A DNA stretch of 40,106 nt from Deltaproteobacteria bacterium (GTDB lineage: Bacteria; Desulfobacterota; Syntrophobacteria; BM002). The notes below the pieces were generated by a model, which saw only the letters and a program-made list of their open reading frames with translations, was not told the origin of the DNA and ran no database searches. Made by a program: the position numbers and the translations under genes. Below are positions 1 to 40,106 of this stretch, piece by piece. The stretch is from assembly GCA_019309045.1 (NCBI GenBank), contig JAFDGZ010000048.1, positions 1-40,106 of the forward strand, read 5' to 3'. The stretch's first letter is position 1. Every line of letters starts with the position of its first letter.

Positions 1-125
1 AGGTGGCCAGGGAGAAGGCGAGGGAAATTCTGGCCACGCACCAGGTGGAGCCGCTGCCCAGGGAAGTGCAGGAAGAGCTGCAGGCGATTATCAACAGTGC
101 TGAAGAAACATATGCCCGGGTCTGA
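1..125 (+). CDS. MttB-family corrinoid methyltransferase, C-terminal end (partial)
   Basis: Reading from base 3, an open frame of 40 codons ends at TGA 123-125. The translated tail (VAREKAREILATHQVEP, then a Glu-rich helix) resembles the extreme C-terminus of trimethylamine methyltransferase (MttB) family proteins, which end in an amphipathic helix after a 'LPxxV' turn. These enzymes transfer a methyl group from a methylamine or quaternary amine to a corrinoid protein, and the next gene encodes such a corrinoid protein, which supports the call. The active-site part lies outside the window, so I cannot tell whether this is a pyrrolysine MttB or a non-Pyl homologue (for example a glycine betaine type). 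Confidence 0.6.
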   Translation, partial: VAREKAREILATHQVEPLPREVQEELQAIINSAEETYARV

Positions 126-221
126 TGCAAAATGAGAGCGTTGGTGCAGAGACTACTGTGGCATACCACTGGCTAGTCATCAGTTCAGCCCAGTCAGAAT
201 TTCCACAAAGGAGTACAAGAA

Positions 222-866
222 ATGTCAGAGGGAACCATTGATCAGTTGCGAGATGCTATTATGGCCCTCGAGCCGGACAGAGCCAGGGACGCAGCAATGC
301 AGGGCATAGAGGAAGGAGTTGATCCACTGGAGATGATAAACCAGGGAATCAGGTATGCTCTGGACCAGATGGGTGAGCGCTTCGCCTCCGGCAACCTGTT
401 TTTGCCTGAACTCATGCTGGCAGCACAGGCTGCAGATGCTGCCGTGCAGATCCTGGAGCCCGAGCTCTTGAAACGTGGTGCCAGCAGCGACCAACTCGGC
501 AAGGTGCTGCTGGCAACTGTCAAAGGGGACATCCACGATATCGGCAAGAACATAGTGGCCCTCCTGATGAAGGCTGCAGGGTTTGCTGTGGTGGACCTTG
601 GCGTGGACAGAACCAGCGAAGATATCTTGGCGGCAGCCAGAGAGCATCAGGTTGATGTGATTGGCCTTTCAGCGCTGCTTACTACTACTATGCCGCGGAT
701 GAAAGAATTTGTGGAACTGCTCGAAGAAACTAGCGTCCGGCACCATTTCAAAATCATTGTTGGCGGGGCACCAGTCACCCAGGAGTTTGCGGACGCCATT
801 GGTGCTGATGGTTACGGAGCCGACGCCAGCCGGGCTGTTGAACTCACCAGGAGACTGATTGCTTGA
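222..866 (+). CDS. Methyltransferase cognate corrinoid protein (MtbC/MttC type)
   Basis: This 214-residue cytosolic cobalamin-binding protein carries the methyl group between an MttB-type methyltransferase and a corrinoid:acceptor methyltransferase. Residues 1-90 form the helical cap domain (B12-binding 2) and 91-214 the Rossmann-like B12 domain. The base-off/His-on signature DxHxxG is intact: D103, H105 and G108 in GDIHDIGKN. The SALLTTT stretch near 150-156 and VGGAPVT near 180-186 are the other two nucleotide-loop motifs. Length and motifs match the dimethylamine/trimethylamine corrinoid protein family. AAGGAG at 208-213 precedes the ATG. It lies about 100 bp after the MttB-like gene, and its stop overlaps the start of the next gene. 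Confidence 0.93.
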   Translation: MSEGTIDQLRDAIMALEPDRARDAAMQGIEEGVDPLEMINQGIRYALDQMGERFASGNLFLPELMLAAQAADAAVQILEPELLKRGASSDQLGKVLLATVKGDIHDIGKNIVALLMKAAGFAVVDLGVDRTSEDILAAAREHQVDVIGLSALLTTTMPRMKEFVELLEETSVRHHFKIIVGGAPVTQEFADAIGADGYGADASRAVELTRRLIA

Positions 867-2836
867 TCAACATGGCCTACGGATTAGGAATAGATGCCGG
901 CGGCACTTATACTGATGTGGTGCTGCTCGAGTTCGCCAGCGGTCAAGTGGTGGTGGCTGACAAAGCCCCCACTACCAGAGCCGACCCTGCTCTTGGCATC
1001 CGTGCCGGTCTGGCCAGAATAGACGCAGAACTCCTTTCCCAGGTTAGTATGGTCTCCCTGGCCACTACCTTTGCCACCAATGCCATTGTAGAAGATATGG
1101 GTGCCGAGGCGGGCCTGATTCTCATTGGCTATGATGAGCGGCCACCTGAGATTCCGGAGACAACAGCGGTACTTATGGTCGGTGGCGGCCACCGTGTCAC
1201 TGGCGAGCAAAAGTCAGCCCTGGACATCCAGTATCTCGAGGAAAACCTCGAGACGTTCGCAAGAGGTTTGGCTGCGGTTGCTGTGGCCGGTTTTTTTTCG
1301 GTGCGCAATCCTGAACATGAAATAAGGGTGGCCGAGCTCGTCCACTCTCGATTCGGCTTGCCAGTGGTGCAGGGGCACCAGCTCTCTTTGCAGTTGAACG
1401 CCATGAAAAGGGCGACTACTGCCTGGTGGAATGCACGTCTCATACCTCTCATTGGCAAGCTCATACTGGCTACCACAGAGGTGCTCGGAGATATGGGCGT
1501 AACTGCTCCCCTCATGGTGGTTCGCGGTGATGGCACCCTGATGTCTGCTGATACTGCTGAGTCTAGACCTGTGGATACTTTGCTTTCAGGCCCAGCAGCA
1601 AGCATCCTGGGAGCGAAGCACCTTGCCGGCATTGACAACGCCCTCATAGTAGATATGGGCGGAACTACCACAGACATGGCGGCGCTGTGCGGTGGCAGGG
1701 TCGTTGTTGATCCGCTGGGGGCAAAGGTAGGCAGGTGGGAGACTCTTGTGCAAGCCGCCAGAGTGAAAACTGTAGGCATCGGCGGTGACAGCATAGTCTC
1801 TATCAATGGCGGCAGACAACTACAGGTGGGACCTCGGCGAGTTGTGCCTCTTTGTATTTTTGTGCAACGTCATCCTGAAGTGCTTGCCATGCTGCAGACA
1901 ATTCAACGCCGCATGTCAGCAACGCCATACCGAAACATCAATCCTTGTTCTTTCTATGCAAATACAGGTGGACACAGTGCAAACGATGATGAGTTTCTAG
2001 CATCACTCACTGCAAGACCAGTGAGTGAGTTTCTACGACAAGGAGACTCCTGCAAATGGCCTGCCACCTGGAGGCTGGAACGATTGGAACAAAGAGGCCT
2101 GGTGGAGCGCAGTTCACTCACTCCCACAGATATTTGCGTTGCCACAGGAGGGTTGGAACTAGGCAACAAGAAAGCAGCTCAATCAGGACTTGCTGTTTTC
2201 TCCCGATTCTTGGGAATGACAGAGGCGGCTCTTGCCGAGGCTGTAAGAAGAGAGATCTGCAGGCAGCTCTGCCTCCAGGCAGTATCTTTCCTGGAGGGAG
2301 GTGATGATACAGTACTGTCAAAGTTTGTCAATCGCTGGTTCCAACAAGCAGGACAGCCCGCAGGCAGTGTCAGATTGAATGTCGACATGTCACTTTCTGC
2401 GCCTGTCATTGGAGCAGGTGCGCCTGCTGCCTCTTTCTTGCCAGCGACCTTTCGTCGACTCCATACTGATTGCCTTCTACCACGAAATTACCAGGTATCA
2501 GTGGCTGTTGGCGCTGTGGTGGGGATGGTAGACTTCACCCTTGTGGGCACCATAAGACGAACACCGTCCAGGAGATACACCCTGTATACCGCAGCCGGCA
2601 GGGAAGACTTTGACACCTTCGAAGAATCTTTGCAACAGGGAAGAGAACGGCTCGAGAATTTGGCATGGCAGCGAATGCTGCGCAACCGTGTGAGGGCGCC
2701 CCAGCTGGAATTTCAGACAGTGGACAAGAAAGTTCCTAGTGGGCACGGCGATGAAGTCTACCTGGAAACTGAGCTGCGACTGCGGGCCTGGGGCAGGCCA
2801 AACGTGGAGGAACAGGAAGGTGAAGCAGGCGAGTAG
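863..2836 (+). CDS. Hydantoinase/oxoprolinase-family ASKHA protein (possible corrinoid-activation partner)
   Basis: The 657-residue protein has an ASKHA (actin/Hsp70-like) ATPase fold of the hydantoinase A/oxoprolinase family. Phosphate-1 motif IDAGGTYTDV is at residues 10-19, LLSGPAAS near 240-247, and phosphate-2 motif VDMGGTTTD at 263-271. A central winged-helix-like stretch (RLEQRGLV then LTPTDI) is normal in these proteins. The C-terminal third has VIGAGAPA and ends in ETELRLRAWGRPN. A TTG at 863 overlaps the upstream stop (TTGA) and has AGGAG at 849-853; ATG 872 is the alternative start. Its coupling to a corrinoid protein suggests ATP-dependent handling or reactivation of the corrinoid rather than hydantoin hydrolysis. 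That role is inferred from context only. No Fe-S ferredoxin domain of RamA/RACE type is present. Confidence 0.8.
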   Translation: MINMAYGLGIDAGGTYTDVVLLEFASGQVVVADKAPTTRADPALGIRAGLARIDAELLSQVSMVSLATTFATNAIVEDMGAEAGLILIGYDERPPEIPETTAVLMVGGGHRVTGEQKSALDIQYLEENLETFARGLAAVAVAGFFSVRNPEHEIRVAELVHSRFGLPVVQGHQLSLQLNAMKRATTAWWNARLIPLIGKLILATTEVLGDMGVTAPLMVVRGDGTLMSADTAESRPVDTLLSGPAASILGAKHLAGIDNALIVDMGGTTTDMAALCGGRVVVDPLGAKVGRWETLVQAARVKTVGIGGDSIVSINGGRQLQVGPRRVVPLCIFVQRHPEVLAMLQTIQRRMSATPYRNINPCSFYANTGGHSANDDEFLASLTARPVSEFLRQGDSCKWPATWRLERLEQRGLVERSSLTPTDICVATGGLELGNKKAAQSGLAVFSRFLGMTEAALAEAVRREICRQLCLQAVSFLEGGDDTVLSKFVNRWFQQAGQPAGSVRLNVDMSLSAPVIGAGAPAASFLPATFRRLHTDCLLPRNYQVSVAVGAVVGMVDFTLVGTIRRTPSRRYTLYTAAGREDFDTFEESLQQGRERLENLAWQRMLRNRVRAPQLEFQTVDKKVPSGHGDEVYLETELRLRAWGRPNVEEQEGEAGE

Positions 2837-2901
2837 TTTGCTGGGCTGTTTGTTGCTGAGAATTCTAGCAGATTTGGACCGATAGGGTAGCGCTGGATGA
2901 C

Positions 2902-2938
2902 AAAAAAGAAAGGAGTCAGGGTTGCCTTCCTGACTCCT
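2902..2938 (-). terminator. Intrinsic terminator of the tRNA operon
   Basis: On the minus strand a perfect 10-bp stem, AGGAGTCAGG paired with CCTGACTCCT (2929-2938 with 2911-2920), with an 8-nt loop, is followed by a T-rich tract (TTCTTTTTT). It lies just beyond the CCA end of tRNA-Glu, as expected for the end of the leftward tRNA transcript. It may also slow rightward read-through from the corrinoid gene group, but no T-run follows on the plus strand. Confidence 0.85.
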
Positions 2939-2945
2939 AGATTCT

Positions 2946-3021
2946 TGGCAGTCCCAACGGGACTCGAACCCGTGTCTTCGGCGTGAGAGGCCGATATCCT
3001 AGACCGCTAGACGATGGGACC
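2946..3021 (-). tRNA. tRNA-Glu (CTC)
   Basis: The full cloverleaf is readable on the minus strand. Acceptor GGTCCCA pairs with TGGGACT (G1-U72 wobble), with D-stem GTCT, anticodon stem TCGGC/GCCGA and loop CTCTCAC giving anticodon CTC. T-arm is ACGGG TTCGAGT CCCGT, discriminator G, and CCA is encoded. At 76 nt it closely follows bacterial tRNA-Glu sequences. It is the second gene of a two-tRNA transcript. Confidence 0.96.
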
Positions 3022-3048
3022 TGTACTGCCTAGATGCAGTTCTGTGTT

Positions 3049-3122
3049 TGGCTGGGGGACGAGGATTCGAACCTCGGTAGCATGATCCAGAGTCATGCGT
3101 CCTGCCGCTAGACGATCCCCCA
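3049..3122 (-). tRNA. tRNA-Gln (CTG)
   Basis: The minus-strand cloverleaf has acceptor TGGGGGA/TCCCCCA, anticodon stem CATGA/TCATG with loop CTCTGGA (anticodon CTG), T-arm CGAGG TTCGAAT CCTCG, discriminator G and encoded CCA. The U1-A72 pair is typical of tRNA-Gln. It is 74 nt long and is the promoter-proximal gene of the tRNA pair, 27 nt upstream of tRNA-Glu. Confidence 0.96.
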
Positions 3123-3133
3123 ACAGCGCAAAA

Positions 3134-3162
3134 ACCTTAAACGAACCTGGCGGGCAAGTCAA
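3134..3162 (-). promoter_or_regulatory. Sigma70-type promoter of the tRNA operon
   Basis: On the minus strand TTGACT (3157-3162), a 17-nt spacer and TAAGGT (3134-3139) place the start near 3127, about 5 nt before mature tRNA-Gln. A second TTGACT copy (minus strand 3162-3167) sits one step upstream. Confidence 0.5.
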
Positions 3163-3296
3163 GTCAAAATCGCCGCAAATGTGTGCCCATTGCCTCTGTA
3201 ATGATCTCATGGATCCGCCTGTTGACATCTCTGGGCGGTGGTTTCATTTCACCTAGTGAAAAGGTATACTCCATACAAAAGTCTAGGGAAAAGTGC

Positions 3297-3324
3297 TTGA
3301 CAAATAGACGCCTTTTCTTATACT
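3297..3324 (+). promoter_or_regulatory. Sigma70-type promoter for DUF177-rpmF
   Basis: TTGACA (3297-3302), a 16-nt spacer and TATACT (3319-3324) form a near-consensus promoter about 35 nt before the DUF177 start codon. It is divergent from the tRNA promoter, so this gap is a two-way promoter region. Confidence 0.75.
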
Positions 3325-3365
3325 TACCAGTTCACTGTTTACGAGGTAGCAAGGGCAGGTGACCT

Positions 3366-3902
3366 TTGATTGTCAGAATAGACGAGTTGCCGGAGTCCGG
3401 CAGAGTTTTTCATCTGCACAGGAATGCTTCATGGCTGCCCCAGATGGTAGGCCAACCGGATGACCTTGGCCAGCTGAGTCTAACCAGACCGCTGAATGCG
3501 GATCTGGATCTCACCCCGGAAAAAGATACGGTCAAAGTCAAGGGATGGCTGCAAGCATGGGTCAAACTGCCTTGCAGTAGATGTCTCTGTGAGTTTTCCA
3601 TGGAGATTGCAGAGACCTTCGAGTTTCAGTTCATCCAGGCGCGCCCTGATGAAATGGAGGAGGACATCGACCTCAAAACAGAAGAGATGAACACCGAATT
3701 TTTTGATGGAATGAAAATTGATCTTGATCGGATAATTGCGGAACAAATTTTCCTTGCTATTCCCCAGAAGCCCCTGTGCCACGAGGGCTGTCGTGGCCTT
3801 TGTCCGGGTTGTGGCAACGATTTGAACAGAGAGCCGTGCAACTGCCGAACGCCTTTGACGGAATCGCCTTTTGCGGCGCTCAGATCTTTGAAGCTCGACT
3901 AA
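3366..3902 (+). CDS. DUF177 (YceD) family protein
   Basis: A 178-residue YceD-type protein, the family commonly encoded directly before rpmF and linked to ribosome/23S rRNA biogenesis. A first Cys pair, CxxC at 70/73 (LPCSRC), follows a beta-rich N-terminal half. An acidic stretch lies at 95-110. A Cys-rich C-terminus has C138, C142, C146, C149, C158 and C160, suggesting bound zinc in this lineage. The start is TTG 3366 with AGGTGA at 3356-3361; there is no nearby ATG in frame. It is followed after 55 bp by rpmF. Confidence 0.88.
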   Translation: MIVRIDELPESGRVFHLHRNASWLPQMVGQPDDLGQLSLTRPLNADLDLTPEKDTVKVKGWLQAWVKLPCSRCLCEFSMEIAETFEFQFIQARPDEMEEDIDLKTEEMNTEFFDGMKIDLDRIIAEQIFLAIPQKPLCHEGCRGLCPGCGNDLNREPCNCRTPLTESPFAALRSLKLD

Positions 3903-3957
3903 CACTGGCTGTTCCTGGTGGCACCTGCTGCGCTCACAATATGAAGGAGTGGACATA

Positions 3958-4140
3958 ATGGCTTTGCCCAAGAGACGTCATTCAAAATCTAGAAGAAACA
4001 AACGGCGGACCCACTATAAACTTACGCCAACCTCGCTTTCCCTCTGCTCGCAGTGCAACGAACCGAAACTGCCACATCACGCCTGTCCCACCTGTGGGAC
4101 TTACAGGGGGCGTGAAATCATCAAAACTGAAGAAGAGTAA
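3958..4140 (+). CDS. rpmF: 50S ribosomal protein L32
   Basis: The 60-residue protein begins ALPKRRHSKSRRNKRRTHYKL after Met, the standard basic L32 N-terminus. It then has a four-Cys zinc ribbon (CSQC ... CPTC), so it is the zinc-binding form. I chose ATG 3958 because AAGGAG lies at 3944-3949. An in-frame GTG at 3949 would begin inside that Shine-Dalgarno and add three residues unknown in the family. Confidence 0.97.
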   Translation: MALPKRRHSKSRRNKRRTHYKLTPTSLSLCSQCNEPKLPHHACPTCGTYRGREIIKTEEE

Positions 4141-4162
4141 GAGTTCCTAGAAAAATTGAGTC

Positions 4163-4191
4163 TTGATTACGTCTCTGAAACGCTGTATTTT
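4163..4191 (+). promoter_or_regulatory. Possible promoter for the fabH operon
   Basis: TTGATT (4163-4168), a 17-nt spacer and TATTTT (4186-4191) are a moderate sigma70 match. The predicted start (about 4198) coincides with an adjacent palindrome. The 160-nt gap after rpmF contains no gene. Confidence 0.35.
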
Positions 4192-4199
4192 GATTTTTT

Positions 4200-4219
4200 A
4201 CCGGACCGTACCGTCCGGT
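4200..4219 (+). repeat. Perfect inverted repeat at the predicted fabH transcript start
   Basis: ACCGGAC (4200-4206) and GTCCGGT (4213-4219) are perfectly complementary with a 6-nt spacer. No U-tract follows on the plus strand, and on the minus strand the hairpin is followed by A residues, so it is not an intrinsic terminator. It could be an operator or a protective 5' hairpin. Confidence 0.55.
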
Positions 4220-4301
4220 CCGCTCCTGAGTTTGCGGGTTGGCAGGCAGAATGCAGTTGCAAAAAAGCAGTGGCCATTTCATTTGTAGAAAGGGAGGCAC
4301 C

Positions 4302-5285
4302 ATGATTCGAAGTGTTATTCTGGGGACTGGCTCTGCGGTTCCGAGCAAGATTCTGACTAACAAGGATCTCGAAAAAATGGTGGATACCTCGGATGAGTGG
4401 ATAAGCAGCCGCTCAGGGATCAAGCAGAGATACATTGCCAGCAACGGAGAGACCACTTCCCATTTGGCAACCGAAGCTGCCCGTTCGGCCCTGCAGATGG
4501 CAGGAGTTGCACCTGAAGAAGTGGGAATGATTATGGTGGGCACCACCACGCCTGATTTGCTGCTGCCCAACACAGCAGGTTTCGTCCAGCTCAATCTGGG
4601 AGCGCGCAATGCTTTTACTTTCGATATATTTGCCGCCTGCAGTGGTTTTATCTATTGTCTGACAATCGCAGACAAATTCATCAAGGAAAACCCCAATAAC
4701 AAAATCCTGGTAATTGGGGCCGAAGTACTTTCGAGCATCACCAACTGGCAGGATAGAAATACCTGCGTACTCTTCGGTGACGCTGCCGGTGCTGCCTTGG
4801 TGGGCGGGGTAGAAGATGAAGATCGAGGAATTCTCTCTACCCATCTCCACTCTGACGGCTCTTTGTGGCAACTTCTCTACATTCCAGGAGGCGGCTGCCG
4901 GAACCCGCTCACGCCTGAAAATATCAACGATAGTGCCCATTGCATTCACATGCAAGGCAACGAGGTGTTCAAGTACGCAGTACGGGCCTTGACGCAAGTA
5001 GCCCGCGAGGCCATGGAGAACAATGGCGTAGAGCCCAATGATATTGATTTTTTTATTCCTCATCAGGCCAATATTCGCATTATGAAGAAAGTGGCAGAGA
5101 AGCTGCGGATTCCTATGGAACGCGTCTACGTGAACATTGATCGTTATGGCAATACTTCGTCAGCGAGCATTCCGGTGGCATTGGATGAAATAAATCGCGC
5201 CGGCAAGCTGCAAAGAGGAGACCTGATACTTATGGATGCCTTTGGTGGCGGTTTTACCTGGGGAGCTGTATTGATACGCTGGTAG
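4302..5285 (+). CDS. fabH: 3-oxoacyl-ACP synthase III (KAS III)
   Basis: Condenses acetyl-CoA (or another short acyl-CoA) with malonyl-ACP to start type II fatty acid synthesis in the cytosol. The 327-residue protein has the full Cys-His-Asn triad: C113 in AACSGF, H254 in PHQANIR, N284 in YGNTSSAS. The C-terminal FGGGFTWGAVL motif is intact. Start ATG 4302 has AGGGAGG 5 nt upstream. In many bacteria plsX lies between rpmF and fabH, but here there is only a promoter-like gap. The acyl-CoA dehydrogenase gene follows after 60 bp. Confidence 0.96.
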   Translation: MIRSVILGTGSAVPSKILTNKDLEKMVDTSDEWISSRSGIKQRYIASNGETTSHLATEAARSALQMAGVAPEEVGMIMVGTTTPDLLLPNTAGFVQLNLGARNAFTFDIFAACSGFIYCLTIADKFIKENPNNKILVIGAEVLSSITNWQDRNTCVLFGDAAGAALVGGVEDEDRGILSTHLHSDGSLWQLLYIPGGGCRNPLTPENINDSAHCIHMQGNEVFKYAVRALTQVAREAMENNGVEPNDIDFFIPHQANIRIMKKVAEKLRIPMERVYVNIDRYGNTSSASIPVALDEINRAGKLQRGDLILMDAFGGGFTWGAVLIRW

Positions 5286-5345
5286 GACATTGTCTCATAC
5301 TCAGCAGCGAAATCTGAAGAGGTTGTCAGTGAGAGGAGGGCGGAG

Positions 5346-6515
5346 GTGGATTATTTCCTCACGGAAGAACAACAGATGATCAAAGAAATTGCCGCAAAAA
5401 TCAGCAAAGAAAAAGTCAGGCCTGCTCGGGCCGAATTGGACGAGAAGGAGGAGTTTCCCTGGGAGCTCATGAAAATTATGGCTCAGTCTGATCTGTTTGG
5501 ACTTTACATTCCCGAAGAGTACGGCGGACTTGGTGGAGGTGTTCTGGAGAATTGTCTGGCGGTAGAGGAACTGGCGCGAAGCTGTATCGGCGTGGCCACA
5601 ACTTTTGCTGCCAGTGGTCTTGGGGCATATCCAATCCTGCTCTATGGCAGCGAAGAACAGAAGCAGAAATACTTGCCCCTTATTGCCAGCGGTGAGAAAC
5701 TTGCTGCTTTTGCAGTGACCGAAGCCAACGCAGGGAGTGATGCCGGCGGCATCCAGACGACTGCCAGGCGGGACGGTGACCACTATCTGCTCAACGGCAC
5801 CAAACAGTGGATAACCAACGGCGGCGAAGCTGAAATCTACAGTGTAATTGCCATTACCGACAGGTCTAGAGGAGCGAGAGGCGCGAGCGCCTTTATCGTG
5901 GAAAAGGGTGATCCAGGCTTTTCTTTTGGCAAGAAAGAGAAAAAGATGGGAATACGTGCCTCGGCCACGAGAGAGCTACTTTTCAATGACTGCCGCATTC
6001 CTGCTGATCGCCTCATAAATCGCGAAGGCATGGGGTTTATCATCACCATGAAGACCTTTGACATGTCGCGGCCGGGAATCGGGGCGCTGGGTGTGGGCTT
6101 GAGTCAAGGGGCTCTGGACATTGCCGTGGAATACGCCCGCAAGAGGGTGCAGTTCGGCAAGCCGATCATTTCATTTCAGGCAGTGCAGCATATGCTAGCT
6201 GACATGGCAACCGAGACTGAAGCAGCCCGAGCTCTGGTTTATGCTACAGCCAGATACATCGACAGCGGGGCAAAAGATGTGTCCAAATATGCGGCCATGT
6301 CCAAACTGTTTCCCAGCGATGTGGCCATGCGGGTCACCACGCAGGCGGTGCAGGTGCTCGGCGGCTATGGATACATGAGAGAATATCCTACAGAGAAGAT
6401 GATGCGGGATGCCAAGATCCTGCAGATCTATGAAGGAACAAATCAGATACAGCGGAATATCATCGGCCAGGAGTTGAACAAGGAGTATGGTCGGCTGAAG
6501 GAGTCCTTTTTCTAG
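5346..6515 (+). CDS. Acyl-CoA dehydrogenase (short-chain/butyryl type)
   Basis: FAD-dependent enzyme (389 residues) interconverting acyl-CoA and 2-enoyl-CoA, passing electrons to ETF. The signature AFAVTEANAGSDAG is at about 121-134 (FAD/substrate loop) and QWITNGG near 154-160. QVLGGYGYMREYPTEKMMRD follows at 336-355. The catalytic base is E363 in IYEGTNQIQR, the position used by short/medium-chain enzymes. The start is GTG 5346 preceded by GAGGAGGG. Its place directly before etfBA, inside a fatty-acid synthesis cluster, is notable: it could run as a dehydrogenase or, driven by reduced ETF, as an enoyl reductase. Substrate chain length cannot be fixed from sequence. Confidence 0.93.
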   Translation: MDYFLTEEQQMIKEIAAKISKEKVRPARAELDEKEEFPWELMKIMAQSDLFGLYIPEEYGGLGGGVLENCLAVEELARSCIGVATTFAASGLGAYPILLYGSEEQKQKYLPLIASGEKLAAFAVTEANAGSDAGGIQTTARRDGDHYLLNGTKQWITNGGEAEIYSVIAITDRSRGARGASAFIVEKGDPGFSFGKKEKKMGIRASATRELLFNDCRIPADRLINREGMGFIITMKTFDMSRPGIGALGVGLSQGALDIAVEYARKRVQFGKPIISFQAVQHMLADMATETEAARALVYATARYIDSGAKDVSKYAAMSKLFPSDVAMRVTTQAVQVLGGYGYMREYPTEKMMRDAKILQIYEGTNQIQRNIIGQELNKEYGRLKESFF

Positions 6516-6711
6516 GACGTGCCGGTTGTTGCCATATCCTTGTGTACGAGTTTTTGCCAGGACGGCCGTAATCACTCTCTGGGAGCAGCATCTTGCCGCG
6601 ATGCGCCCATGCCCAGAGCCCCGTCCGTTGGATAGGGCCTTCTATAGAGGAAATAATAGGATGGGGGGGGTGCTGGAGAGTAGTTGTCCACACCAAAAGC
6701 GGAGATATAGT

Positions 6712-7503
6712 ATGCACATTGTTGTCTGTATAAAGCAGGTGCCTGATGCCAAAAACGTTCGCATCGACCCTGAGACCTGTACACTGATTCGCCAGGGAGT
6801 GGAGAGCATTGTCAATCCCCATGATTGGTATGCCGTGGAGGGGGCGTTGCGATTGAAGGATGCCGCGGCTGGCAAGGTTACCGCAATAACCATGGGGCCG
6901 CCACAGGCGGAAGAAGCGTTGCGACAAGTACTCGCCCTGGGAGTCGACGAGGCCCTGCTCTTGAGTGATCGAACTTTCGCCGGGGCTGACACCTGGGCCA
7001 CATCTCTCACCCTGGCCAGAGCAATAGAGAAGTTGGCACCAGTCGACCTGGTGTTTTGTGGCAAGCAGGCCATAGATGGAGACACTGCCCAGGTCGGTCC
7101 TGAACTGGCAGGCCACCTTGGCTGGCCCTATGCCACCTATGTGAGAAAACTGGAAATGGTGGCGGCTGGGGAGCTGCAAGTGGAGCGGCTCACTGATCTT
7201 GGATATGAAGTTGTCGAGATATCACTGCCCGCAGTGTTGACTGTGGTCAGAGAGATTGGCGACCCGCGCATGCCTGGTCTCAGGCACAAGATGCGGGCCA
7301 GAAAGCAGGAAATCCCGGTAATGGGAGCGGCTGAATTGGGCTTGCAGCCTGAACAGGTGGGCTTGCAGGGATCATTTACCCAGGTGGTCAGGGTGTTCTC
7401 CCCACCACCCAGGGGCGATCGGTTGGTGCTGACGGGAACTGTGGAGGAACAAGCGGAATTGTTACTGCAAAAACTATCAGAGGAGAAGATTCCCGGATTA
7501 TGA
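6712..7503 (+). CDS. etfB: Electron transfer flavoprotein beta subunit
   Basis: The 263-residue protein starts MHIVVCIKQVPD, the canonical EtfB N-terminus, and contains VFCGKQAIDGDTAQVGPELA, the ETF beta signature at the AMP/FAD site. With EtfA it takes electrons from the neighbouring acyl-CoA dehydrogenase. ATG 6712 has GGAG 7 nt upstream; the frame is open further 5' (to 6526) but that extension does not resemble EtfB. The stop overlaps the etfA ATG (ATGA), indicating translational coupling. The 196-nt gap after the dehydrogenase shows no clear gene or strong promoter. Confidence 0.95.
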   Translation: MHIVVCIKQVPDAKNVRIDPETCTLIRQGVESIVNPHDWYAVEGALRLKDAAAGKVTAITMGPPQAEEALRQVLALGVDEALLLSDRTFAGADTWATSLTLARAIEKLAPVDLVFCGKQAIDGDTAQVGPELAGHLGWPYATYVRKLEMVAAGELQVERLTDLGYEVVEISLPAVLTVVREIGDPRMPGLRHKMRARKQEIPVMGAAELGLQPEQVGLQGSFTQVVRVFSPPPRGDRLVLTGTVEEQAELLLQKLSEEKIPGL

Positions 7504-8696
7504 AGGCCAGAGTAGATGTAGATAAGTGCATAGCCTGTGGAGAATGTCTGGAGGTCTGTCCGGTTGAGGCCATTGAGCTGGTGGAAGAGTATGTCCAGGT
7601 CAATGACGACTGCACTCTTTGCGGCCTCTGTGTAGATGTCTGTCCAGAAGAAGCCATCAGTCTGCCCGAGTTGGTAGGCTCCAAGACCGAGGGTATAGAG
7701 GCATATCAAGGCGTCTGGGTCTTGAGTGAACACTACAACGGCAAGGTCCACAGCGTGTCTTACGAGCTTCTGGGAGTTGGTCGCAGCCTGGCAGACAAAC
7801 TCGGGGTCGAGCTAACTGCTGTGGTTCTAGGCAATGGGTTGACAGAGGTCAGTGAATATCTCATCGGCTATGGGGCTGACAGGGTTTATGTGGGCGAACA
7901 CCCAGGACTGGTGCCCGTCAATGATGAGATACATGCCAGGGTTCTCAGCAACCTCATCCGCGAAAAGAAGCCAGAAATTTTCCTGGCAGGAGCCACTGCT
8001 CAGGGCAGATCTCTGGTGCCGAGGGTTGCTGTGGCTGTGGGCACTGGGCTCACCGCAGATTGCACTGGCCTGGACATTGGTGAAGACAAGTTGCTCTATC
8101 AGACCCGCCCTGCCTTTGGTGGCAATGTGATGGCCACAATCGTCTGTCCAAATCGCCGGCCGCAAATGGCCACTGTGCGTCCGAGGGTGATGCGCAAACC
8201 GGAATTTGATCCTCGCAGGCAGGGGATGGTTGAACACTTTACGCCGCAAGAAGAGATTTTGCAGGCCCGAGTACGAGTGGTAAAGACCGTGCTGGAAGAG
8301 CAGGACAAGACTCCACTGGCAGATGCGGAAGTGGTGGTCACTGGCGGGCGGGGGCTGCAGAAGGCGGAGAATTTTGCCCTGATCGAAGAACTGGCTGGTC
8401 TCCTCAACGGTGCAGTGGGAGCGAGCCGCAGCGTGGTGGATGAAGGCTGGCAGCCATACAGCCATCAGGTTGGTCAGACCGGCAAGACTGTTTCACCCAA
8501 GCTCTACATGGCGTGCGGTGTCTCCGGCGCCATCCAACATGTGGTCGGCATGCAGGGGTCCGAGATTATTGTGGCGATAAACAAGGATCCGCACGCTCCC
8601 ATCTTTGATGTGGCTAATTATGGCATTGTTGCCGACCTTTTCGAATTTCTGCCGGTGCTGGTAAAAAAGATTCGGGAGCGGCGGGGAGAGTTTTAA
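7500..8696 (+). CDS. etfA: Electron transfer flavoprotein alpha subunit with N-terminal 2[4Fe-4S] ferredoxin domain
   Basis: The 398-residue protein is longer than classical EtfA (about 310-330). Residues 1-60 form a bacterial-ferredoxin domain with two CxxCxxCxxxCP clusters (Cys 10, 13, 16, 20 and 38, 41, 44, 48). The EtfA N-domain follows, then the FAD domain with VTGGRGL, GQTGKTVSP and SGAIQH. Fe-S-fused EtfA occurs in anaerobes and is thought to wire ETF to other iron-sulfur oxidoreductases. It begins inside the etfB stop (ATGA), with AGGAG near 7481. No gene for a membrane Fe-S ETF oxidoreductase lies in the window. Confidence 0.95.
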   Translation: MKARVDVDKCIACGECLEVCPVEAIELVEEYVQVNDDCTLCGLCVDVCPEEAISLPELVGSKTEGIEAYQGVWVLSEHYNGKVHSVSYELLGVGRSLADKLGVELTAVVLGNGLTEVSEYLIGYGADRVYVGEHPGLVPVNDEIHARVLSNLIREKKPEIFLAGATAQGRSLVPRVAVAVGTGLTADCTGLDIGEDKLLYQTRPAFGGNVMATIVCPNRRPQMATVRPRVMRKPEFDPRRQGMVEHFTPQEEILQARVRVVKTVLEEQDKTPLADAEVVVTGGRGLQKAENFALIEELAGLLNGAVGASRSVVDEGWQPYSHQVGQTGKTVSPKLYMACGVSGAIQHVVGMQGSEIIVAINKDPHAPIFDVANYGIVADLFEFLPVLVKKIRERRGEF

Positions 8697-8767
8697 ATGC
8701 GGAATGCGGAATTGGGAATGGTGGGGCAGGTCAAGACTGGCCAGATTGATTGAGACAGGGAGGAGAG

Positions 8768-9520
8768 ATGGCTGACAAAGAGCAGAGGGTGGCTGTGGTT
8801 ACCGGGGGCTCCCGGGGAATTGGCCGGGCTATTATCATGGCGCTGGCAGAGCCGGGATTGTATGTGGTCTTCAATCATTACGATCCTCCTGAGGACACTG
8901 CAGCGGCAGAAACCATTGCTTTGGTCCAGGAACGCGGCTGTCAGATTGAAGGCGTGCGCCTGGATGTCTCCGACTATGGAGCGGTGCAGGAATTTTTCCG
9001 AGATATAGCCAAGCGGTTGGGCAGGGTGGACATCCTGGTCAACAATGCGGGCATAACCAGGGATAATTTTCTGACCAGGATGAAAGAGGCTGACTGGGAT
9101 GCTGTGCTGGCGGTCAACCTCAAGAGTGCTTTCAACTGCACCCAGGCTGCCAGTCGCTATATGATGAAGCAGCGCTACGGGCGCATTGTCAACATTGCTT
9201 CTGTGGTGGGTGCCATGGGAAACGCAGGGCAGGCAAACTATGCCGCTTCAAAAGCTGGTCTCATTGGCTTTACCAAGTCGGTGGCCCGGGAATTGGCGGG
9301 GCGCAACATTACAGTGAACGCCGTGGCACCGGGTTTTATCGAGACCGACATGACTGCGGTCCTTTCGGAAAAGGTAAAGGAGGCCTTTCTGGCCCAGATT
9401 CCTCTGAAGCGGGCAGGGAAGCCGGAAGACGTTGCCCGGGTGGTCGCCTTTCTTGTCTCGGAGGCGGCATCCTATATCACTGGGCAGGTTATCCACGTAA
9501 ATGGCGGCATGTATATGTAA
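8768..9520 (+). CDS. fabG: 3-oxoacyl-ACP reductase
   Basis: NADPH-dependent short-chain dehydrogenase (250 residues) reducing 3-oxoacyl-ACP. It has the nucleotide motif TGGSRGIG at 12-19, NNAG near 92-95, and catalytic S145, Y158, K162 with the spacing of E. coli FabG. The C-terminus ITGQVIHVNGGMYM is typical of FabG rather than other SDRs. ATG 8768 follows AGGGAGGAG. No acpP gene follows, although fabG-acpP-fabF is a common order. Confidence 0.93.
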   Translation: MADKEQRVAVVTGGSRGIGRAIIMALAEPGLYVVFNHYDPPEDTAAAETIALVQERGCQIEGVRLDVSDYGAVQEFFRDIAKRLGRVDILVNNAGITRDNFLTRMKEADWDAVLAVNLKSAFNCTQAASRYMMKQRYGRIVNIASVVGAMGNAGQANYAASKAGLIGFTKSVARELAGRNITVNAVAPGFIETDMTAVLSEKVKEAFLAQIPLKRAGKPEDVARVVAFLVSEAASYITGQVIHVNGGMYM

Positions 9521-9636
9521 TAGTCATAGCCGGGAGACTGCCCCGAAGTTTTTCTGGTAATAGGTCTAGAAAGTGCTATATTTGGACGTTGGAAATCTTT
9601 CGAGATTTCTCTTCGTCGGAAAACTAAGGAAGAGAA

Positions 9637-10878
9637 ATGCAGCGAAGGGTAGTAATTACAGGACTGGGATTGGTCACACCCATAGGTATTGGCAAGGAAG
9701 AAACCTGGAAATCTCTGGTGGCAGGAAAGCCAGGCATCAGCCGGATCACCAAGTTTGATGCCAGCAGCATGGCTACTCAGATTGCTGGGGAGGTGAAAAA
9801 CTTCAAGCCTGAAGATTTTCTCTCTCGCAAGGAAATCAGGCGGATGGATGACTTTGTCATGTATGCACTGGCAGCGGCTCGCCTGGCCACTGAGGATGCC
9901 TCCCTGACAATCAACGGCAGAAACGCCAATAGGGTGGGCGTCATCACCGGCTGTGGCCTTGGCGGTCTGAGAACCATTGAAAAATATCATAAAATTCTCC
10001 TGGAGGAAGGGCCGAAAAAGATCAGCCCCTTTTTCATTCCTATGCTTATTGCCAATATGGCGCCGGGACAGATCTCTATAGCCTTTGGCGCCAAAGGACC
10101 AAACGTTTCCATCGAGACAGCCTGCGCTGCGGGCAGTCACGCAGTGGGTGATGCTTTCAAGATGATTCAGAGAGGGGCGGCTGATGTGATGATCACCGGC
10201 GGAGTGGAGGCCACAGTGACACCTCTAGCCATCAGTGGCTTCAATGCCATGCGTGCCATTTCCACCAGAAATGATGATCCGGAAAGGGCCTCGCGACCGT
10301 TCGATCGTGACAGAGACGGCTTTGTCCTGGCTGAAGGCGCGGGAATAATTATTATGGAGGCGCTGGAGCATGCCCTGGAGAGAGGGGCGAACATCTACGC
10401 GGAGCTCATTGGCTATGGACTCAGCGGCGATGCTTTTCACATGGCAGCGCCTGCTCCGGAAGGTGAGGGCATGGCGCGCTGCATGCAGATGGCCCTGGAT
10501 GATGCTGGCATAGAGCCACAGGAGATTGATTACATCAATGCCCACGGCACCTCCACTGATCTCAACGACAAGTATGAGACCCAGGCGATCAAGACCGTCT
10601 TTGGCGAACACAGTTACCGACTGGCAGTAAGTTCCACCAAGTCCATGACCGGACATCTTCTTGGTGGTGCAGGGGGAGTGGAGGCCGCCTTTACTGTATT
10701 GGCTTTGCGGGAGGGTATTATTCCTCCCACCATAAATTATGAAAATCCCGATCCTGACTGTGATCTGGATTACGTACCCAATACCAGTCGTAAGGCTGAT
10801 ATCCGCACAGCCCTATCCAATTCCTTTGGCTTCGGTGGCACCAATGCTGCCCTGGTGTTCCGACGCTACGATTCTTGA
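9637..10878 (+). CDS. fabF: 3-oxoacyl-ACP synthase II (KAS II)
   Basis: Elongating condensing enzyme of type II fatty acid synthesis, 413 residues, the normal FabF length. The Cys-His-His triad is C163 (ETACAAGSH), H303 ([11 protein letters not shown]) and H340 ([13 protein letters not shown]). The C-terminus [15 protein letters not shown] is characteristic. ATG 9637 follows an AAGGAAGAG ribosome site. The 116-nt gap after fabG holds a small hairpin with a TTCG tetraloop (GAAATCT/AGATTTC, 9592-9609) but no acyl carrier protein gene. Confidence 0.96.
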
Positions 10879-10906
10879 ATCATTGAGCAGACGACGCGGA
10901 GAAGTA

Positions 10907-11341
10907 ATGAAGATTGTCATTGGAAGCGATCATGCTGGCTTTTCGCTGAAAACAGTGCTCAAGCCCTATTTGCAAGAACTTGGATTTTCTGTTGAAGATG
11001 TTGGCTGTGAAAGGGAACAGTCCGTGGACTACCCTCAGTATGGCAAAGAGGTGGCCAGACGCGTGAGTGAGGGGGAGTTTCCCAGGGGGATTCTCATTTG
11101 CGGCTCCGGGTTGGGAATGTCAATGGTTGCCAACAGATTCAAGGGGGTGCGGGCAGCCCTCTGTCATGACCTCTACAGTGCCATCTTGAGCCGACGCCAC
11201 AATGACGCCAATCTCCTGGTGCTGGGAGGGAGGCTGATTGGTACTGATGCTGCCAAAGAGATCGTCCGGGTGTGGTTTGCCACCGATTTCGATGGAGGGC
11301 GGCATCAACGCAGGGTTGCGCAAATGGACGACTGCTCTTGA
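10907..11341 (+). CDS. rpiB: Ribose-5-phosphate isomerase B
   Basis: Interconverts ribose-5-phosphate and ribulose-5-phosphate. The 144-residue protein begins MKIVIGSDHAGF and contains GILICGSGLGMSMVANRFKGVRAA and SRRHNDANLLVLGGR. These are the RpiB/LacA-family substrate and catalytic segments (a Cys in the CGSG loop, C65). I chose ATG 10907 (GGAG 5 nt upstream); the frame is open further upstream into fabF but would add an unrelated leader. The fabF-rpiB-glyA order is common in Desulfobacterota. Ribulose-5-phosphate also feeds RibBA, encoded further downstream. Confidence 0.93.
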   Translation: MKIVIGSDHAGFSLKTVLKPYLQELGFSVEDVGCEREQSVDYPQYGKEVARRVSEGEFPRGILICGSGLGMSMVANRFKGVRAALCHDLYSAILSRRHNDANLLVLGGRLIGTDAAKEIVRVWFATDFDGGRHQRRVAQMDDCS

Positions 11342-11433
11342 AGTTGATAATTTACGGCAGAAACGAGGGACTGAGAAGAGGGCAGCCGGAGTTGTGAGGG
11401 GTTGACAGGAGGCGCAGGGAGGGTGACACAGAA

Positions 11434-12693
11434 ATGACGAGGCTGGAACAGGTGGATCCTCAGGTCGCTGAGGCCATTCGCCTGGAAGAAGAACGACAGC
11501 TGAGAAGACTGGAACTCATCGCCTCGGAAAATTTTGCCAGCCAGGCTGTCCGGGAGGCGCAGAGTAGCGTGCTTACCAACAAGTATGCTGAGGGCTATCC
11601 TGGAGCCCGCTATTACGGGGGCTGTGAATTTGCTGACAGGGCTGAAACACTGGCAATCGAGCGGGCGCGCCAGTTGTTTGGTGCAGAATATGTCAATGTT
11701 CAGCCTCATTCCGGGTCTCAGGCGAACATGGCAGTCTATTTCTCGGTGTTGCAGCCGGGAGATACAATTATGGGTATGAACCTGCGCCACGGAGGTCATT
11801 TGACCCATGGCAGCCCGGTGAGTTTTTCCGGCAGGCTTTATAAAGTAGTATCCTATGGAGTAGATCGCCACACTGAGACCATCGACATGGATGAGTTCAG
11901 CCGATTGGCGAAGGAGGCCAGGCCCAAGCTGGTAATTGCTGGTGCCAGCGCCTACCCGAGAATTATCGATTTTGCTGCCTTTCGACAGGTATGTGACCAG
12001 ATCGGCGCTTACCTCATGGTGGATATGGCTCACATTGCCGGTCTGGTGGCTGCCGGTCTGCATCCATCTCCTGTACCGGAAGCCGACTTTGTTACTTCCA
12101 CCACCCATAAGACACTGCGAGGACCAAGAGGCGGCCTTATTTTGGCAAAAGAAATTCATGGCCGTAAAATAGACAAGGAAATCTTTCCCGGCATCCAGGG
12201 TGGCCCCCTGATGCATGTGATTGCAGCCAAGGCAGTAGCTTTCAAGGAGGCACTCACCGGAGATTTCAAAAGCTACCAGGAGCAGGTGATACTCAATGCC
12301 AAGAGGTTGGCTGCTGAGCTGTCTGAGCGAGATTTCCGGCTGGTCTCCGGCGGTACGGACAATCATATGATGCTGCTAGATCTGCGCAGCAAAGGACTGA
12401 CCGGCTCTGAAGCAGAGCTGGTATTGGATCAGGCAGGGATCACTGTCAATAAGAACACCATACCTTTTGACCCCGAAAAACCACATATCAGCAGTGGCAT
12501 AAGAATCGGCACCGCAGCCATAACCACGCGTGGTATGGTTGACAACGATATGATCACTATTGCAGAGTTTATTCACCGGGCCATTGAAAGCAGGGGACGG
12601 CTGGAAACTGTGGCCCAGATTTGCGGAGAAGTCGCTGAATTTTGTTCACAATTTCCTCTCCACAAACCGGTTTCCAAGCAAGAGGCGGCTTGA
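11434..12693 (+). CDS. glyA: Serine hydroxymethyltransferase
   Basis: PLP enzyme converting serine plus tetrahydrofolate to glycine plus methylene-THF. The 419-residue length matches bacterial GlyA. ELIASENF at about 27-34, [13 protein letters not shown] at 51-63 and PHSGSQAN at 91-98 are present. The PLP lysine K226 lies in [14 protein letters not shown]. Start ATG 11434, with GGAGG about 15 nt upstream. The 3' end is 3 bp from the dCMP deaminase start. Confidence 0.97.
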
Positions 12694-12696
12694 ACA

Positions 12697-13152
12697 ATGG
12701 AGCGGCCGAGCTGGGAAGCCTATTTTATGGAGATCACCCATCTGGTGTCCCGCCGCTCCACGTGTAGAAGGAGGCATGTGGGGGCGGTGCTCGTCAAAGA
12801 CAGACGCATCCTGGCCACAGGGTATAATGGAGCTCCTTCCGGCCTGCCCCATTGTCTCGATGTGGGCTGCCTGCGGGAATTGAACGCCATCCCTTCTGGC
12901 GAGCGCCATGAACTTTGTCGGGGTCTACATGCAGAGCAAAACGTCATTATACAGGCAGCGCGGCACGGCATACCAATTCAGGGTGCTACCCTTTACTGTA
13001 CCACCATGCCGTGCGTGATCTGCGCCAAAATGATTATTAACGCAGGAATTGTTTCGGTATATTATGAAGAGGGATATGCAGACGAATTGTCTTCGGATAT
13101 GTTCAGCCAAGCCAATATTGAACTGATTAGGTGGAGCCCGCAACGGAGGTGA
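12697..13152 (+). CDS. Deoxycytidylate (dCMP) deaminase
   Basis: Zinc-dependent deaminase (151 residues) making dUMP from dCMP for thymidylate synthesis; GlyA next door makes the methylene-THF used by thymidylate synthase. Zinc/catalytic motif HAEQN has H78 and E80, and [10 protein letters not shown] has C106 and C109. The [10 protein letters not shown] segment near 44-53 and the second Cys/His-rich part are typical of the ComEB/dCMP deaminase family. Start ATG 12697 is 3 bp after the glyA stop, with the ribosome site inside glyA. Confidence 0.92.
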
Positions 13153-13159
13153 GTCAGTC

Positions 13160-13618
13160 ATGAAGTGCCCCTACTGCGATCACTTGAAGACCCGGGTAAT
13201 CGATTCACGGCCCGGCAATGGCAGCAATCACACCCGCCGCCGCCGTCTTTGCGACAGCTGCGGTCGTCGTTTCACCACATTTGAACGTTTTGATGACAAC
13301 AAACCTCTGGTTATAAAAAAGGACGGTCGTCTAGAGGTCTTCGATCGTAGTAAGCTGCTCGAGGGCCTGCGGAAGGCATGCGCCAAACTGCCGGTGCCCG
13401 AAGGAGATCTGAGTCGAATTGCGGGCGAGATCGAGACCAAACTGCAATCTAGTCGGCGGCGCAAGTTTCGCAGCAAGACTCTCGGTGATTGGGCTGCGGC
13501 TGCCCTGAGGCATACTCATCCGGTGGCCTACATCCGCTACAGTATGGTACACCGTCGAGTCGAAGATCTTCAGGGTATCCAGGCACTTTTGAGCAAGGGT
13601 GTGGAGCCCTCGCGTTAA
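13160..13618 (+). CDS. nrdR: Transcriptional repressor NrdR
   Basis: Nucleotide-sensing repressor of ribonucleotide reductase genes. The 152-residue protein has an N-terminal zinc ribbon (C3, C6, C31, C34; MKCPYC ... CDSCGRRFTTFE). An ATP-cone domain runs from about residue 49 (VIKKDGRLEVFDRSKL). Start ATG 13160 has GGAGGTGA 8-15 nt upstream. nrdR directly upstream of ribD is a widespread bacterial arrangement. No NrdR box or nrd gene is seen here. Confidence 0.96.
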   Translation: MKCPYCDHLKTRVIDSRPGNGSNHTRRRRLCDSCGRRFTTFERFDDNKPLVIKKDGRLEVFDRSKLLEGLRKACAKLPVPEGDLSRIAGEIETKLQSSRRRKFRSKTLGDWAAAALRHTHPVAYIRYSMVHRRVEDLQGIQALLSKGVEPSR

Positions 13619-13654
13619 TATTCTGATTTGCTGCAACATCGAGATTAAATAAGC

Positions 13655-14797
13655 GTGTCATCACAAAGGTCTTTGACAAGAGAAGATAAAGTTTTCATGC
13701 AGCAGGCTCTGAGACTGGCTGCTCGCGGGCTGGGGCACACTTCACCAAATCCTGTTGTGGGCGCTGTAGTGGTCAACAGGGAGCTGGTAGTAGGAAAGGG
13801 CTATCATCGAGAAGCCGGCGGTCCTCATGCTGAAATACATGCACTTCAACAAGCGGCCGAGCGTGCCCGAGGGGGGACGCTCTACGTTACCCTCGAACCC
13901 TGCAACCATCACGGCCGGACTCCTCCCTGTACGGAAGCCATTTTACGCAGCGGCATCAGCCGGGTGGTAGTGGGCTGTCTAGACCCCAATCCGCATGTAG
14001 CAGGGGGGGGCGCTGAATTTCTCAGAAGACATGGACTCCAGGTAGACATTGGCCTTCTGCACGAGCAATGCCAGCGGCTCAACGAGGCTTTCATAAAACA
14101 TGCAACGACAGGCCTCCCTCTGGTATTGGCAAAAGTTGCTGCCAGCCTGGATGGAAAAATTGCCAGCAATTCTGGTGATTCACAATGGATTTCCAACGAG
14201 CACTCCAGGCATTACGCTCATCGCCTGCGCCAACAGGTGGATGCAATTCTGGTGGGCATAGGTACGGTATTGGCCGATAATCCCAGACTCACGGTGAGGC
14301 TGCCGGGCAGGAAGAGAAAAAGGCCTCCATTGAGAGTCATCCTGGACAGCCGCCTCCGTACTCCTCCTGCCAGTCAGATAATTTCCACAACTTCTGAAGC
14401 GCCAACTCTCATTGTAACTGGCCCCTCCCCGGCGAGAGAAAAGAAGAGATTACTCGAAGAGAGACAGGTAGAGGTCGTCTCCCTGCCGGTAGAGAACGGC
14501 CGCATATCCCTGCCAGCGCTGCTCCGCTATCTGGGGGGGCGGGACATCCTCAGCATCATGGTAGAGGGAGGCGCCGAAGTCCACGGCAGTTTTTTCCAGA
14601 GCAAACTGGTAGACAAGGTATGTTTCTTCTTTGCCCCGAAGATAATCGGCGGCAGCGGTGCAGTACCGATGGTGGGGGGAGCAGGATTTGCCAGAATCGA
14701 GCAGGCCATTGCCCTGCAAGATATAGTAGTGCGTCGTTTTGGAGACGATATAATGGTGAGCGGCTATGTGCGGCGGCAGCTGTCAGGCCAGAGGTGA
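13655..14797 (+). CDS. ribD: Bifunctional pyrimidine deaminase/reductase of riboflavin synthesis
   Basis: Performs deamination and then ribityl reduction in riboflavin synthesis. The N-terminal deaminase (1-150) has H58/E60 in PHAEIHAL and C83/C92 in EPCNHHGRTPPC. The C-terminal reductase (about 153-375) has KVAASLDGKIA, the DAILVGIGTVLADNPRLTVR segment, and SIMVEGGAEVHGSF. At 380 residues it is a normal fusion length. The start is uncertain: GTG 13655 gives a leader typical of the family, and TTG 13673 and ATG 13697 are alternatives; no strong ribosome site is visible. Confidence 0.94.
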   Translation: MSSQRSLTREDKVFMQQALRLAARGLGHTSPNPVVGAVVVNRELVVGKGYHREAGGPHAEIHALQQAAERARGGTLYVTLEPCNHHGRTPPCTEAILRSGISRVVVGCLDPNPHVAGGGAEFLRRHGLQVDIGLLHEQCQRLNEAFIKHATTGLPLVLAKVAASLDGKIASNSGDSQWISNEHSRHYAHRLRQQVDAILVGIGTVLADNPRLTVRLPGRKRKRPPLRVILDSRLRTPPASQIISTTSEAPTLIVTGPSPAREKKRLLEERQVEVVSLPVENGRISLPALLRYLGGRDILSIMVEGGAEVHGSFFQSKLVDKVCFFFAPKIIGGSGAVPMVGGAGFARIEQAIALQDIVVRRFGDDIMVSGYVRRQLSGQR

Positions 14798-14826
14798 TTC
14801 AGGAACTAACTTATTAAAGAGGCAGC

Positions 14827-15483
14827 ATGTTTACCGGGTTAGTTGAGGGTGTGGGAACAATTGTGCGGCTGCAGCCGAGGGCAGCTGGGATGCGGCTCAG
14901 TATCCAAGCGCCCTTTGATCTGACAGATGTGCACATAGGTGAAAGCATTGCAGTTGAAGGCGCCTGTCTCACCGTGATCTCTATAGAGGGAAACGTTTTT
15001 ACAGTGGACGTTTCCCAGGAGACTTTGCAGCGAACCACCCTGGCTCATCAGCGCCACGGTGACAAGGTCAATCTGGAACGCGCCCTGAAACTTGGTGATC
15101 GGTTGGGCGGCCATCTGGTCAATGGACATGTGGATGGCAGGGGTAGATTGCTCGAGAGCAGGAGGGCGGGAGAGTCCCAGATGCTGAGATTCGCAGCTCC
15201 CCCGGAAGTATGCCGCTATCTAGTGGAAAAGGGATCCGTGGCAGTAAACGGTGTCAGTTTGACCATAAACCGCTGTTCCGATGAGGACTTCGAGGTAAAC
15301 ATCGTGCCGCATACTGCGCGCTCAACGACTCTTGGAAGTTTGCAGGTAGGCACAGAGGTTAACATAGAAGTTGATCCCATTGGCAAGTACGTGGAGAAAT
15401 TCATGCGGCAAATGCGCCACCAAGATGAGAAGAGCCAAGTTGGTGTTGATCGGAATTTTCTCGGCAAACATGGCTTTCTTTGA
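14827..15483 (+). CDS. ribE: Riboflavin synthase (alpha chain)
   Basis: Dismutates two 6,7-dimethyl-8-ribityllumazine molecules to riboflavin. The 218-residue protein starts MFTGLVEGVGTI, the invariant N-terminus. It consists of two lumazine-binding repeats (about 1-97 and 98-200), the second carrying GHVDGRG and AVNGVSLT. AAGAGG lies just upstream of ATG 14827. It is the last gene before a promoter and terminator-like structure that separate it from ribBA. Confidence 0.95.
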   Translation: MFTGLVEGVGTIVRLQPRAAGMRLSIQAPFDLTDVHIGESIAVEGACLTVISIEGNVFTVDVSQETLQRTTLAHQRHGDKVNLERALKLGDRLGGHLVNGHVDGRGRLLESRRAGESQMLRFAAPPEVCRYLVEKGSVAVNGVSLTINRCSDEDFEVNIVPHTARSTTLGSLQVGTEVNIEVDPIGKYVEKFMRQMRHQDEKSQVGVDRNFLGKHGFL

Positions 15484-15505
15484 TACAGTTGCCGCCTCTT
15501 GTGCA

Positions 15506-15533
15506 TTGTCATATGCTATGCGTGCAATATAAT
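15506..15533 (+). promoter_or_regulatory. Strong sigma70-type promoter upstream of ribBA
   Basis: TTGTCA (15506-15511), a 16-nt spacer and a perfect TATAAT (15528-15533) predict a start near 15540, 217 nt before the ribBA ATG. Part of the -35 (TTGTCA) also recurs in the inverted repeats just downstream. This would let ribBA-ribH-nusB-leuS be driven separately from ribD-ribE. Confidence 0.7.
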
Positions 15534-15535
15534 GG

Positions 15536-15583
15536 TGACAATAGATAGAGATTGTCACATTGTTTTCACTGACAATTTTTTTT
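15536..15583 (+). promoter_or_regulatory. Three-arm repeat with U-tract: candidate terminator/attenuator or operator array in the ribBA leader
   Basis: TGACAAT (15536-15542), ATTGTCA (15551-15557) and TGACAAT (15570-15576) are perfect complements. Arms 2 and 3 form a 7-bp hairpin whose 3' arm runs directly into T8 (15576-15583), an intrinsic-terminator layout. Arms 1 and 2 form a competing hairpin. The predicted transcript start (about 15540) cuts into arm 1, so for this promoter the repeats might act as DNA operators; for read-through RNA from ribE the full switch would be present. The stem is AT-rich, so terminator strength is uncertain. Confidence 0.55.
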
Positions 15584-15621
15584 CTGCTCTCTACATGAGC
15601 TATAACCGTAGTTGATGACCC

Positions 15622-15736
15622 ACTCGGCAGTGATTGTTTCTCGCGCCGAGTTTAGACAGCAGCCCCCCCTTTGAGGAGGGCCATAACAGTCGAGCAGCTC
15701 TCCCTGGCCTTTCAGCAGATCTGCTAATCAGGGAGA
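15622..15736 (+). promoter_or_regulatory. Structured 5' leader of ribBA (two hairpins)
   Basis: ACTCGGC (15622-15628) pairs with GCCGAGT (15645-15651). TCTCCCTG (15699-15706) pairs with CAGGGAGA (15729-15736) and encloses the palindrome AGCAGATCTGCT (15714-15725). The ribosome site TAGGAG (15744-15749) lies just 3' of the second hairpin. The conserved FMN riboswitch (RFN) sequence blocks are not recognisable here, so any control would be by another mechanism. Confidence 0.45.
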
Positions 15737-15756
15737 CAGCCTCTAGGAGTTGAAAG

Positions 15757-16983
15757 ATGCCCACAGCAAGCATCCCTGAAGCGCTGGAAGACATCAGGGC
15801 TGGCAAGATGGTTATCCTCGTTGACGATGAGGACAGAGAGAATGAGGGAGATCTCTGCATGGCTGCAGAGAAAGTCACCTCAGAGGCCATCAATTTCATG
15901 GCCAAGTACGGACGCGGCCTGATATGTCTTTCCTTGACTCCTGAAAAAGTTGAACAATTGCAGCTACCGATGATGGTTTCCAACAATCAGGCCAAATTCC
16001 AGACCGCCTTCACAGTTTCAATAGAAGCGCGCTGTGGAGTGACAACCGGTATTTCGGCTGCTGATCGGGCCACCACCATTCTGACGGCTGTCGCTGATGA
16101 GGCCCAGCCCCAGGATCTGGTAAGCCCTGGTCATGTATTTCCCTTGAAGGCGCGTAAGGGCGGTGTTCTTGTTCGTTCTGGTCAGACAGAGGGCTCTGTG
16201 GATCTGGCCCGACTGGCAGGATTGAAACCGGCCGGCGTAATCTGTGAGATTATGAAGGATGATGGCACCATGGCCAGGATGCCGGATCTGGAAGTATTTG
16301 CCGACAGTCATGGCCTCAAAATTGTTACCATAGCCGATATCATCGAATATCGTATGCGCAACGAGTCGTTTGTCCACCGCGCAGCCAGCACTACACTTCC
16401 CACTATCCACGGGGGAGAGTTCAATGCCATTGTCTACGTCAATGATATTGATCCCAGTCAACACATTGCCCTGGTAAAGGGAGAGATCAACCCGGATGAA
16501 GAGATCCTGGTACGGGTTCATTCGGAGTGTCTCACTGGCGATGTTCTGGGTTCCCTGAGATGCGATTGCGGAGATCAGCTGCATCGGGCCATGGAAATGG
16601 TGAATGAAGAGGGCAAGGGCGTCATTCTCTACATCACCAACCACGAGGGCCGGGGGATAGGCCTGGTGAACAAGCTCAAGGCATACGCCCTGCAGGACGA
16701 GGGCAAGGACACTGTAGAAGCCAACGAGGCACTCGGATTCAAGGCTGACCTGCGGGACTATGGCATCGGAGCCCAAATCCTTGTTGACCTGGGAATTCGC
16801 AAAATGAGGCTCATGACGAATAACCCCAAGAAAATCGTTGGCCTGGAGGGGTATGGCATCACCATAACTGAGAGAGTGCCCATCGAGATTCCTCCAAACC
16901 CGTGCAACATCAATTACCTGCGTACCAAATGTTCAAAAATGGGGCATTTGTTGAGTCTGACCAGACAGGAAGAAAACTTCTAG
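15757..16983 (+). CDS. ribBA: Bifunctional DHBP synthase / GTP cyclohydrolase II
   Basis: Makes both riboflavin precursors. Residues 1-205 are 3,4-dihydroxy-2-butanone-4-phosphate synthase with the acidic metal loop [10 protein letters not shown] (23-32) and H126 in SPGHVFPL. Residues 206-408 are GTP cyclohydrolase II with zinc ligands C258, C269, C271 (HSECLTGD ... RCDCGDQ) and NHEGRGIGL. The 408-residue length matches intact fusions, and the cyclohydrolase motifs are complete, unlike the degenerate halves seen in some proteobacteria. ATG 15757 follows TAGGAG. Confidence 0.97.
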
Positions 16984-17109
16984 GCCGCCCTGAGACAGGA
17001 TCAGGTGCTCACGAGTTCTAGCAGCTGGCGGTGACTGAGACCAGACGGCGATGGAACAGCAGGCGCTGGGGCGGGCAGCCCACATCTATTGGCGCAGCGG
17101 GAGGAGAAT

Positions 17110-17580
17110 ATGGTGGACGTGATTGAAGGCAAGCTGGAGGCCAAAGGGCTCAAATTTGCGGTTATTGTCAGCCGCTTCAATGATTTCATTTCAGATAGAT
17201 TGGCCGGCGGGGCTCTGGATGCTCTGCTGCGATGTGGTGCCCGGAAAAAAGATATAGAGGTGGTCAAAGTGCCGGGGGCCTGGGAGATACCTCTGGTTGC
17301 CAGAAAATTGGCGGAGAGAAGATCGTGCGACGCTATCATCTGCCTGGGTGCGGTTATCCGCGGCAGTACGCCGCACTTTGAATACGTCAGCGCCGAGGTC
17401 TCCAAGGGCATCGCGGCTGTGGCTCTGGAAATGGGCATGCCAATCACTTTTGGAGTGCTCACTACTGATACCATCGAGCAGGCTATTGAGCGGGCTGGTT
17501 CCAAGGCCGGCAACAAGGGTTGGGAGGCTGCCCAGGCGGCTATCGAGATGGTAAACGTGCTCCGCCAGCTGGAAAAGTGA
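17110..17580 (+). CDS. ribH: 6,7-dimethyl-8-ribityllumazine synthase
   Basis: Condenses the RibA- and RibB-derived precursors to the lumazine used by RibE. The 156-residue protein has [11 protein letters not shown] (substrate loop), [27 protein letters not shown] (catalytic His of the GxTxHxxYV type) and the C-terminal [15 protein letters not shown] chose ATG 17110 because GGGAGGAG lies 3 nt upstream; TTG 17089 would add seven residues. nusB follows after 24 bp. Confidence 0.96.
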
Positions 17581-17604
17581 TCGAGGCACACCGAGAATTG
17601 CGTT

Positions 17605-18045
17605 ATGGGGAGGCGACACCGTTCGCGGGAAATGGCGGTTCAGGTGCTCTACCAGGCGGACATGACTGGCAGCACAATGAGGGAAGCATTTCAGAGCTTT
17701 TGTGAACACTTTGGTCCACCAGAAGACCTGAGAGTTTTTGCTCGGGAACTGGTGGAGGGTGTCCAAGACCACCTGGAAAAGATAGATGCACTTATTGAAG
17801 AGGGATCTGAGCACTGGCGACTGACGCGTATGTCAGCAGTAGACAGAAATGTACTGCGTCTGGCAGTCTTTGAGCTTCTGCATCGCCCCGACATTCCTAG
17901 CAAGGTGACTATTAATGAGGCTGTGGAACTAGGGAAAAAATTTGGCTCCGAGGACTCTGGTGGCTTTATTAACGGTATTCTGGACAGAATTAGAGCACAG
18001 CTCGAAACAGGCGGTCAGAGCTGTGAACCTGTTGACTGGAGTTGA
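17605..18045 (+). CDS. nusB: Transcription antitermination factor NusB
   Basis: Binds BoxA RNA with S10 in rRNA antitermination. The 146-residue all-helical protein begins MGRRHRSREMAVQVLYQADM, the Arg-rich BoxA-binding N-terminus. It contains DRNVLRLAVFELL and INEAVELGKKFGSEDSGGFINGILD, the canonical C-terminal signature. ribH-nusB adjacency is one of the most conserved pairs in bacteria. The start codon is ATG 17605. leuS starts 12 bp after the stop. Confidence 0.96.
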   Translation: MGRRHRSREMAVQVLYQADMTGSTMREAFQSFCEHFGPPEDLRVFARELVEGVQDHLEKIDALIEEGSEHWRLTRMSAVDRNVLRLAVFELLHRPDIPSKVTINEAVELGKKFGSEDSGGFINGILDRIRAQLETGGQSCEPVDWS

Positions 18046-18057
18046 AGTGGAGGAAAC

Positions 18058-20649
18058 ATGGAGGCACGGTACGACCCTGGTGTGATTGAACCTCAATGGC
18101 AACGCTTCTGGGAAGAACGTGGGTTGTTCAATGTGACTGAAGATCCTGATAAGCCCAAGTACTATCTTCTCGAGATGTTTCCTTATCCTTCCGGACGCAT
18201 TCACATGGGACACGTGCGCAATTACACCATTGGTGACGTTGTAGCACGTTACAAAACCATGCGGGGCTACAATGTCCTCCACCCCATGGGCTGGGACGCC
18301 TTTGGCATGCCTGCTGAAAATGCGGCCATCAAGGCCAATTCTCATCCGGCAACCTGGACTTACAACAACATTGCTCAGATGAAAGCCCAACTCAAGCGAA
18401 TGGGATTCAGCTACGACTGGAACAGAGAGCTTGCCACCTGTGATGTCTCCTACTACCGCTGGGAGCAGCAGATATTTTTGAAGATGTACGAACGGGGGCT
18501 GGCCTATCGTAAGAAAGCGTATGTAAACTGGTGCGCCACCTGCCAGACAGTGCTGGCCAACGAGCAGGTTGAAGGTGGACTCTGCTGGCGTTGCGGTCAG
18601 CAGGCAGAACAGAAAGAGATGGAGCAGTGGTTTCTGAAAATCACTGAATACGCCGATGAACTGCTCGACTATTGTGACAAGCTGCCAGGATGGCCGGAGC
18701 GCGTCCTCACTATGCAGCGCAACTGGATAGGAAAGAGCCACGGCGCCATTATTCATTTTCCTATAGAAGGCAGCAATGATCATATAGAAGTGTTCACCAC
18801 CCGCCAGGATACCGTATATGGTGCAACCTTCATGAGCCTGGCAGTAGAACATCCCCTTGCCCTAGAACTCTGTAAAGGAAAGCCGCAAGAGGCACAGGTT
18901 AAGGAATTTATTGAGCATACCAAGCGGATTCAACGCAGTGAGCGCACTTCGGAATTGCTCGAAAAAGAGGGCGTATTCACAGGATCCTACTGCAAGAATC
19001 CCATGACGGCTGCCCGCATGCCCATTTACGTGGCTAACTTCGTATTGATGGAATACGGCACCGGAGCTGTTATGGCAGTCCCTACTCATGACCAACGGGA
19101 CTTCGAGTTTGCCAAGAAATATGACTTGCCCCTCAAGCTGGTGGTGAATCCCCCGGGTGAACAACTCGATGAACAGAATATGACAGAGGCCTATGAGGAG
19201 GATGGCGTTCTGGTGAACTCGGGCCAGTTCAGCGGCATGGATAGCGCCGCTGCCAGAAAGGCCATTGCTGAATACCTCGAGGCCAACGGCCTGGGTCTGG
19301 CCACAGTAACCTATCGTCTCAGAGACTGGCTCATCTCTCGACAGAGGTATTGGGGTGCCCCCATCCCGATAATCTACTGTGATTCCTGCGGAGTGGTGCC
19401 TGTGCCTGAGCATGACCTGCCTGTAGTTCTGCCCCTGGATGCCAGTCTAACTCCTGCTGGAGGAACTCCTCTGCCAAAGCTGCAGGAATTTGTGGAGACC
19501 ACCTGCAGCAAGTGCGGCGGCCGGGCAAGGCGCGAGGTGGACACAATGGACACCTTTGTGGAATCTTCCTGGTATTTTCTGCGCTATGCCTGTGCAGACT
19601 ACCAGGAAGGGCCATTGGACAGGGCTAGAGTAGAGTACTGGCTGCCGGTCAATCAATACATCGGCGGCATCGAACATGCAGTGCTCCATTTGCTCTATGC
19701 CAGGTTTTTTACCAAGGTGCTTCGAGATATGGGTTTGATAGATCTGGACGAACCTTTCACCAACCTGTTGACTCAAGGCATGGTCTGCAAGGAAACTCTT
19801 CGCTGTCCAGAACATGGCTGGCTGGGGCCTGAGGATGTTGCTGAAGAACAGCCGGAAGTGTACCTTTGTCGTCATTGCGGCCGCCTTGCTGAGGTTGGCC
19901 GTAAGGAAAAGATGTCGAAATCCAAAGGAAACGTGGTTGATCCAGAAGATCTGGTTAATCGCTACGGCGCGGACACTGTGAGATTGTTCTGTCTATTCGC
20001 CTCTCCCCCCGAAAAAGACCTGGAATGGAGTGCCCGGGGAGTTGAGGGTTGCTCCCGATTTCTGAACCGGCTCTGGCGGCTGGTGTACGAAGAGCACCAG
20101 CAGCTTGTGGGCATAGCAGCAGTCAGTACCAGCGAAGAATTGGCAGGAGAGGCCAGAGATCTTCATCGCAAGGCGCACCAGTGTATAAAAAAGGTTACCG
20201 AAGACATCGAGCAACGATTCCACTTCAACACTGCTGTCAGCGCGGTCATGGAGTTGGTAAACGCTATATACCAGTTTCGCAGCCAGCCGCGGACCGATTA
20301 TCAGGAACTGCAAGTGCTGCGGTTTGCATTGGAAACCGCCGTACTGCTCATCTCTCCCATGGTGCCCCACATTGCGGAATCGATGTGGCAGGCCCTGGGT
20401 CATGACCGCAGCCTGGTAACTGAGCCGTGGCCTCGATGGGATGAAGAGGCTGCAGCAGAAGAGAAACAGCTCATCGTAGTCCAAGTGAACGGCAAACTTC
20501 GGAGTCGAATCTATGTGTCTCCCGGGACGGCCAACACTGAGGTGGAGGCTGCTGCCCTTGCGGATGAACGCGTCCGCGCTTTCATTGGAGACCGGGCTGT
20601 GCGGAAGGTAGTAGTGGTGCCCGGCAGACTGGTGAACGTGGTTGTCTAG
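18058..20649 (+). CDS. leuS: Leucyl-tRNA synthetase
   Basis: Class I aminoacyl-tRNA synthetase, 863 residues. The HIGH motif appears as HMGH (49-52) in [19 protein letters not shown], and KMSKS ([16 protein letters not shown]) lies near 618-622. The CP1 editing domain is intact ([14 protein letters not shown] and [15 protein letters not shown], with the editing Asp). Two zinc-ribbon-like Cys clusters lie near 160-182 (WCATC ... CWRC) and 580-605. ATG 18058 follows GGAGG. It is the penultimate gene of the rightward block. Confidence 0.98.
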
Positions 20650-20777
20650 TACGAAACCCGACCGTATAGATGGGGACGCCTGGAGCTGTCTGCAAGACTA
20701 AAGGATAGAGCCGCTTGGCACAGGGGCCGAAACAGCCAGATCACCCTCCCGCTAGAAAAACAAAGTGGAGAGGCCTG

Positions 20778-21332
20778 TTGCACGGCACTTCACTGTGTGC
20801 AACTCGCAAGTCCGTTATAACTACAAAGAGCCCCACGCTTTGGCTTCTCCTGTTTGTGCTGACTGCGGCTTGTGGGTACCAATTTTCCCTGACAGAGGGA
20901 CCGGCGCCAGGGCACATCAATAGCATTGCCATTCCAGTGTTGCAGAATCAAACAGCGGAAATAGGCATCGAGTCGATTTTTACCAATGCTATTATAGATC
21001 AATTCGTTCGCAGCAATCGTCTGGCCATCAAGAGTCCTGCAAAGGCTGATGCGGTCCTTACTGGCAGCATTTCCAGGATAAGATCGGAGATTGCCTCCCG
21101 GCGCAGCCCTGAAGAAACCTTGACCACGCGGATCTATATCACCCTGGATTTGACTCTGCGCAAAAGGGAGTCTGGCGAGGTGCTCTGGCACGACGACTCA
21201 CTGAGCTATTTTGCAGAATACGGGGAAGCTGATAATGTTCAGTTGACAAGGGGGGCTCGACGTCTGGCAATAATCAAGATCGCCAATTTTCTGGCCGAAA
21301 AGGTTCATGAGAACATCTTCCTCACTTTTTGA
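20778..21332 (+). CDS. lptE: LPS-assembly lipoprotein LptE
   Basis: Outer-membrane lipoprotein that plugs the LptD barrel. A hydrophobic signal (LWLLLFVLTAAC) ends in a lipobox with Cys followed by GYQF, the classical start of mature LptE. The mature part (about 150 residues) has the family alternation IPVLQNQT, IESIFTNAIIDQF, ADAVLTGSISRI and a C-terminal helix. leuS-lptE is a standard pair; holA, its usual next neighbour, is missing. The start is uncertain: TTG 20778 has GGAGAGG just upstream and gives a 33-residue signal peptide; the frame is open to TTG 20715, which would give an unlikely long N-terminus. Confidence 0.85.
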   Translation: MHGTSLCATRKSVITTKSPTLWLLLFVLTAACGYQFSLTEGPAPGHINSIAIPVLQNQTAEIGIESIFTNAIIDQFVRSNRLAIKSPAKADAVLTGSISRIRSEIASRRSPEETLTTRIYITLDLTLRKRESGEVLWHDDSLSYFAEYGEADNVQLTRGARRLAIIKIANFLAEKVHENIFLTF

Positions 21333-21406
21333 CTCCCATTGGAAGGAGTTAACCTTTCAACACTTCCACCAGACTGACTGGTACAGGCCGGTGTATGTGA
21401 CGCCTG

Positions 21407-21436
21407 AAAAAGAAGGGTGCGCTTGCGCTTCAGCCC
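21407..21436 (-). terminator. Probable intrinsic terminator of rpsT
   Basis: On the minus strand GGG (overlapping the rpsT end) and CCC flank a small GCG-CAAG-CGC hairpin, and TTCTTTTT follows. The stem has an asymmetric internal loop, so it is of moderate quality; position and T-tract support it. lptE converges from the other side. Confidence 0.4.
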
Positions 21437-21705
21437 TGTTGACTCGCCAGGGCGTGCACTTTCTTGCTCAATCTTGAAATCTTCCTGGAGGCAGTCCGTT
21501 TGTGGATCGTACCCTTGGAGGCAGCGCGATCTATGACGGGGATGGCCTCCTGTAAAGCTGCTCGGGCCTCGTCAACTGACTTGTGTTCTACAGCCAGGCG
21601 CACTTTTTTTACCACATGCTTTACCCGACTCTTGACAGCGCGGTTGCGTGCCCGGCGCACCTGGTTCTGTCTTGCCCTCTTCATGGCTGACTTGTGAGTT
21701 GCCAA
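21430..21705 (-). CDS. rpsT: 30S ribosomal protein S20
   Basis: The 91-residue basic helical protein begins ATHKSAMKRARQNQVRRARNRAVKSRVK after the initiator, a clear S20, and ends with the usual Lys/Arg-rich helix. The start codon is TTG at 21705 with AGGAGGA upstream. An open extension to 21786 adds an unrelated leader. E. coli rpsT also uses UUG, where it contributes to translational autoregulation, so the weak start is probably meaningful. It is monocistronic and leftward. Confidence 0.97.
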   Translation of the reverse strand: MATHKSAMKRARQNQVRRARNRAVKSRVKHVVKKVRLAVEHKSVDEARAALQEAIPVIDRAASKGTIHKRTASRKISRLSKKVHALASQQG

Positions 21706-21777
21706 AGGAAATCCTCCTATTTGTGCAATATCAATTCTTCTGCTGATCAGCTGACTCTGGGATCGGTAGAATAGGCC

Positions 21778-21806
21778 TTTTAACACTCAAGGCTGGCAAA
21801 AGTCAA
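21778..21806 (-). promoter_or_regulatory. Possible rpsT promoter
   Basis: Minus-strand TTGACT (21801-21806), a 17-nt spacer and TTAAAA (21778-21783) lie about 70 nt before the rpsT start. The -35 is good, the -10 poor. Confidence 0.35.
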
Positions 21807-22167
21807 GAGGTTTTAGGTGAAATGTATCAACCTTCATAGCAAAGCGTCATTACCATATGGGTGCGGCGACTATTTTGCAGGCAAGACAACGCCCTGTGGG
21901 CACACCTTACCAGTCTGTTGCAGGATTGCCCTTGAGTCATAGCTAGTGAAAATATGGCACAGGATCTGCCGCTGCTGATTTTGCCACGGGAGATTGCAGG
22001 ATGGCTGCTACCCGGAAGCTTGGAGCTTTGCACACAGTGGGGTAGAACACTGCTGAGTGGATAAAAGGACTTCTCCAGTCCGTAGTAGCAATCAGGCCGC
22101 CAGCTTGTCCACGTAATAGTAGACGGTTGCGCCGGGTGTTCTCGTACGGGAGGAAAAATTTAGTGAA
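21807..22167. other. Intergenic region between PilZ gene and rpsT
   Basis: No convincing gene. A 36-codon rightward frame (ATG 21954 to TAA 22062) has no visible support. Just after the PilZ stop, a second minus-strand frame runs on to a TGA and ends in the protein-like peptide GATVYYYVDKLAA. This might be an old C-terminal extension of the PilZ protein lost by frameshift, but it is short and may be chance. Confidence 0.4.
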
Positions 22168-22560
22168 TCAGACTTTATCAACGTCTGTTTCAAGTGTTTC
22201 CAGATATTCACAAGCAGCCTTGCCAACCGAAACTTGACCGACTTCCTGAGCAATGAATCGCCGATCTTCGCCGGCTATTCTGAGAAACCTGACGCCCATC
22301 CCACGTGGTGTGATATGGTCATCAGGACCATACATATTGGACCACACTACTTCGGCGCGCACCTCGAAAGGATGGTCCGGCGCCTTGATGGTCATGTCAA
22401 AGACTTTATTGAGTGCCAATGGCTTGTGGCAACGTATAAAGCCGCCATCCGGCGACAGATGCCGTGTTATACCTTCTAGATCTTGACCATCATGATGAAT
22501 AATTACCGGCCACCTGATTTCGCCCTTGGGGCAGGAACTCTGCTCATCTACTGCACTCAT
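22168..22560 (-). CDS. PilZ-domain protein, degenerate c-di-GMP motifs
   Basis: The 130-residue cytosolic protein is mostly a single PilZ beta-barrel: IRWPVIIHHDG at the N-terminal strand, HLSPDGGFIRC in the middle, VRAEVVWSN and GMGVRFLRI. The RxxxR motif that binds c-di-GMP is not visible before the barrel. The (D/N)xSxxG motif reads HLSPDG, so nucleotide binding is doubtful. It lies 14 bp downstream of the HU-like gene, likely in one transcript. Start ATG 22560 follows GGAGAG. Likely role: regulation through protein contacts in motility or surface functions; target unknown. Confidence 0.82.
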   Translation of the reverse strand: MSAVDEQSSCPKGEIRWPVIIHHDGQDLEGITRHLSPDGGFIRCHKPLALNKVFDMTIKAPDHPFEVRAEVVWSNMYGPDDHITPRGMGVRFLRIAGEDRRFIAQEVGQVSVGKAACEYLETLETDVDKV

Positions 22561-22574
22561 GCTCTCCGCCCCCT

Positions 22575-22862
22575 CTATGATGAGGATACCTTGTTGACGC
22601 GTTGTTTGAGCTCAGTCCCCATCTTGAAATAAGGTAGATTCTTGGCAGCCACCTGAACTGGTTTGCCGGTTTTCGGATTTCTGCCGCGATAGGGTTGATA
22701 TTGCTTTACCTTGAACGTACCGAAGCCGCGGATTTCAATACGTTCTCCTGCAGTTAGAGCATTAACCATACTGTCGAAAACAGTGTCGACGCAGACTTTT
22801 GCTTCCTTCTGCATCATGTTCATCTTGCCGGAAAGGGCCTTGGCCAGCTGACTTTTGTGCAT
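22575..22862 (-). CDS. HU/IHF-family DNA-binding protein
   Basis: The 95-residue bacterial histone-like protein has N-terminal helices (MHKSQLAKALSGKMNMMQKEA), then RIEIRGFGTFKVKQYQPYRGRNPKTGKP, the beta-arm core and DNA-intercalating tip of the HU/IHF family. FKMGTELKQRVN closes the fold. It bends and compacts DNA as a dimer. RGRNPKTGKP favours HU over a specific IHF subunit. AAGGAG precedes ATG 22862. It heads a two-gene operon with the PilZ gene. Confidence 0.95.
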   Translation of the reverse strand: MHKSQLAKALSGKMNMMQKEAKVCVDTVFDSMVNALTAGERIEIRGFGTFKVKQYQPYRGRNPKTGKPVQVAAKNLPYFKMGTELKQRVNKVSSS

Positions 22863-22896
22863 TGGCTTCTCCTTTGCTCACGAGCTGCCGGGTTGA

Positions 22897-22924
22897 AACA
22901 TATGTTTGGCTGTTTTTATAGCAA
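22897..22924 (-). promoter_or_regulatory. Possible promoter for the HU-PilZ operon
   Basis: Minus-strand TTGCTA (22919-22924), a 16-nt spacer and TATGTT (22897-22902) lie about 35 nt before the HU start. It matches sigma70 only moderately. Confidence 0.35.
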
Positions 22925-23087
22925 AGAAAGTGCCAAAAGAGTTGAAGTGGCCAAAAGGTTGCCTGCGTGTGCCTGGGGTCCTGGCAGTGAGGTGCTCTTT
23001 ATGGCTATGAGAAGGAAGAGCCAAATTCTAAAAAGGGGCTGAGGTCTGCTCTGGACGACCCAGTGCGGCAGACGCTGTTCATCTCCA

Positions 23088-23339
23088 CTATTTGCCTCGC
23101 CTCAAGGACCACCTTTCATAGGCCAGGCCGATGAGAAACAGGCCGCCCAATATCCAGATGAGAATGGCCAGTATTTTCAAAACAGAACCTACAGGGGTAT
23201 AGGTGTGCGAGCGAAAGAGAGGTGAGAAGTCTACTGTGCAACTCTCGTAGGTGAAGGCATAATTCCAGGGAATGTAACCCAATGAACCGACAAGACCAAT
23301 TCCAACAAAGAACAATGCGGATTTAACCCATTTGTTCAT
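23088..23339 (-). CDS. Small two-TM membrane protein, unknown function
   Basis: An 83-residue protein with an N-terminal membrane segment (about 7-25, SALFFVGIGLVGSLGYI), a roughly 28-residue loop containing one Cys (TYESCTVDFSPLF), and a second membrane segment (about 51-73, SVLKILAILIWILGGLFLIGLAY) ending in a basic tail (RWSLRRGK). The hydrophobic pattern and basic ends look like a genuine inner-membrane protein with both ends inside. No family recognised. The ribosome site is weak and nothing overlaps it. Confidence 0.55.
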   Translation of the reverse strand: MNKWVKSALFFVGIGLVGSLGYIPWNYAFTYESCTVDFSPLFRSHTYTPVGSVLKILAILIWILGGLFLIGLAYERWSLRRGK

Positions 23340-23793
23340 TTTTCTCTATCTGCCTCGGCTAGGCCCCCATCTCTATTGAGATCTCTCAGGGCTGCTGGTA
23401 TCAGTAAGGGGCATGGTGGTTAACGGGCCTGAAGACAGGGAAAAATTCTGTTGTTACCATACCCAATAGGATAGATAATTTCAACCAAAAAGAGAGCTGG
23501 CGCAAATATTTCATGAACAGCGATTGCACTTGTAGCTATAATTGCTTCTAACTCGGGTGCTGCAAGTCGCACAGGTGCAAAGGAAGAAATCGCATAAATG
23601 ACAAGACGAATCAGTCCCGGACGATGTGGTGGTTGACAATCTCGTCAAAGTGCAACAAGCTTGGGTCGATTGTCTCCCTGGAATGGGTGCTGCTCTGGAT
23701 ATTTGGCGAACTGTTGCAGGTCAACACTTTTGCACTACCACAGCAATGCCAGGGGTAATTAGGCGGCTACCAGTTAGCTGAAGATTTGCACAG
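23340..23793. other. Intergenic region upstream of murJ
   Basis: 454 bp without a supportable gene. A possible rightward promoter is TGAACA (23514-23519), a 17-nt spacer and perfect TATAAT (23537-23542), which would give a 250-nt murJ leader. A short inverted repeat TTGAC/GTCAA lies near 23633-23648. Nothing else stands out. Confidence 0.4.
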
Positions 23794-25365
23794 ATGCAAG
23801 ACAAGAATACTGATTTCTACCGTCCCGCTGCCCTGATCAGTGGGCTCACCCTGGTGAGCCGCATACTTGGCTTTGCCCGGGATGTGGTCATAGCCTATGT
23901 GCTTGGCGCAAGTGTCATCACCGATGTGTTTTTCGTTGCCTTTCGGATTCCCAATCTATTCCGTCGCCTTTATGCGGACGGCTTTCTCAGCCTGCCTTTT
24001 ATGCATGCCTTTGGCCGCAGTCAAGTGCTTGCTGACGGAGAGGCCTTCAGGAATGTCTCTTCCAGCTTATTCTGTTTGACCACAAGTATCTATACAGCGG
24101 TACTCATTGTTGGAGAGTTGGCCGCGCCTGTGCTGGTAGCCATATGTGCGCCTGGTTTCATACATGCCGAGGCCGAGTACAATCTGACAGTCTCTTTGAC
24201 ACGGCTGCTACTTCCCTACATACTGCTCATCGGGGCAACCGGTTTCTTTATGGCGGTGCTCAACAGCAGGGACCATTTTGCCGCACCAGCGGCTGCACCA
24301 GCCCTGCTCAATGTCAGTATGATAGCAGCACTGCTGCTGGGACAGTGGTTCATGGCTGCTCCTGTATGGGCACTCTCCTGGGGTGTGCTTATAGGGGGTC
24401 TGCTGCAGCTGCTCCTGCAGCTTCCCAGGGGCAGCAAGTTCATCAGTATGCAGGGCTGCAAACAGTGGTGGCGGCATCATGTCTGCAAGCAGACCTCGAG
24501 GATAATCTTGCCAACTGTTCTCGGAGCGGCAGTGAACCAGCTGAATATTTTTGTGGCCACCATGTTTGCCTCTTTTCTCGCCGCCGGAAGTATCTCTTTT
24601 CTATACTATGGCGAAAGACTGATGCAATTTCCCCTGGGAATATTTGCCAGTGCTGTTGCTACCTCGGTTATGCCCACGCTTACTCGCCATAATGCGGCCA
24701 TGGAGTGGGCGGCCTTTCGGCAGCAGCTGGTAGAGGCAATTGAGATTCTGTTTTTTTTCACAATTCCTGCTGCTGCAGGACTCTGGATTTTAAGGGAACC
24801 TCTGATCCGCCTGGTCCTGGAAAGAGGTGAGTTTGGCGCTGCTGCATCCAGCATGACGGCTGAAGCGCTTGGCTATTATGCTTTGGGACTCTGGGCAGTA
24901 GCTGGCTGCCGGCTTCTGGTGGCTGCCTGGTATGCACTCAATAGACCCTATGTCCCTTTTTTTGCCGGGTTGGCTGCACTCACCAGCAATGTTCTACTCT
25001 GTCTGGCGCTGGTTGAATCAATGGGTCTCGGCGGCCTGGCCCTGGCGACTTCCCTCGCTGCCGCAATTCAGCTGGTAATCTTGCTGGCTCTGCTGGTCAA
25101 GAGGCTGCAGTCCATGGAGACATGCAGACTTCTAGGTGGAGGGTTGCGTTGTCTGCTTGCTTCGGCTTTGATGGCTCTGCTGGTTCACTATCTTTATGCC
25201 TTGGCCATAGGGTCTGATTTTGTGATGCCAGGAAATTCACTGCTGCCGATATGTGGCTGCATCCTGGTAGGGGTATTTACCTATCTTGGCATCATTTCAC
25301 TCCTGGGGTTGCCGCCAAGCGTCAAAAACATTTGGCAGGAGAGACTTTTCCTGGGGAAAGGCTGA
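23794..25365 (+). CDS. murJ: Lipid II flippase MurJ (MviN)
   Basis: Inner-membrane flippase of the MOP superfamily that exports the peptidoglycan precursor lipid II. The 523-residue protein is hydrophobic throughout with about 14 predicted TM segments. The N-terminal part SGLTLVSRILGFARDVVIAYVLG then FRIPNLFRRLYADGFLS is the MurJ signature, including the conserved Arg residues of the central cavity. YYGERLMQFPLGIFASAVATSVMPTLTRH (about 269-297) is also diagnostic. Start ATG 23794 lacks a good ribosome site. It stands alone between non-coding stretches. Confidence 0.95.
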   Translation: MQDKNTDFYRPAALISGLTLVSRILGFARDVVIAYVLGASVITDVFFVAFRIPNLFRRLYADGFLSLPFMHAFGRSQVLADGEAFRNVSSSLFCLTTSIYTAVLIVGELAAPVLVAICAPGFIHAEAEYNLTVSLTRLLLPYILLIGATGFFMAVLNSRDHFAAPAAAPALLNVSMIAALLLGQWFMAAPVWALSWGVLIGGLLQLLLQLPRGSKFISMQGCKQWWRHHVCKQTSRIILPTVLGAAVNQLNIFVATMFASFLAAGSISFLYYGERLMQFPLGIFASAVATSVMPTLTRHNAAMEWAAFRQQLVEAIEILFFFTIPAAAGLWILREPLIRLVLERGEFGAAASSMTAEALGYYALGLWAVAGCRLLVAAWYALNRPYVPFFAGLAALTSNVLLCLALVESMGLGGLALATSLAAAIQLVILLALLVKRLQSMETCRLLGGGLRCLLASALMALLVHYLYALAIGSDFVMPGNSLLPICGCILVGVFTYLGIISLLGLPPSVKNIWQERLFLGKG

Positions 25366-25552
25366 TATTTATATAGCCACAAGGAGGGAAGGTCTTGAGG
25401 GCTGCTGTCGGGCGGCGGCGAGGCGACAGGGCCGCCTAGTCAGTGGTATAAATGCTTGTGAAGAGGCACGCACTGATTTGTGGAGCAGCCTTGCTTTGCA
25501 GATTAGTACTCCACAGGATTCATCCACAACAGGTTTTCTGCACCCTCAGGAC

Positions 25553-25591
25553 AGAGCCCCTCTGGCTCGGGGGGGTAGCCAGAAGGGCTCT
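25553..25591. repeat. Long imperfect inverted repeat (15-bp stem)
   Basis: AGAGCCC (25553-25559) plus TCTGGCT (25561-25567) pair with AGCCAGA (25577-25583) plus GGGCTCT (25585-25591). One C-A mismatch interrupts an otherwise perfect 15-step stem with a 9-nt G-rich loop. No U-tract follows on either strand, so this is more REP-like or RNA-structural than terminator-like. Confidence 0.75.
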
Positions 25592-25706
25592 TCACGGTTG
25601 ACAAAGGAGGTTAGCTCGCAATCTCTAATTAGTTTGTACCTCGGCGCAACAAAATGTTCCCGAGTAAGTTTGCCTACCTTCAGTGAAACGTGGGGCAACA
25701 GACAAA

Positions 25707-25739
25707 CCCCATCTTTGCACTCGCCGAACAAAGATGGGG
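25707..25739. repeat. Perfect 11-bp inverted repeat, possible leftward terminator
   Basis: CCCCATCTTTG (25707-25717) and CAAAGATGGGG (25729-25739) are perfect complements with an 11-nt loop. On the minus strand TTTGTCTGTT follows, weakly terminator-like. A further GGGG at 25692-25695 could compete for pairing with the CCCC. Confidence 0.7.
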
Positions 25740-25769
25740 CAAGAGAGGTATGTTTGGGCCTGGTCCTAC

Positions 25770-25827
25770 TTTTGGCGCCAAAACCCTATTCAAAAAATAG
25801 TATAACTTGTTCAATACATGGCGGCAA
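25770..25827 (-). promoter_or_regulatory. Leftward promoter with downstream 14-bp palindrome
   Basis: Minus-strand TTGCCG (25822-25827), a 17-nt spacer and TATACT (25799-25804) predict a start near 25792. The perfect palindrome TTTTGGCGCCAAAA (25770-25783) would sit at about +10 to +23, a typical operator position. Downstream in this direction there is no gene, only the inverted repeats, consistent with a small regulated RNA. Confidence 0.45.
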
Positions 25828-26062
25828 GGGCAAATGGCAAGAATTTGAGCCTGAAACCTTCGAATCAAAAGTTCAATGACGAACTTATCTACTCAGCGCT
25901 CAGTGCAGTGCGGGCAATTGCTTTGAGGTAGATCGCCAAAATACCTCACTGTACTTGCGAATCCAGGCACTAAAGGCTCTATTGCTGGCGAAAACCATCA
26001 ATAAAGAGCAGCATAGGGCCTCACACAGTAGCTCGAGCGTTGAGAGCACTTGCGCAACTCAG

Positions 26063-26521
26063 CTATTTCTTGGTCCTCGTCTTCTTTGCCTTTTTCTTTC
26101 TTGCCTCCTGCAGTTTTTTACCGAGTCCGAGTTCTTTGGCAGTCTTTCTTCTCTTGGCAGTCAAGGACTTGGCTGACAGGGGCTGCCTGGCAGAAAAGCC
26201 CCATTTCTTGCGGTATTCTTTGGGGGTGATTCCGAACTTTGCGAGAGTTCTGGCAGTAATTTGCTTGTATTTCTTGCCATCCTCAAGGTTGACGATGTAA
26301 TTTCTCTGAATGGATTTGGCTGGATTGGCCCTGAGTTGAGCCAATTCATCGTCAACCGGAGCTTCTTCTCCACGTTCACCTTTTTCTTCCAACTCCTTGA
26401 TAGACTGCAAGGCCTGAAACGACTTTGTTAAAGCTTCATTGATTTCATCGGCTGACATTGGTGCATGCGAAGCTTGTGCTGCAACAATCTCAGCGGCCAT
26501 TTCGGTCAAAGATTTTGCCAT
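26063..26521 (-). CDS. MucR/Ros-family transcriptional regulator lacking zinc ligands
   Basis: The 152-residue protein has an acidic helical N-terminus (1-70) and a MucR-like core at about 72-135 (YIVNLEDGKKYKQITARTLAKF, GITPKEYRKKWGF, then an AKRRKTAKELGLG helix). A very basic tail of about 20 residues (mostly Lys/Arg) follows. In classical Ros/MucR the CLEDG..K..KRHL segment supplies Cys2His2 ligands; here the Cys is Asn and the His positions are Ala/Thr/Phe, and the whole protein contains no Cys. Zinc-free relatives (Ml proteins of Mesorhizobium) are known to fold without metal. It probably binds AT-rich DNA as a global regulator. ATG 26521 follows GAGGGAGGA. Confidence 0.82.
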   Translation of the reverse strand: MAKSLTEMAAEIVAAQASHAPMSADEINEALTKSFQALQSIKELEEKGERGEEAPVDDELAQLRANPAKSIQRNYIVNLEDGKKYKQITARTLAKFGITPKEYRKKWGFSARQPLSAKSLTAKRRKTAKELGLGKKLQEARKKKAKKTRTKK

Positions 26522-26582
26522 AATGATTCCTCCCTCTATCTAGTTGTGGAGCGAAAGTAGTTTTTGTAAAGCTAAACAATGT

Positions 26583-26610
26583 AATATAAAGATGTCAAGT
26601 AAAATGTCAA
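26583..26610 (-). promoter_or_regulatory. Promoter of the MucR-like gene
   Basis: Minus-strand TTGACA (26605-26610), a 16-nt spacer and TATATT (26583-26588) predict a roughly 56-nt leader. A second TTGACA copy lies within the spacer (26593-26598). Such AT-rich DNA could also be an autoregulatory site. Confidence 0.6.
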
Positions 26611-27104
26611 ATGAGAATAAGAGAGGAGAACTGAATTCTAGTTAAACTAAAACAAATTTGTTCTTGCGAGACCGCTAGAAAAGCAATAACGCACATGAGA
26701 TATTGATGTTATCCAAAGGCACTAGTTCAATCTGGTATCAGAGATATTGCGCAATGTCTCAGGCATTTTTCATGAGGTCTTCAGTTGTTTTAATTTTGAC
26801 GACATGAAGGAAGGCTACTCACTGTCAGCCGACTTGCTCAGTATTGTATGTATCAGACCATGGCAGGCATTGCCTGCGTGTTGTGTCCTGAGTCAATCGT
26901 TTCTCAGAACTGAAGCTTGTATTTGCTTGCGATCTGCCATAGACTGGCGGCTCTCTTTTTGTTCAGCGGCATAAACAGACTGACGTTGTAGCACAGCTGC
27001 TCTGCACTGCCCGCTGGCAAACAGCAGGTGCAGCGACTCTGGTGGCTGAATACCTGGCAGTGGTTCTAAAAGGTTGTCGGCACCGGCAGGGTAACAGGGG
27101 AGAG
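26611..27104. other. Intergenic region before the broken gene
   Basis: About 490 bp with no gene I can support. The frame that holds the 5' part of the following pseudogene stays open upstream to a stop at 26940, so the ancestral gene may have started earlier. Beyond that I see only a short hairpin, GCAGGC/GCCTGC near 26864-26877. Confidence 0.35.
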
Positions 27105-27690
27105 ATGGATCAGAGCACCTGGGAACATTTGCTGACAAGATCGGTTGAATGCGCTGATGAGAGAATCTCCATTCAGGAAAAACTCTCTTACGCCAATCGC
27201 CTCAACTGCATGCTGGGCCGCCAGGTTGCGAGCAGATCGAGCCATTGCTCAGCTTGTCGAAACCTTTGAGAAACGGCTGCAAGGTAGTCGTATGCTCATG
27301 CAGCAGCTTGGCATTGTGCGTATTTGTACCCAGTGCGACGAAACCGAAGGTGGGAGCTGTTGAGGTGCTGGTCTCGAAAACAAATTCGACGCCATCATGT
27401 TACTGGTTAATCTTTTGCTGGGAGCAACATTGCCCGAGAGCCGTTTGCGGATGGGATCATGTTATTTCCTCAGTAAACGGGGCTGCATTCTGCAGTTTCG
27501 GTTGATACTGTACGTAGATTTTCTCTGTGAGAAGATATTAACCTGTCTAGATCATTCTGACCTGGTTAGACTGCAAACCATTTCTGGGGAGGAACTGATG
27601 GCTGGTTTTCTTCTCTACGACAGGGTCGAACGATTCTTGTCTGAAAAAGGCTTTCCCAGCTCTGCAATCGTCGCTGGCCTGCGTCAGTGA
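27105..27690 (+). pseudogene. Broken gene for a Cys-containing hypothetical protein (frameshift plus in-frame TGA)
   Basis: ATG 27105, with GGGGAGAG just upstream, opens a helical frame (WEHLLTRSVECADERISIQEKLSYANRLN) that ends after a few random residues at 27269. One frame over, coding-like sequence resumes near 27226 (RADRAIAQLVETFEKRLQ ... CTQCDETEGGSC) and stops at TGA 27361. It then continues in the same frame to 27690 (MLLVNLLLGATLPE, CYFLSKRGC, VDFLCEKI, GEELMAGFLLYDRVERFL). As I recall them, related Desulfobacterota proteins read GSCC at the TGA, so the TGA replaces a Cys codon. The likeliest reading is one ancestral protein of about 195 residues, a Cys-rich probable metal-binding protein, broken by one inserted base and one nonsense change. 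Confidence 0.6.
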
Positions 27691-27714
27691 TATCGGTGAG
27701 ACTCAAGAAGGCCA

Positions 27715-29892
27715 TCAGTTGTCTGCCAATTTATTCCTGCTGAACTCCAGGATTCGTGCAAAGACACGCTCACAATCTGCACCTCTAATAATGCTGTGGC
27801 GGGCGGCTGGAAAAATCGTCAATTCCTTGTCTTTTGAACCGAGTTTCTGGTAGAGCTCTTCTGTTCCTTCAGGATGCACCACCGGATCTTCTGAGGCCTG
27901 AATCAGTAAGGCTGGCAGAGTGATCTCCGGCGCTCTTTTGCCCACCTCGTCCATGAGGTCGAGAAGCTCTTTGATACCATGCACAGGATTGCGCAGATAA
28001 TTTATTTCAGGATTTTCAGGTTCGTTGGGTACGAAGTGCCAGCGGCTCTCCTCTCGGGAAAATCTATTTACCAGTTTGTTCCACACAACTACTGCAGGGG
28101 CCAGACGAGCCGACATTCTTCGCAATTTGAAAGGAGGGTTGATGGCAAAAACGGCTCGCAGCTTGTAGAGATTGTTTGCTGCGAGCATGAGGGCCAGGCC
28201 GGCTCCCATGCTGAAGCCACCAGCTATGATATTTTCGCAGCTGTTAGCCAGGATCAAATAACCATGCTCCGCTGATGTGAGCCAGTCCTGCCAGTTTCTG
28301 GCTGCGAGATCTTCTGGACTCGTACCATGCCCCCGCAAGCGGACGCCATAGACGGCATAGCCGTTCTGATGGAGGTAATTGGCCAAAGGCCTCATTTCTT
28401 CAGGAGCGGCCATGTAGCCGTGAGCCAGCAGTATGCCGTTTTTGGGCCGAAAACGCCTGAGAAAGAAAGGTGCGCCGATATGCCTTGGTTTCGACTCGCC
28501 GTCTATTTTGAACTCCTGATAGTCTCTGATGAACTGTGCTTTATCGCTCTTCAGCAGCGCCCGTCTCTGCTGCCAGCGAATGTACCAGGCCGGGCTCCAG
28601 GCGATGCGGCGAATTTCCCTGATGAGTGTCCGGAGGTATTCTACTTCGTTGAGGATCACCAGGTAGGTATTGTCGCGTCGGATGGTGTGGAAGTTAAAAA
28701 GAGAGGTCATCTTCAAGGGTTTCTTGGTGATGAGTTCCCCTGTGAGACTTATGACGCCACTTTTTTCGGCCACTGCCAGAAAGTCCGCAAGCTTGCGGGG
28801 ATAAAGTCGACAAAGTTGACTGCGCTGGTCCTCATGAAGGGCACGGTGAAAGTTGATGCCTTGCAAAGCGACCACTCTCTGGGAGGCCAGAAACAGACGC
28901 TGGGCCAATTCGAAGACCGTAAGGCGTCTGTTTGGCGAGTATTTGAGAAGATAGGCGGCCAGGTGATCATGGTTGACTGTTGTCATTCTGTATATGGAGT
29001 CCATGACCTTCATGGTAATTTTGCTGGCAGTTCTTCGCATGAGCGCTCGTGAGGGCAGAACCTCATCCGGTGATATGGCCTTGGGGCTGAGGATGTCCTG
29101 TTGGATTCGTTGTTGTCGCAGCCATGGCCGAATGGCAAATGGTTCACCAATGCTGATGTCGATGTCAACTCCAGCAAGGAGCATGGTGCCTTCGGTTAGC
29201 AGCTCTTCGCGAAACCTCTCAGGGAGGTCCTTGATCAAGAAAGAGGCCAGTCGCTCAATGGCGTTTTCACGGGAACGGATGGGATAGTAGCTGACGTTGA
29301 CTGGAACCAGGAAGGTTTCCTTACTGTTTACCTCTGCTGCCGTGTGGAGACCGAATACCCTGAGCTGCTCCTCCAGCAGAGGTGAGTGCCCTGAGCGAAG
29401 GTGTTCAATGCGCTGCCGGTAGAATTCAGTTCGCAAAGCAAGAACTGCAGCTCCTGTATGGGGAGGGCGCCGGCTGCCGGTGGCACTGTAAATAAGAAAT
29501 CTGCCGTGTTCGACAATCTTTTTGTCCTTGATCATCATGCCTTCAGGGAAAATTAACCATGAATGGTCGCCTTTCAGCAAGGAGCTGACAATAATTCGAT
29601 CGCGATTCGGATCCTTGGTAGAAACCGCGCCAATGTTCTCCAGGTAGCTTCGCAGGGTGCCCCTGAAGAAGCCATGATATGCCAGGGCCATAACTGGTTT
29701 GCCTGTAAGCTTGTAAAACTCATACGGCAGAATGAGTGTTTCGAGGCGAGTAAAGTGATTGACGACAAATATGAGAACACCGTCCTGGATGTTTTCTGCT
29801 CCATGGATGTGCACCGAGGCTCTGAACAGCTTTTCCAGAGCGCTCACCCCAAATTTGCTCAAAGAAAAGGTTAAGCGGTTGATTTCAACCAT
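27715..29892 (-). CDS. Fusion of PlsC-type acyltransferase and alpha/beta hydrolase
   Basis: A roughly 725-residue two-enzyme protein. Residues 1-300 are a glycerolipid acyltransferase: NHFTRLE supplies the HX4E motif (H46, E51), and IFPEGMM near 115-119 is the phosphate-binding FPEG block. About 300-420 is a helical linker similar to GPAT C-terminal regions. About 480-725 is a serine hydrolase of monoacylglycerol-lipase type: LLAHGYM (oxyanion), nucleophile S561 in GGFSMGAG, D669 in ASEDPVV, H699 in AARHSII. All catalytic residues of both halves are present, so it could remove and re-add acyl chains on lipids. Start ATG 29892; TTG 29925 would add 11 residues. No signal peptide; probably membrane-peripheral. 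It converges on the pseudogene and stands apart from efp. Confidence 0.88.
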   Translation of the reverse strand: MVEINRLTFSLSKFGVSALEKLFRASVHIHGAENIQDGVLIFVVNHFTRLETLILPYEFYKLTGKPVMALAYHGFFRGTLRSYLENIGAVSTKDPNRDRIIVSSLLKGDHSWLIFPEGMMIKDKKIVEHGRFLIYSATGSRRPPHTGAAVLALRTEFYRQRIEHLRSGHSPLLEEQLRVFGLHTAAEVNSKETFLVPVNVSYYPIRSRENAIERLASFLIKDLPERFREELLTEGTMLLAGVDIDISIGEPFAIRPWLRQQRIQQDILSPKAISPDEVLPSRALMRRTASKITMKVMDSIYRMTTVNHDHLAAYLLKYSPNRRLTVFELAQRLFLASQRVVALQGINFHRALHEDQRSQLCRLYPRKLADFLAVAEKSGVISLTGELITKKPLKMTSLFNFHTIRRDNTYLVILNEVEYLRTLIREIRRIAWSPAWYIRWQQRRALLKSDKAQFIRDYQEFKIDGESKPRHIGAPFFLRRFRPKNGILLAHGYMAAPEEMRPLANYLHQNGYAVYGVRLRGHGTSPEDLAARNWQDWLTSAEHGYLILANSCENIIAGGFSMGAGLALMLAANNLYKLRAVFAINPPFKLRRMSARLAPAVVVWNKLVNRFSREESRWHFVPNEPENPEINYLRNPVHGIKELLDLMDEVGKRAPEITLPALLIQASEDPVVHPEGTEELYQKLGSKDKELTIFPAARHSIIRGADCERVFARILEFSRNKLADN

Positions 29893-30075
29893 AGCTGACC
29901 AGCCCCAACAAGAATCACCAGACAAAAAATCTGGTTTAACGGGTCACCCCCAACATAAGAGGGGCCCTAACCTGATGTTTTGTAAATTGGCAGTCTTGCT
30001 CCGCCGATTCATGCAATATCTGTGCGGGAGGTGAGGAAAGTGTGCTGGCTTTCAACAAGAGAGACTTAGTTGGTG

Positions 30076-30639
30076 CTACTGTTTGACGCGCTCAATATAC
30101 TCGCCGCTGCGAGTATCCACCTTCACAAGATCGCCCTCGTTGAGAAAGAGTGGCACCTGAACCACGACACCCGTTTCGAGAGTAGCAGGCTTGGTAGCTC
30201 CGGTAGCAGTGTCGCCGCGGACTCCAGGTTCTGTCTGTACTATGGCCAAATCCACAAAGTTGGGCAAATCGATGCCGATAGGTTTGTTGTTGAAGAAGAG
30301 AACTTTCACATCGGTGTTCTCTTTAAGGAAGTTCTTGGCATCCCCCAGGTGTTCTTCGTCTATAAAGATCTGCTCGTAGTTATTGTTGTCCATGAAGCAG
30401 TAACCTTCTGTATCGCGGTAGAGAAACTGCATTTCTCTTTCAACCAGGTCAGGCCGCTCCACTTTTTCTCCAGAGCGAAATGTTCGTTCCAACACCTGAC
30501 CCGTCTCCATATTCTTGAGCTTGGTGCGCACGAAAGCTCCGCCTTTGCCTGGTTTGACATGCAAAAATTCCACAATAAGGTAAGGCTTGCCATCGAGTTC
30601 AATTTTGAGACCCCTGCGAAAGTCACTGGTAGAGTACAT
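30076..30639 (-). CDS. efp: Translation elongation factor P
   Basis: Rescues ribosomes stalled at polyproline. The 187-residue protein has the KOW-like domain I ending in [17 protein letters not shown], whose K32 is the position modified in many bacteria. Two OB domains follow, with [16 protein letters not shown] and [24 protein letters not shown] at the end. ATG 30639 follows GGAG. It lies 65 bp after the TPR gene and may be the last gene of the ftsB-TPR-efp transcript. No EpmA/EpmB gene is in the window, so its modification is unknown. Confidence 0.97.
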
Positions 30640-30704
30640 GTCAATCTCCGGTGCCAGGCTCGTTGGTTACCCTGAATCTTCAAGGAGGGAACCTACCGAA
30701 ATGG

Positions 30705-31451
30705 TCAGGGCCGTGTTCTTGCTCTGTACATTTTTGACACAATGTCTGCCAATTTTTCACGATCGAAGTCCACTGTCAGGTCTTCAGAAGTAACAGCAGG
30801 AGATTTTGTTGGGCGCTCCTCCATGGTTCGCCCAAGCTTTTCTAGCAGCTGCAACAACTTGCGGCCTTTTGCCTGGGATGCGATTCTTTGTTGCAGTGCG
30901 GCCAGTCTTTCCTGGATATCCTTCTTTTGCGGAGAAGTTGCCAGAATTTGTCTGTACACTGCTGCTGCTTTCTCCAGGTGCCCTTGTTGGCTGTAAAGTT
31001 CTGCCATGGTAATAGTGGCAACCTCAGTGTCATCCGGTACAGCAACAGGCGCCTCTTCAGTTTCGCCCAGGACACCTGAGGATTCCAATGGTTCTTCAGG
31101 AGATAGTTGCAGGATTCTAACAACCTGTTGGTAGTATGATGCCTGGTTCTGAAGGCCTTTGTGTTCATATACCTCTGCAAGTGCTTCATAAGTAGTGATG
31201 TTGCTATCGAGGATTTCTTTGGCCCGCAGGAGTTCTGCCTCAGCTTGATCTATGTCGCCAGCGCGCAAGTAGGAAAGTCCCATGATGACTCGGGCCCTGA
31301 GATCATGGGGATGAACCCTGAGTCCGCTCTGGCAGACTTCAATTGCCTCTCTGTACTTTTCTTTCTCCAACAGCGCCTCGGCCAGGAAAACAAAGACCCT
31401 CGAGGTGGGATCTTTCTGCAGCATCTCTCGGTAGAGTTCAATATCCGTCAT
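30705..31451 (-). CDS. Tetratricopeptide-repeat protein
   Basis: About 248 residues. An N-terminal TPR array (about 5-110: FVFLAEALLEKEKYREAIEVCQSGLRVHP, ARVIMGLSYLRAGDIDQAEAELLRAKEI, TYEALAEVYEHKGLQNQASYYYQ-like) is followed by an acidic linker. Another TPR (MAELYSQQGHLEKAAAVYRQIL) and a helical C-terminus complete it. It probably scaffolds protein contacts in the cytosol; no enzyme motif. The start is uncertain: ATG 31451 gives the natural MTDIELYREML beginning but no good ribosome site. TTG 31526 overlaps the ftsB stop (TTGA) and would add 25 residues by translational coupling. Confidence 0.8.
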   Translation of the reverse strand: MTDIELYREMLQKDPTSRVFVFLAEALLEKEKYREAIEVCQSGLRVHPHDLRARVIMGLSYLRAGDIDQAEAELLRAKEILDSNITTYEALAEVYEHKGLQNQASYYQQVVRILQLSPEEPLESSGVLGETEEAPVAVPDDTEVATITMAELYSQQGHLEKAAAVYRQILATSPQKKDIQERLAALQQRIASQAKGRKLLQLLEKLGRTMEERPTKSPAVTSEDLTVDFDREKLADIVSKMYRARTRP

Positions 31452-31522
31452 TGAAGTAGTATGGGCAAGGGTTAGTATGTAGCTGAAATTGGTCAATACT
31501 ATAGTGGCTTCAGCAAATATTT

Positions 31523-31927
31523 TCAATAGGAGATCTTCTGCTGAACTCTGCTTCTGCAGTTATCTTCCATGGAGTCGGCACGACTATTCTTGTCATTCTT
31601 TATTTCTGCAGCATCAACAGGTGCGAAATATATAATGAGTTCGTCCTTCTTGACCAGTCCCAACTCCTGCCGCGCCAAGTGTTCGAGCGCAGCAGGGTCT
31701 GTGCGAAGACGAGTAATTTGTTGATAAAGCTGTTGGTTGTCGTTTTCCAAAGCCTTATTTTTCTGGACCAGTTCCTGGTATTCTTGCTGCAGATGACGAA
31801 GGTGCAGGAGACCCTGAGCATTGAAAGTGATCAACAGGAAACTGCTGAGTGGCAAGAGCAGGGCGGCAAAGATGAGCACATATTGCTTTCCGCGTGAAAT
31901 TTTTCGATTTGCCCTGGTGCTCACCAT
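31523..31927 (-). CDS. ftsB: FtsB/DivIC-type septum formation protein
   Basis: The 134-residue bitopic inner-membrane protein has a basic N-terminus (STRANRKISRGK), one TM helix at about 17-35 (VLIFAALLLPLSSFLLITF), a periplasmic coiled coil (about 42-75, LRHLQQEYQELVQKNKALENDNQQLY), then ALEHLARQELGLVKKDELIIYF, the FtsB/DivIC signature. It acts in the FtsQBL divisome subcomplex. The Ser/Asp/Lys-rich tail of about 30 residues is longer than usual. ATG 31927; the ribosome site is weak (GTGAG). Confidence 0.88.
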   Translation of the reverse strand: MVSTRANRKISRGKQYVLIFAALLLPLSSFLLITFNAQGLLHLRHLQQEYQELVQKNKALENDNQQLYQQITRLRTDPAALEHLARQELGLVKKDELIIYFAPVDAAEIKNDKNSRADSMEDNCRSRVQQKISY

Positions 31928-32443
31928 GATTTCTCACATAAGTAGCTGGGTCTTTTCGTTTCTAGGCAGCGTGCCTCACTGTGCAGCAAATTATTGTTTC
32001 AAGAGAGTTTGGCAAGAAGTTTGCCTTTTTTATCACAGGAATAGGTTTGTTGTAAACGTCTTTATAAGAAAAGTATCGCCCACGGCAATTGGCTTGATGG
32101 CAAAATAAATGTGCTCCTGATAACGAGTATCGGTAAGCAGGCGCGGCAGAGGATGGTAAGCACGGCAATGAGTCGGTAGCCGAAGGCTTCAGCCTGCGTT
32201 GTCCTGTGTTGATATCGATTTGGAGAAACAATTTCCCCATGGCACCATTGTCATGCTGGCCGCTGGCTCAGCCTTCAGGTTAGCCGCCAGCAATCGAGCG
32301 GTGAAAGCGGTGCACTTTCATTTTGCCATCAACCCATACGGCAAAGTTGCAATAGTGATTAGCTGGCCTCTGCTGATCCTGCCAGAGTATAATTTCTGCT
32401 GGCAGTAGGAGTGACAGGAGAAAGGCCGGCCGGGAGAAAAGCC
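31928..32443. other. Intergenic region between ftsB and the carboxyltransferase gene
   Basis: No supportable gene in 516 bp. Rightward GGCAA/TTGCC (32011-32025) followed by T6 (32026-32031) resembles a small intrinsic terminator although no rightward gene precedes it. A perfect inverted repeat CTGCCAG/CTGGCAG (32379-32385 and 32399-32405) encloses a TATAAT (32388-32393), about 40 bp upstream of the promoter below. It could be an operator. Confidence 0.4.
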
Positions 32444-32471
32444 TTGACAAAAAGAGGTGAGAATATAAAAT
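32444..32471 (+). promoter_or_regulatory. Promoter of the carboxyltransferase gene
   Basis: Consensus TTGACA (32444-32449), a 16-nt spacer and TAAAAT (32466-32471) predict a start near 32478, about 52 nt before the ATG. Confidence 0.7.
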
Positions 32472-32529
32472 ACTCAAATTTCTAGGAAAATTAAATAAAA
32501 TGCCACACATTGAGAACAGGAGAGGATAG

Positions 32530-34083
32530 ATGGGCATTGTTGCAGATAAGATCAGAGAATTGCGAGACAAAGAAGCCAAAATCAAGGAAATGGGTGGTGC
32601 GGAGGCGGTAAAGAAACAGCACCAGAGAGGAAAGCTTACCGCCAGGGAGCGCATCGATCTCCTTTTCGACCAGGGCACCTTTCGGGAAACTGACATTTTC
32701 ATGAAGCACCGCGGCACGCTCTTTGGCCTGGATAAAATGGAAATCCCGGCTGATGGAGTGGTAACGGGCTTTGGCAAGGTGAACGGCAGGCCGGTGTGCG
32801 CCTTTTCGCAAGATTTTACTGCCCGGGCTGGCACCCTTGGAGAGATGCATGCCAAGAAGATTTGCAAAGTTCTGGACATGGCTATGAAGGCCGGCATTCC
32901 CGTGGTGGGATTCAACGACTCGGGCGGAGCAAGGATTCAGGAGGGGGTGGATTCACTTTCCGGCTATGGCCAGATATTCTACCGCAACGCCATTGCCTCC
33001 GGGGTTATCCCCCAAATTTCTGCAATCATGGGGCCCTGCGCTGGAGGGGCTGTGTATTCTCCTGCAATGACTGATTTTGTCTTCATGGTGAAGAAAACCA
33101 GCTACATGTTTATTACCGGACCTGACGTGATCAAGGCAGTGCTGGGTGAAGAGATTACTTTCGAAGACCTGGGCGGCGCCATGGCCCACAATAGCAAGAG
33201 CGGCGTAGCCCATTTTGCCTGCGAAGACGATGCCAATGCCATAGAACAAATCAAACTCCTGTTGAGCTACCTGCCGAGTAACAACATGGAGGAGCCGCCG
33301 CGGGTGGATACAGGCGACAGCATTACCCGAACCGATCCTGCCCTCGACAGCATCATTCCGGACAACCCCATGGGCTCGTATGACATGAAGGATGTCATCC
33401 GATCCATCGTAGACAATGGAGATTTCCTCGAAGTACACCAGTTTTATGCCCAGAATATGGTTGTTGGATTTGGCCGCCTGGCCGGACGCACCATAGGAAT
33501 CATTGCCAACCAGCCCAAAGTGCTTGCTGGCTGCCTGGATGTGGATTCCTCCGACAAGGCCACCAGATTCATCCGCTTTTGTGATTGTTTCAATATTCCC
33601 CTGCTCACCATTGCCGATGTGCCAGGTTACTTACCGGGCAGCCAGCAGGAATGGAGCGGTATTATCAGACATGGGGCCAAGCTGCTGTGGTGTTATTCCG
33701 AGGCAACGGTGCCAAAGATTACCCTGATTACCCGCAAGGATTATGGGGGCTCTTATTTGGCCATGTGTTCCAGGGATCTTGGTGCTGATCTGGCCTTGGC
33801 CTGGCCCACGGCAGAGATTGCCGTTATGGGGGCTGAAGGGGCTGCCAATATAATCTTTCGCCGCGAGATAATGGCAGCCGAGGATCCTGAAGCAAAGCGG
33901 CAGGAAAAAATCGAAGAGTATCGCAACCTGCTCTATAATCCGTATATCGCCCAGTCACGGGGATACATCGACGGAATCATCGTGCCGAGTGAGACGCGGC
34001 CTCGCCTAATAGAGGCTCTAGAAGTTCTCTCCACCAAGAGGGAGCAGCTGCCGCCAAAGAAGCACGGCAATATCCCACAGTAA
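32530..34083 (+). CDS. mmdA: Acyl-CoA carboxylase/decarboxylase carboxyltransferase subunit (propionyl-/methylmalonyl-CoA)
   Basis: The 517-residue biotin-dependent carboxyltransferase interconverts propionyl-CoA and (S)-methylmalonyl-CoA with carboxybiotin. Two crotonase-fold halves are visible: N-half with KLTARERIDLLFD (35-47), FNDSGGARIQEGVDSLSGYGQIFYRN (oxyanion hole) and MGPCAGGAVYSPAMTDF; C-half with IADVPGYLPGSQQEWSGIIRHGAK and the RKDYGGSYLAMCSRDLGAD oxyanion segment. The family covers PccB, MmdA and the 12S transcarboxylase. Context with the mutase and epimerase supports a propionyl/methylmalonyl substrate. Biotin carrier and membrane partners are not in the window, so carboxylase versus decarboxylase is open. 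AGGAGAGG precedes ATG 32530. Confidence 0.92.
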   Translation: MGIVADKIRELRDKEAKIKEMGGAEAVKKQHQRGKLTARERIDLLFDQGTFRETDIFMKHRGTLFGLDKMEIPADGVVTGFGKVNGRPVCAFSQDFTARAGTLGEMHAKKICKVLDMAMKAGIPVVGFNDSGGARIQEGVDSLSGYGQIFYRNAIASGVIPQISAIMGPCAGGAVYSPAMTDFVFMVKKTSYMFITGPDVIKAVLGEEITFEDLGGAMAHNSKSGVAHFACEDDANAIEQIKLLLSYLPSNNMEEPPRVDTGDSITRTDPALDSIIPDNPMGSYDMKDVIRSIVDNGDFLEVHQFYAQNMVVGFGRLAGRTIGIIANQPKVLAGCLDVDSSDKATRFIRFCDCFNIPLLTIADVPGYLPGSQQEWSGIIRHGAKLLWCYSEATVPKITLITRKDYGGSYLAMCSRDLGADLALAWPTAEIAVMGAEGAANIIFRREIMAAEDPEAKRQEKIEEYRNLLYNPYIAQSRGYIDGIIVPSETRPRLIEALEVLSTKREQLPPKKHGNIPQ

Positions 34084-34173
34084 TACACTTTGCCGGAGAA
34101 GTTGGCCCTCCAGGGCAAGTGTCCAGGTTATAAAAAATCGGCGGCGATCCGCTGAGGGCTGGCCGCCCTTAAC

Positions 34174-34581
34174 TCAATCTTGCCGTTCACACAATTCTAT
34201 GAGCACTCCGTGGGTTGACTTGGGGTGGAGGAAGGCTATCTTGGCACCGCCGGCGCCCACTCTCGGTTTCTCGTCGATGAGCCGTATTCCTTGCTTTTTC
34301 AATTCAGCCAGCGCTTCTTCCAAGTTTTCGACTCTGAAGGCAATGTGTTGAATGCCCTCTCCCCGTTTTTCCAGATATTTGGCAATGGGGCCGTCAGCAG
34401 CAGTGGATTCCAGCAACTCGACTTCGCTGTCACCCACGGGGAAAAAAGCGGTAGTCACTTTCTGTTCAACCACTGTCTCTGTGCCGGCAAAATTCAGTCC
34501 CAGAATGTCGTGAAAGAGTCTCTTGGCCTCGTCTATCTTGTTGACTGCGATTCCCAGGTGGTCGATTTTGACAATTTTCAT
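34174..34581 (-). CDS. mce: Methylmalonyl-CoA epimerase
   Basis: Interconverts (S)- and (R)-methylmalonyl-CoA, linking the carboxyltransferase with the mutase. The 135-residue vicinal-oxygen-chelate protein has KIDHLGIAV (metal His 8), VELLEST, GEGIQHIAFRV and GVLIELCE (metal Glu), all standard for the family. I chose ATG 34581 because GGAGG lies 9 nt upstream; the frame is open to 34674 but the extra part is not conserved-looking. Last gene of the leftward mutase operon, 160 bp after meaB. Confidence 0.95.
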   Translation of the reverse strand: MKIVKIDHLGIAVNKIDEAKRLFHDILGLNFAGTETVVEQKVTTAFFPVGDSEVELLESTAADGPIAKYLEKRGEGIQHIAFRVENLEEALAELKKQGIRLIDEKPRVGAGGAKIAFLHPKSTHGVLIELCERQD

Positions 34582-34740
34582 GTAAGGTTCCTCCATAGGC
34601 TTCTTCGAGATCAACGGTTTTTCTACCTGAGTACTTCGAGCCAGCTGGCGCCTGGCGCCAACCAGCAGGTGCACAGCTGGCTGCTGTGGCTGGAGGGAGC
34701 TACCTGGCCGCCATGGTTGCCGAAAATCTCAACCCATTGG

Positions 34741-35730
34741 TCAATGCTCTCCTGACGGGGGAAACAGGCTGTCCACTATTTCCTGGATGCTGCTGTACGG
34801 GTCCTTCTTGCGATTGACGATGTCGTCTACAAGAGTGTCAAAGCGACCATTGCCGAGCACTTTTTCTACCACGGCCCGCCCGAGCTCTTTCTGCAACAGA
34901 GCCAGGGTTTCCTGTCTGGTCCGCTCGCGCCGGGCTTTGCGCAACACGCCAGTCTTTTCTGCAAAGGCGCGATGTTCATCGATTGCTTCCACCAACTCGG
35001 CCACGCCTTCTGCTTCAACAGCAACCGTTTGCAAAACGGGCGGCTGCCAGGCCATGTTCTTGATGTGGCAGTCCTGCTCCACCCGGAGCTGCACCTCTGT
35101 CACCAGCTGCTCGGCCCCAGGGCGATCCGCTTTGTTCACCACGTAGAGGTCGGCAATTTCCATCACGCCAGCCTTCATACTCTGAATCACATCGCCAAGA
35201 CCCGGCGCCAGAACCACAAGGGTGGTGTCTGCTGTTTTGGCAATATCCACTTCATCCTGGCCAACGCCCACTGTCTCCACTATGATCCATTCCTTGCCAA
35301 AGGCATCCATGATCTTGACTGCATCGGCGGTAGTTCTGGCCAGCCCGCCAAGATGCCCTCGGGTGGCCATGGAGCGAATGAACACCCCTGGATCAGTGGC
35401 AGCTCGGTGCATGCGGAGGCGATCTCCCAGGAGAGCCCCTCCAGTAAAGGGACTGGAGGGATCTACCGCAATGATGCCCACAGTGTGCTGCCGCCGCCGC
35501 AGTTCCATAGCGATCTTGTCGCTCAGAGTGCTTTTGCCGGTTCCAGGGGAGCCGGTTATGCCAAGCACATAAGCCCTGCCCGTGTAGGGATAAATGGCGG
35601 CCAACAGTTCGAAGGCTTGCTGGTCTTCATTTTCAACCAGGGTTATCAGCCGGGACATTGCCCTTACCGACCCGGACAGCATTTCTCTTACCAGGTTCTG
35701 CTCAATCACCGTACAGCCCGCCAGACCCAA
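34741..35730 (-). CDS. meaB: Methylmalonyl-CoA mutase-associated GTPase MeaB
   Basis: G3E GTPase chaperone (329 residues) that gates adenosylcobalamin delivery to, and protects, methylmalonyl-CoA mutase. Walker A GSPGTGKST is at 60-68; switch region VDPSSPFTGGALLGDR (92-107), the D-rich IIVETVGVGQDE segment and base-specificity NKAD follow. The start is TTG 35730, 8 bp after the cobalamin subunit stop; GTG 35709 (VIEQNLVREML) is an alternative nearer to typical MeaB beginnings. Its place in the mutase operon confirms the partner. Confidence 0.95.
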   Translation of the reverse strand: MGLAGCTVIEQNLVREMLSGSVRAMSRLITLVENEDQQAFELLAAIYPYTGRAYVLGITGSPGTGKSTLSDKIAMELRRRQHTVGIIAVDPSSPFTGGALLGDRLRMHRAATDPGVFIRSMATRGHLGGLARTTADAVKIMDAFGKEWIIVETVGVGQDEVDIAKTADTTLVVLAPGLGDVIQSMKAGVMEIADLYVVNKADRPGAEQLVTEVQLRVEQDCHIKNMAWQPPVLQTVAVEAEGVAELVEAIDEHRAFAEKTGVLRKARRERTRQETLALLQKELGRAVVEKVLGNGRFDTLVDDIVNRKKDPYSSIQEIVDSLFPPSGEH

Positions 35731-35738
35731 GAAAAGGT

Positions 35739-36140
35739 TCAGTTTTCTTTGACATGATCCCGAATAAACTTAACAATCTCTTCGGTTCTCGTTCCCGGAC
35801 CAAAAATGGCGGCCACGCCTGCCTCTTTGAGCCCAGGAAGATCTTCTTCAGGAATAATGCCTCCGCCAATAACCAGGACGTCGTCCATGCCCTTTTGGCG
35901 GAGAAGCTGCACCACTTTCGGGAAAAAGTAATTGTGCACCCCACTGAGACTGCTGAGCCCCACAACATCTGCATCTTCCTGAAGTGCGGTCTCCACAATC
36001 ATTTCCGGCGTTTGCCGCAAGCCGGTGTAGACGACCTCCATGCCGGCTTCAGCAAGCACGCGCGCCAGAAGTTTAGCGCCCCTGTCATGGCCGTCTAGGC
36101 CCGGCTTGGCCATAATTACCTTTATCCTTTTTTCGGCCAT
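35739..36140 (-). CDS. Methylmalonyl-CoA mutase cobalamin-binding subunit
   Basis: A stand-alone 133-residue B12 domain corresponding to the C-terminal part of one-chain mutases. The base-off/His-on motif is [12 protein letters not shown] (D16, H18, G21), followed by [13 protein letters not shown] and [28 protein letters not shown]. It pairs with the 559-residue catalytic subunit encoded 74 bp upstream. I chose ATG 36140 with GGGAGGAGG upstream; the earlier in-frame ATG at 36167 lies before that site. Confidence 0.96.
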
Positions 36141-36214
36141 AACCAGCCTCCTCCCTTGGCATTCCATCAGTAGTTTGCCACAAAAACCAGCAACAACTCT
36201 CGTGTTGTGCTTGC

Positions 36215-37894
36215 TCAGATATATTCTTTGGGGCGATATTCACCCCAGATACTTCTCCAAACGTCGCAGATTTCACCGATTGTTGCTCTGCTCTTCACCG
36301 CCTCGATTACGGCAGGCATGACATTCTCTTCAGTACGAGATACCTCTGCCAGATTGTCGAGGGCCCTGTTCACCGCAGACTGATCTCTTTCTGCCCTGAG
36401 TCTGGCAAGTTTTTCGCTCTCGATTTCACCCTGTCTGGGATCGACCTTCAACAGATTGGTCAGGGGCGGCTCTTCCATGGTGTACTTGTTGATTCCCACA
36501 TAGACGCGCTCACCGGATTCTATCTCTTTTTGAAAGCGGTAAGCACTGTCCTGAATTTCTCGTTGAATGTATCCTTCCTCAATGGCCTTGAGAGTTCCTC
36601 CCATGGCACCGATCTTGCCGATATAGTCATCGATTTCAGCCTCTATCCTGTCGGTGATTTTTTCCAGGTAATAACCGCCGGCCAGTGGGTCGATGGTGTC
36701 GGCTGCACCGCTCTCTTCCGCCACTATCTGCTGGGTTCTGAGCGCCACAGTCACTGCCTCTTCAGTGGGCAGGCAGAGAGCCTCGTCATAGGAATTGGTA
36801 TGCAGCGACTGGGCCCCGCCGTAGGCAGCAGCCAGGGTCTGCAAGGCGACGCGCACTATATTGTTGAGTGGTTGCTGCGCTGTGAGGGTTACCCCACCGG
36901 TCTGCACATGGTAGCGCATCATCATGGAGCGAGGATTACTGGCGCCAAATCGATCCCGCATCACCCTGGCCCAGTAGCGCCGCCCAGCCCGGAACTTGGC
37001 TACTTCTTCCAGCACATTGGTAAAGGCATTATAAAAGAAGGAGAGACGAGGCGCGAAGCTGTCTACTGCCAGACCCCGGTCTATGCAAGACTGCACATAG
37101 GTAATGCCATTGGCAATGGTAAAGGCCATTTCTTGCGCAGCGGTGGCGCCGGCTTCCCTGATATGGTAGCCGCTAATGCTTATGGTGTTCCACTTGGGCA
37201 CGTGCTTGAAGCAATACTTTATGAGGTCGACAGTCAAACGCATGGATGGCCCTGGTGGATAGATGTACTGGCCTCGACAGATGATTTCTTTGAGAATATC
37301 GTTCTGCACCGTGCCCCCTACCTTGTCGTAGGCGACTCCCTGTTCGTCGGCGAGTGCAAGATACATGGCAAGCAGAATTGTGGCAGGCGCATTGATGGTC
37401 ATGGAGGTGGTAACCTTCTCCAAGGGGATTTGGTCGAAGAGCACTCTCATGTCATCAAGGGAATCTATGGCCACGCCTACCTTGCCTACCTCTCCCATGG
37501 AGAGAGGGTGATCAGAGTCGTAGCCAGACTGGGTAGGCAGGTCGAAGGCCACACTCAAACCTGTTTGTCCCTGCTCCAGAAGATAGCGGTATCGAGCGTT
37601 AGTTTCCCTGGCAGTTCCGAAGCCAGCGTACTGCCGCATGGTCCAGAGACGACCGCGGTACATGGTGGGCTGTACGCCGCGTGTAAAAGGATATTCCCCG
37701 GGGAAACCCAGTTTGGCCTGGTAGTCCAAGTCAGCGATGTCAACCGGTGTATAGAGCCGGTCCACTTCCATACCTGAAATGGTGGTAAAAACGGCTTTCC
37801 GTTCGGGAAACTTGCTGCACACCTTTTGTACGGGACCACAATCCCACTTCTCCTTGGCCGCTTTGATGGCATTAATCTTTGCCTTGTCGAACAT
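36215..37894 (-). CDS. Methylmalonyl-CoA mutase large (catalytic) subunit
   Basis: Adenosylcobalamin-dependent mutase converting (R)-methylmalonyl-CoA to succinyl-CoA. The 559-residue protein holds only the TIM-barrel catalytic part. Y89 (TMRQYAGF), R207 ([10 protein letters not shown]) and H244 (SGYHIREAG) are present and, as I recall the Propionibacterium enzyme, correspond to its Y89, R207 and H244. Isobutyryl-CoA and hydroxyisobutyryl-CoA mutases replace the first two, so the methylmalonyl assignment is firm. R82 (CoA carboxylate contact) is also kept, while position 75 is Gln instead of Tyr. ATG 37894 follows GGAGG. First gene of a leftward operon with its B12 subunit, meaB and mce. No clear promoter in the 139-bp gap upstream. 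Confidence 0.96.
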
Positions 37895-38033
37895 AGAAAT
37901 CCTCCTGAGTTTTACTGTCTAGTTAAACTGTATTACTATGTCAGGCCGTGATTTTTACAGTATATGTATGTCCTCTACTGCAGGGCAGCTCTTGCAAAGA
38001 AAAGGAACACAATGGCAAGCTCTGGGTAGCCGC

Positions 38034-39086
38034 TTATACGTGAAAGCGGAAAAAAATTACGTCGCCATCTTTGACCTCGTACTCTTTGCCCTCCAGGCGA
38101 ACGCGTCCCTGTTTCTGGGCCTCGCTGTAACTGCCAGCGGCTTGCAGGTCAGTATAGGAGACGACCTCAGCGCGAATGAAGCCGCGCTCCATGTCTGAGT
38201 GAACCACTCCGGCAGCTTTGAGGGCTGCAGTACCTCGCTTTACTGTCCAGGCCCTAACTTCCTGTTCGTTGGCAGTGAAAAAAGATATCAGATTTAGGAG
38301 TTTGAAGGAGGCATGAATCAACCGCTCTCTGGCCAGGGATTCTACTCCCATTTCTATCATGAACTCCTCTGCCTCGTGCGCTGGCAGCTGGGCCAGCTCC
38401 ATTTCCAGTTTGCCAATGATCTCCTCTACCGGATCCTGCACCTTGTCTCTGACGTCAATCAACTCCAGGTGTTCCTGCTCTTCAGGCTGATTGAAAAGGA
38501 GCAGCAGGGGTTTCATGGACAGGAAGCTGTAGCCTCGGAGGAGGGGGTCGGCAAATGTGTCCGCTTGTCGGCGGAGCGGTACGTCTTTCTCCAGGAGCTC
38601 CTTGCAGGTCAGCAACAGCTGCACTTCTTGCGGATTCTCCTTTTTGCCCCTCTTTTTGTCATGGGCTATTCGGTCCAACCGCTTCTCTATGACAAGAAGA
38701 TCTGCCAGCATAAGTTCCAGATCCACCTTTTCAATGTCAGCATATGGCTCTGGGTCACCATGTAGAGGATGCGGGAAGTTACGCACTACGTGAACAAGGG
38801 CGTCCACTGGCCGAATGTGCGACAGAAAGGCATCACCCAGCTGCTGCTGGTCAGTTGAACCGGTCAAACCGGCCACATCCACGTACTCCACAGTGGCTTC
38901 GGTGACTTTCTTGGGGTGGTAGAGATCTGTCAGAAGCGACAGTCGGGGTTCAGGGACTTTAACCACCGCAAGGTTCGGGCCCTGCTGTCCGCCGGAGAAT
39001 TGCGCGACTTGAGCGCTGCTGCCGGTGAGGGCATTGAATACAGTTGTTTTACCGCTTCCGGGCAATCCTATTATTCCCAGGCGCAT
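38034..39086 (-). CDS. YchF/Obg-related GTPase with TGS domain
   Basis: A 350-residue TRAFAC GTPase close to YchF. G1 is GLPGSGKTTVFNALTG (7-22), where classical YchF has GLPNVGKST. G3 region is VEYVDVAGL; G4 is FNQPEE (NxxE type, characteristic of the ATP-preferring YchF branch). A charged coiled-coil insert (about 105-180, KRGKKENPQEV) follows. The C-terminal TGS domain ends VRLEGKEYEVKDGDVIFFRFHV, typical of YchF. A paralogue rather than canonical YchF is likely from the altered P-loop and shortened length. I chose ATG 39086; the open extension to 39134 precedes the conserved MRLGIIG beginning. Confidence 0.88.
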   Translation of the reverse strand: MRLGIIGLPGSGKTTVFNALTGSSAQVAQFSGGQQGPNLAVVKVPEPRLSLLTDLYHPKKVTEATVEYVDVAGLTGSTDQQQLGDAFLSHIRPVDALVHVVRNFPHPLHGDPEPYADIEKVDLELMLADLLVIEKRLDRIAHDKKRGKKENPQEVQLLLTCKELLEKDVPLRRQADTFADPLLRGYSFLSMKPLLLLFNQPEEQEHLELIDVRDKVQDPVEEIIGKLEMELAQLPAHEAEEFMIEMGVESLARERLIHASFKLLNLISFFTANEQEVRAWTVKRGTAALKAAGVVHSDMERGFIRAEVVSYTDLQAAGSYSEAQKQGRVRLEGKEYEVKDGDVIFFRFHV

Positions 39087-39270
39087 TTCGAGATCCTGGA
39101 CTGTTGCTGCCAAGCAGGCAGTACTATGGTCCACGTCACTGCCGCAGGTTGCTCGTACTATGTCGAAAGGTCATGGCATGCAAGCATTGACGTCATTTTA
39201 CTGGCCCAACAGCAGGGCAATGCTACAGCAGTCATATTACTCTTTGCGGCCAGCCATATTTGTGCTATGG

Positions 39271-39299
39271 ACTTTACAACAGCCCCTTCACAGTGTCAA
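39271..39299 (-). promoter_or_regulatory. Promoter of the YchF-like gene
   Basis: Minus-strand TTGACA (39294-39299), a 17-nt spacer and TAAAGT (39271-39276) predict a start near 39264 and a 178-nt leader. No riboswitch fold recognised in the leader. Confidence 0.5.
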
Positions 39300-39342
39300 T
39301 TAAATCGACCGCCGTGTGGTTGCACAGAAATAGGGAAAAGGC

Positions 39343-39693
39343 ATGGAACTTCAGGAAATGGTAGCTGCTGTCAAAAGGAGGCCCGACTTTGAGCAGGTGG
39401 GTATGATCGCCTGCCACAACGGCGTGGTCCGCGCCACCTCACTCCAAGGAAGGCTGGTAAAAGGATTGGAAATACAATTTGACAGAGATGCTTTGCAGAA
39501 AGTGCTGACCGAAATGAGGAAGCGGCCCGGCATCATTGAAGTCATGGCTCACCTTTTCGAAGGCTACCGTCGGGTGGGTGAGGATGTGATGCTGGTGGTG
39601 GTTGCCGGAGATATCCGGCAGCACGTCTTCCCTGTACTGCTGGAAACAGTGGAGCGAAGTCGAGGTGAGCCGCAAGAAGGAGTTTTTTGTTGA
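39343..39693 (+). CDS. MoaE-like protein (divergent molybdopterin synthase large subunit family), possible C-terminal frameshift
   Basis: The 116-residue protein contains GMIACHNGVVRATSLQGR, RPGIIEVMAHLFEGYRRVGEDVMLVVVAGDIRQHVFPVLLETVER, resembling the MoaE-like proteins of Desulfobacterota, in which the R-HR-G-GE and V-HR blocks are altered. MoaE makes molybdopterin by sulfur transfer from MoaD. After VER the listed frame ends RGEPQEGVFC. The +1 frame over the same bases reads EVSRKKEFFVD and stops at 39697, which looks like the expected Lys-rich MoaE tail. A one-base insertion near 39655-39661 is therefore possible, costing the catalytic-type Lys residues. No moaD nearby. ATG 39343 has no strong ribosome site. 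Confidence 0.6.
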   Translation: MELQEMVAAVKRRPDFEQVGMIACHNGVVRATSLQGRLVKGLEIQFDRDALQKVLTEMRKRPGIIEVMAHLFEGYRRVGEDVMLVVVAGDIRQHVFPVLLETVERSRGEPQEGVFC

Positions 39694-39770
39694 CTGAGCT
39701 GAAAAAGCTTGTGATTGACAGGGGTCGAAGATGGGTTGAGATCTGGTAACCTCACCGGGGGCGAGCTGGC

Positions 39771-40106
39771 ATGTACGTGGACGAATGTGACGGTTGCCCT
39801 GAACCTGGCGCCTGCTGCCGTTATTACCAGGATCTCCTGGTAGGGGTCTTGCTAACCGACGAAGAGAGCGGCCAGTTTCCAGAGGCTATCCACACACCTC
39901 TGGGAAGCTTTTTGCCTCTCAAATCTGGTGACAGCGGCGAATGCCTCTTTTTGGACGCCAACGGCCGCTGTGCTGTGCATCACAGCCGCAAACCTGAAGT
40001 ATGCCGGCGGTGGCACTGTTTTGCCGACTTTGACGAGGACGGACAACCCAGCCGTTTTCTTGAGGATCATCCTCATATCTTGCGCTGGGTATTGAAGAGA
40101 AAGCAA
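39771..40106 (+). CDS. YkgJ-type Cys-cluster protein (partial, runs off the right edge)
   Basis: From ATG 39771 the frame is open for 112 codons to the window end. Cys residues at 6, 9, 15, 16, 58, 67, 78 and 83 (ECDGCPEPGACCRYY, ECLFLDANGRC, PEVCRRWHC) match the CxCGxCC ... C-F ... C-V-x-RPxxCR pattern of the YkgJ/UPF0153 zinc- or iron-chelating family. The function is unknown. The leftward frame 39852-40106 on the other strand is its shadow. A GGGGGCGAG stretch precedes the start. Confidence 0.8.
   Translation, partial: MYVDECDGCPEPGACCRYYQDLLVGVLLTDEESGQFPEAIHTPLGSFLPLKSGDSGECLFLDANGRCAVHHSRKPEVCRRWHCFADFDEDGQPSRFLEDHPHILRWVLKRKQ

Follow-up and report, generated by a model that had tools for sequence, protein, structure and literature searches.

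A conserved acyltransferase-hydrolase fusion protein of Desulfobacterota and Spirochaetota with a possible role in glycerolipid salvage

The fusion gene and its two halves

The window, by which we mean the whole 40,106-nucleotide stretch of DNA that was analysed, contains at positions 27715-29892 of the reverse strand a single unbroken open reading frame (ATG at 29892, stop codon at 27715-27717) which encodes a protein of 725 amino acids and is present in one copy in the genome. Residues 1-192 (29317-29892) form an LPLAT/acyltransferase core in which the Pfam Acyltransferase domain PF01553 was matched at residues 27-155 (7.5e-7, 29.5 bits against a cut-off of 23), and residues 471-725 (27718-28482) form a monoacylglycerol-lipase-like alpha/beta hydrolase with Hydrolase_4 (PF12146) matched above its cut-off at residues 483-702 (7.7e-32). 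The catalytic His and Glu of motif I (H46-x4-E51) lie within NHFTRLET (29740-29757) and the FPEG of motif III occupies residues 115-118 (29539-29550), followed by K122, K124 and K125. In the hydrolase, Ser561 is the nucleophile within GFSMG (28210-28212), Asp669 the triad acid (27886-27888) and His699 the triad base (27796-27798); all of these features are on the reverse strand. The catalytic residues of dyad and triad are invariant in 43 of 43 full-length homologues, with F115 present as Phe in 41 and Tyr in two. GFSMG is the variant of the window protein, the other 42 of the 43 having GFSTG. A preliminary description of this DNA had proposed an acyltransferase and a serine hydrolase in one protein, with complete catalytic sets in both halves, and the unbroken frame, the two domain matches and the invariant residues bear this out.

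AlphaFold2 models had a pLDDT of 81 for the full protein and 79 for the N-terminal half. Foldseek identified human GPAT1 (8e4y) as the best solved structure for the N-half model (E 2.7e-9, 458 columns, TMq 0.50), the match spanning residues 1-462 of the fusion protein, and PlsC as the next solved match. Because the model matches GPAT1 along its whole length, residues 193-470 (28483-29316, reverse strand), which include VPVNVSYYP as motif IV, were assigned to the GPAT1-like unit, and they form a GPAT_C-like continuation of the acyltransferase half rather than an empty linker. GPAT_C (PF19277) was matched at residues 244-342 below its curated cut-off (1e-4, 22.0 against 25 bits); it was matched by 3 of the 16 A2 members, and PF01553 by all 16. 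The N-half profile gave no meaningful match to the sequences of solved structures and profile-profile comparison with PlsB was weak (P = 0.04), so that the relation to GPAT rests on fold.

GPAT1-type enzymes have HX4D as motif I, IRR as motif II and EG[GT]R[ST]R as motif III (PMC4207751), whereas the corresponding motifs of the fusion protein read HX4E, GAVSTKDPxRD and FPEGxMxKxKK. Conserved HX4[D/E] and [FV]xEG motifs, together with the above cut-off match, place the protein in the PF01553 superfamily. With GPAT1/PlsB (PF01553 plus PF19277) it shares the fold across the LPLAT and C-terminal regions, the order of motifs I-IV and the weak GPAT_C similarity, but it differs in motif I, in the lack of IRR, in the lysines which replace R[ST]R, and in having a much shorter acyltransferase joined to a hydrolase. 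The window genome also encodes a canonical PlsB, in which all three of motifs I-III are present, and a canonical PlsY, so the fusion would be dispensable for ordinary glycerol-3-phosphate (G3P) acylation. The sequences of motifs I-III, the sub-threshold GPAT_C match and the coexisting PlsB and PlsY rule out a plain PlsB copy.

Mutation of either H132 or E137 in LpxL reduced activity approximately 1000- to 3000-fold, indicating that HX4E is a working dyad (PMC6286764), and by analogy acyltransferase activity of the fusion protein is likely. The likeness to the LpxL/LpxM late acyltransferases is one of motif description and not of sequence comparison, and these enzymes differ in that their acceptor is lipid A and they have no hydrolase. 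The motif III arginines contact G3P in GPAT1-type enzymes (PMC11011501). The fusion protein has neither these nor the motif II arginines, so its acceptor may be something other than G3P; GPAT4, however, recognises and uses G3P although it has no arginines in motif III (PMC11011501).

The nearest matches to residues 471-725, both by sequence and by fold, were bacterial monoacylglycerol lipases (bMGL; Bacillus H257, Est30 group), with which this half shares the alpha/beta hydrolase fold, the Ser-Asp-His triad and a cap. Glu156 of bMGL, which binds glycerol (PMC3829422), aligns with E629, but this glycerol-binding Glu is absent in most homologues, the position being His in 59 of 100. The fusion also differs from bMGL in that the hydrolase is the C-terminal domain of a larger protein and has a family-specific cap motif, NPENPxINYxRNP.

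Distribution, linkage and variation

A scan of representative genomes yielded 44 relatives, nearly all full length, from Desulfobacula, Desulfotignum, Desulfospira, other Desulfobacterales and Spirochaetota. The gene is carried, for example, by Desulfospira joergensenii DSM 10085 (locus L044), a named strain. The N-half profile matched in 46 of 395 genomes of the window's phylum and in 34 of 198 sampled from Spirochaetota; within the window's family the figure was 11 of 13. The window's phylum was taken to be Desulfobacterota on the ground that the MnmA/ferredoxin neighbourhood of the named Desulfobacula loci recurs in its genomes. No match came from the genomes sampled in other families of the class, so the distribution is patchy. 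Nearly all matches sit in reading frames of about 700-800 aa, and in approximately 65 dissected loci a hydrolase followed every N-half with one exception; neither a stand-alone N-half (about 470 aa) nor split neighbours were seen among these loci. A search for conservation of the fusion and for adjacent split homologues had been suggested with the preliminary description, and its outcome is thus a fusion that recurs in two phyla. The pairwise distances of the two halves were correlated across 100 proteins (r = 0.91); the halves evolve together, as expected if they were joined once, long ago. The fusion is an old family, conserved in two phyla, rather than a one-off.

A chimera or annotation artefact was ruled out, as about 100 loci share the architecture. 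A plasmid-borne module and an anti-phage system were rejected as well: no plasmid match spanned 80% of the query, the hydrolase alone being covered in the ten matches listed, and PADLOC gave no match.

Across 100 fusions, all 98 rows that cover H46 and E51 have both residues (the remaining two start downstream of them in the ORF calls, ORF starts having been assigned mechanically) and the Glu-Gly of FPEG was kept in 100 of 100. The S/D/H triad was intact in 91, S/E/H in two (f44; family labels are those of the search tool) and lost in seven, namely all six f45 members and one of an f17 tandem pair. The f45 loci (L105-L108, L110, L111) retain the hydrolase domain and intact acyltransferase motifs with S, D and H lost in 6 of 6, and f45 can be read as a pseudo-hydrolase lineage. 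At L076:5600-10010 (reverse strand) two fusion genes lie in tandem, with Gly replacing the nucleophile Ser in one.

The single-contig genome G002, from the window's own family, has a second copy (L163:8545-10923, forward strand) in which a matching N-half is followed by a calcineurin-like metallophosphoesterase (PF00149, 2e-17) in place of the hydrolase. Most genomes of the window's family, that of the window included, have non-fused relatives of this phosphoesterase with 54-65% identity. In the window's genome (L171, G000:C9:6000-18000) the relative lies near ORFs which inspection of their sequences alone would name acyl-CoA-ligase-like, ketoacyl-synthase-like and nucleotidyltransferase-like, a neighbourhood that looks lipid-related; the G002 equivalent (L172) has an additional ORF, named diacylglycerol-kinase-like on the same basis. 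Because the dyad is invariant while triad losses and a phosphoesterase swap occur, the acyltransferase is the part that does not change, and the C-terminal head is in most cases, though not in all, a hydrolase that looks active. The possibility that homologues lack a conserved triad, which would have told against the original reading, was thus realised in f45 and one tandem paralogue and not in the great majority.

Genomic neighbourhood

In the window the gene is flanked by EF-P upstream and, past a 1.2-kb gap, by a Ros/MucR-type regulator downstream, with no lipid-synthesis neighbour, in agreement with the earlier statement that it stands alone. The gap (26522-27714) contained no convincing coding gene and no Rfam match. 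Nearby in the window, carboxyltransferase and methylmalonyl-CoA mutase genes (32530-37894) point to a propionyl-CoA/methylmalonyl-CoA pathway.

A glycerophosphodiester phosphodiesterase (GDPD) gene was found immediately upstream of the fusion gene, in the same orientation and separated by -4 to +138 nt, in five f34 genomes and one f29 genome, and in G296 (f89) on the downstream side, where the GDPD start overlaps the stop codon of the fusion (ATGA). The GDPD-coupled genomes had one full GDPD match each, with two in G261. Coupling was thus observed in 3 of approximately 17 families; the window gene has no GDPD neighbour, and the GDPD genes of its genome sit on other contigs. That such coupling has arisen independently in three families, and not always on one side of the gene, is difficult to explain as coincidence, a judgement to which no formal probability is attached. 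For the lineages concerned it supports a role in phospholipid salvage or remodelling.

The other recurring neighbours, mostly named by inspecting their sequences, showed no common lipid function: NUDIX in Spirochaetota, ferredoxin/MnmA in the Desulfobacula group, EF-P in the window's family, CvpA in f42 and NADH-binding-type subunits in f45. In several Spirochaetota loci examined (e.g. L003:5566-5988) the NUDIX hydrolase gene was the immediate upstream neighbour, in the same orientation, and most other Spirochaetota loci had ORFs of NUDIX-like size in this position. A 4HBT thioesterase gene was present upstream in one f89 member.

Possible functions of the fusion

The best explanation, which we put forward tentatively, is a two-headed enzyme of glycerolipid salvage or remodelling. 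The C-terminal MGL/lysophospholipase-like hydrolase would deacylate a glycerolipid with one chain, either a lysophospholipid or a monoacylglycerol, and the N-terminal GPAT1-fold acyltransferase would use HX4E to transfer a chain from an activated donor to a small acceptor of the glycerol-phosphate type. In the families with a coupled GDPD, the deacylated glycerophosphodiester would be converted to G3P and returned to the acyltransferase. The anatomy of the domains, the conserved catalytic residues, the obligate linkage of the halves and the GDPD coupling in three families are observed; what we infer are the substrates, the way in which the flux runs, any channelling from one head to the other and the same role for the window protein, away from any GDPD gene. 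The salvage reading is favoured because GDPD genes are coupled in three families, and it agrees with the presence of both domains, the conserved dyad and triad, the correlated distances of the halves, the GPAT1-nearest and MGL-nearest halves fused in every lineage sampled, the alignment of E629 with Glu156, the metallophosphoesterase as the single C-terminal swap, and the PlsB and PlsY that cover de novo G3P acylation. Against it stand the absent GPAT arginines, the restriction of the GDPD link to a minority of families and its absence from the window, the loss of the triad in f45 and the His at the E629 position in most homologues.

The preliminary description had suggested a Lands-type deacylation-reacylation cycle. 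Deacylation and reacylation on one chain retain support from two active sites conserved over two phyla and from the GDPD genes, whereas the f45 proteins, with their intact acyltransferase, and the copy with a phosphoesterase do not conform. The Lands-type label itself fits less well, the fold being GPAT1-like rather than that of a typical Lands-cycle LPLAT, with motifs I-III that differ from GPAT.

No characterised family with the architecture of the fusion, which would have counted against the original reading, was found in the open-access literature, to which the search was confined, and the family is apparently unstudied. The nearest architecture, in reversed order, is that of the plant and algal phytyl ester synthases (PES; ELT family), in which a single chain likewise holds an alpha/beta hydrolase region together with an acyltransferase bearing an H...D/E motif, and for which a membrane-lipid recycling role is given (PMC12526585) that is shared with the fusion as a proposal only. 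PES make phytyl esters and triacylglycerol, with a lipase activity postulated (PMC12526585), and by analogy the fusion could be a transacylase-type synthase. An acyl chain released from a membrane lipid by the hydrolase would then be loaded by the acyltransferase onto an acceptor that is hydrophobic or unusual (a neutral, ether or storage lipid), for synthesis and not salvage. The missing G3P-binding arginines and the canonical PlsB and PlsY beside the fusion are consistent with this. However, PES have the hydrolase first and a DGAT2/MFAT-type acyltransferase second (PMC12048435, PMC12526585), and the fusion has neither an N-terminal hydrolase nor a C-terminal DGAT2-type domain, with no PF03982 match up to E = 1; the GDPD coupling indicates glycerophosphodiester handling, and we consider such a synthase rather unlikely. 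The PES clade is confined to chlorophyll-containing organisms (PMC12526585).

Slightly less probable again is a protein whose important activity is acyl transfer, the hydrolase serving as a sensor, membrane-docking or regulatory module for which catalysis is secondary. An invariant acyltransferase beside the seven triad losses and the phosphoesterase swap in one genome would fit a module of this kind, but retention of S/D/H in 91 of 100 fusions from two phyla argues for selection for catalysis in most lineages. A quality-control or editing role, in which the hydrolase would clear incorrect or damaged acyl chains that the acyltransferase produces or encounters (as a thioesterase or proof-reader, with no salvage pathway), has in its favour two active sites on one chain and the 4HBT gene of one f89 member, but it is improbable given that there are no conserved fatty-acid-synthesis neighbours and that it leaves the GDPD genes unexplained.

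Returning to salvage, it is possible, and we suggest it with more reserve than the salvage role itself, that the fusion represents an undescribed family in which one polypeptide carries out the deacylation as well as the reacylation step of a glycerolipid cycle and a separate glycerophosphodiesterase closes the loop. Desulfobacterota and Spirochaetota would then have a compact module for phospholipid salvage with an exchangeable C-terminal head. Intracellular phospholipid degradation and Lands-type remodelling in bacteria are little understood, a point made for P. aeruginosa (PMC9132575). If the proposal is true, a single conserved gene with both activities would make bacterial remodelling directly testable, for example in Desulfospira joergensenii DSM 10085.
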